DNA of 64,000 bases, from positions 8,243,241 through 8,307,240 of the forward strand of contig NC_062213.1 in assembly GCF_902686445.1 (NCBI RefSeq), written 5' to 3'. Within the stretch, counting starts at the first letter, position 1; each line of letters opens with the position of its first letter. The position numbers and the translations under genes are program-made. Source of the DNA: Sciurus carolinensis. Taxonomy: Eukaryota > Chordata > Mammalia > Rodentia > Sciuridae. Under the pieces are notes generated by a model, which saw only the letters and a program-made list of their open reading frames with translations, had not been told where the DNA came from and did not search any database. Shown here piece after piece: positions 1 through 64,000 of this stretch.

Positions 1-904
1 CCAGCTGACCAATGAGAGGTGGGAGCCCAGAAGCCAGCAGTTGAGCCCTGTCCCTTCATCCCATGCCACATGGCTCTGAGGAGCGGTACACCAGGGACGT
101 GCTGCGTGACTCCACCAGCACGGTGTCTTGCGGTGCTGCGGCCACTCAGCGAGCACCCTTACTGTGTTCTCTCCCTGCTTCATCCGCCCTGGCCCTGCTG
201 CCCTGGGATCAGGCCTCACCATGAAGGCCCAGAGGCTAAACCTTGCCCGGGGCTCCACGTTCCAGCTGAGACCCCTCTTAGATTTGTGGGGAACGGGGAA
301 GTTCATGGTAAGGAGGTGACTGGGGACAGGAAATGAAGGTTTGCAGGAGAAAAAGGGTTTCTGAACAGCCCAGAAAGGGAATCAAGAACCACGAACTAGG
401 AAAGCAGCTGAGCTACCTTTGAAAGATTCTGGGACTCCATCTACCCCCCTGTGATTTCTCTTCTCCATGACTTTTTGCCACGAAGATTAGCAGAAAGACT
501 TGTAAAAGAAAAGAACTTATGGACCTGCACTCCAAGGCGGCAGGGAAGGCAGAGAGAGAAGCCAGACACAAGGGATCCCAGTCAGCAGCCAGGTTGGGAG
601 AGGAAGGCAGGAGCCCTGAGCTTTAGAGTTCCCCATGGTGGCAACTGAGCAGGACAGAGGCTGAGGTCTTGGGCCTGTAGAAGTGACATGCATGTAAACA
701 CCAGAGAGAAGAGTTGTCGTTCATCTGAACTGCTTCCCTAACCCTCCGCTCCAAGAAAAAATATTTCTGTGTACCATGAAATCCATCAGCCTCAACCACC
801 AAGATTGGCAATAAACTCATTCTCAGATGATGGGTAGAAACTTCCCATCTCCCTTGAGACTCTACAATGATACAATGATACAAACTATTAACAAAGAGTT
901 AATA
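1..904. other. Unique non-coding sequence
   Basis: I see no recognised repeat or gene. Short ORFs overlap on both strands without a family match, splice-flanked exon or codon bias. Confidence 0.5.
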
Positions 905-1100
905 GTTTACTGAGAACTTACTATATGCCAGATGCTTTCCCAAACATGCTAACTCGTTTAGTCTTTACTACAACAATTTTGGGTAAGATAGCATTAGCAT
1001 CTCCATGTGATTGATGAAGAATGTGATTAGCTTGTCCACGATCAAGGCAATGATAGAGAAAGAGTTCAACTCAGCTCTTGCACATCTAAATCCCATGTCA
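905..1100 (-). repeat. MIR SINE fragment
   Basis: On the plus strand it reads like a reverse-complement MIR: an opening 'tactgagaacttactatatg' resembling the MIR tail, a 'ctaactcgtttagtctttac' block, then the tail of the core region. It is diverged, as expected of a mammal-wide SINE. Confidence 0.55.
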
Positions 1101-1849
1101 TTAATGGATACACTGTGGTGCACAGATGTGAGGCTTCAGCTGTCAAAAACACAGGGAAGGGTCTCAGGTCTTCCGACTGCCATGGTGGCAGCTCCTGGTC
1201 CTCCTTGCCAAGTCCTGGGGGTCCATTTGAAAGGAAAGGCTCTGTTGGGGACCACACTGCGTCATGCAGACCTCTACCATGGAGATTTATCAGCTACGGC
1301 CCACAGCTCGAAGGATGGAGGCTCAGTCAGCACCCTCCTCCATTTCCCACCTCCAGGACTTGGCTCTTTGTATATCTTCATGCCTCCTTGCTGGTGGCTC
1401 AGGAATCTTAGCACTTCTCCCGGATCCGGCTCCTGTCCTTTTCCCCTCTGGAGAACCAGCCTCCACTCCCCACCCCAACCTGGAAAGTGCTGACCTGTTC
1501 CACTGCTCAAACCCCCCCAAGCAAGATCAGACCTCAGAGATATGAAGTCCTCTCCTTTCCCTTAGGAGATGGAAGTGTCTCTGGTTTTTCTCTGGAGGGA
1601 TCCAGGGTCACCGAGCCGCTGTAGCCTTCACACGGTGGTTCTCCAGGGTCCACTCAGGGTCAGTCATCATAGGCTTAATATTATATTGAGGTCATCTCCA
1701 GAGGACTGATATATAGTACCTCGAAGAAGGGGAGGACTTTCTAAACTTGTAGCAGGGTGACTTCAGGGCTATAGGTCAACTGGGAAGAGACTAAAAAGGG
1801 GGAAAAATTCAAAACATTGTCAATTCCTCAACAGCCCATCCAGAGACCT
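1101..1849. other. Unique non-coding sequence
   Basis: The longest ORF here (1011-1493, 160 codons) begins inside the MIR and overlaps several equally long frames on both strands, so I do not regard it as a gene. No other repeat was recognised. Confidence 0.45.
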
Positions 1850-2058
1850 AGTTAGCATTTACTGAGCACCTCCCATCCAGGTCCATTTCTTGGGACTGGA
1901 TATTCACTATGGCACTTACTCTTCAAAGAAATCCTATGAAGTAGGCAACGCTTTAATACCCATTTTATAGAAGAGGAAATCAAGACAATTATTTGTCCCA
2001 AAATTCGCAACTTGAAAGTGGCAGAGCTGGAATTCAAACCCACCTGCCTGACTTCCTG
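1850..2058 (-). repeat. MIR SINE
   Basis: This is a well preserved reverse-complement MIR: 'catttactgagcacctccc', a block equivalent to 'aatcctatgaagtaggcaac', then 'cccattttatagaagaggaa' and 'agtggcagagctggaattca'. Order and spacing match the MIR consensus. Confidence 0.8.
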
Positions 2059-2915
2059 CCCTTACTCTTAGCTTCTGTTGATGGCAAAGACATACCAACA
2101 CTCAACCCTGGGTAGGCGTGATCCAAGAGGCCTGCAGACAAGGGCATACGAGATTTTTGCATCAAGCTGTACTCCTGCCAATGAGTTGCACACTGGTGAG
2201 GTCATCCATGTGCAGGGGCCACATGCACAGAAACCTAGCGGGAAGCCAGTGGCATGAGTGACTCTGGACGTGTTGCTCAGCATGTCAGAGCCTTGAATCC
2301 CCTCCTCTGCAATACTAGAGCTGAGGTTAATTGCTGTGCAGTATGGGGGAATTAAAGGATGTGTCCTAAGTAAAGTGCCTGGAACATTAATAAATATGAC
2401 TTTCCTTCCCACCATCAACTCTCCCTACCATTGCGTTTCCCAGGAACCTGCCTTTTCGGTTAAATTTCTAGAGTAAGCTTTTTAAAGAGAGACTTGAGCT
2501 GGGTTTTATTACCCAATGCAGATAACTTTTTTGATGTGTATCAATCATTTTCATTTGTAAGGTGGGTGGATTTTATATATCTGTATCTCGCTGCTGGGAG
2601 AAAAATCTTTAAAGCTTCAAGATGGGATTTTTAAAACATCTTTATAGATGAAAAGCAAAAGTTTAACCTTCAAGGAAAATAAAAGAGAACATGAAGTCTA
2701 TACTTGAACACACACAATATCAAAAAGTAAAAAAAAAAGACTGAGTCTAAGATTGCAAATGTATGACCTTGACATCAATTGTTTAGACAGCATAAAAAGG
2801 ATTATTTTGGTCTGCACCGGTGGAGGAGGCACCCCAGTGAATCACACAGGCCCATGATCCCCATCCACAATGCTGTCATAGAGCTTAGAACTTCATTGTT
2901 AGAGACAGCTAGGCC
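2059..2915. other. Mostly unique sequence
   Basis: Around 2330-2400 there is a weak MIR/L2-like tail ('aagtgcctggaacattaata'). The remainder is AT-rich and unlabelled, with no gene seen. Confidence 0.4.
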
Positions 2916-2960
2916 ATTCATTCATCCATCCATTCATTCTTTCTTTCTTTCTTTCTTTTC
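2916..2960. repeat. Simple repeat (ATTC)n/(TTCT)n
   Basis: A run of cattcattcatc-type units passes into consecutive ttct tetramers. It is a potentially polymorphic microsatellite next to an L2-like fragment. Confidence 0.85.
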
Positions 2961-2969
2961 CCCATCAAC

Positions 2970-3080
2970 TCTCTGCACTTGTTCATTCATCTAAAAACAT
3001 CTTCTCAAGTTATTACCAAGTGTCAGGCACGGGTTAGCAGCTGTGAGTATGGGGAATTATTGACAGTTCCATTACAGATG
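2970..3080 (-). repeat. L2 3'-end fragment
   Basis: It reads as a reverse-complement L2 tail: 'ttcattcatctaaaaacatc', then 'taccaagtgtcaggcacggg'. The match is short and diverged. Confidence 0.4.
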
Positions 3081-3536
3081 CCTGCTTTACAGATAGAGGA
3101 ATGGTGTGTCCAGACAATCACGACATACAGTAAGTTTTATCTACGACATGCTATAAGAGCAATAAAACAGGGAAAATAAGACCCAATTCAGAGATAAACG
3201 TAAATAATGTGGATTTTGCATTTTGAGGAGCAATGAGCAAGCACAGAATCAAAAGGACTTGATCTTCACTGGGGGAGAGAGAAGATGGGTGGAGGTCTCT
3301 GAACTGCAGCAGCAACTCACCAGGGACAGAAGGGACTGTGGGTACTTCTGTCTCCTGGTAGAGAATGGCTTACCCTAGACCGACAGTCCCATTGCCTGCC
3401 TTCATGCCTGCTTCCCTGTTTTTCAGTTTGCCTGATGCTTTTCCAGGTAAGTCTGTGCAGGGAGAGAACACAGGAGAGGTTGAAGTGCAGAACGGAGAAG
3501 ACCTCGGGCATGGCCGGATCTGTTTTCATCTCTGCA
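3081..3536. other. Unique non-coding sequence
   Basis: I recognise no repeat or exon. Overlapping ORFs on both strands at 3317-3733 have no family features. Confidence 0.4.
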
Positions 3537-3862
3537 AATTTCATGTGTTGAAACCTAATTGCCAATATCATAGTATCAGGGAGTAGGGCCTCTAGGGGCT
3601 GATTAAGTTCTGCGGGCAGTGCCCTCGTGAATGGGATGGGTGCCCTTATGGAGGAGGCGGGAGGGAGCTGCTCGCCCACACACACCTGGTAAGGGTGCTT
3701 TCTGCAGGAGGGACCGGCTGTGAAGCAGAGCAAGCCTCGCAGACAGGGAACACCACACCCCCACCTTGGACTTCCCAGCCCAGGCCTGTGAGGAGTAAGT
3801 TCCTTCTACTTGTAAATTACCCAGTCTAAGATATTTTGTCCTAGAAGCTCAAATGGTCTAAG
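3537..3862 (+). mobile_element. MLT1-like MaLR LTR
   Basis: It follows the MLT1 LTR order: 'ttcatgtgttgaaacctaat', a 'gtatcagggagtagggcc' block, 'gtgaatgggatgggtgccct', 'cttggacttcccagcc', 'gtgaggagtaagttccttct' and 'acccagtctaagatattttg'. It appears to be a diverged solo LTR. The family call is from memory of the consensus, so subfamily is not assigned. Confidence 0.65.
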
Positions 3863-4129
3863 AAAAGCATCATCTGCTCCAATCTTGGTTTTTTATTTTC
3901 TGCTGTATCATGAGACCTTTATTTTTTTTAATTTTTTTATTTGTTCTAATTAATTATCCAATCTTGCTTTTTTAAAAATCAGCAATTTCAGGGGCAAAGA
4001 GATTAAAAGATCTACCCATGACCATAAAGCAAATAACGACCTAGAGCCTAAGTTTACCTCGTCCTCTAAACGGGGCTTTCCTCGTCCTCTAAATGGGGCT
4101 TTCCGCCCCATTATGTGAAGAGCTGTAAA
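3863..4129. other. AT-rich spacer with MIR-like remnant and 23-bp tandem duplication
   Basis: A weak reverse MIR block lies near 3985-4055 ('gggcaaagagattaaaagat'). A 23-bp unit is repeated twice at 4058-4080 and 4081-4103 with a single mismatch (aaacgggg versus aaatgggg). Confidence 0.45.
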
Positions 4130-4275
4130 AATATCCTGATAGAGCAGCTACTCAGGCCCCCATTTTACAGAGGAGAAAAGGGAGCCCTTGGCTCAGGAAG
4201 GGACATGTCCAAAGCCAAAAGGTGGAAGTTGCAGGCAGAGGCAGCACTAGCCGCAACCCGGCCTGAGCCAGGCTC
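4130..4275 (-). repeat. MIR fragment
   Basis: 'cccattttacagaggagaaa' followed by 'gacatgtccaaagccaaaag' and a 'ggcagaggcagcactagccg' end block matches a reverse-complement MIR core. Confidence 0.6.
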
Positions 4276-5542
4276 CAGAGCTCTTTCCCTTAAACATACT
4301 GCCGCCTAGAGGCGGACGAGAGCAAGAGGGCTCAGGAAGGCTCTGTCCAGCAGAATGGCCAAGAAGGAAGCTGGGAGCAACCTTGGAGGCAACTTTCTTG
4401 GCCTCTGACCTAGCCAGGGACGACCTCAGTTCTGACTCCTGCTGGTGCCCACACACTTAAAACCTCCAGCACCATCTCCAGGGAGACTCTTACAAGTCAT
4501 GCAATCTAATGTTGCCACACCAAAGCTGGGCCCAGAAATGGGTGCAGTTTGCATTAGAGGCATCATTTTCCATCCGCCTCCTGATGAAGCTTGTGCAGGA
4601 GGAGGACTACCCCTCCAAGCAGTAGGCAGCAATGTGGGGGGTGTGCAGTGTGTCTGTGACTGAACATGGGCAAGTAGTGTTCCACCTGCTCCCCCAGGTA
4701 CCAGCATACAAAAACAGGTACCAGGGACTGGGGATGAGCTAATTATATGCCCATCCACTCATTGTGGATCATTTTCATGTGATGTTCCACATAGTAAGTC
4801 TAACTGCTGGTAGCAATCACCCTTTTGAATAATGCATCATCCCCCAGCAGATGGAGGCAACAAGGGACTAGATGACAGACCAATAGCACAGCCTAGTGGC
4901 CGTCTCAGAGATGAGAACTCCAATTTCCTGTCAGTCATTACGGGCTCAGAATGCAGAAGGTCCCTCATTTTAGGTGGGAAATAGAATTTTAGAGAACGAT
5001 TCACTGCTTCCCTAACGGTTCCACCAACATTACAACAGTCCTGCTATGTGCCAGCCCCAGGACCATCCTGGAGGGAATCAGTAATGAAGAGGACACGGTG
5101 AGAGGTGAGACACCTTCCAGGCAGAACCTGGTAGAGCCTGGAAAACGGAAGTCACCTGGCCTGAGACACTCAGCAGTTCACGATCGGGTGACAGGGCTTT
5201 AGCGATTCTGGTGGATGCTTCCTGTCATTTCAAGAGTTTTCAGACTTTGTGAAACTCCTCCAACTAAGAATCCCTGTTGTAGAGGGTCTTTCACTCCTGA
5301 TCTCTTGGATCTTTGCACTGTAGAGCAAAATGACAACACTTTCTCTTTTAGAGAGCTAGGTCATTGACTTAAATGCAGTCCATCAATGAAATGGGAGAAG
5401 TTTTCAGGTACCTGCAATATACTTGAAGCCACTCTACAAGTTACAAGGAGCACAGAGGTATAAGCAGCACCTCCTTCCTTAGAACATCCAGACAGATAGA
5501 TGTTCACTGGGGCCCTAAGCTGTGGGTTTATGTGCTGCTTCA
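4276..5542. other. Mostly unique sequence with an L2-like scrap
   Basis: Around 5030-5110, 'cctgctatgtgccagcccca' followed by 'gaatcagtaatgaagagga' resembles a minus-strand L2 tail. The rest carries no recognised repeat and no gene. Confidence 0.4.
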
Positions 5543-6100
5543 TCACCAGTGTTACCAAAAGCTCGGTCCTTGTCCCCAGTTCCAACCCAATAACAAGGAC
5601 ACGGTTTTGAGAAAAAAGAAAGAGAGGTTTTATTGCTTGCCAGCAAAGGAGAAGCACAGGGGACTTCTGTCCCAGAGGCTGTGCTTCTGCCCATCAGGGG
5701 GAACAAGGAATTTGTAAAGAGGTGATGCAAAGGTTACTTTCCACCTGTTCTCTCACACTGTAATTCACTTGTTAATTTGGGAGATGGTCATTTCTTAGAT
5801 CTTCTTGTGCCATCCCCAAGTCTGGATGACTTCATTCCCTTGGTAGGTGTGTCCTCCAGGACAGATTACTCTGCCTGGGATAGGAAAAAAAGGTAATCCT
5901 GTTTCCCCTGAGATTAGGGAGGAGAGATTAGGGGGGAGCAGGGAGAGAGGAAGAGGACTTAAAAATAAGTCGCAGTGCACAGAACAGCTATTAGTTTTAG
6001 AGGACTTTATATGATTACCATATTAATATTAAGGGCAAAAGGGCAACTACTGTATTAATTTTAGATCATATATTATAGATACCATAACAGTGCTAAGGAA
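5543..6100 (-). mobile_element. Solo LTR of a class I-type ERV (right edge approximate)
   Basis: Read on the minus strand it has a U3-like AT-rich part, a possible TATA-type stretch near 5960, a polyadenylation signal AATAAA in the context 'gcaagcaataaaacctctct' (about 5620-5640), a short U5, and a terminal '...ggtaaca' ending at 5543. No primer-binding site follows the CA end, so I call a solo LTR. The U3 boundary, and hence the right edge, is uncertain. Confidence 0.5.
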
Positions 6101-6214
6101 GGAGAGCAGGTATTATATTGGTATTAGGTGCTACAGTAAAAATAATTAAAATACATTTGGAAGTAGCAGTGGCAAGGGAGCAAGGGCTACATTCAAAGCA
6201 AGCAGACCCGTCAC

Positions 6215-6330
6215 ATCAGAGCCCCGGTTTCCTTGTCTGCCAAATGGAAGTGATGATTGTAAGCTCCTCACATGAGAGAATAGAGGTAAATCACAGTGCT
6301 TGGCAGATACTAAGAACCTATTAGTGGCTT
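6215..6330 (+). repeat. MIR fragment
   Basis: 'ggtttccttgtctgccaaat' followed by 'tcacagtgcttggcagatac' is the 3' half of a MIR in sense orientation. Confidence 0.65.
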
Positions 6331-6349
6331 TTTGGTCAACAGTACAATT

Positions 6350-6430
6350 AAGGTGAATGAGCTATTTAATCCATCAATGAAATCATCCACTGTTTCCCAG
6401 GATCAATGCTAGGTGCTGGGGATAAAGATT
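6350..6430 (-). repeat. L2 tail fragment
   Basis: 'atcaatgctaggtgctgggg' followed by ataaagatt resembles the reverse complement of the L2 3' end. Confidence 0.4.
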
Positions 6431-6469
6431 TGAGCCAGACCCTGGTTTCCAAAGTTGGGTCCAAGAATA

Positions 6470-6610
6470 GGCAGCAGAGTTCTCCCCTCAGAAGCTCATC
6501 CGACATGCAGGATCTCGGGCCCCAGTCAGACGTACTCCATCAGAATCTGCATGTTAACATCATTTCCAGGCAATTGGCAGGCACTCTGAAGTTTGAGAAG
6601 TCTTACTGTC
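6470..6610. mobile_element. MER5-type hAT-Charlie fragment
   Basis: 'catcagaatctgcatgttaa', 'atttccaggcaattggcagg' and 'ctgaagtttgagaagtctta' follow the order of MER5A, a non-autonomous hAT DNA transposon with inverted ends. It is diverged and its ends are eroded. Confidence 0.55.
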
Positions 6611-8875
6611 TTGGAAAGAAAAAGAGGCTCTCTTTTAAAAAAGTTGCCTAGCCCTGGTCTAGTTGGAGCCAAAACCAGTATGAAGCAAGTCCTCTTTGTT
6701 CTGCAGTCACTCTTTGTAAGGTAAATATGTCCCTGGAGGGAGGCTATGACAATGACATCACAAAGGTTATGTCTCTTGGTGACATCGCCAAGTGCCCTTC
6801 CTCTTTAGTCAGGCTGAGAAGAGAAGTACATTTGCAGAAAGACAACGTTCCTCTGGCAACAGAAGGGAGACCAAAGGAGCAAGGAAGGAGGTCAGGGCAG
6901 GGTGGTGGAAGGGGGCGGGGATTGAAATGGAGTAAACTATGTCACATGCGTTTATGAATACATCAGAAGGAAGCCCCCTGCCATGTGCAACCTTAATGCA
7001 CTAATGAAGACAGCAAAAAGGAAAGACCGAGGAGCATATTTCAGGGGGGAATAGGGACCAGAACTACCCACACCTTCCTTTTGGAGAGTCTGTTAGACTG
7101 ACGTAGTCGCAGAGACATCACCTGGCAGGAAATGACAGCAGTGTAGCTTCTGAGGTTTGACTGCAGTTTGTCCCCAGTAAAATATATATCGAGGCATAAT
7201 TCCCCAATGTCACACTGTATTGGAAGGTTATGGAACCTTTAAGTGGTGAAGGCTGTAGGAGGTGATGGGTCGTCCTTCTGATAGGATCAGTGCTGACTTC
7301 CTTGTGAGTTGGGTCTTACAGGGAGGATTAACCCCCCACCCACTCACCCAAAGTTTCCACTGCCTCTTAACACGGCCCCACTGAGGTCCAAGCTTCTGGT
7401 ACCTGAACCTCTAGGGACAAACCACATAAAAGTCACAGCAAGTAGATTCAGACCAGGCCTCAGTGGGCCCTGAGGTCTTTCCTAAGAACTTGGACTTAGT
7501 TGGATGACAGCAGGAGGCAACCGGGACCTTGTGGAAGGAGTCACACTGTGGCTTCTTGTAAGAATGATCTCCTTTGGCACCATAGAAAAGGTCTGAGGTA
7601 AGAGAGAGAGACTGGGACAGGAAATCAAGTTAGAAGACAGCTCCCAGGCCTGAGCTAGACAATGGAGAAAAGGGGAAACCCTAGGGGTGTCTTTTGGAGG
7701 AGAACTAGACAAGCCTTAGCAACTCCCCTAAAAATGGAGGTGGGAGGTGGATGTGCCTTCCGTCCCCATCAGGTCTGAAGCCACCTGAAGAAGAGCAGTT
7801 GCAAGAGGAACAAAAGCTCCGGGGCTGGCAGGCAGCCCTCCACCTAGCTTCCACCTCCACCTAGCAGCCCTGCAGGATGGTTCTCCAAGACCCAAACAGT
7901 GGGAGGCCTGGGAGCAGGCAAAGCCCCATCCGCAGGCAGGCCTCTCAGCCTGAGCTGTGAGGACCTGACTGCCAAGAGGAGCAAGAGACCAGAGAAGCCT
8001 CCAGATCTCTGAGACCATCTAGATACGTGTCTGTCATATTATTTACATCAAAAAATAATAATTTTCAATAATTGGGTGCCAACATACAAACTAAATCAAG
8101 GAGCACCTCCACGCATGGACCCTGAGCAGGCCCCTAAGCTGAAAAACCAGAACCGGCTGCTGGGAGATCCGTAGCAGCTGTGGAAGTGGCTCCTGGTCCC
8201 AGCAACTCTGGAGGATCCTCAGCCAAAGAATGATGGACATCTACTAAAGGTCCAAACCCCAGTGAAATCCAAACCAGGACTCAACAAGAATTTTCTTCAC
8301 CTTGCCAGGGTTTACTGTAAATAAATAACTCTAACATCAACTCTGAGCATAAAGTATCTCTCTAACTTGAACCATAGTGGTCACCCTCATAGTCGACATT
8401 GTCCCTTCAACCCATCTGAAAGTATTCCATCTAAAGGTTTAAAGCATTCATTGGAATCCATCTTTCTTTGTTTTTATAGCTCTAGTTTACACTTGCTCCT
8501 CTTAACCCCTATTTATCCTCCTGCATTATCTGCTACTACCTCAAATACCCAACATCCATCTAGTCCTGCTTTCTACCTTGGTATGAATTATTTTTTCTAT
8601 TCTCTCCCTCCACACACCCCCATCTCTTTTTCCCTCTCCTATTTGTCCAGTCTTTCTTCTTCACCCTTTTAAGCCCTCATTTAAGGTTATAGCAACTTTA
8701 AAAAATTTAATAACTATTTTTTTTACCTATTCCAGAACTTTGCTATAAGTTTTATTCCTGGATTTGAGGAACTATAGAGAATAATAGTTTTAACAAGTTT
8801 TTATTTCTCACAAGGTTGAATAGTACAGGGCTTGACTCTAAAGTGATTATAGGAAATAGCGTTCAGTGGCATCTC
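6611..8875. other. Long mostly unique stretch
   Basis: A plus-strand MaLR-like piece may lie at 7190-7330 ('gttatggaacctttaagtgg', 'gtaggaggtgatgggtcgtc'). No other repeat was recognised. ORFs up to about 100 codons overlap on both strands and show no domain. Confidence 0.4.
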
Positions 8876-10740
8876 TCAAATTATCAAAATCTGAGCTTAA
8901 AAAGGAATATCACCATGGACACTCCTAAAATCCAGAGGATCATCAGAAACTATTTTGAAAATCTATACTCCAATAAGTTGGAAAATCTTGAAGATACTGA
9001 CAAATCCCTAGAGACATATGACCTACTCAAATTGAACCATGAGGGTAAAGAAAACTTAAACAGAACAAATCAAGTAATAAAATTGAAGCATCCATCATAA
9101 TCTTTTAACAAAGAAAAGCCCAGGACCAAATGAATTCTCAGCTTTAAAGAAGAACTAATGCCAATCCTTCTCAAATTATTCCATGAACTAGAAAAGGAGG
9201 GAACTCTGCCAAACTCATTCTATGAAACCAGTATCACCCCAATACCAAAACCAGACAGACATATCAAGGAAAGAAAAGTACAGGTCAGTATCCTTGATGA
9301 ACATAGATGCAAAAATTATTAATAAAATATTAACAAACCACATACAAAAGGACATTAAAAAGATAGTGTACCATGATCAAATGGGTTTCATCCCAGAGAT
9401 GCAAGGTTGGTTCAACATATGAAAATCAATAAATGTAATTCACCACATAAATAGAGTCAAGGTCAAGAATCACATAATTATCTCAATAAATGCAGAAAAA
9501 GCATTTGACAAAATACAGCACCCATTCATGTATAAAACACTAGAAAAACTTGGGATAGAAGGAACATAGCTGAACATTGTAAAGGCTATATCTGACAAAT
9601 CCAAGGATATTATACTGAATGGATTGAAACTGAAAGCATTTTCTCTAAAAACAGAAACAAGACTAGGATACCCACTTTCACCACTCCTATTCAACATAGT
9701 CTTTGAAACTCTAGCCAGAGAAATAAGTCAAAAGAAGGAAATGAAAGGTATAGGAATAGGAAAAGAAAAGCTCAAATTATCTGTTTGCTGACAATATGAT
9801 CCTATAGTTAGACAACCCAAAAAACTACACCAGAAGACTTCTAGGGCTCATAAAGGGATTCAGCAAAGTAGCAGGATATAAGATTGAAATAAATTAATCA
9901 CATTCCTGTACCCCAATGATGAATCTGCTAAAATAGAATTTAGGAAAACTATCCCATCACAATAGCCTCAAAAAGTGAAATAAAATACTTGGAAATCAAT
10001 CTAACAAAAGAGGTGAAGGACCTCTACAGTGAAAATTATAGAACAAAATTAAAGAGGATTAAAAATTAAAGAAAAAAATTAAAGAGGACCATAGGAGATG
10101 GGAAGATCTCCCATGTTCTTGCATAGGCAGAATTATTATTGTCAAAATGGCCATAATACCAGAAGCACTATACAGATTCAATGTAATTCCCATCAAAATG
10201 CCAATGATGTTCTTCATGGAAATAGAAAAAGCAGGTACAAAATTCATTTGGAAAAATAAGAGACCCAGAATAGGCAAATCAATATTTAAATAGAAAAAGG
10301 AAAGCAGGAGGCATCTCAATACAAGACCTCAGACTATACTCCTGAGCTATAGTAACAAAAACAGCAAGGTATTGGCACCAAAACAGACATGAAGACCAAT
10401 GGAACTAAATAGAAGACACAGAGACAAACCCACTTAAAAACAGTTATCTGATACTAGACAAAAGTGCATAAAACATACATTGGAGAAAAGATAGTCTTTC
10501 AAAAAATGGTGCTGGGGAAACTGGAAATCCTTATGTAGGATAATGAAATTTAACCCCTATCTCTCACCCTGCACAAAAGTCAGTTCAAAGTGAATCAAAG
10601 ACCTAGGGATTAGATCAGAAACCCTGCAACTATTAGAAGAAAATGTAGGCCTAACACCCCAACACATCAACACAGGAACTGTCTTCCTTCACAATACTCC
10701 TAAAGTGCAAGAAATAAAATTGAAAATCAAAAGTGTATGG

Positions 10741-10893
10741 GGGATAATACCTACATAGGAAAGATAATACAATGAGACAAACATCAATATCCTATGTGCA
10801 TGTATGCTTACACAAACGGTGTGACTCTACTTTGTGTACTACCAGAGAAATGAAAGTTGTAACCCATTTGTGTACAATGAATCAAAATTTTTT
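10741..10893 (+). mobile_element. Short L1 3'-end insertion no. 1
   Basis: It resembles the last ~150 bp of the L1 3' UTR at 23820-23957: 'ctatgtgcatgtatgcttac', 'gtaacccatttgtgtacaat', A-rich end. It is bounded by 'aaaagtgtatgg' at 10729-10740 and the same motif ending at 10907, a target-site duplication. The host L1 ORF2 reads through if the insertion is removed. Confidence 0.65.
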
Positions 10894-10907
10894 AAAAAAG
10901 TGTATGG

Positions 10908-11111
10908 AAGAAGGAAATGAGAGGGATGTGGGTATGAAAGATGGTGGAATGAGACAGACATCATTACCTTATGTACATGTATGATTACACGAATGGTATG
11001 AATCTACATTGTGTACAACCATAGAAATGAAATGATGTACCCCATTTGTGTATGATGAATCAAAATACAGTCTGTAAAAAATTAAAAGCTAAATAAAAAT
11101 AAAAAGAAAAG
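10908..11111 (+). mobile_element. Short L1 3'-end insertion no. 2
   Basis: This is a second, longer relative of the preceding insertion with the same internal blocks ('cttatgtacatgtatgatta', 'ccccatttgtgtatgatgaa') and an A-rich tail. It lies between two further copies of 'aaaagtgtatgg' (10896-10907 and 11112-11123). The three shared motifs suggest repeated insertion at one site or internal duplication. Confidence 0.6.
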
Positions 11112-11616
11112 AAAAGTGTATGGAAAAAATTTAAAAGCTTCTTCACACAAAAAATAGAAACAATTATGAGCATGAAAAAAAAAAAACCCTACAGAATGGG
11201 AGATCTTTGCCACCTACTCCTTAGGGCATTAATATCCAAAATATACAAAGGATTCACAAAACATAACACCAAAACAACAAATAACCCAATCCGTAAATGG
11301 GCAAAGAAACTCAACAGAAATTTCTTAAAAGAAGAAACACAAATGACCAACAAATATATAAAAAAATGTTCAATATCTCTAGCAATCATGGAAATGAAAA
11401 TTAAAACTACACTAAGATTTCATCTCACCCCAGTCAGAATGGCAATGACCAGGAATACAAACAACAGTAAAGCTGGCAAGGTTGTGGGGAGAAAGGTACA
11501 CTTGTACACGGCTGGTAGGATTGCAGACTAGTGCTGCCACTCTGAAAAGCAGTGTGGATGAAACTAGGGGTGGAACCACCATACGACCCAGTTATCCCAC
11601 GCCTCAGTATATATCC

Positions 11617-11633
11617 AAAAGATTTCAAATCAG
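11617..11633. repeat. Left target-site duplication of the ERV retrocopy
   Basis: The 17-mer 'aaaagatttcaaatcag' sits immediately left of the insertion and recurs at 15833-15849. The first four A cannot be separated from the poly(A) tail on the right side, so the secure duplication is 13 bp. Confidence 0.85.
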
Positions 11634-11820
11634 CTCTTCTCACTTTCATGCTTTCTCTCTCTTACTCACTTTCTTTCTCTCTCCTCCTCACTTTTCACAC
11701 TCTCTTGCATGCACTCTCTCTCTTTTCCTTTCATTTTCTCTCTTACCCTGCAGGGAGACACTGTTTGCTTAATAAACCCTCTTAGTTCCCATGTCCGGAG
11801 TGGTTTCTGGGTTCTTACAC
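11634..11820 (+). other. 5' R-U5 of the ERV retrocopy
   Basis: A pyrimidine-rich R (ctctctctctt-type tracts) matches the 3' R copy at about 15690-15823. AATAAA lies at 11771-11776 inside R, as in gammaretrovirus-like LTRs, and a short U5 ends in 'gggttcttacac'. The copy starts within a few bases of the position expected for the cap site. Confidence 0.8.
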
Positions 11821-11838
11821 TGGTGCCGTGACTCGGAT
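11821..11838 (+). promoter_or_regulatory. Primer-binding site, tRNA-His type
   Basis: 'tggtgccgtgactcggat' is an 18/18 complement of the 3' end of mammalian tRNA-His(GUG) including CCA. The H-type primer assigns the ERV to the group that includes HERV-H/RTVL-H-like elements. Confidence 0.9.
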
Positions 11839-11926
11839 GGGCTCTTCCACGGTCTCTTAAGCAAGTGGAACCCCATCTGATGCCCCAGAGCCTCCTGGAC
11901 ACAGCCTCACCTTCCATTCACCCGGA

Positions 11927-11950
11927 TGATCTGCTCTGCTCTGCTCTGCA
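11927..11950 (+). repeat. (CTCTG)n pentamer repeat in ERV leader
   Basis: Four consecutive ctctg-type pentamers lie in the leader, upstream of a good splice-donor match, 'TTG|GTGAGTT' at 11972/11973. Confidence 0.7.
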
Positions 11951-12365
11951 TTCACCACCAGACTTCAGATTGGTGAGTTCCCTAGGCGGGCTCCCCTAGG
12001 CCAACTTAAACACTCCTCTGCCGACCTGAGAAGCAATTGTTGAGTGTCCGGGACCCTTGAGGTGGCTAAGGGTGGGGGTATCCCCAGTCACGACTTTTAT
12101 AGTTACAGCTGGTCCCCTTAGTTGGTCTCATCTGCCGGGTGGGTTCCTGATTTTATGGTGGAGATTCTCAGAGTTGAGGCCCCTCTTCACGCTCACACTC
12201 ACTCTTGAAAACCCTGACGTCAGGTCCTCAACTCTCTCCGCTTTTGCCTGGCCCACATTGATGCTTGGGTGACGACCCCATCATTGTGCTGCCTTCTCAT
12301 CTCCAGCCTACTAATCTGTGGCCTCAGGACGCCGGGGCACAGACTCAGCTGTATCAGTCTCCACC

Positions 12366-12890
12366 ATGGGATCTGGGTCCTCCGTTCCAGTAGATTCACC
12401 CCTGGGATTAGACAACTTTAGAACCCTTCACCTGACCCCCAACTTAAAGTCATCAAAACTTAATGATATTTGGCCACAGTACCCTTTAGATAATCAAACT
12501 AAAATGGTCACATAATGGCACACAGCTTCTGTGAGCGAGTGGGCAGATGGAAAGGGATTCCTTATCTTCAAGTCTCTTCTTTCTTGCGCTTCTTTGCTCT
12601 TCCTGCAAACTCAAACACCTCCTTTTGGCTTCTTCTCCCCCTCTTAATCCCTCCTCCTCCTCTGACTTCAACTCAGCTAACAAACCACTCTAATACCGGT
12701 CCACTGTGACAGAGGCCCCTCCGACCCCTGCTTCTCCATCTCCTTTACCCCATTCTGTTTCTGCTTCCATTCCCCTGCCTGGCCCACCTAGTCCTCCTGC
12801 TACGAGGTCCTGAGCACATATTCTAGTCCCCCTACGGGAATTAGCTGGTGTGGAGGGAGTAACCAGGCCAATAGTCAGTGGCATGTCTCA
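12366..12890 (+). pseudogene. Decayed gammaretrovirus-type gag remnant (matrix to start of capsid)
   Basis: A frame starting at ATG 12366 runs to a stop at 12513-12515. It shows the matrix-like wording LHLTPNLKSSKLNDIWPQYP seen in class I ERV gag. Another frame after the stop carries 'GRWKGIPYLQ', also matrix-like, then a proline-rich stretch. A third, near 12820-12880, carries 'PLRELAGVEGV', resembling a capsid start. At least two frame changes plus in-frame stops make it non-functional. Confidence 0.65.
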
Positions 12891-15491
12891 GTAAGGAGTA
12901 TGATATAGCAGCCCCATTCCTTGAAAAGTAGTGGGAAATAATGTTTCACAATTTTCTGCATCTAAACCTGAATTGATTACTCTCCAGGAAAAAGGGTTAA
13001 AATGCCCTAGGCATCAAGTTTCTGCTAGAACCTGTTAGCTCCTTTCAGATCTCAGTCAAGGCTTACATTGAAATGTAAACGGAGGAAGCCAGAAGGCACA
13101 GTGGGAGACCAGTCTCAAACCCAAGAAAAGAAACAAAAGTGTCCATTTTAAATTTCTCCTGGGCTGCAACACAGAACACTTTATCTCTCCCTCTCACCTC
13201 TTTGCCCTCTCCTTCTCGCTCTCTCATGCTTTCATTAATTGCCATTATCATTTTTCTTCTAGGACTCTTGTTTTTCTTAAATGCTATATTTTTGAGCTCA
13301 CAATTTTGATCCTACAAACTTAGGTTAATGATTTTTTGATCGGTTCTTTTCATCCAAATCTAGAGTTATTTTTGAACATCTGTTACGTTGCAATGGACAT
13401 AAACATTCTATCATTTAATGTTCTATTATAGGACCTGTCATCAATAGGGTACATGTAAAATTTGTTACTTTTTACACTGAGATTAAAAAAATTTAACTGT
13501 AAAGCTATTTCTAAAAGTTAGTGAGAGCCTGATTTTTTTAGTTAATATTGTGAAACATGAAAGCATTTTGCCACTTTGCCACACAAAAGGAAAGTTAAAA
13601 GCTCTCTCAGCCTTTCTTTAATTCATGTTTTAGATATAATGTTAAATTGTGTTAACTCATATAGACTCAGGAATCAATATATGTAAACTTCTTAGAATGA
13701 CATTTAAGAAAGGAGTAAAGATCAACATCAGAATTAGAAAACTTCACTTAAGATTTGTGAAGAGCCATGCCTTACCTGAGATAAGGCTCTGCCTCTCCTC
13801 CCACCCTGCTGCATGTTAGAACAGTTCCAAAGTAATCCAGACTTTAACTCACTTAAAGTTGTGTTCAAAAGTTTGATGTTTGTTGTAAAGTTTACTGTGA
13901 TCTCAAATGGGATATAATGAATAACTCAGCCAAAATTCAAGATAGCTATTGCACAAACTGAATGTGTTACTGTTGGTGATTCCATTTTGTATTTTCCTTG
14001 GAAACTCTAACTGTTGCCTGATTAATATTCTGCAGAATCACCTATAGGACAGATAATGTAGACCCCAATTAGATAAAAGGGGGTAAAAAACTGTACAGTC
14101 ATAGACATTGAAATTAAAGCCCAGCACTCTTACTTTATGACTGGTGAGACTGGTTTGCTGGATGGTTAAGATCAAACTTAGAGATTGAAATTAAATACAG
14201 AGGCCAAGAAAAACCAGTATCTTGCCCTCAAAGTCAGCCTGAACCCAGAGAACAAGAGGACTTCTCTAAGGAGCTTTGCAACTCTGGGTCACATGACCTC
14301 CCCATCAGGGAGATTAATGAGGCCACTAGAAGATGAAAAGCCAATCAGTGCACCTTCTGCAGAGGAGGGTCATTGGAAAAGGGAGACATCCTTGATGATT
14401 CCAAGGGAAGCCACCTCATCGCGGAGAACCTGCCTAACAAACGGAGTTAAGAAGTTGCTCTCAGGTTCTCTACAAGTGACCCCTGTGGGAACTCAGCTGC
14501 CTCTTTAACAAGACAGAAACAAGGCAATTTGACCAGCTTGATCTTAGATACCTAGCAAAATGGTCAAAACCAAAATATAAAGACTGGAAGCTACAAAAGA
14601 GATTCTTAGGCAAATGTGCCTGATAACTATCAAGAGAAACTGCCAGAGTCAGAAGGTTTTAGTCAGTTTAAGGCCTACAGACACAGGTAGGCTTAATCTA
14701 TGTTTGCTAGTAACAGAAGTATAGAGATCTCTACTAAACACAGGTTATACCGATAAAGGGATATTTTACAAAAATCAGATGACATTAAGTAGCTTAACTA
14801 TATTTTCTGGGGACATCAATGACATTAAGAGTTAAATGTTGTGTTTACATTCCTGATAACCTGGACAATGTTAAAGTTCCCAAATAAAGGCCTTGTCCTC
14901 TCCAGTCTTTGTTAGGCCGTGTTATGGGAACAACTTCTCAGTTCTTCCACCCCCTAGTGAGGGATTATTGACTTCTGTCATCTTCATGATATTCATTGGC
15001 ATGTTCCAGATTCTGCAACATTTATCTTGTACTAATCTCATTTCAGTACTCATGTCTTTTTGTTCTTCTCTCATAGAAGCACCCACTCCCAGATGCCTTT
15101 ACAACCTGCTCTTTCCCCAACCAGACTTCCACCATAGACCCCTCGATTGACCCAATTTCTAAAAATGGAACACCAAACTGCTTGCCCCACACTTCCCCTT
15201 TCCAGCTCGAAGAAGCCAGAGTGGTCGTCGTCCCCCTTTCCCTACAGCAGTAAGGAGTTCCTAAGACTAGAATTGGGGACAGGCAGTTAGTGTAGAAATA
15301 GGCGATCAGTCAAATTGAGGAAATGAAGTCCATGAAAGCCATCTGCCCCTGGAAGTCTGGAAGTTGGAAACTGCTCCTGGGAGAATGAACTTTTTACATC
15401 TCACCTGCAAAACCAGGCCTAGTCACGTAGGCAGGAAGGAGAGATAAGGGGGGAAAGAACTGGAGAACAAAAGATCTTCTTTTAAAAACAG
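12891..15491 (+). other. Decayed ERV interior
   Basis: No intact pol or env is recognisable over 2.6 kb, far less than a full gag-pol-env interior, so large deletions are present. The short frame near 14890-15150 has a hydrophobic stretch that could be an env remnant, but I cannot support that. Several AT-rich parts have no visible coding trace. Confidence 0.55.
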
Positions 15492-15502
15492 AAATGGGGG
15501 AA
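15492..15502 (+). promoter_or_regulatory. Polypurine tract
   Basis: 'aaatgggggaa' directly precedes the TG that opens U3 at 15503, the usual position for the plus-strand primer of a retrovirus. Confidence 0.85.
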
Positions 15503-15823
15503 TGTAACATAATATAAAGCTGCTCCCCTGCCCTTTACACTGCAGTCATTTCCCACCTCCCAACTTCTTACATCCTAGCTAGCTATTGGTTCATCAGTCA
15601 GCTTGCACGTATCCTTCTCCATTATTGGTCCCATTAACCCACGAAATTTGACTGCTTAAGGAAAACTCCCCGCCATTTTCTCTCTCTTCTTCTCCTCACT
15701 TTCATGCTTTCTCTCTCCTACTCACTTTTCACTCTCTTGCACACGCTCTCTCTCTTTTCCTCTCATTTTCTCTCTTACCCTGCAGGGAGACACTCTGTTG
15801 GCTTAATAAACCCTCCTTATGTG
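15503..15823 (+). other. 3' U3-R of the ERV retrocopy
   Basis: U3 opens with TGTAAC and contains two inverted CCAAT boxes (attgg near 15586 and 15625). R repeats the pyrimidine-rich tract and carries AATAAA at 15805-15810. Thirteen bases after the signal the sequence turns into 13 A (15824-15836), with no U5, as expected for a polyadenylated RNA end. Confidence 0.82.
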
Positions 15824-15832
15824 AAAAAAAAA

Positions 15833-15849
15833 AAAAGATTTCAAATCAG
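15833..15849. repeat. Right target-site duplication of the ERV retrocopy
   Basis: This is the second copy of 'aaaagatttcaaatcag'. The L1 reading resumes after it with 'catactacag', matching the uninterrupted L1 at 23455-23464. Confidence 0.85.
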
Positions 15850-16159
15850 CATACTACAGTGACACAGCCACATCAATGTTTATAGCAGCACAATTCACAA
15901 TAACCAACCTATGGAACTAACCTAGGTGCCCTTAAACAGATGAATGGATAAAGAAAAGGTGGTATGTATACACAATGGAGTATTACTCAGCTATAAAGTA
16001 GAATGACTTTATACATTTGATGGTATGTGGATGAACTAGAGACCAGCATGTTAAATGCAATAAACCAATCTCAAAAAGTCAAAGGTTGAATATTTTCTCT
16101 GATATGTGAAAATCAATCCAAAATAAGGGGGTGGGATAAAAACAAAAAGAAAAAGAGAG
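15837..16159 (+). mobile_element. 5'-truncated L1, 3' part (second segment)
   Basis: It continues the L1 of 8876-11633 through the ORF2 C-terminus, where 'tggagtattactcagctata' is visible, into the 3' UTR. The A-rich end (16138-16158) is the site where the compound L1 begins. Confidence 0.8.
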
Positions 16160-16164
16160 GAGAT

Positions 16165-16174
16165 CCAAAATGGC
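16165..16174 (+). promoter_or_regulatory. YY1-like motif at L1 5' end (copy 1)
   Basis: 'ccaaaatggc' lies a few bases from the 5' end, the same position as the YY1 site of primate L1 that guides transcription start. Confidence 0.5.
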
Positions 16175-16577
16175 AAAGTAGAGGGAGGCTGTGTTCCTTG
16201 TTACTCTGTAAATCAGGTTTCAAGCAGAGGAAAAGCCATTTCATTTCTCCGTGAGGCAGTCTTTACTGCTTATCAATCCCCAGCTGTTTACCCCTTTTGT
16301 CTACCTCGATCACCTGCGGTCTGCCAGCATATATACTACTTTTCGAGTGCAGATTGCTCACTGACTGCTGCCTATCATCCACCATTTGCCCATTTGCCTG
16401 CCTCTTTCCTGCCCATCACCTGCCTTTCACCTACCCATCACCCACTGCCCAAGGTCCCCCTGTCGATCATCCACTGGGAGCCTGCAGATGGCCACAGACC
16501 ACCAGTGAATCTCTAGTTGCCTACTGTTACTGGAAGTTCACTGTCACAGTACTCACTTGGTTTGGTTACACATGGCT

Positions 16578-16589
16578 GCCGCCATTTTG
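16578..16589 (-). promoter_or_regulatory. YY1 motif in L1 5' UTR (copy 1)
   Basis: 'gccgccattttg' is a textbook YY1 site in inverted orientation. It is retained at the equivalent position of copy 2 (17835-17846). Confidence 0.55.
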
Positions 16590-17219
16590 GAACAACAGCC
16601 AGGACCTACAGGACTCCCAGCCTAACCAACCACACCCCCACCTCCAGGACCCCCAGCCCAACCGACCCCACACCACATGAACTCGATGCCCATACCCCAA
16701 GCTGCCCCATTTGCCAACACATTTGGAAGCCAGTGCAGCAATCTTGGATTATCCTGGACATGGAAGCTGCCATCTTTAGGTGGGGAAAATCCCATCCTGA
16801 GACACCTACTGGAGACTGGAAGCTCATTGTCAGAAGAGATTTTGGAAGCCTGAAGGGACACTACAAGCCTATGGGGGAAAACTACAATACCCCAGATCTG
16901 CACTAATAGAGGGGAAGATACATAAGCAACATGAAAAAACAAGGGAAGAATTGTTCCAAACAAACCAATATTCTATGTTAACAGAATCCAATCACAGCAT
17001 GGTAGAAGAAATGTCAGAAAAGGAATTCAGAATATACATAATTAAAATTATTTGCAAAGCAAAGGATGAGATAAGAGAGCATATGCAAGCAATGAATGAT
17101 CACTCCAATAAGCAGTTGAAAGAGCAAAGGCAGGAAGTAAAAGATCATTTCAACAAAGAGACAGAGATTCTGAAAAAAAAAAGATCTTTGAAATGAAGGA
17201 AACAATAAACCAAATTAAA

Positions 17220-17429
17220 AACTCAAAGAAGGAATTCTCCAGTGATTTACTTTGGACTGTGGCTCCGTGCGCTTCTTTCATTGGTGCTGAAACCCGGGAG
17301 GGGAAACTCCTCAAATATTGAGGACCCCCTCCATCTCCCCAGGTCAAAGCTTCTTGCCCTCATCTGCCTTCTTGAGCGCTGGCTACCCTGAAACCACCAC
17401 CGGCCAATTTCTAGAACTTAACTTCCTGA
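17220..17429 (+). mobile_element. ERV U5-PBS-leader fragment between two L1 5' ends
   Basis: After L1 ORF1 breaks off, the sequence becomes a retroviral U5 end ('ctccgtgcgcttctttcatt'), a primer-binding site, and about 130 bp of leader, then passes directly into the L1 5' end at 17430. No R, U3 or gag is present. It is not the ERV of 11634-15836, since primer type and leader differ. Confidence 0.7.
17282..17299 (+). promoter_or_regulatory. Primer-binding site, tRNA-Phe type
   Basis: 'tggtgctgaaacccggga' matches the complement of the mammalian tRNA-Phe 3' end at 17 of 18 positions (C to T at position 7). Confidence 0.75.
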
Positions 17430-18827
17430 GGATCCAAGATGGTGGACTAGAGGGAGGCTGCGTTCCTTGTCACTCTGTAACTCCAATTTCAAGCAGAGGA
17501 TATCTGTTTCTTGGTGAGGCAGTTTTTGCTGCTTATCAATTCCCTGGTGTTTACCCCATTTGTCTGCTGTGATCACCTGCAGTCTGCCAGCATATCGACG
17601 CCTTTTTTGAGTGCAGATTGCTCACTGTCAGGCGCCTATCATCCGCCATTTGCCTGCCTCTCACCTGTCCATTGCCTGCCTTACACCTATCCACCACCCA
17701 ACGCACAAGGTTCACCTCCCAATCGTCTGACAACAGTCAGTAAACTGATCGTCAACCGCCAGTGGAGCACTGGCTGCCTGCTGTTGCCTGGAAGTTCACT
17801 GTCACAGTACCTGCAGGTTTGATGACACGTGGCTGCCGCCATTTTGAGACAACAGCCAGGCCCCGTAGGACCCCTGGCCAGACAGACTGAGCCCCATCTC
17901 CAGGATCCCTCAGTCTGACAGATCACTCCCTGCCTCTGGGGCCCTCACATCAACTGACTACTCCCTGCCACCAGGACCCCCAGACCAACTGACTGCGCCC
18001 TATCACCGGGAACCCAGACCGACTGATTGCACCTGGCCTCCAGGATCCCACAACCACACAAAACACACCGGACCTCCAGGATCCCTGCCTGACCAACCAC
18101 ATTCCGCCTCCAGGACCTCCAGCTGACCATGTCCACACCCTGAGCTGCAACACATTTGCCAACACATTTCAAAGCCAGAGTGGCCATCTTGATAATCCTG
18201 GAAGCCATAGCTCTGATCTTTAGATGGGGCAAATCCCATCCTGAGACACCTGCTGGAGACTTGAAGCTCATTGTCAGGTACCTCTCATGCATCAGACTAC
18301 TGAACACTGGGAGGTTTCATTACTATATGACTGTTACACTGTAGATTTTCTTTTTTCTCCTTATAGAAAAAATTTAAGTTTATATTTCTTTACTTTTCTT
18401 GCTCTCTTTTCCTTTTGTTTACCTGTTCCCTCAGAGTCTCTTTCTCCCTTTTTTGCATGCTAACATCCAATTTCTTTTGATTACACTCTCACCATTTCTA
18501 TTATCTAGAACTTCTGTATAATCTTTTCTTATCCCATTAACAGCCACATTCTACATCCCTCTGCATTCTCCATTAGAATCTGCAGACCTTATTGTAAATC
18601 TGTTTGTTTTATTGAAGATAATATTTTAACTCATTCTGTTTATTATGACAATTTTGTTATTGTCCTCATAGGGACTATTTGGTCTAGGATTGCATAGTGT
18701 CTGAATTGGGCACTGATAATATTGATCTCCCCTTAAAGAAAGGGTTTTGGAAACCTATAGGGCCACTATAAGTCTATAGGGGGAACTCTGCAATACCCCA
18801 GATCTGCACTGCTAGAGGGAAAGATAC
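17430..18827 (+). promoter_or_regulatory. L1 5' UTR / internal promoter region (copy 2)
   Basis: It starts 'ggatccaagatggtggacta', with YY1-like 'caagatggtgg' at 17435-17445 and an inverted YY1 site 'gccgccattttg' at 17835-17846. From about 17870 to 18130 imperfect units of roughly 30-33 bp ('cctccaggatccc...gac') repeat about eight times. Copy 1 has only two or three such units. Confidence 0.7.
18278..18738 (+). other. Intron-like segment of the L1 5' UTR
   Basis: This is the 461-bp stretch missing from copy 1. It begins after 'ttgtcag' with 'gtacctctc' and ends 'ctccccttaaag', giving CAG|GT...AG. It is rich in pyrimidine runs and is followed by 'aaagggttttgg', which lines up with 'aagagattttgg' right after the copy 1 junction. 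Confidence 0.7.
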
Positions 18828-19843
18828 ATGAACAACATGAAAAAACAAGGGAAGAAAATGATCCAAACAAATCTAGATTCTATATTAATAGAATCCAATG
18901 ACAGTATGTTAGAAGAAATGTCAGAAAAGGACTCCAGATTATACATGATTAAGATGATTCACGAAGCAAAGGATGAGATAAGAGAGCAAATGCAGGCAAT
19001 GAATGATAATACCAATAAGCTGAAAGAGCACCTGCAGGAAGCAAAAGATCATTTCAACAAAGAGATAGAGATTCTCAAAAGGAACCAAACGGAAATCCTT
19101 GAAATAAAGGAAACAATAAACCAAATTAAAAACTCAATGGAAAGCATCACCAAAAGACTAGACCACTTGGAAGACAGAACCTCAGACAATGAAGACAAAA
19201 TATTTAATCTTGAAAATAAAGTTGCCCAAACAGAGAAGATGGTAAGAAATCATGAACAGAATCTCCAAGAACTATGGGACATCATGAAAAGACCAAATTT
19301 AAGAATTACTGGGATTTAGGAAGGCACAGAGATACAAACCAAAGGAATGAACAACCTATTCAATGAAATAATATCGGAAAATTTCCCAAGCCTGAAGAAT
19401 GAAATGAAAAATCAAATACAAGAGGCTTACAGAACAACAAATGCACAAAATCACAATAGATCCACACCAAGGCACATTATAATGAAAATGCCTAACATTC
19501 AAAATAAAGATAGGATTTTGAAGGCCACGAGAGAAAAGCATCAGATTACATATAGGGGGAGACCAATACAATAGCAGCCGACTTCTCAACCCACTCTAAA
19601 AGCTATAAGGGCCCGGAACAACATATTTCAAGCTCTGAAAGAACATGGTTGCAACCAAGAATCCTATACCCAGCAAAACTAACCTTCATATTTGAAGATG
19701 AAATAAAATCATTCCATGATAAACAAAAGTTAAAAGAAATTACAAATAGAAAGACTGCACTACAGAATGTTCTCAACAAAATATTCCATGAGGAGGAAAT
19801 GAAAAACAACAATGGAGGTCAGCAAAGGGAGGAATTACCTTAG
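18828..19843 (+). pseudogene. L1 ORF1 (broken)
   Basis: ORF1p is the RNA-binding trimeric chaperone of L1. The frame opens at ATG 18828 with an N-terminal region and a long charged coiled coil (about residues 55-145, including LEDRTSDNEDKIFNLENK). It stops at a TAG in 'RPNLRITGI*' (19317-19319), where the RRM-like domain begins. The same frame resumes to a second TAG at 19572-19574. The C-terminal domain ('QPRILYPAKLTFIFEDEIKS') is in another frame to 19843. Two premature stops and one frameshift make it inactive. Confidence 0.85.
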
Positions 19844-19898
19844 AGAAAAACCACTCAAAGGAGAAACCAAGCCAACTTAAAAACCAAAAATAAGCCAA

Positions 19899-22800
19899 AT
19901 GATTGGGAATACAAATCATATCTCAATAATAACCCTGAACCTTAATGGCCTAAACTCATCAATCAAAAGACATAGACTGGCAGAATGGATTAAAAAGAAA
20001 GACCCAACAATATGCTGCCTGCAAGAGACTCATCTCATAGAGAAAGACATCCACAGACTAAAGGTGAAAGGATGGGAAAAAACCTACCACGCACATGGAC
20101 TCAGTAATAAAGCGGGGGTTTCCATCCTTATATCAGATAAAGTGGACTTCAAGCCAAGTTAGTCAGAAGGGATAAAGAAGGACATTTCATACTGCTTAAG
20201 GGAACCATAAATCAGGAAGACATAACGATAGTAAATATTTATGCCCCAAACAATGGCACATCCCTGTACATCAAACAAATCCTTCTCAATTTCAGGAATC
20301 ACATAGACCACAACACAATAATTCTGGGTGACTTTAATGCACCGCTGTCACCACTAGATAGATCTTCCAAACAAAAACCAATGAAAGAAACCATAGAACT
20401 CAATAACACAATCAATAACCTAGACTTAATAGACATATATAGAATATTCCATCCATCAACGAGCGGATTCACTTTCTTCTCAGCAGCACATGGAACCTTC
20501 TCAAAAATAGACCATATGTTATGCCACAAAGCAGCCCTTAGGAAATGCAAAAAAATAGAGATACTGCCTTGTGTTCTATCAGATCATAATGGACTGAGAG
20601 TAGAAATCAATGACAAAATAAAAAACGGAAATTACTCCAACACCTGGAGACTAAATAATATGCTATTGAATGAAACATGAATAACAGAAAACATCAAGGA
20701 GGAGATTAAAAAATTCTTAGAGGTCAATGAGAATGACGATACAACATATCAAAATCTCTGGGACACTATGAAAGCGGTACTAAGAGGAAAATTCATTGCA
20801 TGGAGCGCATTCCAGAAAAGAATGAAAAGTCAACAACTAAATGACCTAACATTACAGCTCAAAACCCTAGAAAAAGAACAGAATAACAGCAAAAGTAGTA
20901 GAAGACAGGAAATAATTAAAATCAGAGCTGAAATCAATGAAATTGAAACAAAAGAAACAATTCAAAAAATTGACAAAACAAAAAGTTGGTTCTTTGAAAA
21001 AGTAAAACAAAATAGACAAACCCTTAGCCACACTAACAAAGAGAAGGAGAGAGAAAACTCAAATTACTAAAATTCATGATGAAAAAGGAAATATCACAAC
21101 AGACATCACTAAGATACATAACATAATGAGAAGCTACTTTGAAAATCTGTATTCCAACAAAATAGAATCTACTGAAGACATTGACAAATTTCTAGAGACA
21201 TATGCTCCTCCCAAACTGAACCAGGAGGACATACACAAATTAAACAGATCAATATCAAGCAATGAAATAGAAGAAGCCATTAAAAACCTACCATCCAAGA
21301 AAAGCCCAGGACCAGATGGATTCTCAGCCGAGTTCTACAAGACCTTCAAAGAAGATCTCATTCCAATACTTCTCAAAGTATTCCAGGAATTAGAAAAGGA
21401 GGGTACCCTACCAAACTCATTCTATGAAGCTAATATCACCCTCATACCCAAACCAGGAAAAGACACATCAAGGAAAGAAAATTTTAGACCAACATCCTTG
21501 ATGAATATAGACGCAAAGATCCTTAACAAAATATTGGCAAACCGTATCCAAAAGCATATTAAGAAATTCGTGCACCATGATCAAGTGGGGTTCATCCCTG
21601 GAATGCAAGGATGGTTTAACATCCGTAAATCAATAAACGTAATCCATCATGTCAATAGACTTAAGGATAAGAATCATATGGTTATTTCAATTGACACAGA
21701 AAAAGCGTTCGAAAAATACAACACCCCTTCATGCTCAAAACACTAGAAAAAATAGGGATAGTAGGAACATACCTGAACATTGTAAAGGCTATTTATGCTA
21801 AGCCCATGGCCAACATCATTCTTAATGGAGAAAAACTGAAACCATTCCCTTTAAAAATGGGAACAAGACAGGGATGTCCTCTTTCACCACTTCTATTCAA
21901 CATTGTCCTCGAAACTCTAGCCAGAGCAATTAGGCAGACTAAAGAAATTAAAGGGATACGAATAGGAAAAGAGGAACTTAAGCTGTCACTATTTGTTGAT
22001 GACATGATTCTATATTTAGAGAATCCAAAAACCTCCTCCGGAAAACTTCTAGACCTCATCAATGAATTCAGCAAAATAGCAGGCTATAAAATCAACACGC
22101 ATACATCTAAAGCATTTTTATACACAAGCGACGAAACATCTGAAAGGGAAATGAGGAAAACAACTCCATTTGCAACAACCTCAAAAAAAAATAAAATACT
22201 TGGAAATCAATCTAACCAAAGAGGTAAAAGATCTCTACAATGAAAACTACAAAACATTGAAGAAAGAAATTGAGGAAGACCTTAGAAGATAGAAAGATCT
22301 CCCATGTTCTTGGACAGGCAGAATTAATATTGTCAAAATGGCCATACTACCAAAAGTGCTATACAGATTCAATGCTATTCTAATTAAAATCCCAATGATG
22401 TACCTTACAGGAATAGAGCAAGCAATCATGAAATTCATCTGGAAGATTAAGAAACCCAGAATAGCTAAAGCAGTCCTTAGCAGGAAGAATGGAAAAGGGG
22501 GTATCGCAATACCAGAACTTCAACTATACTACAAAGCAATAGTAACAAAAACGGCATGGTACTGGCACCAAAATAGACAGGTAGGTCAATGGTACAGAAT
22601 AGAGGACACGGACACAAACCCAAATAAATACAATTTTCTCATACTAGACAAAGGGGCCAAAAATATGCAATGGAGAAAAGATAGCCTCTTCAACAAATGG
22701 TGCTGGGAAAACTGGAAATGATATGCAACAGAATGAAACTAAAACCCTATCTCTCACCTTGCACAAAAATCAACTCACAATGGATCAAGGACCTTGAAAT

Positions 22801-23721
22801 AAGACCAGAGACCCTGCATCTTGTAGAAGAAAAAGTAGGTCCAAATCTTCAACTTGTTGGCTTAGGATCAGACTTCCTTAACAGGACTCCCATAGCACAA
22901 GAAATAAAAGCAAGAGTCAATAACTGGTACAGATTCAAACTAAATAACTTTCTCTCAGCAAAGGAAACTATTGCAATGTGAAGAGAGAGCCTACAGAGTG
23001 GGAGAAAATCTTTGCCACTCATACTTCAAATAGAGCACTAATTTCCAGAATCTATAAAGAACTCAAAAAACTCTACACCAAGAATACAAATAACCCAATC
23101 AACAAATGGGCTAAGGATATGAACAGACGCTTCACAGAAGAAGATCTACAAGCAATCAACAAACATATGAAAAAATGTTCTCCATCTTTAGTAATAAGAG
23201 AAATGCAAATCAAAACTACACTAAGATTCCATCTCACCCCAATCAGAATGGAATTATCAAGAATACAAGCAACAATAGGTGTTGGCGAGGGTGTGGGGGA
23301 AAAGGTACACTCATACATTGCTGGTGGGACTGCAAATTAGTGCAGCCACTCTGGAAAGCAGTGTGGAGATAGATTCCTTAGAAAACTTGGAATGGACCCA
23401 CCATTTGACTCAGCTATCCCACTCCTCGGCCTATACCCAAAGGACTTAAAATCAGCATACTACAGAGATACAGCTACATCAATGTTCATAGTTGCTCAAT
23501 TCATAATAGCCAGACTGTGGAACCAACCTAGATGTCCTTCAATTGATGAATGGATAAAGAAACTGTGATATATATATACAATGGAATATTACTCAGTTAT
23601 AAAGAATAATAAAATTATGGCATTTGCAGGCAAATGGATGAAATTGGAGAATATCATGCTAAGTGAGATAAGCCAATCTCAAAAAACCAAAGGACGAAGG
23701 ATCTTGCTGTTAAGCGGATGA
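19899..23721 (+). pseudogene. L1 ORF2 (endonuclease-reverse transcriptase, broken)
   Basis: ORF2p nicks target DNA and reverse-transcribes RNA. The frame starts at ATG 19899. An APE-type endonuclease region is visible (ITLNLNGLNS near the start, CCLQETHL, and FSAAHGTFSKIDH..LSDHNG near 20470-20600). The reverse transcriptase shows [14 protein letters not shown] (21300-21345), [14 protein letters not shown] (21863-21904) and the catalytic box FVDDMILY (21987-22010). The zinc-knuckle region near 23290-23350 includes [14 protein letters not shown] stop ends the first frame at 20160-20162, and frame changes occur near 20165-20380, 21715, 22250, 22700 and 22980, so it is inactive. Confidence 0.88.
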
Positions 23722-23957
23722 TGACACATAATGGGGGATGGGAGGGAGGCAAGAATGAAGGAAGGAGGGACTGTATAGAGGGAAAAGAGGGGTGGAAGGG
23801 GTGGGGGGGAAGGAAAAAATAACAGAATGAATCAAACCTCATTACCCTATGTGAATGTATGATTATGCAAATGGTATGCTGTTACTCCATGTACAAACAG
23901 AAACAACATGTATCCCATTTGTTTACAATAAAAATAAATTAAAATTAAAAAAAAAAG
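23722..23957 (+). other. L1 3' UTR and A-rich tail
   Basis: A G-rich stretch ('gggaggga' type) near 23740-23815 is followed by the ~130-bp terminal block that recurs at 10741-11111 and, inverted, at 43409 on. It ends in 'aataaattaaaatt' plus a run of A. Confidence 0.75.
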
Positions 23958-25669
23958 AAATCTAAATGGAATAGTCGGTACTCTTTTTCTTAACCCAGGG
24001 GTCAGTTAAGGGATGATACAAGGAACTCAAGAGAGGAGCTTTACCAAAATGACAGCTGGACGTTGCGGAGAGTCCCCAGGCACTTGGCCCAGTACGTAGA
24101 ATGAATGGGAGCAGAATGAGTGAGGGAATCTGCCCAGCTCGTGGCAGCTGGGGAGCAGAGAGAGGGAGAGAGAGGAAGGGGCCAGAGAAACGCTTCCCAG
24201 CACACTCCCAGGGACCATCTCCCTCCAGCTGTCCCGCTTCCCAGTCGTCCATCCAGCTGTGGGTAGAGTGACCCCCCACTGAGCACAGAGCCTCACCATC
24301 CCATCTTTGCCTAAAAAATCCCACCTCTGACCCTTCCTGCTTTTGGAGACCATGTTTTCAACACATGAAATTTAGGGGACATTTCAGATACAAAGTTTCC
24401 AAGAAGAGATGCCAGTTTAGCAAGCTTCAAGTTTACCAAGCTTCAGGACCATCCACACCAGGGGAAGATTTTGAAAAATACTAGCAGGAGTCAACTTCTG
24501 CTGCACCATTCATTCATTCCGATTTTTAAACAAACTTTACCATCTGTGCAAAGGGCAGCAAGGAATGTTTCTAAACCCTTGTGATTAAGTCTTGATTACA
24601 ATAAAAGTTGTACAATCCGAAGTCACAAATGTTGTTCTTTAGCAGAAATCTTAATGAGAAGCTGTTAACCCAAATCCTTTAGAGAACCCGGAGTGCTGGA
24701 CCAGCCTTTATCCTTTAGTTATAAAAATAAAAAGGTAAAGTAGAAAGTTCGAAAATATTTATACAGCAGTTATCGGATTTAAGTTGAATTTATCTTTCTC
24801 TGTAGCCGGGTCACTGGGTTACATTTCCATACTCGTTTGCCAAGAAATATTACTTTCAGTATATTTCAATGATTCTAAGGATCAGACTCGTAACCTTGTC
24901 ACTCTGAATATTTGTTTAGGAAACTACACAGGTTCAAATATTTAACTGCAGAAAACCATGATAATTCACTGGTCAGTGTTTCTATAAACAGGCAACTTCG
25001 CTGACCATCTCTGATCATTTTCTTACTGTATGACTCAGCTCTCTAGATCTTAATATCATAGTATAAATACGAAACGGATTTTTTTAGGATTGGGAAAACA
25101 TATATAGAAATTTCTTTTTCTTTCTGTTATTTTGAAATAGAAAAATATAATAAATGACCTAAAGTATTAATTTTCAAATAAGACAGAATCTGCAGGTGAG
25201 AACCATCAACGAATGCTAAAATTAGTAGTAAAAGTTGAAGAGTCACTGGATTTCTACACAAGTTTCAAGTGATGCCACCAGAATAGTGACTTTGGAGCCG
25301 ATGAACGTGGCAGAGACTACATTACCAAGTGATCAAAGTTAACAGCACCAATTACAGAGAAAACCAATATCATGTGCCTCTTGATAGGAAGCACAGTAAA
25401 GAACAAAACATCGCTTCTGTGGTCTTTTCTGTCAGACAGAATCCTGAATCTAACCACAAGGAGACATGAGACAAACAGGAAAGTCAACAAAATAATTGGC
25501 TTGCACTCTTCAAAAACATCAATGGCATGAAAGACTTCAGAACTCTCCCAGATTAAAGAGGCCTGGAGACGTGGCAGCTGACTGCGAGGCAGGATCGGGG
25601 ATGGGATTTTGCTGCTAAGGATGTCATTGAGACAGTTGGTGCAAGAACACAGTTCAGCACGGTAGCTGT
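23958..25669. other. Long unique stretch, AT-rich in its second half
   Basis: I recognise no repeat over 1.7 kb. From about 24500 to 25200 it is unusually AT-rich with few repeats of any age. Minus-strand ORFs at 23962-24353 overlap each other in three frames and have no family match. Confidence 0.45.
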
Positions 25670-25975
25670 GTTAATTTTCTGCTTTGGGTGTTTACACTGG
25701 GGGTGAGGTTAAAGAATGTCCCTGGTTTGGGGATATACTCACTAAAGTGCTTAGGGATAAATAGGCATCGTACCTACAACTTACTCTCAAATGGGTCCAA
25801 AAAGCATATTTTAAGAAAGAGGAAGAGAACAGGAGTGAGGCAGAGGGAGAGGAGGACAGCGGGAAGCCACACGGGGTGGTGTTCATCTCTGGGGCGTCAT
25901 TGTACTTGGCATTATTTTTGCAACTTTTCTGTTATGTCTAAAATCATATCAAAATAAAAAGTAATAGGAAGGCAC
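25670..25975 (+). repeat. Ancient LINE 3'-end-like repeat
   Basis: 'tactctcaaatgggtccaaa', 'ttgcaacttttctgttatgt' and 'tatcaaaataaaaag' resemble the 3' end of an old L1-type element with a decayed A-rich tail. Subfamily not determined. Confidence 0.4.
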
Positions 25976-26755
25976 AATTTCAACCTCATCCACAAGAAGA
26001 GGTTCGCCATGGGCCCTCTCAGTCCCCAAAGCACCTTGAAACGGAGGCCTCCATGGCGGCCTTCCCTCCCGTTGGCTTCCCTGCTTCAGGCGTGGGCTCT
26101 TGGAAGGCAGAAATGTGTCACTTTGCATTCTGTTTCCCAAGCCCCTCGTAAGGGGCCTGTCACCATTGGAACCTTCCAGCCTGGCCATCATCTCCAGATA
26201 GGGGTTCACCTTTTCTGCCTGTGTGCCTCTGCCAAAGCCACCATGTATGGGCCTGATTTTCCAAATGTGACATTCCAGTAAGGCCAGGGAACTCATTTCA
26301 AGATGAAAAAAGTGCTACAGCCAGGATTAGTTCCAGGTATACACACGCCCCAAAGCAGCCAGCCTTATGGGTTGGAGCAGACAGCTCAGTGACAGCTCTA
26401 GGGGAACACATCACAGTCTTAGGGCTCTGTGGTGAGTGGTGTGTCATGCCACCCAAATTACTGTGCTCCGTAGGGATAGAGCCTTCATTTACCCAACCAG
26501 CAACTGTCCACTCCAAGTTGGGTCACTCTGAATAGGTTTCTTATGGCCGAAGAAAACCACCTGCCACTTTGCCCTGGTCTCCCTTTCCCTCCCTCCCCTC
26601 TGTAGCCCATATCTAAACTTCCTGGTTCCTAACTTGGAGAGATGACTGGACTCTGTGGTTTAGTTCTCTCCTTTCTTTCTTTTGGGAATGAGCCACAGCA
26701 GTAGTCTCAAGAACTGGAATCTATTGTGAGGACACAGGGAGTCACTGCAGTATTT
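25976..26755. other. Unique non-coding sequence
   Basis: No repeat or gene seen. Overlapping ORFs on both strands at 25949-26296 lack domains. Confidence 0.4.
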
Positions 26756-27070
26756 TAAGCAGAGACATGAGGGCTGCATGTCTTTCATTTCTCCCTTACA
26801 TCTTCTGCCCTTTGCATCTTCTGTTCCTCTGGGTAGAATGCTTGTCCCTTCACTCTCTACCTCTTCTCTTGATTAACTTCCACTCATTCTTTAGGACAAA
26901 TATTACATGGCACTTTCTCCAGGAAGACTTCTTTGACTTTTTCAGCATTTATAACCTATATTGTATTCTTAGTCCAGGTTCATTTGTCTTCCCACTAGGC
27001 TGTAAGTCATCCTTTAATGCCATTCCCTACTTCCTGACATGTGGTAGTAATGAATTAATAATTTTAATAT
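26756..27070 (+). repeat. L2 3' region
   Basis: It follows the L2 ORF2 end and 3' UTR order: 'tgttcctctgggtagaatgc', 'ccaggaagacttctttgact', 'ggctgtaagtcatcctt'. It is diverged but in register. Confidence 0.7.
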
Positions 27071-27610
27071 GAATGATTACCCTGAATTCAGCCTGACCTG
27101 AAGGCTCAAATCTCTAGGACCACCTTCCAATAATCTATTTCTTACCTCTCATCTTCAAATGCATTCTTCATTACTTAATCTGTGAAAATGGAACTGGATC
27201 CTTTAAATACTGTATTTTGCCCTTTGCCAGCTGACAAAAATTAAGCTTTATCAGTACAGGGCATTTGAGAGACACTACAAGGAGAAGCAAATCTTTTCCT
27301 CCTGATTCAGGGTACAACTTGGGCAGACTCCTGGGGCACACACTGCTTTCCTCAGGGCCCAGTTCCTGCAGCACAGTTGGCTCCCCACCATCTGGCTCCT
27401 GCAGGGCACAGCAGCTAGCAACATTCCTGGCAGCTCCTTCAAGTGACTTTGCAGCAAAGGGCCTCCATGAGATACCTGCTCTGAACAGGTTTCCTTGAGC
27501 CCCTGAAAAAGAAGATTTATGGTAGGGTCCGTATTATGTGTTTCCAGTAAGCTCCACTGGCAGGCACCACAGAAACTTCCCAGCCTTTCAGTGAGTCTCA
27601 GTCATCTCAG
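27071..27610. other. Unique non-coding sequence
   Basis: No repeat or gene recognised. Confidence 0.4.
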
Positions 27611-28440
27611 GCATGCCATCTCCACCATTCCAACTCAGACATTCCACCCCAACCAGGTCATCTCCACCCTTCCATGTCCACCATTCCATGTCAACCATTC
27701 CATGTCCACAATTCCATGTTCACTATTCCATGTCTGCCATTCCATGTCCACCATTCCAAGTCCACCCTTCCATCTCCACCATTCCATGTCCACCTTTCCA
27801 TCTCCACCATTCCATGTCCACTATTCCATGTTCACCATTCCATGTCCACCATTCCAAGTCCACCCTTCCATCTCCACCATTCCATGTCCACCATTCCATG
27901 TTCACCATTCCATCTCCACCATTCCATGTCCACCATTCTATGTCCACCATTCCATGTCCACCATTCCATGTTCATCATTCCAAGTCCACCATTCCAAGTC
28001 CACCATTGCATGTTCACCATTCCAAGTCCACAATTCCATCTCCACCATTCCATGTTCACCATTCCAAGTCCACCATTCCATGCTTACCATTCCAAGTCCA
28101 CCATTCCATCTCCACCATTCCAAGTCCACCATTCCATGTCCGCCATTCCATGTCCACCATTCCATGTCCACCATTCCTTGTCCACCATTCCATGTCCACA
28201 TTCCATGTCCACCATTCCAAGTCCACCATTCCATGTCCACCATTCCATCTCCACCCTCTCACCTCCACCATTCCATTCCATCATTCCATCTTGGCAATGC
28301 CATCTCCACCATTCTGTCTCAGCCATTCTGTCTCCACCATTCCATGTTCACCATTCCATGTTCGCCATTCCTTTTCCATCATTCCATCTCAGCCATACCA
28401 TCTCTGCTATCCCATCTCAGCCATTTCACTTCAGCCCAGG
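27611..28440. repeat. 14-bp minisatellite, about 59 units
   Basis: The unit is ccattcc(a/t)(t/a)(g/c)tcca, mainly 'ccattccatgtcca' with variants 'ccattccaagtcca' and 'cccttccatctcca'. The centre is the most regular and both edges decay. Because the unit is not a multiple of three and contains no stop in any of its six frames, three overlapping plus-strand ORFs (271-321 codons) and several minus-strand ORFs run through it. They translate into 14-residue periodic nonsense (HSMSTIPCPPFHV-type), not genes. Confidence 0.95.
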
Positions 28441-28496
28441 CTGGATCTCTGCCCAGGTTGCATCTCAGTCCTGTGATGCCTTAGGGTGATGGCTGT

Positions 28497-28925
28497 TTAT
28501 TTTAGTCAACTTCTTTGCTGCTGGGACTAAAGTATCTAACCAGCACAGTTGTAGAGGAGGAAACGTTTATTTGAGGGTTCACCGTTTCAGAGATCTTAAT
28601 TCATAGAAGGCCGGCTCCATTCAGTGAGATTTGAAGTGAGGTTGAACATCATGGCAGAATGTGTGGCAGAGGGAAGCAACTCACATGCGATCAGGAAGCA
28701 GAGAGAGAGTCTCCACTTGCCAGATGCAAATGCATACCCCAAAACCATGCCCCAATTCCCACCTCCTTCAGCCACACCCTACCACTTCAGTTACCACTCA
28801 GGTAAATGGGTATTTAATTCACTGATTGGGTTAAAGTTCTCATAACACAATCATTTCTTCTCTGAACCTTCTTGCATTGTCTTGCATGTGAGCTTTTGGG
28901 GGGTACCACATCTAAACCATAACAC
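28497..28925 (-). mobile_element. MST-like MaLR solo LTR, copy 1
   Basis: Reverse-complement order of an MST/THE1-type LTR: 'ggaaacgtttatttgagggt' (tail end), 'atggcagaatgtgtggcaga', 'ccacctccttcagccacacc', 'gtaccacatctaaaccataa'. It is closely related to the copies at 54300 and 59365. Confidence 0.65.
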
Positions 28926-30619
28926 TGACTTTGTATTGGTGCTAGATATAGCTTTAATTTTAGAGTTGGTTTAACTTTTCAAGCCAATGCCTCACTACCC
29001 CATCATGTGTTGCCATCAATACTTCCTTAAATCAAACTACCCCTGTTCATACATATTTGTGCACTTTTCTTACTTTGTTGTATCCTAATACAACCAACCA
29101 CTGACAGTATCCAGACTAATGCACAAGTAAAAAATAAGTAAATGAAGTGCTAAATATCTTTGAGCCCTGGGGGCCATGAGGGTACAAGGGAAGGTTCTTA
29201 ACTCATCTAGAGAAGATGATGACAAGCTACACTCTGAAGGATAATCCATTTGTCTTCACTCTTCTATAGCAAGATACCTGGGCTACTGAGGCCTTGTTGA
29301 GTATGGTGCTCCAGAAGAACTTTCCCAGCGCTTCTAGTTAGGAGCCGTCTCCCATTCAGGGTCCCCATGATTGAATTTCCAACCTCTCTTGTAGTCAAGT
29401 CTGTCCACGTGACTCAGTTGAGGCCATGGGACTAGGAATGAATGAGGGACGTCTGAGTTGCCCACTGTGACTGCCAACATGCAATCCTGACTCCCTCTCC
29501 CCTTCATCAAACTGAGCGGAGAGGACTCCAAGGAAGAAGAGACACAGGAAGAAGAGACCTGAGCGTCTGAGTGTCTGCGAGGAACCTGCCCTGCTGTCAC
29601 AGTATCAGATAGTAATATCAGTGAAAAGTAAATATTCACCGTGTTCAACACTGATATTTCTCCCCTGCCTTGATCATTTATTTGTCCACTAAACTATGAC
29701 ATACTCAAGAAGAGACTCTCACCAAATCAGCTCTATGTACCTAGCACCTGGCTGCAATGTATACTCAGTAAATGTTCTTTTGGTATGTCCCCAGATGGTC
29801 ACCTTGCTCCTAAGTTTTTAAAATCTTAGTGAAATTAGTTTGAGCTTCACATCCAGTGCAATCTCCTCAAAGATCTAGTAGCAGAGGCAGGGAAGGGAAA
29901 TATTTTCCTGTTGTCCCTGGCTCTAAGTTCCTACTCTCTGGCCTCTTATTCCTGTTTTATAACCTCTTGCCCCAGATGTGACCCTTGACTCTCACTCTTG
30001 ATTTACACACTAAATCTTGCTTACATAAGGCATTTGGGCTTCTTGTAGGATTTACTAAATATTTGAGAAGAGTGGAGTCATTGCACTAACGCAGTGCAAA
30101 TAATAATCAATTGTTCTAAAAACTACTCGGGAGAATAATATCATTGGGAATGATGGAATAAAGAAAAACTAATGCACTCCTCCATAAAGCAACAAGAACA
30201 TGAGCAACAATTTAAAATAAACTTTTTCAGGACTCCAAAAATTAACTAAAGGCTTGCAACAATCTAGGAAGCATTTATTAAAGTAAAATGACTGAATCTC
30301 ATTTTTAAAATAACCAAGACAAGTCGTATGACATCTTTAACCCTGCCTGTTTCCATCCCTCTCTCCCCAGCTCCATGGTAGACTTGAAAACCAGCAGCAC
30401 TAAGTCACGGTGAATGCCAAAAGCCTACAAGTCACTCAGAGGCTGAAGCTCTTGCAGGCTCCCATGCTGAAGGACTGCCACGCTTTGACATGTCCAGCAG
30501 TTCTCTGGAAAACTTCATTTGCAGGATTTGTCTTATTTGAACTGATCCAGGGCTTGCCCAGTGGGAAGATCCTTTTTCCGAGGGCATTTGTGGAAAACAT
30601 TTAGAAGTAATCGTTAAAC
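28926..30619. other. Long mostly unique stretch
   Basis: I recognise no clear repeat, apart from a possible decayed LTR or DNA-element piece at 29300-29640. No gene seen. Confidence 0.4.
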
Positions 30620-33600
30620 AGAGCAGCAGCCTGAGACAGTGTCAACACCTAGGGCAAAACATAAGCTGGCCAAAACAATGCAAAAGAAAAAGAGGTGGAT
30701 GAACTGTCCACAGGGCACTCTGAAAAATTCCTGAAGATCCAGCAGGGCACATGGATGGGTAGGTGTGCTCAAGCCTAAGAAAGACCTGAGTAGGCTCCAA
30801 GTTCTCACCCCTGGCTGTGTTGTGTGAGCAAGAAGCAAAAGCTAAGAAAGAGCTGCAAATTACAAGAATGAGTGTTGAGTACATACCCCAAGCACTGAGA
30901 GAGCCCTTTGGCATAGTCTTAGGGAATAATTTTTCCCAGGCATTTAAAGAAATAACTGTCTAATTACTACCTGACCACTAAGCTAACCACACAGAGACTA
31001 CAATGGCTACAAACAAGAAAGAATAAAAAACTTAATAGAATTAGTTTAGGGAAGTCACTAGAAAAACAAATATCAATAACAATAAGCAATAACAAACTAA
31101 AGTTTCTAAACAACAACAAAAAAATAGCAATAATACTAAACCCTGGCAAGGTGAGAGAACCTGATTTTCAGAATTGGCACAATTATATTATTTCAACAGT
31201 CCAGTTTCCAGTTAAAAAAATATGAAACTTGAAAAGAAAAAATAAATTACACAGGGGAAAAAGTAGTCATTAGGAATTATCCCTGAGAAAGTTCAAAAGT
31301 TTGATTCACTAAATAAAGACGTGAAATCAACTACCTTATGTTTAAAAAGTTAAAGGAAACCATGCTAAAGAACTATAAAGGAAGAATGCAACAATGTGTC
31401 ACCAAATAGAATAAAAGATATATTTTTAAAAAAATAAAAACTAAATAGAAATTCCAGAGTTGAAAAGTACAATGAATAAAACAAAAATTCACCAGAGGGA
31501 CTCAACAGCACATTTGAGAAGAAGAAGAAAAAATCATCAAACTTCAGATTAGATAAACTGAGATTATCTTACCTGAGGAACAGAAAGAAAAGAGAATGAA
31601 GAAAACTGAACAATCTCAAAGACCCATGAGACACGATCAAGTGGATCAATATGTGCTTACTGGGCGCAACAGAAGTTGAAAAGAAATAGGTAAGGGCTCA
31701 AAAGTATTTGAAGAAATAATAGCCAAAACTTCTCAAATTTGATTTAAAAGCACTAACCTGTACCTCCAAGAAGCTGAGCAAACTCCAAATAGGTTAAACT
31801 CAAAGAAATCCACACCTAGACACATCATAAACTGTTGAAGAAAAGAATCCTAAAAGTAGCAAGAAAGAAGTGACTTATCACATACAAGATATCGTTAGCA
31901 ATATTATTACGTAGTTAGTAGTCTTATCCTTAACAATATTTCTCATCAGGTAGTGGGATAACACGTCCACATTGCTGAAAGAAAAATCTCAAGAACTCTA
32001 TATCCTCCAAAGCTCTTTCACAATACAACAGTCAACAAATAAAGAATAGACAGAACTTTCTCCACCCTGTAATGACCATCAACAAAAAAAGAAAAAGAAA
32101 AACAAGAGTTAACAGCATACTTAATGATGAAAAATTGAGTTTCCTGTTTAAAATTTGGAAGAATGTCCATTCTCACCACTTGTATTCAACATTGTACTGG
32201 TGGATCTGACCAAGAAAAAATAGGCTAGAAAAGGGGGAGGAGCATCAAGGTTGGAAGAAAAGAAGTAAATCTACCTTTATTCAGATGACATGATCTTATA
32301 TAGAGAGCTAATAAATGAATTCATTAAAATTACAGGGTATAAGATCAATATAAAAATCAGTTACATTTCTGTATGCTAACAATGAGCAATTCAAAAATGA
32401 AATTAAGAAAACAATTTCATTTACAATGGCATCAAAATGAATTAAATACTTAGGAATAAATTTTTCAATGAAGTGCAAAATTTAAACTAACTATAAAACA
32501 CTGTTGAAAACAATTAAAAACCTGAAAAAAAGGGAGAGATGTCCCATGTTCTAGCACTGGAAGACTTAATATTGTTAGGATGTTAATACTCCCTGATAAC
32601 TCTCCAAACTCAATGTAGTCCCCGTGAAAATTTTAGCTACCTTCATTTGCAGAAATTAACAAGATGATCCTAAAATTTATATAGAAATGCCAGGAGCCCA
32701 GAATGACTAAAACAAACTTGAAAAGGAAGAACAAAGTTGAAGGACTCACACTTCCCAATTTCAAAATTTGCTAGAAGGCCTGGTTATCAACAGACTGTGG
32801 TACTGGAATAAGAATAGATACATACATGAATGAATAGAAGTCAAAGACCAGAAATATACCTTATACTTATGATGAATTTATTTCCGACGTGTGCACCATG
32901 TCAATTCAATAGAGGAAATAAATAACACTGGTTTCAGGCACTCTTTTGATGTGCACACAAAAGAATGAATGTGAACCTTCACTTTATGCCATTTATAAAA
33001 ATTAATTCAAAATAGGTCAGAGACCAAAATGCGAGAGTTAACACTATAAGATACGTGGAGAGAACAAATAGGCATAAATGTTCATGACCTTAGGTTAGTC
33101 AATGATTTCTTAGATAAAACACCAAAAGCACAAACAACACAAGTTTTTAAAAATTGAACTTCATTAAAAATAAAAAACTTTTGGAAACTTTTGCAAGACA
33201 AGCCATTTAAAAAAAATAAATATACATATATATATATCATAAAAATATTTTTCTGTTTAGCAAAATGTTTCTCTATATATTTTCATAATAAAGCCATACA
33301 GTTATGTATTTTAAAAATCTCTTATTCTTTGAATCAAAATATCAAGAGGAAATGACAACCTATAGAATTGCAGAATATATTTGCAATCATACACCTGATA
33401 AGGGACTTGTATTCAAAATATATAAAGAATGCTTATTAATCAACAATAAAAAGATAAATAACTCAATTTTAATGGGTAAAGAATTAGAATATATATTTCT
33501 ATAATGTATATACAAATGGCCTATAAATACATGAAAAGATACTCAACATCATTCGTCATTAGGGAAAGGCAAATCTAAAGCACCATGGGAAACTACTTCA

Positions 33601-33763
33601 GACACACTAACATAACTATAATTTTAAAAAATTAAAGATGGATGTTGGCCAGGATGTGGAGAAATTGCAACCTTCACACTTTGCTAGAGACAACGTTAAA
33701 TGGTGCAACCCCTTTGGAAAAGAGTTTGCCAGCTCCTCACAAGAGTAAGCATCGAGTTACCGC
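30620..33763 (+). mobile_element. Old L1M-type element, heavily decayed
   Basis: Old L1 wording is visible in order: an ORF1-type tail ('ctagacacatcataaactgt'), 'tctcaccacttgtattcaac' (reverse-transcriptase region), 'cagatgacatgatcttatat' (remnant of the DD box), and the ORF2 C-terminal region 'ggatgtggagaaattgcaac' at about 33650. ORF2 is incomplete, with internal deletion, and has stops throughout. The left boundary is an estimate. Confidence 0.7.
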
Positions 33764-34010
33764 AAGTTGTAGACTGGATCTAGATATTGAAGGTGTGGTT
33801 GCCAAGGCAGCAGTGTTCAGAGGTGGGCTCTTGGGAAGTGACTGGGTCATGAGGGCCCAACCTCAGGAGCGGGTTACTCCACTGATGGATCAATAATTTG
33901 ATGATGTTATTAGGAGGTGGTGGAAACTGTAGGAGGTGGGGGCCTAGCTGGAGGAAAAAGTTACTGGGAGTGTGCCCAGAAGATATGACTTGTCCCTGGC
34001 CACACAACTT
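33764..34010 (+). repeat. MaLR LTR-like insertion
   Basis: 'gggaagtgactgggtcatga', 'ggatcaataatttgatgatg' and 'aggtgggggcctagctggag' resemble an MST/MLT-type LTR. It separates the L1M ORF2 end from an L1M-type 3' tail. Confidence 0.5.
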
Positions 34011-34012
34011 TA

Positions 34013-34070
34013 AAGGATGAATTTTATGGTGTGTGAATTATATTTCAATTTTTAAAATACAGAAATAAAA
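34013..34070 (+). repeat. L1M 3'-end remnant
   Basis: 'gatgaattttatggtgtgtg' plus 'aattatatttcaattt' is the typical end of an old L1 3' UTR. It is probably the tail of the L1M to the left, with most of the 3' UTR lost. Confidence 0.5.
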
Positions 34071-35789
34071 TGCTTCGTGTGTACCATCTCCAACACTAGC
34101 TTCCTGCTCCAGCGCCCTCTCTTGCCCTTCCCCCACTTTTTCTGCCACTCCACCCACCACCAGCAATGACTGCAAAGAACTGTTTTGTTGGTCTGAAACA
34201 TGTGCCCCTTAACTTCGCTATACTTTCATCCCAAGACTCACCAAAGTGCTCTGCTCTCGTGACCCATGTCCTCCTGTCCTATCAGCCAGGAAAAAGGGTA
34301 AAGGGGACAGCTCTTGCAAGTCTCAACCTCTCTGCACCTCCATCTTTCCATGGCACAGTAGAGCTAAAAGAAAATGTCTCTACCCAAGTGTTTCTTTGGG
34401 AGGAGTACACGAGATGATGAAATTAACAGATAGCATTTATTTTTTCATGGCAAGAGCTGTTACCATAAGAGAATCCCATTGAGTCATTCTTGTATGCCAG
34501 ACAGTATCCTAATTGACGATCGCACCAAACTGGTAAGGTAGGTATTAACGGCTCTCATGGTCCCATAAGCCATAGTCATGGAGGAAAGGACAGAGATGGT
34601 TCAGACCCAGACACTTACTAACCACAGCATGTCGTGTACAGTGGCTCTGCTGATTCTCCCCTAGCTCTCTGTTCAACAAGAACTATCGGATCCACTTGGA
34701 GACCAGCCGGTTGAGGCACAGAAAGGCTGAGCACCTGGCCGATCGGGCCCTCAGCAGCGCCTGCATCTCTACCCCACTGCTTACACCCCGGTGGTGGGAG
34801 TGGGGCCGCACCCGCCCTCTGAGGGCTCGAGTGGCCGGCCACCTTGGCTTTGGCTCTCATCAGCATAACACAGAGGGGGCTAAATCAGACTCTCCACCTA
34901 CCAGCAGCTCGCAGCATGCAGCATGGCGTGGCTGGGCAGACAGAAACAGCCCCTCCGAGATCACAAACGCAAGGAGGGTGCTTGCTGTAAAGGCAGGACC
35001 TCACGATGCCTCAGTAGGCAAGCGGAAGGAGCGTGGGTGAGCGAGAACAACGAGGAGTTATTGCAGATAGAAACAGAGGACAAAGCCACGGAAGAGACGA
35101 TGTTTGCCAGGCGTGCAAATGGCAGGTACACAGTGACGCTCAGAGACAGGTTCAAGCCAACACTGTGGAGAACAACAGTGTTTGGTTTGGGACATGAGTT
35201 TGTTGTTTTGCATTCGACCACTAGAGGGAAGTCTAGCACGTGTTGGCATTTAGGAGAAGATGGTTGGTTTTGTTTGGTTTTAGGTTTTGGTGAGTTCTTT
35301 TGAGTTCCTAGTTTGGGGGCTTGACTAGTTCTGAGCATTCCTAACACCCCTGCACACACAGGTCTTGGCTGCCATTCTGGGCTGTAGCATTGGTAGATAG
35401 GGATGACAAGGTTTTTTTCTGCCCACGACCTGATCCTTCACCTCCCCTCCACCTGCCACACACTCCCAGTCAAAGGGTGCTGGGTACCCAGGCCAGGCAG
35501 CCTTCTGTTCTCTCTGCATATCCCCCCGCCAGTCCCTCTCGCCCCCTGACAGCCTTCTACTGCTTTCCAGGACACCTTCCCTCTTAGTCTCCCCAAAGAG
35601 ACAAACTTGATTGTTGTATTAATATTTATTACATTATATGGTAATTATTTGTGTAGTTTTAATTAAGATTCTCTAATAGAAAGTTACTTAGTTTCTAATT
35701 GGTCTCAGGTGCGTCTCATGAAAGGCCAGAAGAATTGGATTTACCTGTGTCCATTACCCCTGAGGAAGCTGACCTTCCTGTATCTGCTG
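34071..35789. other. Mostly unique sequence with a CpG-rich patch
   Basis: A decayed minus-strand MIR lies near 34420-34550. About 34690-34860 holds roughly ten CpG dinucleotides, rare in this window. The frames at 34696-35303 overlap in both directions and show no known domain, so I annotate no gene. Confidence 0.4.
34551..34632 (+). repeat. 82-bp duplicated segment, copy A
   Basis: It runs from 'gctctcatggtcccataagc' to 'ccacagcatgt'. It is identical to 36657-36738 except for one base (cacttacta versus cactaacta). Here it sits at the end of a MIR-like sequence, so this is more likely the source copy. Confidence 0.9.
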
Positions 35790-35960
35790 AGTGCTGGGCT
35801 GCAGTTTTCTTGTCTCCCATGAGACAGAGACTGGGAACTCCTTGAGGCCAGGGATATTTCCCAGACTCCTCGGAACGCTCAGTGCCTGGGAAAGGCCCTG
35901 GGGTATGGCCAATGCCCCAAAACTGTTTGTTGATGAATAGGCGAGTGCATGGAATAGATA
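35790..35960 (+). repeat. L2 3' end
   Basis: 'actccttgaggccagggata' and 'tcagtgcctgggaaaggccc', then 'aactgtttgttgatgaatag', match the L2 3' tail. Confidence 0.7.
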
Positions 35961-36019
35961 TTGGAGCCCTGGCCAGGCACTAGCTGCCAGGCTTCACTAC
36001 TGGTGCCACAGAAGACAAG

Positions 36020-36475
36020 CTGGTGCCAGTGAAATGACAACATCTCATCAGATCACATTCCTACCCTACTTCCATCCTCTGTGGCTTCTTAGGCAGTAAA
36101 ATTAAGCCCTAATTCCTTGCCGGAAACTGCAACCCTATGAGATCTTCACAGCCTCCTCTCTTACCTCATCTCCTCCCAGGATCCTGCCACCATGCTCCAA
36201 CTGCACAGCCTCTGCCTTACTGCTCCTACCACAGGGCCTTGGCACATACCAGCTCCTCTTTTCGGAACACCCATTCCCTGGCTGTCTCTGTTTTGACATT
36301 CAGATCTCAGTTTCAATGTCACTGCCCTGTGAGGTCTTCTCTGGTCATCCAGCCCAAAAGAGACATCCATCAATCCAGGTCACAGCATCAGTTTTAATGC
36401 CCTACCTTTCCTTCATTTGGGTTTCTGTTCATTGCTTTGGTTTTTGCCTGGTGCCCCAACTAGATAGTTGGACCA
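36020..36475 (+). repeat. L2 3' region, second copy
   Basis: It follows the L2 ORF2 C-terminal DNA in order: 'ctaattccttgccggaaact', 'catgctccaactgcacagcc', 'gtcactgccctgtgaggtct', 'ttaatgccctacctttcctt', 'agttggaccaagacaaggaa'. It lies in the same orientation as the L2 end just upstream. Confidence 0.7.
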
Positions 36476-36656
36476 AGACAAGGAAGAATGCTATCATGCC
36501 AGTTCACTGACCTATCTACAGGCACCACACAGAGCCTGCCCCCAGAGCAGGCAGGTTTGCTAAATGCACGCCCCTGGGACAAGGAGGCCAGCTTCCCCTG
36601 CAGACTCCCCGATGAGAGTCACACAGGAGCAGGCACAGGTTTCAAGAAGATGGGGG

Positions 36657-36738
36657 GCTCTCATGGTCCCATAAGCCATAGTCATGGAGGAAAGGACAGA
36701 GATGGTTCAGACCCAGACACTAACTAACCACAGCATGT
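36657..36738 (+). repeat. 82-bp duplicated segment, copy B
   Basis: 81 of 82 bases match 34551-34632. The flanks do not match on either side. It follows 'ttcaagaagatgggg'. Confidence 0.9.
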
Positions 36739-36864
36739 GCCAGACTGACCGGACAGAGATCCTGGACTTCAGTGCCAGCCATGCACCACCTGAAGTCCTC
36801 AGAGTTCTCTGTGTGTACAGGGGTCAGCAAGCGGCAGCAACAAATAGCAGTGAGAGTGTGGACA

Positions 36865-37060
36865 TCTGAACCCCAGACCTCCACTTCTCAGGGATGACCT
36901 GGGGCAAATTCTTTTACTGCCTCATGCCTCAGTTTACCCATCTGTAAAATGAGGGTGATCATCCCAGCTACCTTGTGAGGTGTGGGTAGACTTAAATGGC
37001 TTGAAGCACTTACATAGAGCACACGTGGCACCAATGTTAGCTGTTATTATTAATACCTGC
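36865..37060 (+). repeat. MIR SINE
   Basis: It has clear sense MIR order: 'ggggcaaattcttttactgc', 'cctcagtttacccatctgta', 'aaatgagggtgatcatccca', ending near 'gttagctgttattatt'. Confidence 0.8.
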
Positions 37061-38234
37061 CTTTTTGTACAGAGAAGGCTATTCATGGGTGTGTGTCCTG
37101 AGCAGGACTGTCAACTTGGGGAGGGCAAGAATGATGGCCAGCTCCTTCTCCCCAGGAGCCCAGCCCTTCCCACAGAGCGCGGGTCCCCTATGGCCAGTGG
37201 GGTCTTTCTGATCTCAGCTAGAAATCGGGAGTTCTTGGATTCGGGGCCCTGTGAGCCCCCTCCACCTGGCAGGTGTGGTCTCTACTTGAACATACTTCTG
37301 TTTCTTCTCCTTCTTATTTCCTTACCTTTAACAAGCCATGGGTAAGTTCCCTGTTTTTCCAAAAAGAGCTACTTTCCAAGATTGGGCTGGACCCATATGC
37401 CAGGAAGTGCAACTATGCAAAACTTAAAATAGATGACTTTCCTTGAAGGTTATTGCTGATTTCTCCACCCCCTCTTGAACAGCACCACTCCATCTCAAGG
37501 TCCCATGGAAGAGCTCCCTCCGCGAGGAACGTAATGTATGTCCCGTGGAACTGCCAATATTGCAGCTGATTTCCAAGGAAAATTGCCTCTATCCATCAAA
37601 GCCTCCCTCAGCCAATGTACATTAGTGAAGAAGACCCGCGCTGGTCTCTCCCGAGGGTCTTCTCAAAGGCAGTGGGAAGAAAGCCCACTGCTGGAACAGA
37701 ATAATAGAAAGAAACGAGGAAGGAAAAGAACCCCCCAATCAATAAATATCTCCCATTCAGGCCCTTTGCCATCACAACCAAACCAGGGTCAGACCATGTC
37801 TTGAGTCCAGTAAGTGAGTCTTCCAGCCACCGCGTCCCATGTGGGAAACGGGAGTAGGGAGAGGGCTGCTGGGCCACAGCTGCATAAGAGGCTGCCCCCA
37901 ACCAGCCAGTCGTGTGGGAGATCTTGCTATCTGGCTGCTCTTCCTCCCTCTCACCCATCAATTCCAAGCCTGCCAAGGAGGGGCAAAGCAGATGTCCCTC
38001 CACAGACATGAATGCTGAACACGACCAGTGAATGCATTCCTACGGAATCCAAACAGGCATTTCCTCTGGGCTGAGAACCACAGCTACTCTGGAAACTGCA
38101 CGCCTGGGCTGCAGAGGCCCCCCAGCCTCTGTCCCTAGGGATTGTCTGCCCTATGTGGGCACTGGCACTACCTGGCTCTGAGCTAACCACTCTCCACCCT
38201 GCACCTTCCACTGAGGCCCAAGGACTCTGACAAT
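37061..38234. other. Unique non-coding sequence
   Basis: No repeat recognised. ORFs at 36980-37345 and 37608-38009 lie on opposite strands and lack domain features. Confidence 0.4.
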
Positions 38235-38330
38235 ACAGATGATTCAGCTGAGGCCCAGAGAGGTTAAGGGAGGCCTGCACAGCACTAGGATGGGGCCTAG
38301 GGTTGGAACTCAGGTCTGCCAGAGCCTACT
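38235..38330 (-). repeat. MIR fragment
   Basis: 'gctgaggcccagagaggtta' and 'ggttggaactcaggtctgcc' correspond to the reverse-complement MIR core and tRNA-like part. Confidence 0.6.
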
Positions 38331-39204
38331 CACTCCCCTGATCCACCATGCTCTCTGGGCTTCAGCTTGCTTCTCTGCACAGTGGAAGAACAGTGCCTCT
38401 GTTGTGGACCTTGCCGAAGGTGATTCAGGTAATGCTAGAAAAGCAACTGATGCGTTCCTCACACTGTGTGCATCTAGAAAAGGGCTGTGCTCATGTCAGG
38501 CCACTTAGCCACAGCACAACACAATGCTCTGTCTTGTTGCCCTTCCTCTGCCCATGCCAGATACTGCGCCATCTCTAGGGAAAGTGCTGCCTCGCTCTCT
38601 TCTGCATCCCTACTGCCTGACCTGGGGCTAGGGCAGGATGGGTACATGATTAGTGTCTCTGGACAGAACGGAATTCACTGAAACTGTCTTGAGTGGACAA
38701 GATGGCAAGAATTATGTAAGCCACAGACCTGAGCCTCCTTAACCCCAGTGGGTAAAAGAAAGGACAAAGCCAAAAAAGATCCTGCTCCCCGAAGCAATTC
38801 ATGCATTCCAGAACTTGAAAGGTGCAGGGAGACAAGCCACATTGCAGGGCACATTTTCTCTTTTTTCTTTGAGGGAAAGAGCAGCAGTTTGGGGCTTGGC
38901 TGAAATCAGCAACCTCTCCACTCATGTGGTCATTTGGTTGGAAAATTTGAATCAAAGCTGCAGGGCCTTTGCAAGCCACCTCTTGGGTAAGTTGAGAGCT
39001 CAACTGATTGAATGACTTTCAGAGGTGAACATCCCATTGGCAGGTGATGAAGTCAAATGCATCCTGCAGTCATCAGCAACAGAGCTGAAGACCAGGAATG
39101 GCATTCACAGTTCTCATGTGTACAACCTGGGCTTCATTCAGAAGCACTTTCGGGGCTCCTAAGCAATCTAAGGGCTGGGGCAAGCACTGTGGGTAAAAGA
39201 GAAT
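38331..39204. other. Unique non-coding sequence
   Basis: No repeat or gene recognised. Confidence 0.4.
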
Positions 39205-39350
39205 CTGGGACCCAGCTGAATGGGCTCCACTTGGGCCTGGAGCCTAACTTTGAATTCTAGTCCTGCCACCTTGCATTTGCATAGTGGACAAGTCCCTCCA
39301 ACCCTTAAGCCCAGTTCGCTCTTCAGCAAAGAGAGCTGGGAGGATTCAGG
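39205..39350 (+). repeat. MIR fragment
   Basis: 'gagcctaactttgaattcta' followed by 'ggacaagtccctccaaccct' and 'cccagttcgctcttcagcaa' matches a diverged sense MIR. Confidence 0.5.
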
Positions 39351-40197
39351 ATGGTCATGTATTACGTATCATGTGTGGTCCCCCTGGAACAGGTCATGGT
39401 CAAACAACATCTGTTCTCAGCTCTGTTCCAGAGATTGACTACATTCTTAGAGTATCAGGGGAAACCAAATGGGTTTATTGGTACTGATTTTGTTCATTTG
39501 CACTCCACCAAGAATTTTGTCTACGAAAATAAGATATCCTGCTATATAGGATGTTGGTTTCCACATCTGCTTTCTCTGACTATTTCTCAATCACTTCCTC
39601 CTCTTTTCAGGCTCACCATACCTTGCTCTGGTTCCGAGTGCAGGTTAGCTGAGGGCACTTTCATTCAGAAATATGGAAGAGAATAAGAAATCATTGAGAG
39701 TGACAGAAGGAACACACGCTGAGTGAACAATATACAGTTTAGTTTGCAAATCAGTTAAAAATAATTTGCAGAAGGCTATTGCCAACATTTTGTAAATAAA
39801 GGAGAACATGTCTGGGAGTCACTCCAGTGACTTCCCCATAGGAAGGGTAACAGCCTCAGCTAAGCAGGAAGGCGGGAGACCTTTCTGTCCCACTGCTGCT
39901 TTGCTGCCTTCCTTGATGTGCCATGACTGTGGACATTCCCTAGGGCAGTGCCATGGAGTTCCAGCACGGGGTATTCAAAAAGATGGGTTGAACCCATATC
40001 ACATCATCTGAGGTTGTGTGCTCACCTCGAACCAGGTATCCCCTCTATAATACAGGCATAATCTGCCTAGCTCAAAGGGCTGGAGGGAGTTCTTGCCGAT
40101 GCACCTGAAGCTCTCAAACCAATCATGGTCTCATTATCTGCTTGTTATTTCTCCAGTCTCTTAGTGGACAGGATTTCTAGGGATGTCTGAATCCACT
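39351..40197. other. Unique sequence with a faint MIR tail
   Basis: A faint sense MIR piece lies at 40010-40130. Otherwise unlabelled, with no gene seen. Confidence 0.35.
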
Positions 40198-40550
40198 GGG
40201 ACTACTTTAATGAAAAACCATAGAATAAGTGGCTTAAATAATACGTGTTTATTTCTCACAACTGTGTAGGCTGAGGAACCCACGATCAAGGACCTGGCAG
40301 ATTCAGTGTCCAGTGGGGGCCTACTTCCAGGTTCATAAGTGGTGATTTTCCCCCTACCCTCACATGGTGCAAGGAAGGTGAGAGATCTCTGGGGTCCCTT
40401 TTATGGAAGCACTAATCCCATTAATAAAGGATCCACTTTTGCAACCTAACCTTCTCCTCCTGAAGGCCCAAATCCCAGTACTATACCATGTTGGGGATTA
40501 TGATTCAACATATAAATTTTGGCATGACATAAACACCCAGTCTGTTGAAA
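40198..40550 (-). mobile_element. MLT1-like MaLR LTR
   Basis: Reverse-complement MLT1 order: 'aagtggcttaaataatacgt', 'gtgtttatttctcacaactg', 'aggacctggcagattcagtg', 'tctctggggtcccttttatg', 'gattcaacatataaattttg'. A near-complete solo LTR. Confidence 0.7.
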
Positions 40551-40684
40551 GAGGCAAAGTCTGGTTGGCAGGGTAGAGTCAGAAATCTGATTTTTGTTAG
40601 CCAGTGGAGAGTTTAACCACATACCCTGAAACTGAAACATAAATCAAAGTGCCAATCTGTTCATTTACATTGCAAAATCACTGT

Positions 40685-41090
40685 CATGGCAGGCTAGTCT
40701 CCTATGGCTCTTACAGCAACTTACACAAATGCTGCGGCTTACAACAGCACAGATCTATGATCTTACAATCACAGTTCAGTAGGTCAGAAGTCTGGCGTGA
40801 GTCTCACTGGGTAAAAGTGTGGTGTGGGCCAGGCTGTGTTCCCTCTGGAGGCTCTAAGGGAGAATGTTCCCTGGCCTTTGCCAGCTGCACTCCATTGTGG
40901 CTCCTTCCTCCATCTTTCAAAGCCACTAACAATGGCTTTGATTCATGTCACATCATTCTGACCTCACTCTTCTTGTGCCTCCCACATCCACTTCTGAGGA
41001 CCCTTGCTATCACGTTGGCTCACTTAGATAATCCAGAAGGATCTCTCTAATTCAGAGTCAGTTGGTTAAAAGCCTTAATACCACTTGCCA
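40685..41090 (-). mobile_element. MLT1-related LTR, more diverged
   Basis: 'gcggcttacaacagcacaga', 'cagtaggtcagaagtctggc', 'ccctctggaggctctaaggg' and 'ctaatctgcctttgtaatgt' follow the pattern of a minus-strand MaLR LTR. It is a different subfamily from the one at 40198. Confidence 0.5.
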
Positions 41091-41477
41091 CCCTAATCTG
41101 CCTTTGTAATGTAGCATGTTCCCAGGTTCCAGGGATTAGGATATAGCCAACTTTGGTTCTGCTCCTCCATACCTAAGAACAAGAACACTTGAGTCCATGT
41201 AAGTAATGCATTATTTCCTTGTAGGCAGGCCTACCCAATGGACCTGGTGAGGGTGGAATTGGAGTCCCGTGGTCAAAGGTGCCCAGTTCCATTAGGCATG
41301 ACTTGACCCATGGACGGAGATACCAGCCTGACTCCCACCCTGACGAGAGCTGGGTTGGGTTCTGGCAGTACTGCCTCTATGACCCCCATTTCCCTTCTTT
41401 CAAGGAAGCCACTCCAACACCACAAGCCAGCACAAGCTTCTAATGGGCACAATTACTTTAGGAAAGATTTCAACTAG

Positions 41478-41762
41478 TGCTATGGATTGAACATGCCCGC
41501 CACTCTGGAATGCATATGCTGAACCCATAATGCCCAGTGTGGTGGGCCTTGGGAGGTGCTCAGATCATGAGGGTGGGGCCCGTCCATGTCAGGACACAGC
41601 CAGAAGACCGTCATCTACAAACCAGGTTGAGAGCCTGACAAGGACCTGACCACGCTGTCCCTGACCTCAGACTTTCCAGCGCAGAACCGTGAGAAATAAC
41701 CTGTTGTTGAAGCCCCTTCTGTGGTAACGTGCCGCAGCAGGCTGAGCCAACCAAAACAGGAA
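41478..41762 (+). mobile_element. MLT1-like MaLR LTR with internal deletion
   Basis: 'tatggattgaacatgcccgc', 'ccttgggaggtgctcagatc', 'atgagggtggggcccgtcca', 'gcgcagaaccgtgagaaata'. The middle block of the LTR is missing. Confidence 0.6.
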
Positions 41763-42439
41763 GCCTGAGCGCCCTCCTGCCTGCGGGGCCCATGTCGTGC
41801 CTCTTTTCTGACCCATTAAGTGTGGGATTTAAAGTTGAATCTCAAGGTGCGAATTTGCTTCCATTTCTTTAGAAGCCCCTAACCAGGCTCCCACGTCTTA
41901 CATCATTGATTCATCCCTATGCCCCTCAGGCAGGCGAGCTCAGTGTCAAGCACAGGGCTCTGCTGGAGGGGGACTCAGAATTTGAGGATGGCCCATCCTC
42001 ACAGAGCCGGTCCTGTGTTGAGCTGGGCGAGAGCTGTGCAACACCAGTGTCACAGGGCTTCACATGCCAGCGCTGTGGGCAAGGGCTCGGATCGCAGAGG
42101 GCACGCTGCCCTGGGCTAGAGGAAGCACCAAAGAGGAGCTGGGGCTCCCACACTGAATCATTTGACTGTGGGAGACTTTGCACTGTGACCCATTTTTATC
42201 ATGCCCAGACTTTGTGAGCAATCTTCCCTTAATTTTGAATACTAACCAAAACGAGAAAACGCATGGCTTGTTCCCATGATCACACAATAGGTATGAAACC
42301 ATACGCTGTTTTTCAGTTGCCAAGATTCTTAATTACGTTCTTTATGTTCTGCATGATGATGAGGACCCGCTGTTTTTCGGGGATCAGTGGGTAGGTGTAC
42401 CAGCAACAGCTGACATTGACTGGTGTTCTCCTCTGGCCA
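41763..42439. other. Unique non-coding sequence
   Basis: No repeat or gene recognised. The frame at 41906-42217 overlaps another on each strand. Confidence 0.35.
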
Positions 42440-42640
42440 GGCGCGTGCCCAGCCTTCCACACACCTTCCATCCGTCAATCCTCACAACAATACTGGCACC
42501 ACTGCTATCTTGATTTTGCATATGAGCCAACCAGTGCTCGCAGAAATCAATCAACTTTCCCAAGATCACACAGCTGGTCAATGGTGGAGTCTAGACATGA
42601 AGCCAGGTGTTCTAACATCAGAGACTGTGAGCTTAAGGAT
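42440..42640 (-). repeat. MIR SINE
   Basis: 'tcaatcctcacaacaatact', 'caactttcccaagatcacac' and 'agctggtcaatggtggagtc' are in reverse MIR order. Confidence 0.75.
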
Positions 42641-42820
42641 TTTGCAACCTGTGTGCATCCCTTACCCCTACATAACAGGTCTTACTAAAAAAGACAAACT
42701 GCAATATTAAAAAAGTAATAATACCTACTAGCAAGGATGACTATATGAAAGAAGTAACTTCAAGAACAGTAGGATTTCAACAGGAGGATTTACACTACGA
42801 ACTTTTGAGTGTTCATAACT

Positions 42821-43006
42821 TTTTTTCTTTTGGTACTGGGGATTGAACCCAGGAATACTTTACTGCTAAGCTACTCCCTACTCCCTTTTAATTTTTATCT
42901 TGAGAAAAGGTCTCATTAAGTTGCTCTGTTTGGCCTGGAACTTGCCATATTCTAACTCATCCTCCCAAGTTGTTGGAATTATAAGTATATGCCAAAGCAC
43001 CCAGTG
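42821..43006 (-). mobile_element. B1-dID dimeric SINE
   Basis: Read on the minus strand: a B1-like (7SL-derived) left part, joined by an A-rich linker to an ID-like tRNA-derived part ending 'gggttcaatccccagtacc'-type, seen here inverted as 'ggtactggggattgaaccca'. This dimer is typical of squirrel-related rodents. Confidence 0.75.
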
Positions 43007-43014
43007 TAATATTT

Positions 43015-43408
43015 TTAATATTTTGGTCAAAATACGTATTATATAAAATTTTATCTCATAGCCGTTTTTAAGGGCACAGTTCAATCGTGTTTGGTAAGTT
43101 CATATCATTGTACAACCATCGCCACCAACCACCTCCAGAACTCTTTTCAGCTTGCAAAACTGAAACTGTACCCATTAAACACTCACTCCTCATTCCTCTT
43201 CCCTCCAGTCCCTGGAAACCACCCCTGTCTATTTCTATGAATTTGTGTACTCCAAATGCCTTTTCTACATGGAATCAAAGACGGTGTGTGTCATTTGAAA
43301 CAGGAATATTTCACTTAGTATAAGGTCCTTAAGGTTCATCCACATTATAATGAGTGTCAGATTTTCCTAAGGCTGAAGAGAATTCCATTGTATGTATACA
43401 CCACAATT
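43015..43408 (-). mobile_element. L1MB-type 3' end
   Basis: Reverse-complement old L1 3' UTR: 'gggcacagttcaatcgtgtt', 'caaccatcgccaccaaccac', 'cttgcaaaactgaaactgta', 'tttcacttagtataaggtcc', 'ggttcatccacattataatg', 'ttccattgtatgtatacacc'. Confidence 0.75.
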
Positions 43409-43690
43409 TTTTTTATTATTATAAACAAATGGGGTACAACTTGTTTCTCCGGTTTACATGAAGTAGAGGCATACCATTTGTGTAATCATGCATGTACATG
43501 GGGCAATGCTATTTGATTTATTCTGTTATTTTTTCCTATCCTCCCACCCCTCCCACCTCTCTTTTCTGTATATACAATTTTTAATCCACATACCCATTGA
43601 CAGATGCTGTTCTGGCTCTGTTCTCAACCAGAATTGTCTCCACTCCCTTTCCCCTCATTCTCTGCATTGCATTGTTTATCTACACATCTC
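43409..43690 (-). mobile_element. Young L1 3' end, minus strand
   Basis: It matches the reverse complement of the L1 terminus at about 23720-23957: 'aaacaaatggggtacaactt', 'tagaggcataccatttgtgt', 'ttgatttattctgttatttt'. It is inserted into the L1MB tail on its left. Confidence 0.7.
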
Positions 43691-44649
43691 CCTTCGTAGA
43701 TTTCGGGCTCTCTTCAGAGCTATTGAGAGAATGTTATGCATCCTTATAACTACCACATGTACAAAAGTGGAACAAAATTCTCAGGAAAGCATAAGAAGCG
43801 TTGGGACATAATTCAATATAGGGACAAGCCTGCGAACTGCTGAAGCTGTCAATGAGAGGCAGGGAGCGATCCCTCCCCTGCACTGGAGGTCTACATGGAA
43901 GCCACACCACCTGGAAAGCCCCAGGCGTTTCTACAGTTAAAGTTGGTGTGAGGTTGGGCTAAGTCCTGGGGGGCTTCTCTGAGCGCTTCCCAGAACAGTA
44001 CACAGTACAAGGTGAGTAAGTTCCTCTGGATTTGCAGTCCCCTTTGTCTGCTTAGAAAATGGAGAGAAGCCTAAGAAGCAGAAATTCCAAATTGGAGAGT
44101 CCCCAGCCTTGACTGCAGTGGACACTGGCTGCCATGGGCTTCTGGTTCACCATACTCAGGACACCCTTCTAGAGTCAGCTCCACAGAATGGCAGGTATGC
44201 CATCTCCTAATTGGATACTTGGCAGAGAATGAGGACAGAAAATCAGTGCCACTGTCCAAGCCTATGTGTAGGCAGGCAAGGGAGAGAAGGATGCCCAGCC
44301 AGGCAAAGGATGCTAATTTCCACTTGGCAAGGTGGCAGAGATTTCAGAAATGACTATAGGGCAATTCTAGCTAGCTGTCACCAGAGCAGGGTGTTGTTCT
44401 CACCCTCTGCCCTGTGTGAAGCCTCCTCTCCAGCCAGACCAGCCTGCCCTGTCCCCTGAACACATATTTCCTTCTGACCCCAGCCCTGCAGGTGCTGTGC
44501 CCTCCCCTGCAAGGCTAGCAGCCCACCCAGGTCCTCCGAGGCCCAGACAAAGCCCACCACTTTCTGAAACTTCCCAGACCCAACAGGCCATAGGATCACA
44601 TTGTCTGCAGGACCACCTGTGTCTATTTTAATAATATGACCACAGCTGC
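43691..44649. other. Unique non-coding sequence
   Basis: No clear repeat or gene. The GC-richer part 44370-44600 has overlapping ORFs on both strands without domain features. Confidence 0.35.
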
Positions 44650-44830
44650 CATTTATTAAACTCATGTCACATGCCAGGCAATGTGGTGGACACTTTATAC
44701 AACTCATGCTAATTCTCAAGACGAGCATGCGAAGAGGGAATGCTCAACTTTACCACTCTAAAGACAAGAAACCGAAACTTGACACCATTTGCTGAGATAA
44801 TACGTGACAAAGGCCCTCCTGGCTCCAAAT
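44650..44830 (-). repeat. MIR fragment
   Basis: 'tgccatttattaaactcatg', 'tcacatgccaggcaatgtgg' and 'acaactcatgctaattctca' follow the reverse-complement MIR. Confidence 0.6.
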
Positions 44831-47800
44831 CCCATTCTTTCGATGGAGGGAGGGGGACACTCATGTGACTTTTTTTTCTTTTGAGCTCCTCTTGTCCTTG
44901 AGAAAGAACATAAGTTCCCTGGTATCTAGGACTAGATCACATGCCCCCTTTAGTGCTTAAAACAAGATATGAGTAAATCCTCTTCATATAAATTTTCCCT
45001 TCTACCTGACCTATTTTAGATTGGGTTTCTGTCACTTGCCACCAAAAGAGACCTAGAAAATACAAGCTTACCATCACTGTAGCATTATAGATCCTTGAGC
45101 AAGAATGGGCCTCCAAAGGTACCCTGGAGCAGGTCATAGGACCACACCCTGGGCACCCTCAAATGAGGCAGTGCTGTGTCTGTTTGTGCAAATGTCCAGC
45201 ACAGGAACTTTGAGAGACTTGGGGGGAAATAAATAAATAAAACTCTTCTCAATTCTCTTGGGTAAGGTATAAAGACGTATATTTAGAAAGTATGTTATGC
45301 AAGAATTCCCAGGGCAACAGGACCATAAGAGAACAGTATTTTAGTGCTATTCCCACTGCGAGTCCTTCCAATTAGCCAGAGGCCCTGGATCCTCCCATGG
45401 TCCCCTCCTATTCTGGGCCAGCCCCACCCCAAGCTTGCTGCATACCAAGCATGTTCTGCATTTTAATTAAGACTCTTGGAATGTTGCCTCTGAGAGCAAC
45501 ATAAGCCACATAGCACCATGCCTGATATCTATGGAGCCCAGTGAGAGGGACATTTGCCATTAGTATTAAAAACCCTTGGAGGGCATCAGGAGAAGGTCCA
45601 TAGGCCTCACTGACTCCAGAGGAAGAAACAATCCATCTGCTCCTTTAAATCCAAAACACTTTTCTCCTGTCCAGGTGACTTTGCCGTTCTCGTCTGTCAA
45701 CTGTAGGTAATCATACCTCACAATGCCAGGATGCAAGGTTCTTACAAATGCCTGGGTCTCTCCTCCATCACATCAGAAGGCAGAAAAGAATGGCAGCTTA
45801 GAGTCTGGTTCCTGGAGAAACTGACCTTCCAGCTGACCCGGACAGAGTCTTGGTGTTCAGGCCATTTTCCACCATACACAGCAAAGCTGATAAAGGCAGG
45901 CACCTCATTGTTTACAAGGTTTAATGACATAAATCCCCAACACCTGAGCACCCTGGCAGGCAGGACTTGGAAGCCTGTGTTATTATTATTATTTTGACTA
46001 TCATTACTGCCCTACTTTTCTCAGGGAAAGGTGGTCTCTAGACTGCAGACAGCAGGTTCTTGCTGCAAATTTCCCATTTGGTCTAATTTCTTATGAATCA
46101 GCATTCTGTGATCTGCCACCAAAAGAGCCCTGGCAAATCCTCTGGAAATGGACTTCTCCCTTTACACCTTAGATCATGGACTTGGGCGTGCATTTAGTGC
46201 TCATCTCCAATTGCATATGTGACCCCGGGTCCTGGAGGTGAGGCCCCTTGTCCAGGGGACACAGCTGGGAAGCAGTGGGAGAGTCGCCTGCTCTCATGGT
46301 TCAGCTTCATCTTGACCCACTCTAGGGGATCTGTTTAGCTAGCATCCAAGAAATTTGGCAAGAGCTTCCTGGCCAGGGGGTCACCGAGCAGGAGACAGCA
46401 TGGGAATTCTAGCCCTAATCGTGTCCTGTTTCACTTGGCCCACCCGCTGGCCAGCAAAGCCAAATGCCAGCAGAGTTCTTGCCCTTGGGTGGCCAGCAGC
46501 AATGCTGACTTCTAATTCTGGCTGATTATTTTGGACATGTAACCCGGTCTCTCTATTCCCATCTTTCCATTTGTATGTCTGGGATAATAATAGTTTCCTC
46601 TCTTTGAGGAAAATTTCAATGGCCTTTTTTTTTAAGAGTTACATCATTTGTTCCCCTTAATTTGCTTTATTTGGGCAGGCAGGAAATGGTTCACAGCCAG
46701 CAGCCAGTAATCACTAATCATACTGACAATTTGTAAAGATTGAACTGTCAAATGCATTTCAAAATGAGATCTCTGTTTCCTTAGGAAGCATTTGCCTAGC
46801 AGTGAGTTTTAGGCTACATTCAGGCATAACATTGCTGATAGAGAGGGGACTTGAATAGAGAAAGCCCCCTAGACTGAGAGGAGAGAGGTCCCAAGTGAGC
46901 TGAAAGACTTTGCTGAGGTCATTTGACCTATTTGAGTTTCCATTTCTTCAATCAAAATATGAGCAAGTTGGACTAATACATTTTAGGGTCCTCTTCAGAC
47001 TCACCTGTAACAATCTCTTCATAGAAATAATTCTCAGTCACCCTGCCCACTCTGAATGCTCACCTCCTGTCACCCTCTAGACAGTCACCAGCACAAACCT
47101 CTTCATGTCACTCCTGATTGAAACTCTTCTGATACCAGAGAGGGGACTTGACGATCAAGCGGTGTCCATGCCAAGGTGGAATATGCAGCCATTCTAAAAT
47201 ATTTATGAAGAGGAGCTTCCACAGAATGAGAAATGGAGAGCTTGGGAAGGCAGGATACAAAGTTATGCACCAGCATCTCCATGATTCCAAGTGTGAAGAC
47301 AAAGGGCAGAAGGAAATTTCACAAGATGCTGACCGAGTTTAATTGACTTGGTCTACTAAATCCAGAGCTGGAGTGCAAATCCAGGCCCCTGGGTGGAAAG
47401 ACATGAGTGACTGGTTAGAGACACTGCATGTGATAATGCATGCCAAAAAATGTTGACAAATCCAAAGCAAAGGAATACTGGAATTGGAATTGGAACATGG
47501 ACCAAGATAATCTACTTGGAAAAGTCATTACTGGTAGGCAACCATGTATTTTACATGGATTATCAGCAAATAAAGTTAATGTATTTTTCCAGATTATTCA
47601 TTTTATTCCTTTCCTTCGACAATATTCTGGCACAGAGTACAAAGGCATGTTTTGTTAATTCATCAAACTCATCCTCCAAATGCTTGTGGGCGTAAGGTAA
47701 TGAGTCTTTGATACCTGAAGTAGTGAATCTTTTTATTTGTTTCATTAGATCACTATTAGAGGTTCTAGATTAAGAAGTCAAATTACCCGAGAGTTCAGAC

Positions 47801-48718
47801 AAAAATCATGTGCATTTTCTCTGGGCTGGACCACTGCCTTTGAAATTACACCCTCTTAAAAGAGGTCATTTTTTCCTGCTCCTAGCATTTCAAAACCTCA
47901 AAATACTCCAGGGTACCAAACCTAATAATCCTCCTCCCATTAATGTCCTGGGGTTTTCACGACAACCATAATTGTCACACTCAGATTGCACACAAGTCCT
48001 CCCAGGTGGAGGTTCACCTCCTAGATGAGAGGGGGTAATATGAACTAGATAAGTATAGACCCAAGAGGGAGGCAAAAATCACTGGATGCATTATTTCTTA
48101 AAAGGATCAACTTTAAACAGACAAAAATTGCTCTGTTTCATCAGATGATGGGGTACAAGGCCATTGACACCAGGAAAGCAATTCCACCTAAATATTCACG
48201 GAGGAACCATTCATTCAAGTTAAAGAGTGCCCTGTGGGGCAAATATCTCAAAACAGAAGAAATATGACGGAACATCAGACTGTATTTTCATGGAAATAGC
48301 ATCGTGTCAGTGTTTGAACCGCAGTTCTATCCTTCCTCTGTGAATTCCTTGCAAATGTCCACATCTCCCTAAGCTGCATTATTGCCATCAAAACAACAAA
48401 TGGGGCTAACAGATCTAGCACACAGCTGGAACTCCAGAGTGAGTTTAATATAAAATTAAACATAGAAGGAAAGTCAATAAACCTCATAAAATATAGTAGA
48501 TAAATAAACAGATAGATCTATATGTATATGTATTTACATACATATATAAATGTAATTCAAAAATAGGATTCATAAGAACACCATGCTTTGCTTAGCTATC
48601 ATGGTAGATTTTTAGTGATGAAAGAGACTTCAAGGGCAAAGAGTCTAGAAGTTTTCAACTCAGGGCCATAAACTTCTAGGGGTTCCATAGATGCCCAACC
48701 TTCGAGGTAAGATAGTTA
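44831..48718. other. Long mostly unique stretch
   Basis: Weak sense MIR pieces lie at 46490-46600 ('tttggacatgtaacccggtc'), 46905-47010 and 48300-48440, and a reverse MIR scrap at 46225-46300. A short AT microsatellite-like patch lies at 48505-48550. No exon or gene is recognisable in 3.9 kb. Confidence 0.4.
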
Positions 48719-48807
48719 GGGCTGGGGATGTGACTCAGAGGTAGAGTACTTGCCCAAGCATGCCCTGGGTTCAATCCCCAGTGCCACCAAAAAAAAAAAA
48801 AAAAAAA
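48719..48807 (+). mobile_element. ID SINE with poly(A)
   Basis: 'gggctggggatgtgactcag' (A-box region), a B-box-like 'ggttcaatcc' at 48768-48777, and 19 A at 48789-48807. It is derived from tRNA-Ala-like BC1 RNA. A probable target-site duplication is 'aagatagttag' (48709-48719) and 'aagaaagttag' (48818-48828), 10 of 11. Confidence 0.85.
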
Positions 48808-48829
48808 GGAGGCAGGAAAGAAAGTTAGC

Positions 48830-49240
48830 TTATTGTATTAACTTTCTGTAACTATAACAGATACCTGACATAAGCAACTCACAAGGAGAAAAAGGTTATT
48901 TGACTCATGGTTTTAAAGGTTCCTGTCCATGGTCAGGTAGAATCGTTGCTTTTGGGGTCCTGGTGGGGACACTGGATGGCAATGGCAGGGAGCACATGAC
49001 AGGGCAAAACTGCTCACCTCATGGCCTGGGAGCAAAGAGAAGAAGAAAAAGAGGCCAGAGTCCCACTGTCCCTTTCAAGGACAGGCCACCAATGTCCTAA
49101 AGACTCCCACTAGGCCCTATTCCTAAAGGTTCCACCATCTCCCAGTGGTGCCAAGCTGGGACCACACCTTTAACACATGGACTTCTGGGGGGGAGTTAAG
49201 ATTCAGGCGATAGCCCACCATGCCCATCTCATGGTAACAA
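48830..49240 (-). mobile_element. MST-like MaLR solo LTR, copy 2
   Basis: 'aaaaaggttatttgactcat', 'gcaatggcagggagcacatg' and 'ccaccatctcccagtggtgc' are in reverse-complement MST-type order. It is more diverged from the other three copies. Confidence 0.55.
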
Positions 49241-50819
49241 CACTCCAATTTTCTTTTGGAAAACTATCCCTGCTATGTTTTCCATGGGGTTCAAGAGGAG
49301 CCCGCCCATCCAATGTTATGGCGACAGGCCTGGGGCCAGCAGAGCACCCTCCACTATCTGTAGGGGTTGTGTCGAGGCTGGCCAGACCTTCACCAGAAAC
49401 ACGAGGAAAAGTTGTGCCTTTCTACTGGGGTTGCTCAACTGGTGGATGTCAGACTGTGCTGCTGATCAATGTCTTTGCCATCACCTGGGGAGGCCTCTCC
49501 TAAAAAGAAAGCTAAGAACAAGAACTCAAAGCAGAGCCAAGAGGTAGGGACAAGCTCCTTCTAGCATCTTCCAAGCTCCTGGGTCCACTGTGCCTAAAGC
49601 CACATCTACTTCAGCACATGAGGTCCATGCACCAGTCCGTTGCCTTTTGGTGTGTGCCGATTTGAGTTGAGTCTCTGTTACTTGTAACCAAAAGAATCCT
49701 AACGAATACCAGAGATTCGTGACTGTGCATAGGTATAGTTTCCTGGAGAGGGGATCCATCTAACTTTCTGACTTGAAAGATCAGAAGAGCCTGTCATAAT
49801 CTAATGCCCTCATGTTATAAACAAGGAATCTGAGAGAGAGTAACTTGCCCCAGATCACACGGCAACTGGAGGATGGAGCATGGGCCAAACCCAGAGCTAT
49901 AGACTCTCCTCACCAGCAGTGCCCAACACCTGACCACCCTGAATTGCCAGGGAGCAGCTGGCCATTGCACCCCCAGGGTCTCCTAGACCAGGTAAGGCAG
50001 GATATCTGCAGAGGCAGATTTGAGCTCTGGTCTTGTCCGTAGTTCCCTGCAAAAATCAAATATGCAATTAGGGTGAGAACCCCTTGTTACAGCGTGAAAA
50101 TAGATGAGGAACACACAACTCCATGTGTCCCAAATTTACTCATAAGCATTCACCCTACCTGAGTAATATCTTATTAAATATTTTACTTCCCCAAGCACTG
50201 AGTGAGCTGTGGGGTACAAATCTGAAAAAGACACACAGTAACTGCCCTGGAAAACACTGCCTCTCTTGTGTAAAAGAAAGTAAGAAACACCATAATGGAA
50301 GGCACTACACCTTATGGGCAGCAGAACGGAATCCTTGGCAGCCCTCCCTCCAAACTCTCAGCACCTAGCTGTCTCCTTTCTCAAATTAAGTAAACATTTC
50401 CTTTAGAAGACACAGGCAAGTGTTTGCATGTGTGTGAAACAGTCCCCTTTAGGGAATGTACGGCATTTAAGTATATTTACAAAAATCCCCTTGAAGGAAT
50501 GCAGTATACAGATAAGTTCACCCCTCTATTTTCCTAAAGAGACCTACTGTCACTAGATTGTGCCACCTTATCCCTATGAATTGGCCCACCTGACTGCCAC
50601 TCCATTCTCTGCCAAGCACAAGAGCTTTGACAGGTATGACAGCAACCCAGCAGGCCTTGCTCGCCTCCCCCATGCTCCAAGGGATGGTAAGGACAAAGAG
50701 TAATACCAAAGAAAAGAGAAAAAATGTTAGACCCTCAAAGAGCTAACAATCGAATGAGGGGCCACAGCAGAATGACTACTTCTAATGAAAGCAAGCTGTG
50801 ATAAATGCTACAATCACAC
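49241..50819. other. Mostly unique sequence
   Basis: A MLT-type tail may lie at 49650-49715 ('ctgttacttgtaaccaaaag'), and a reverse MIR at 49795-49915 ('gtaacttgccccagatcaca'). No gene seen. Confidence 0.4.
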
Positions 50820-51020
50820 CTCCTAAGAGTCTGCACGTGCCAGGCACATTGCTAGATGTACGCGCCTGATGACACTCGGTCCCTACAACACCATCGTCAG
50901 GTAGGTCATTTGTCCACATTCTACCAGTGAGGAAGCCAAGATGGAGCCGCCTAGTTATCTGCTAAATTCCAGCTAGTCAGCAGCTAAGCCAGCATGGGCC
51001 TTGGGTCCGTGCACTTCAGT
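50820..51020 (-). repeat. MIR fragment
   Basis: 'gcacgtgccaggcacattgc', 'caacaccatcgtcaggtagg' and 'gtcagcagctaagccagcat' match reverse MIR order. Confidence 0.6.
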
Positions 51021-51926
51021 TAGATAGAGAGTGGCCCCTGCTGAAGCACAGACCACATCAGGGCCAGGAAAGCAAGGTGGGTTCTCGAGCCCCAAGCTCA
51101 TGCCTCCACCCTGGCAGTACAGAGGGGAACAAGGGGAGAGATTCCCGCTCTAGAGGAGCTCGCAGCAATGGTAATTTTCTAGAGTGATAATCACTTTAAA
51201 TAAAAGACATGATATCACAGAAAGTAAATAGTGCTAGGAAAAACATGAGAAACTGTATCTGAAGCAATTGTTGATGGCACAATTGGCACAGTTTTAAGAA
51301 AGGAATAAGGCGAGGCATCTAGAAACTGGGAGCTAGCAATGCTGACAGCTCATCACTGCAACCCTCCCTAGAGCAGCACCCTCAGACAAGCAGGAGTCGC
51401 CTTGCTGGTGATGCACAGCAGCACAGGGACAGGGGACCCCACCCACTCACCCTGGGCTGAGTACCAGCAAGGTAAAGCAACTCATTCAGGCGACTCAGAC
51501 ACTAAGTGGTGCATCCGGAATTCAAACTCCCATGCTGGACCAACTCTCGCAAGACACCGTCATCCCTCAGCCTCTCTGTCCCATTGCATTTGATAAAGCC
51601 ACACCCAAGATGGAGGGACATCCCCTAAGCCATCGTCTAAGCAGGCTGGGGTTACAAATGTCGTATTTTCTGAGGCCCATACAAATGTCTGAATCCTATC
51701 CCACCAGTCACCCTCCTCACTGGAGAGGTCCTGAAAGAGCTCCGCAAGAAATAGTGGCATCCAGGAAATGCAGTATCGTTCCATTATTAGCCAGACCAGC
51801 AGCTGGCCCCTGGATTCAGTGCTCCTTTGTAAAGATGAATTAAAACAACAACGTCTACCACAAACGGTAGCCCCTGCCTCAAAAAAAAAATTCCAAATAT
51901 TGACTCCTCTTGCTGTCTCTTCTGCA
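51021..51926. other. Unique sequence with MIR scrap
   Basis: A reverse MIR scrap lies at 51400-51540 ('cactaagtggtgcatccgga'). No gene seen. Confidence 0.35.
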
Positions 51927-52045
51927 GTTAAGAAGCAAAAATATGGGACTGGCTGTATGCTTAATGCAGCTTAATTAATACTGATTCTCTAAGTGGAAAC
52001 AATAAAATTTATGAAGGTGTCTATCACCCTTCTCTCTTGGCACAG
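51927..52045 (+). repeat. Unrecognised ~119-bp element, copy A
   Basis: It aligns end to end with 53421-53538 with about 70% identity by eye. Shared islands include 'aattaata', 'tctaa', and 'acaataaaat'. I do not recognise the family. It may be an ancient conserved repeat. Confidence 0.6.
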
Positions 52046-52917
52046 TTGTGATGTCCAATATGGTAGCTGTGAACTGCTTGAGGTTATTTATTAATTAAAA
52101 TTAGATAAAATTACAAATTCAAGCCTTCAGACACACTGGCCACATTTCAAGCACTCAATAACCACACGTGGCTGGTAGCTGCCATCGCAGGCTGGGCAGA
52201 TGTAGGCAGGTTCCAGCATTGCAAAAAGTCCCATCGTGGTGACAACAGAGGAGGAAGGAAGACATAAGGGAAGAGTGAACTGTCTTGGAGGGTCAGAAGG
52301 CTCAGTTTACCTAACCAGCTCCTACTGTAAAGGGGAAGCAGAAAGAGGGACTTGAAAACTGGTCTACGTCCTTCAATACTCAATGAACATACCCGGTGGC
52401 AACACAAACCCAGTCATGGCCGCAATTCATGCTTGAATGGTACATGCACATCCCCCCTCCCACCCTCAGGAGGAACTAGGTCGGGCGGGGCAGAAGATCC
52501 TTGCCTTTAAGGTGTGCATATAGAACTCCTATTAGGCAAAACATTAGTTTTAAAAGAAAGAGAGAGAGAGAGAGAGAGAGTTCTACAGACTGGAGGAAGT
52601 TCACTTGCCATTGGAATATATATGAAATCCCAGAAAAGGATCCATTGGGTCAGGTGCCCACTTTGGATCAATCACTCCAGGGGAACATGGCAGCCATGGG
52701 TGTTAGGGTTAGTGGACATGCCACTTCATCAGACACAAAGGCAGGGCCACCACCCTGATCCACACCCTCTCTGCACCTCTCTCTGTTTCTAGCCCATCCT
52801 GACTCAGTCCTCTGTCCGGAGATTCCCAAGGGTAAGGATCCGTCCCCTCATGGCCAAGCATCTGCCTCACAGTCAGCTCCTATTTCTCAACAAATATCTA
52901 ACAAATGAATGACAGTA
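52046..52917. other. Unique sequence with an (AG)n run
   Basis: Eleven AG dinucleotides lie at 52559-52580. No other repeat or gene recognised. Confidence 0.5.
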
Positions 52918-53053
52918 AATGGCATTTATTAAGCCCTCCCTTGGGTCAGGGTCAAAATTGCAGGCTTTTGTGCAATAACTAATGCAATCATCCCAGCAAT
53001 CTTATGCAGTAGATTTTATTCATGCTGTTTTTCATAGGAAGGAATTGAGTCTC
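52918..53053 (-). repeat. MIR fragment interrupted by a retrocopy
   Basis: 'atggcatttattaagccctc' and 'gcaatcatcccagcaatctt' follow reverse MIR. The element is split at 53053 by the insertion below and continues from 53151 to about 53215. Confidence 0.6.
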
Positions 53054-53150
53054 CATCCTTCTCTCTGGGAGAACTCATGCTCTCCCTTGAGAGTGTCCCT
53101 TTTTCCCTTCTAATCCTTTCTAATGAACTCATTACTGCTTTAAAAAAAAA
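53054..53150 (+). mobile_element. Short polyadenylated retrocopy of unidentified RNA
   Basis: A ~90-bp pyrimidine-rich sequence ends in nine A (53142-53150) and is flanked by the 15-bp duplication 'aaggaattgagtctc' (53039-53053 and 53149-53163). The 'taatgaactc' upstream of the A run looks like a mutated ERV-type polyadenylation region, so the source might be an LTR RNA end. Confidence 0.75.
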
Positions 53151-53420
53151 GGAATTGAGTCTCGCGGGAGTGCAGTAGCATCCTCAAAGCCACAGAACAG
53201 GTAGTCTACAGAGGACTTTCTTGTCCGAGCAACTTCTCACAATGCTCAGTATTGAAAAGTAAATGAGTGCATGTTAACATAATTAATTAGATGAATACCA
53301 AACACTACTCACAAAATAATTGTTTAAAATTATATTCTAACAATTACACAAATATAAGGCCACATTCAGGTTAGCACTTGGGTACTGCTGTTGACATCTG
53401 GAGTCTCTGAAGTTCACATA

Positions 53421-53538
53421 TTTAAGGAGCAGAAATGTGGCCTGGCACTATAATGAACATAGCTGAATTAATAATGATGTTCTAAATGGACACAATAAAA
53501 TCAAGAGCGAAGGAGCCTGGCAGCCCTCTCTGGCCCAG
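53421..53538 (+). repeat. Unrecognised ~118-bp element, copy B
   Basis: This is the partner of 51927-52045. Both start 'ttaag(a/g)agca(a/g)aaat' and share 'agct(t/g)aattaata', 'tctaa(g/a)tgga(a/c)acaataaaat' and a 'cctctc..ggc.cag' end. Confidence 0.6.
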
Positions 53539-53591
53539 CAGCTAGTCTGAGGCTCTTACTCGTCTGCCTTACATGGTTGACCTCAGCATGT

Positions 53592-53629
53592 CAATTACTT
53601 ACAGTCTGTAATTGGCATGTGATTGGCAT
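53592..53629. promoter_or_regulatory. Candidate homeodomain/NFI motif cluster
   Basis: A perfect 7-bp inverted repeat, caattac/gtaattg, has a 9-bp spacer (53592-53598, 53608-53614). A perfect direct repeat 'attggcat' overlaps it at 53611-53618 and 53622-53629. TAATT is a homeodomain core and TTGGCA an NFI half-site. Function is inference. Confidence 0.4.
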
Positions 53630-54299
53630 CCAGGGTGCTCTGTATTTTATTTTTCTAAAAAGTAGAAGTAGCTAAAGAGTACAAACTAGCTCTGACGTCC
53701 TCAGCTCCTACGCCTAACACAAACCTTGCCTCTTTCCAGTTCTCTTCAACATGTGCGCCACACTCTGGTTGTTCGCTGGTAATCCAGGCCATGCACGCTC
53801 CTTTTTATACACCTGTGCTCTTGCTGAGCAGTCCTCTTCCACAATAGGATTGCCTTCTCACCTCAGCCGGACACTCTTATCCCTATACATTCTTCAGGCT
53901 CAATAAAACCTGCACGAAAGTGAATGTGAGCAGTTTCACTACCCCTTTGCTACCACTGCCCTAGGGGATGCCTGATATTTGACACAGGAAGTGCCAGGTG
54001 CCAAAGAATGGGAGTTTTCTTTTCATCTTGGACTTTGTATCAGTTAGCTTGTGCTGCATAACAAAAAAGAACAAAATCCTCTCTATGTAAGAAACACACA
54101 TGTGCATTACGGCTAGAGTTGAGCTCATGAATTCAGTCGAATTCTTCTCCCGGATTAGCTCCAAAGACAAGTGTGTCCAGGTGTGGACATTGCTGCACAT
54201 CCTCCTTGGTCTCAGAGATAAATAAGGCCCTCTCGTGGCAGAGGATGCTCACAAGGTATCTGCTAGCATCCTATTGGCCAAAGTTAATTTCAGGGTGTT
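53630..54299. other. Unique sequence with a possible MaLR scrap
   Basis: 'tatcagttagcttgtgctgc' near 54038 resembles a minus-strand LTR edge. The rest is unlabelled. Confidence 0.35.
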
Positions 54300-54715
54300 T
54301 TGTTAGCTTTTTACCCCTGTGAACAAGATACTCAACAAGAAAAACTTAAAGTGGGAAAGTTTATTTGGGGCTCATGGTTTCAGAGGTCTCAATGCCAATT
54401 TCATTGTTCTGGGCCCAAGATGAGGCAGAACATTGTTGGGGAAAGGCCCAGTAGAAGGAAGCCCCTCAGCTCAAGGCAGAGTCAGGAAACAGAGAGAAAG
54501 GGCGGGGAAGGGGTCACAGGAAAGATTCACCCTTTTAGGCCACCACCCCAGTGACCCACCTCCTCCAGCCGTACCCCATCTGCCTAAAATTACCACCTAG
54601 TCATTCAAACTAGGATGAACCGATTATGTTATGGCTCTCATAGTAAAATTATTTCACCTCTATTTCTGCATTAACAGGAGATTTTGGGGACACCTCATAT
54701 CCATATCATAACATA
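54300..54715 (-). mobile_element. MST-like MaLR solo LTR, copy 3
   Basis: 'agtttatttggggctcatgg', 'tttcagaggtctcaatgcca', 'acccacctcctccagccgta' and 'acacctcatatccatatcat', the same order as the copies at 28497 and 59365. Confidence 0.65.
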
Positions 54716-55289
54716 TGGCCATGGCCAAAGTCAAGGAGTGGAAAAGGTACTTTCCTCTCCCGGAGATGGGGGAAGAGCGTGAGTTTTTACGATAAGCTCT
54801 GCAGACACTACCAAGTGTTTTAAATGTCTCCTTTTTCCACAGCAGGCTAGAGGATGCAAGAGGATAAAGAGGGGAAAAAAAAAAAAACATGGGAAGCATT
54901 CACATCTCAGGGCACTAGAGCAGAGCGGCTGTGCATACAGCCTCTCACCAGGTGAGGAGAGTGCTTGGAGCCTTTGGAGAGCAGGCTGGAGGCAGCAGAG
55001 GCTTCTCAGTGCTAATGCATCATGAGCAGGGACTCCCTAGCTGGCAGTGTCATCAACTGATGCAAATATTTTCTAGGGCGATTTGCAAGTACATGTTACA
55101 ATGTGTACATGCACATACCCTTCCGCACAGATTAGACTCAGTTGTTTGCTAAAGCAAAAAATTAAAACACACAAAAGTAAATGCAGAAAGAAAATGAATA
55201 GAGTATCCATCTCTAAACATCAGATTAAATGAAAATGGCAGATCCATACAGCATATTGTAAAGCCATTGAAAACAATAAGTTAAATTTA
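54716..55289. other. Unique non-coding sequence
   Basis: An A run lies at 54874-54887. No repeat family or gene recognised. Confidence 0.35.
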
Positions 55290-55740
55290 TCCATGCTAAT
55301 TCATTCATTCAAATAGTATTTCCTATGTGACCACCGCCTGCCAAGTCGTGTTCTTGGCAATGAAATGTAGCAGAAAATGCAACAGACAGTGTCTTTCTTC
55401 TCAAAAAGAGAGAGCAGTGCAAGACAATGAACAAGTCAACAAATAAACCTGATCATCTCAGGAGACAGTGGATATTCTGCATAAGGACAACAGATTCTGT
55501 GGAAGGACAGCCTGGGGCAGGTGCGCCTTCACTGGTGTCTACGGAAGGCCACTTGGAAAGCAGGTTCTCACTGGGACCTCCTTGCCAAGAAAAGCCATTC
55601 CCTTCTTGAAGACCATGAAAATGCAGGAGAAAAAGAACATTCCAGGGAGAGGAGACAGTAAGGGCAAAGGCCCAGAAGTGGGGCTGAGCCTGGTTTAGGG
55701 AAGACCCAAAGCCCAAAAGCCTGCATGGTGGGGGCAGAGG
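55290..55740 (-). repeat. L2-type LINE, minus strand
   Basis: 'aattcattcattcaaatagt', 'ttcttggcaatgaaatgtag', then 'aagaacattccagggagagg' and 'gtaagggcaaaggcccagaa', the order of an inverted L2-type element. Confidence 0.6.
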
Positions 55741-55779
55741 GCAGAGGGAGGTGGTGGTATAGGTGAGGCTGGAGGAGAG

Positions 55780-55880
55780 CTAGGAGACCCGTGTTCTGGT
55801 CTACCTCCTACCCTTCTGTCCTCAGTTTCCCCCTCTATAAGATGGAATTATGAGTAACTGACAGTCTTTGCCTCCTAGGA
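55780..55880 (+). repeat. MIR fragment
   Basis: 'ctgtcctcagtttccccctc' then 'tataagatggaattatgagt' is the sense MIR core end. Confidence 0.5.
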
Positions 55881-57259
55881 TCTCTTCAAGAAGGCTGGCA
55901 CAACTGGCAGGACAATTTTTATCATTCCCACTTAACAATGTGGAAACCCAGATGAGAAAAGTTCTTCGACTTTGCCCCCAACCTCACTTTTGCCGTCAGC
56001 ATAATAGGGACTCAAAATCAGACCCCCGACGACTGTCACTGTGCTCCCTCCAGGACACCACGACCTCTCACCTCATTTGTGTATTTCAACACGCAGCTAC
56101 CCTCCATTCTGCCTGAACCTTCTAATCTCCAAATCTTTTCATGCAGGATTTAACCCCAGTGTTGTGGATAAATCGAGCTTTGGCAGTCAATGGTTTGGAG
56201 CTGCGCACGGGCTTTATTTGTGGTATCATTAGTTGCTTACATAGCTCTGTCTCCCTCCAAAATGTGCGAGGGTGACATGCTGTGACTGCCTGTGTGGATG
56301 GAGAGTGGTGAGGAGACGAGTGTGTGAGACCCCAACTCATTCAGCGTCACACAGCTTGGGAACAGGGAGACGAGGATCTGAAGCAACACCGACCCCAGTG
56401 GAATATGTGCGCCCTTTCCAGTCATGGGGAGGGTGCACAGGAAGGGGAAAGAGGAGCCCCTGGCACACCATAGAGCTCAGTCCACCTCAGCAGCTGCTAC
56501 TTATCACACTGTGTCATTGGAGGGCCTCTGGTCATCAGCAATCATCAGGTCTGATGGCAAAGAATCCACCTGAGGGATCCACGGGGGCAAAACCATCAGG
56601 CCATGAGGATTCCAGATGATTTCCAAGTCATTAATCCTCCCTCTATAATTTGCACAGAAGCCCAACAGTCTCGCTCCATTTCTCAGAACAGAATCTGCTG
56701 GGACTGGGCGATTAATCAGACTTCATTAATTCTGCAAAATAAACCGTGGCATGTTTACCCGCATGCTCAGAGGTATTATCATAAATCACCAACATAAAGC
56801 TCACCTGTTTAAACAGGGAGCAGCCTGAGTTTGGTGGCCACGAGCAGTAGGTCATGGCATCAATGGCTTCTCCATGGCTTCACTTCTTTCCAGGACCTTC
56901 CTATAACCAGCCAAGCCAGTTGCCTGTTCCAGTTTGATCATTAACAGAGCCACAGACATTATTAGTCCAGTGGTTTTAAGGGAGGTATGGTGTGCATGTG
57001 TATTTTTGCTCAGAACAAGTAAAGACTAAGCTATGTTCAGGGGACATTACAAGTCTGATATGCTTTTCTAACAGCTTCTTAACATGAAGCCTGAGTAGAA
57101 CCTAGAATAGACCTGAGACCAGAAAGAACTAGTCATTTGTACAAAGCCACACAAATCATTGAGGGCAGATCTGGGATCAGAAATCAGAACTGCTGATTCT
57201 CAGCTCTTCTGCTGCCCTTTCCACTGCAGAGCTTCTGCCAGGGGCCTTGGGGCCTATTA
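55881..57259. other. Mostly unique sequence
   Basis: A reverse MIR scrap lies at 57125-57210 ('acaaagccacacaaatcatt'). No gene seen in the overlapping frames at 56040-56620. Confidence 0.4.
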
Positions 57260-57520
57260 GAATACATCCCAATACTCACTACCTCCTGGGAAGAGCACTC
57301 CACCTAACTTTGGTCTTGGCCTTATGACTTTCTTCAATCACCATAGAAGCAGACCCACTGTAGGTGGTGGTGACATCTGCCACTCCTATGAATCCACACA
57401 TGTAAGGAGGTCAATCATGCAGCAAACCCAACTCCAGCTGACCTGTAGACACAAGAGAACAATAAATGGTCCAAGTCTCTGAGACTTTCCTGGTTGCTTA
57501 TTATGCAACAGTAGCTGATC
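57260..57520 (+). repeat. MLT1-like LTR fragment
   Basis: 'caactccagctgacctgtag' then 'gagaacaataaatggtccaa' and 'cttattatgcaacagtagct' match the 3' part of a MaLR-type LTR in sense orientation. Confidence 0.5.
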
Positions 57521-57559
57521 AATTCCAGGCTCCTATTGCAAACAATTGTGCAATTACTG

Positions 57560-57710
57560 TGATGTGCAGCAGTGCATCCAGAACCTGGACTCTGCAGGGT
57601 AGAGCTGGGATCTGGGTTTGGACATCCAGTTGCCGTGGGGTCTCAGAAAAATCACTAGAACCCTCTATGACTCAATTTCCCTCCACTGTGAAATGGAAGA
57701 AATGATACCA
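57560..57710 (+). repeat. MIR fragment
   Basis: 'agctgggatctgggtttgga', 'gtctcagaaaaatcactaga', 'actcaatttccctccactgt' and 'gaaatggaagaaatgatacc' follow sense MIR order. Confidence 0.65.
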
Positions 57711-58204
57711 AATGAGGAAGATCAAATTTGAATTTCAGAATTGTATATGAGCTGCCTAATGCATAGTGGGGTTTAGATTGCAAACCCCCAGGCAGAAAGT
57801 AGGCAAAATGTCCACTGCAACAATGAAAATCAGCAATGTCAGACATGAATTTTCTCCTTACCTCGTCATAGGACCTTGATTTTTAGCTGGGTACATGACA
57901 CCCAAAATAAAAACTATTTCCCAGATTTCATCACAGCTTTTGTGGTTTGTAAGGAAGTTTCGGCCAAGAAGATGAAAGTATAAGTGTCACATACAACTTC
58001 TGGGACACATACCCTCTTTCCTTTTTCTTATGGGAACTCAACCATTTTGAACCATGAGTGAGAAACCAAATTCCATGGGTGTCAAAAAGACAAGACAACA
58101 GAAGAAGACTGTGTTCTGAAACCTTCCATTAGCCCTGGAGCACTTTCTGTGGATTTTCTTTAACCCAGGGAAAAAAATAAGCGACCAACTTGATTGAACC
58201 TCTG
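57711..58204. other. Unlabelled sequence, possibly an old LTR
   Basis: 57890-58070 ('tcccagatttcatcacagct') resembles a decayed LTR but I cannot name it. No gene seen. Confidence 0.3.
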
Positions 58205-58376
58205 TAATTCAGGGCAACCCTACTCAGCATCTCTTGGAGACTATTAGAAATGCGCAGGCCTGGTTCCCACTCCAGACCTACAGGATCGGAATCTCAGGTG
58301 AAGAGCCCAGAAACCCAAGTTTTAATAGCCTCCTCAAATGTTACTTACACTCACTGAAGTTTGAGAGGCACTGATT
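58205..58376. mobile_element. MER5-type hAT-Charlie element
   Basis: 'gaaatgcgcaggcctggttc', 'ccagacctacaggatcggaa', 'tctcaggtgaagagcccaga' and 'ctgaagtttgagaggcactg' give a near-complete MER5 in order. Confidence 0.7.
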
Positions 58377-58899
58377 TAGGGTTTTCCAGCACATGCACCC
58401 AACCTGATAACTGATAGAGTAGTTCCAAATTGCAGGTTTTGTCAAGGACTTGGTGAAGGATTAAAAGTCACATGAAATAAAGCCAGGAAGGAAGGCAAAG
58501 TCAATAACTGACAGTGTCAAGATTTAAAATGATTGTGACAGGGTGGAAACACTGGACCAAAGCCAAGCAGATGAAACTTAATGGGAATATATAAAAAGCA
58601 AATCAGAACCGTCTTCCTTTATTGAAGGAAATATAAAATGTTCTACTCTTTGACTTCTTAAATTAAAAAGAGGAAATGTAAAATCACATATCTTAAAATA
58701 CAGCAAATAAGGCTACAAATCAATTCCAATTATAGCTGGTTAAAGGAATGAGAGGAGAGAGGCTTAGGAAATGGAGGAGAGAAAATCTAAAGACAGAGAC
58801 ACAGAGACACAGGCAGACGGGAAGAGAACTGGGAATCCACTTCAGAATCAGACCTGGATTGCATGAAAATTTTTCACATCTGGAGGTGATGGTCATTGT
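58377..58899. other. Unique non-coding sequence
   Basis: AT-rich; no repeat or gene recognised. Confidence 0.35.
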
Positions 58900-59070
58900 G
58901 AGTCAGAAATTATTGAGACTTGCTGTGTTCCAGGCACTGTACCATGTGCATTGCAACTCTAAACATTACCCAGACAGCTGGGTTCAGAGTTACCCTAGTA
59001 CATACTCTACCCACTGGTCCTGCCCAAGTCTCATTACTGATGAATTTCTCAAAGTTGATTCTCACAAAAG
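58900..59070 (-). repeat. MIR fragment
   Basis: 'gctgtgttccaggcactgta' followed by 'ttgcaactctaaacattacc' fits a diverged reverse MIR. Confidence 0.45.
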
Positions 59071-59364
59071 CAAGGAAATCCATGACCTCACATGAGGACA
59101 TTACCACAGACACAAGCTCTCTGCTATGACCGATGGTCCTCCACATCTGGCTTCATCCTAGGGCCATTCCCCTCAGAGGTCCACAATGCAGTCAATGACC
59201 CTGCAGCTTGGTGCTTCCCATTCATGTCTGCAAGGGACTCAGATCTTTGCTCCGAGCAGGTAAGATCCTGGAATAGATACCTTTTCATTCAGTCGCACTG
59301 CCCCGATTTAGGTAAAGGCCCACTCCTGGACAGTAGGGTCATCGGTGAAACTTACCAGTTCTTT
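59071..59364. other. Unique non-coding sequence
   Basis: No repeat recognised. The frame at 59092-59502 runs into the MST-like LTR and is not a gene. Confidence 0.35.
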
Positions 59365-59785
59365 CAGTCAGCTTTTTCCGCTGCTGCAACTGAAAGACCT
59401 GACCAGCCCAACTATGGAGGAGGAAAGGTTTATTTGAGGGCTCACAGTTTCAGAGGTCTTAGTACACAGAAGGTCAGCTCCATTCCTCAGGGCTCAAGGT
59501 GAGGCTGAATATCATGGCAGAAGAGTGTGGCAGAGGGAACCAGCCCACATGGTGACCAGGAAGCAGAGAGAGTCTCCACTCACCAGATATACCCAAAGCA
59601 ATTCCCACCTCCTCCAACCACACCCTACCATTTCAGTTACCTCTCAGTTAATCCCATCAGGGGGATTAATTCACTGATTGGGTTAAGACTCTCACAACCC
59701 AATCATTTCTCCTCTGAACCTTCTTGCATTGTCTACACGTGAACTTTTGGGGGACACCTCACATCCAAACCCTAACACCAATGGA
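59365..59785 (-). mobile_element. MST-like MaLR solo LTR, copy 4
   Basis: 'ggaaaggtttatttgagggc', 'tcacagtttcagaggtctta', 'ccacctcctccaaccacacc', 'ttctcctctgaaccttcttg' and 'acacctcacatccaaaccct'. It is very similar to the copy at 28497, down to 'gaaccttcttgcattgtct'. Confidence 0.75.
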
Positions 59786-60796
59786 CAGAATATTGCTCTC
59801 CAGACCCAATGCTGGAGTCGGGGATGAGGTCACCACCAGTCCTCTCTGGCACCCCGAAGAGAGGGCTCACTATTCCTCATCCTGAGCTTCTTTTTTTCTT
59901 CCAAAGCAAATCAAGTTTCTTCACTTGTTTGCTATAAAAATAAGTAGTGAGAAAATAATAAAATATTCATTTGAAAGCACTTTGGGTTTAAAACAATAAA
60001 CCCCTCCTTATGTCACTGCCAGGGGCTTGAGGAGGTCTCCAGAGGCAGAGGGGACCTCTGCTTGGAACTTCCAGGCTCTTGGCACATCACAGAGAAGGAT
60101 GTGAGGACATAGGGGGGTTCAGCAAAGAGGAAGAGCTTCAGTGGAGAGCTGGAGGTGCGCATGCTCACAGCAGAATACAGCCGCTGTGGAGCCAGACGCG
60201 CTGGCGGTCTCAGGCTGCTCTTTGAGAGGAAATTTGGTGACTGCGGCATTGTGATGTCAGTCCGAGGAACGCAGTCCTCGGCTCACCGGCTGACGGCTTT
60301 GTGGTGGCTGTGTCCTCTCCACCTGTCTATTAGGTCTCCTCTAGCTGGATGATGTTTCGAATGTGCCTCTGTTCAGGGCACATTCTGAAAACACAACTCC
60401 CTTTGTTTTATCTAATCTGAAATGACATTGTGTACGCTTTCATCAAAATGAGCCAGTTTTCATAAACGAGTGACTCCAGTGACTCCATAACTTGTCAATT
60501 TCTCAGGAAAGTGGGAGCGAGAGGTTGGAGGTCAAAAGCGCTCTGGGAAGAAGCCTGATTCTGGGGCTCTCAGCTCTGCAGCTGCAGTGTCTTCTCCCCC
60601 CTCTGTCGCCTTTCTCCCTTTCTCCTACTCTACCTCATTTACAACTCTGCAGCAGCCTCACCACCCCTTCAGAAGCATCATAGGGAAAGACCCTCTGGGA
60701 CCCTGCTCCCATGCTTCCCTTCCAGGAGTACAGTTATATTCTGTAAGGAGGGCTCGTGTGCAGGGCAGTAGCAGGGGCTGGAAGAGGAGGGAGGCA
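59786..60796. other. Unique sequence with a CpG-rich patch
   Basis: 60150-60310 holds roughly ten CpGs and a CRE/AP-1-like 'tgatgtcag'. Frames on both strands (60013-60352) lack known domains. No repeat seen. Confidence 0.4.
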
Positions 60797-60980
60797 GCCA
60801 GGCGGGATGGTGCACACGTCATCCCAACAACTTGGGAAGCTGAGGCAGGAGGATATCGAGTTTGAAGTCAGCCTTGACAACTTAGCAAGAACCTGTCTCA
60901 AAATAAAAAAATAGATAAGAGAGCTGGGAATGTATCACAGAGGGAGTGCAATGACAATACTGTGAAAAATAAAAAATAAA
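60797..60980 (+). mobile_element. B1-dID SINE
   Basis: 'gccaggcgggatggtgcaca', 'acttgggaagctgaggcagg' (7SL-derived B1), then the ID-like part 'gagctgggaatgtatcacag' and an A-rich end. The target-site duplication is 'gaggcagc' at 60791-60798 and 60981-60988. Confidence 0.85.
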
Positions 60981-61339
60981 GAGGCAGCAGCCAGTTGACA
61001 TTTACTGAATGTCTAGGTGTCAAGAATGATGCCACATGCCTTATGGCATTTACTTTAACCATTGCCAGATCTTATCCTGACTTTAGGTGTGAGGGAACAG
61101 AACCAGAACTGTTGATCAGTTGGTTCTGTGTCATTTCCTCAGCTAAGCAAGTGGTCAAGTTGGATTTCGCAATAAGTCTATCTGATTCCACAATCCAAAT
61201 TCTCCTGATCACACTACCTGGGCTCAGTCCAGGATCATTCCCATTTGTCAAAATCATGAGCACTGAACTTTTTCACGGAGATCTCTTGGCTGCTTCTTAT
61301 CTGCTCGCTGGTGCACATTAGTCATGAGAGCTAGTCTCA
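60981..61339. other. Unique sequence, possibly MIR-derived at its start
   Basis: 61000-61090 ('gttgacatttactgaatgtc') looks like the edge of a reverse MIR. No gene seen. Confidence 0.35.
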
Positions 61340-61460
61340 GGTTATACCAGTCTTAGAAACGTGTCTATTTATTGAATGCTTACTATGCACCAAGAAATGC
61401 TTTATGTATACAAACTCAATTTATCCTGCCAATGACCCTGAGAGGCAGTTTATTACAGAG
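61340..61460 (-). repeat. MIR fragment
   Basis: 'tttattgaatgcttactatg', 'caccaagaaatgctttatgt' and 'atttatcctgccaatgaccc' fit reverse MIR. Confidence 0.65.
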
Positions 61461-62213
61461 AATGTTTTTAGTTACAGGTGATTGAGTCACAAATCAAATC
61501 AGTTAAAGCCAAAATGAGAGAGAAGTGAAGAATTTATTTCTCAAGCAAATGAGCAGAGCATGGTGCCATAAGGAGTCCCAGGGCAGTCATCAGGGACGTC
61601 TCCCTCTGGCCTCTGGAGCTGTACTTGTCTTAGCCTGGATCCATTTACAGTGGATCTGGGGCCCCTGACTTCCATCAGGACTCTGTCTCTCCTGTTACCC
61701 TTGGCCTCTATCTCCACCTGGTTTCTCTCCTTGTGGTGGACAAGATGGCTACAAAAAATCCAAGCCTGTTCTCTGCAAAGGCAAGTGACCCCAGAATGAA
61801 GGTCAACACCACTATTTGGCCTCCCGTGCAGTTGGAAAATACTGATAACTGGGGGCAGGAGGGGTGTTCATTATTGGTATTGTTGGAATAATATAGGATG
61901 TCTGTTTTCAAAATAATCTATGTCTTGAAATCAGCTACTTCATTTAGATAAATATGAATGGACTGACTACAGATCTGGACAGGTCATCATACCAACCACG
62001 TTGTGTGTTAGCAAGTTTCCATGGCAAGAACAAGGACTCGAGTTCAAACACTTCCCAAAACAGGAGATGACTGTGACCGCACTGAAATTGAGACAGGTCC
62101 CTACGTCAGCATCACCAACAACTCGTGATGAAAAACTACTGACAAATGCATTTTTAGAGGTTGAAATTAACTTTTAAAAAAGACATCTGTTTCTCCCAAT
62201 TAAAAAGAAAAAG
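61461..62213. other. Unique non-coding sequence
   Basis: No repeat or gene recognised. Confidence 0.35.
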
Positions 62214-62435
62214 GTGGTCAGGCATGGTGGTGCACACCTGTAATCCCAGTGGCTTGGGAGGCTGAGGCACTGAGGCAGGAGGATCACAGGTTTGAAGTCA
62301 GGCTCAGCAACGTAGTGAGACTGTAAGCAACCTTGTGAGATCCTGTCTCAAAATAAAAAATAAAAAGGGCTGAGGACATGGCTCAGTGGTTAAATGCCCT
62401 TGGGTTCAATTCCTGGTTAAAAAAAAAAAAAAAAA
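62214..62435 (+). mobile_element. B1-dID SINE with poly(A)
   Basis: 'caggcatggtggtgcacacc' and 'tgtaatcccagtggcttggg' (B1 part), linker 'aaaataaaaaataaaaaggg', ID part 'ctgaggacatggctcagtgg', then 17 A. It is the best preserved of the three dimers. Confidence 0.9.
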
Positions 62436-62719
62436 GTATTCGGAAAGATCCCCAAAGTTTTCAAACTAAAAATGAAGTTGCTTTGAAGTTGAAGTAGCCA
62501 AAGTAAATTATTTGTAGTCAATTTATGCCTCTTTTTGCCCAGAAAAAAGCAGGAAATAGCTGTCTTCATTGCGTGGAATTTTTACCCAAAATGTAGGATG
62601 TGATTTACCATTGTTTGAAACCCACCTTGGTTTGCAAAATTCACCTGAAATATTTTTTACTTCAACATCTGCCACCCTCATTTTCTTAATTTTCTTTTCA
62701 CTCTCCAAAATTTCTAAAG
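62436..62719. other. Unique non-coding sequence
   Basis: AT-rich spacer, nothing recognised. Confidence 0.35.
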
Positions 62720-62830
62720 ATCCTAGCAAGCATTTATTTGCTGAGTGCCTACTGTGTACTAGGCACTGTCCCAAGTGCTAGGAATACAGAGGACAAAAGA
62801 CAATCCTGTCTTACAAGGTGCTCACCGTCC
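62720..62830 (-). repeat. L2 3' end
   Basis: 'gcatttatttgctgagtgcc', 'tactgtgtactaggcactgt' and 'cccaagtgctaggaatacag' are the inverted L2 tail. Confidence 0.7.
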
Positions 62831-64000
62831 AGTGGGACCACAGGCAGCTGTATGAACAGCCTTAACCCATTGTAACTGAGGAAAATGTGGGGCGGGGGTT
62901 GGGGAGAAGGGAGACTCCCAGAGTCTTCTCCTAATGCCACCTCTGCCTCCAGTCATACTGGGTGAAACAAGCTGCCCCCTGGGGTCAGTACCACTCCCTG
63001 GAAAAAGAGTCACATCAGAGAGTGTGCAGGGCCTCTTGCTGGGGGACCAGAGTCAGCTCCTGGCCAGAGACCTGTTGGGACACCTTGCCTTCATTAAACC
63101 CAGTGACCAGGAGCAGTAGTTACAACCACCCAAGAAGAGGATGTCACTGTGCCCCTAACAGCCTTCTTCCCACAGAAAGCTGGGGATCCAAAGGCCATTT
63201 CAAGTCTCAAATATAATTTGTTTTGCTATAAGCTAGTGACTTGGCAATATAATTTTTTCACATTCTTGCCTATTTGATTTTCAACAATCTCATGAGCCAA
63301 TGACTATATCCATAATTCTTTTCTACTTGTGACTTCCTCTCTAAACTTAATTGCCGGTAACTTAAATTTATTGACTTCAGTGGAAGAACCATATTTATAA
63401 TCTCTTTTCCTTGAGCCATTTTGTCCAACTGAAAATTGGTGCCACCTCAGTCAGTTCAAGGGGGCCATACCTTCTACAGGTCCTTGCTGCAAGGTTGAAT
63501 TTTAATCAGCCTTTGTCACAGAAAGACCTTCCTGGGTTTATTTTTTATTGTTTGGAAATCAGAATCAATTACATCCTCTAGTCCTCAAATTCTTGAACCT
63601 TTCCCACTCCCTTTAATCTCTCCAAAGTGGACACTCTTTTCCTAAGTTCAACTGTCTCTTAAAGTACTTCACTACGGCATCCCATGCAACACAGGCATGA
63701 GAGCAATAGTCTGTTTTTGACCTCTTTACCTGAAGCTACAATTCATTTAGCACATTATCCATCTTTCCAGTGATTCCAGGTGACAGTTGTACCAAATTCA
63801 TGGCCACTGGATAACATGGGTTGCCATTTTCCCATCCTTCAATTACTTTTTTTTTTTTTTTTTTTTTTTGGCTCCCCATTCCTAAGTCCCGGATTTAATG
63901 CCACATAATTTAGATTTTCCTGCTATGGTAGCATTTCAATGACAAGTCCCAACCGCTGTATCAATCAACTTAGCAGGAATAATGCTGGAGTAACAAAAAA
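62831..64000. other. Unique sequence with a T23 run
   Basis: A homopolymer of 23 T lies at 63847-63869. No SINE body follows it on either side. Nothing else recognised; the sequence is AT-rich and gene-free to the end of the window. Confidence 0.45.

Follow-up and report, generated by a model that had tools for sequence, protein, structure and literature searches.

The locus described here raises the question of whether an endogenous retrovirus (ERV) lying inside an L1 copy of Sciurus carolinensis was inserted as an ordinary provirus or as an RNA copied by the L1 machinery. The window, the whole stretch of DNA that was analysed, comprises 64,000 nt (C1:8243241-8307240 of the 2.8-Gb host genome), and the element proper occupies 11635-15836 on its + strand. 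The order of its parts is R-U5-PBS(tRNA-His)...PPT-U3-R-A13, i.e. the layout of an RNA. In full it contains R-U5, a primer binding site (PBS), an unused splice donor, a leader, a gag-like remnant, a middle part without long open frames, a polypurine tract (PPT), U3, R with AATAAA and 13 A. The element and its surroundings are composed as follows (window positions):

10500..11616, + strand: left L1 flank (extent examined)
11617..11634, + strand: left target-site duplication of 18 bp; exact repeat, with one copy in the joined flanks
11635..11819, + strand: R-U5 of the 5' LTR without U3, by alignment with proviral LTRs; the polyA signal at 11771-11776 is read through
11821..11838, + strand: primer binding site of tRNA-His type, by identity with printed primers
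11966..11978, + strand: splice donor CAGATTG^GTGAGT, unspliced in the window copy and used in spliced copies (L014; junction in 18 further loci)
12366..12900, + strand: gag-like remnant with broken frames, labelled by eye and recall; the stretch is retained in proviruses L012, L023, L025 and L026
13400..13410, + strand: point where 625-805 nt of proviruses L012, L023 and L026 is missing, by comparison with these proviruses; ends not GT-AG
14182..14505, + strand: open frame to which four unnamed relatives are 70-75% identical; it is a repeat, putative as protein
15060..15076, + strand: splice acceptor used in spliced copies, with exon start at 15077
15492..15502, + strand: polypurine tract, by eye
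15503..15674, + strand: U3 of the 3' LTR (TGTAAC...)
15675..15823, + strand: R of the 3' LTR; A15675 is homologous to the start site of related copies, and AATAAA lies at 15805-15810
15824..15836, + strand: A13 tail, the last 4 A being common to tail and duplication
15833..15850, + strand: right target-site duplication, exact repeat
15851..16090, + strand: right L1 flank, collinear with the left flank

The 5' end of the element lies within the LTR (11635-11672 against 15691-15728, 95% match) and no U3 was found before 11635 on the left side. The R copies sit in a CT-rich array and their alignment there is ambiguous. Past AATAAA the left copy continues into U5 and PBS; since the right copy has A's at that place, these A's are not LTR sequence. 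The PBS is identical to the start of the human tRNA-His reverse primer as printed in PMC12217144 and to the HERV-H PBS primer as printed in PMC3253121, and the likeness to HERV-H is limited to this identity. An earlier, sequence-only reading of this DNA had described R-U5-PBS at the left, PPT-U3-R at the right and 13 A placed 13 bases after AATAAA. All of this is borne out, with no U3 at the left, no U5 at the right and the tail at 15824-15836 downstream of 15805-15810. That reading also had the element start at R, and the 5' end is indeed inside the LTR at R, but the first base is 11635 and not 11617. This end is about 11-16 nt inside R relative to the start site of related copies, so the window copy is nearly, perhaps not quite, full length.

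The direct repeat AAAAGATTTCAAATCAGC at 11617-11634 and 15833-15850 is exact at 18 of 18 positions. The target-site duplication measures 14-18 bp, the 4 leading A's of the repeat also belonging to the tail, and the 14-mer GATTTCAAATCAGC has no further occurrence on the + strand of the window. Both flanks are parts of one L1 (3' region), inside which the element sits. With the element and one repeat removed, the joined flanks align with a second L1 at 22990-23693 over 705 columns (76%). The alignment runs through the junction, where one repeat copy is present, and its 24 gaps are all elsewhere. The sequence-only reading had described a duplication of 13-17 bp within an L1, and both the L1 flanks and the duplication stand. 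It had also required the target repeat to be present once in an empty site, as it is in this paralogous L1 of the window, which is not an orthologous locus. The nick site of the window copy is CC/AAAA and not TT/AAAA.

The ordinary members of the family are proviruses and solo LTRs. A U3-R query against the host genome gave 2914 candidates, 40 of which were scored, and 20 stretches around the best candidates were compared piecewise. Excluded from the duplication test were L009, L014, L015, L022, L023, L024, L027 and L028 (tailed, mixed, nested or cut LTRs). The 12 proviruses or solo LTRs with both edges read all have the full U3-R-U5 and a 5-bp duplication, exact in 11 and matching at 4 of 5 positions in L026. 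Full-length proviruses ending where the window element ends, named by the sequence-only reading as evidence against itself, were not among these 12. In proviruses L012 and L026 both LTRs are complete, at distances of about 4.4 and about 4.8 kb, and the body between them is the same gene-poor one; the short body is therefore a family trait and not damage to the window copy alone. The window body is the gene-poor family form rather than a whole retrovirus. Extra sequence of 625-805 nt at window position 13407 was identified in L012, L023 and L026, i.e. about 0.6-0.8 kb is missing in the window copy. An intron was considered for this missing stretch and rejected, its ends being without GT-AG.

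The coding content of the window copy is scarce. The element contains 48 stop-to-stop pieces of at least 28 aa, of which 9, then 41, were compared with Pfam; the remaining 7 lie before gag, two of those being among the first 9. Only unrelated families were returned by Pfam, with E values of 0.016 or worse, for the 41 pieces and for the 9. PDB held nothing retroviral for two gag-like pieces, a homologue search with one gag-like piece found none, and neither pol nor env was found in the window copy. The stretch 12366..12900 is what we take to be a remnant of gag. No relatives of the element were found in the viral_contigs or genome_contigs databases. The single Rfam match was under its gathering score and was disregarded.

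Tailed copies were identified across the host genome. The pattern TTAATAAACCCTN{3,15}A12 occurs at 33 distinct places, against 2 for the reversed-pattern control, and 30 of the 33 (window included) fit the same R end. Exceptions are C4:80595590, tailed a few nt further on, and two places that look like chance. The 29 fitting places outside the window all have R followed by A's and lie in 29 different flanks. A second R-end motif, counted on the + strand with one row per place among the matches listed, is followed by A8 at 99 places (reversed-pattern control 0) and by U5 at 144 (control 0). A tail is carried by 99 of the 243 perfect + strand motifs with either ending (41%), a count of exact motifs only and not a family total. 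The tailed copies comprise four forms: unspliced, precisely spliced, R-only and 5'-truncated. Unspliced copies read to both ends are the window copy and two more, L033 and L034.

The flanks of 47 tailed loci were compared by a script (5' flank versus post-tail flank), with 2162 mismatched pairings as the null. An exact repeat of at least 10 nt is present in 33 of the 47 loci versus 26 of 2162 mismatched pairings, and one of at least 12 nt in 26 versus 5. At 9 nt the null amounts to 92 and at 8 nt to 272 of 2162, and being so frequent it makes repeats of these lengths weak; the threshold for counting a repeat is 10 nt. Two of the 33 repeats were discounted, L014 (misplaced) and L080 (AT-simple), and 16 of the 47 loci are counted without a repeat of 10 nt. 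For L033 and L034 the script gave no repeat, but their true 5' ends, once read, revealed duplications matching exactly over 16 bp and at 15 of 16 positions, and the extended stretch of L037 is still short of its 5' end. A second sample was drawn from the top of the list for the second motif (17 places, + strand); 7 of these 17 loci have a repeat of at least 12 nt, compared with 1 of 272 mismatched pairings. The nick is preceded by TT in 15 of 35 duplications and by T in 22 of 35; for TT, the background ahead of A runs in the window is 8.5-12.7%. The check proposed earlier, a search for further copies that share the R start and the poly(A) end but have different duplications, yielded many such copies.

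The spliced set comprises 19 loci, L014 and the eighteen loci L068-L085. L014 joins window-equivalent 11972 exactly to 15077, with GT...AG removed, and has R at both ends and a tail. The junction 21-mer has 12 exact matches in the host genome and 7 more with one mismatch. Allowing up to 3 mismatches gives 145 matches versus 37 for the reversed pattern, and therefore only the 19 exact or one-mismatch loci were used. In all 19 the leader runs directly into the last exon. Seventeen of them carry an A or A-rich tail, at the R end or up to about 7 nt beyond, and the tails of L074, L077 and L085 are A-rich and not pure. L079 retains U5 at its 3' end, and the 3' end of L069 is lost.

The RNA start is also visible in these copies. 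At the start site, 11 of 34 rows have GATC or GATT as their 5' end. Ten of the 11 are at most 4 nt from the duplication, with L040 at 13 nt from a weak one, and in six (L029, L030, L052, L053, L083 and L084) nothing stands between the duplication and the G. The 18 3' LTRs printed have CCATC in 16, CCGTC in one, CTATC in one and GATC in none. L036 and L049 start with CATC, i.e. templated bases and no added G, and L038 and L095 start further upstream, through GCCATC. Reverse transcription can copy a G from the cap. The simplest reading is that the RNA started at the A and that the G was copied from the cap, with some scatter. In this way the copies would preserve, at near single-base resolution, where the RNA of an old ERV was started, spliced and polyadenylated.

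The observed anatomy, tail, duplications, splice junctions, start sites and exact-motif copy counts are consistent with a single course of events. Pol II would transcribe a short, gene-poor ERV from a start at or near the U3/R boundary, and the transcript would be polyadenylated at the R/U5 boundary. L1 proteins would take it up in trans, and reverse transcription from a nick in an older L1 copy would insert it as R-U5...U3-R-A(n) between the 18-bp target-site duplication. Unspliced, spliced and R-only RNAs of the same ERV group would repeatedly have been treated likewise. The length of the duplications, the A tail, the nick preference and the 5' truncation point to L1 as the enzyme. Judged from the sequences, it is very highly probable that the window element is an ERV RNA copied in trans by L1 and that the same was repeated for unspliced, spliced and R-only RNAs of the group. 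The sequence-only reading, capture of a full ERV transcript by L1 in trans, is upheld as regards L1 copying. The word full has to be qualified, as the proviruses read also have a short, gene-poor body, and about 0.6-0.8 kb present in three of them is missing from the window copy.

Ordinary proviruses and solo LTRs do exist in the family, and the element could be a provirus that later lost its left U3 and right U5 by deletion or recombination. Such losses give neither an A tail at the polyadenylation site nor an 18-bp duplication at the trimmed ends, however, and the window copy lacks the two complete LTRs and the 4-6 bp duplication of an ordinary provirus. The identical ends at many places with different duplications refute this origin, whose probability is negligible. 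Just as improbable is an assembly or contamination artefact: the genome is in contigs, but the window lies within a 209-Mb contig, its flanks are collinear with L1 and dozens of independent loci concur. The numerous tailed copies might also be accounted for by an SVA-like composite retroposon family, in which one master locus with R-U5...U3-R-A, and not many proviruses, makes most of them, and the R-only copies could make up a small separate family. Against this, the bodies of the tailed copies vary (unspliced, spliced, R-only, truncated), at least two kinds of R end and U3 occur among them and the R-only copies are without the U3 promoter, which leaves a master locus unlikely. SVA retroposons are ERV-derived sequence moved by L1 in trans, as the squirrel copies would be, but they are composites with one 3' ERV piece whereas the squirrel RNA is collinear with the LTR element.

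R-only copies are common in the samples. The first sample (29 tailed loci, first motif) has 8 loci with U3 and 21 without; L037 has U3 further upstream, leaving 20 without. A repeat of 8-21 nt beside R is present in 17 of these 20 (at least 10 nt in 14), with the exception of L041, L042 and L057. The second sample has 9 loci with U3 and 8 without, and 6 of these 8 show a repeat of 12-17 nt, the exceptions being L098 and L105. Over both samples, no U3 is seen in 28 of 46 tailed loci, and 20 of these 28 are flanked by a repeat of at least 10 nt. L101, a second-sample locus with U3, breaks off within U3 and carries a 14-nt repeat; L062/L043 are also cut within U3, with a 16-bp repeat.

The R-only loci could be 5'-truncated copies of long RNAs and not copies of short ones. 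L1 often stops early, and 6 of the 17 first-sample R-only loci with a repeat start inside R (L031, L032, L046, L047, L048 and L055), L050 being ambiguous. However, 8 of the 17 start within 2 nt of the ATCTTTTC/ATTTTCTC start of the longer copies, and most of these 8 have the added G. In L040 that start lies 13 nt after a weak 8-nt repeat, L038 starts about 12 nt upstream, and L090, L094 and L097 of the second sample also start at this site. Random stops would scatter, so the clustered starts count against truncation, which is not a likely explanation for the class. It is fairly probable that a non-autonomous ERV group of sciurids became a standing L1 substrate, with about four in ten perfect-motif R ends tailed. 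About half of the sampled tailed loci would then be R-only, SINE-like copies of RNAs of about 150 nt starting and ending within one LTR. If this is true, acceptance by L1 would reside in the R RNA of the LTR itself rather than in HERV-W proteins or in a long genome.

Processed pseudogenes of HERV-W were reportedly described in Old World primates by Pavlicek in 2002. A passage of PMC5016936 counts 135 of 213 HERV-W loci as processed pseudogenes and gives as criteria an R-U5 5' LTR, a U3-R 3' LTR, poly(A) after R, a duplication of 5-15 bp and a TT/AAAA motif. The window copy has R-U5 at the 5' LTR, U3-R at the 3' LTR, a poly(A) tail after R (A13) and a target-site duplication of the variable-length type (14-18 bp). 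On this reading of its sequence it is near certain to be an L1-generated ERV processed pseudogene; its own nick has CC where that motif has TT, and over the 35 duplications TT stands before the nick in 15. The likeness to HERV-W, as far as passages of PMC5016936 and PMC5537654 describe it, comprises R-U5 at the left, U3-R at the right, the A tail, the L1-type duplication, an L1-type nick preference over the copies as a group and the many copies. The comparison is by published hallmarks and not by HERV-W sequence. Unlike HERV-W, the squirrel group has a sciurid rodent as host, a PBS of tRNA-His type, a common R-only class and a full leader-to-last-exon splice, and in its window copy no pol or env was found. 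A minority of HERV-W copies without the pre-gag stretch is read as splicing in a passage of PMC6995185.

According to a 2017 review (PMC5537654), HERV-W alone among the HERV groups is specifically mobilised by L1, and the determinants are yet to be clarified. Among the open-licence papers listed by the literature search, no title or abstract opening names an L1-processed ERV in a sciurid. HERV-W already exemplifies the kind; what appears to be new, within the open-licence literature searched, is the host, the scale and the R-only class. A second case from another mammalian order, in which spliced, unspliced and R-only copies occur together, offers data on what makes an RNA acceptable to L1. 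Features shared with HERV-W are candidate determinants of L1 uptake and unshared ones are not, and the scale and the R-only class merit a proper survey. As for the L1 elements of this host, a piece of a nearby L1 ORF2 looks sciurid: among named eukaryote proteins it matches three from Sciurus vulgaris best (81-84% identity), an Ictidomys tridecemlineatus protein (84%) stands lower in the list, and an unnamed protein is closer, at 91%. LINE and/or SINE quiescence has been noted in the ground squirrel in a passage of PMC5857283.

The open frame at window 14182-14505, inside the retrovirus copy almost certainly made by the L1 machinery, has four relatives (70-75%), all of them on short ENA contigs. 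Three of these show 88% identity to the fourth, so the stretch is a repeat that also occurs elsewhere.

Three numbered loci of the same retrovirus group, L009, L028 and L079, were fetched from the host genome. L009 contains, within 3548-4485, a complete LTR and, about 220 nt beyond it, another U3-R that carries an A tail; this may be the copy of an RNA that read through one LTR and received its poly(A) tail in another one downstream. L028 presents at 4948-5300 a further A-tailed U3-R that lacks a body and looks like a 5'-truncated copy. The third, L079, is a spliced copy (leader joined to last exon) whose 3' end comprises a complete U5 and no tail. It may be a read-through copy, or else come from a spliced RNA that integrated by the retroviral route.

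Past the older L1 that hosts the main element, the region at window 16160-18907 is similar (74-84%) to window 17431-18907, an arrangement that would fit two L1 5' regions placed head to tail. Finally, a tandem array of about 52 copies of the 14-bp unit CATGTCCACCATTC was identified at window 27659-28387, where it is overlapped by three long open frames that also overlap one another.
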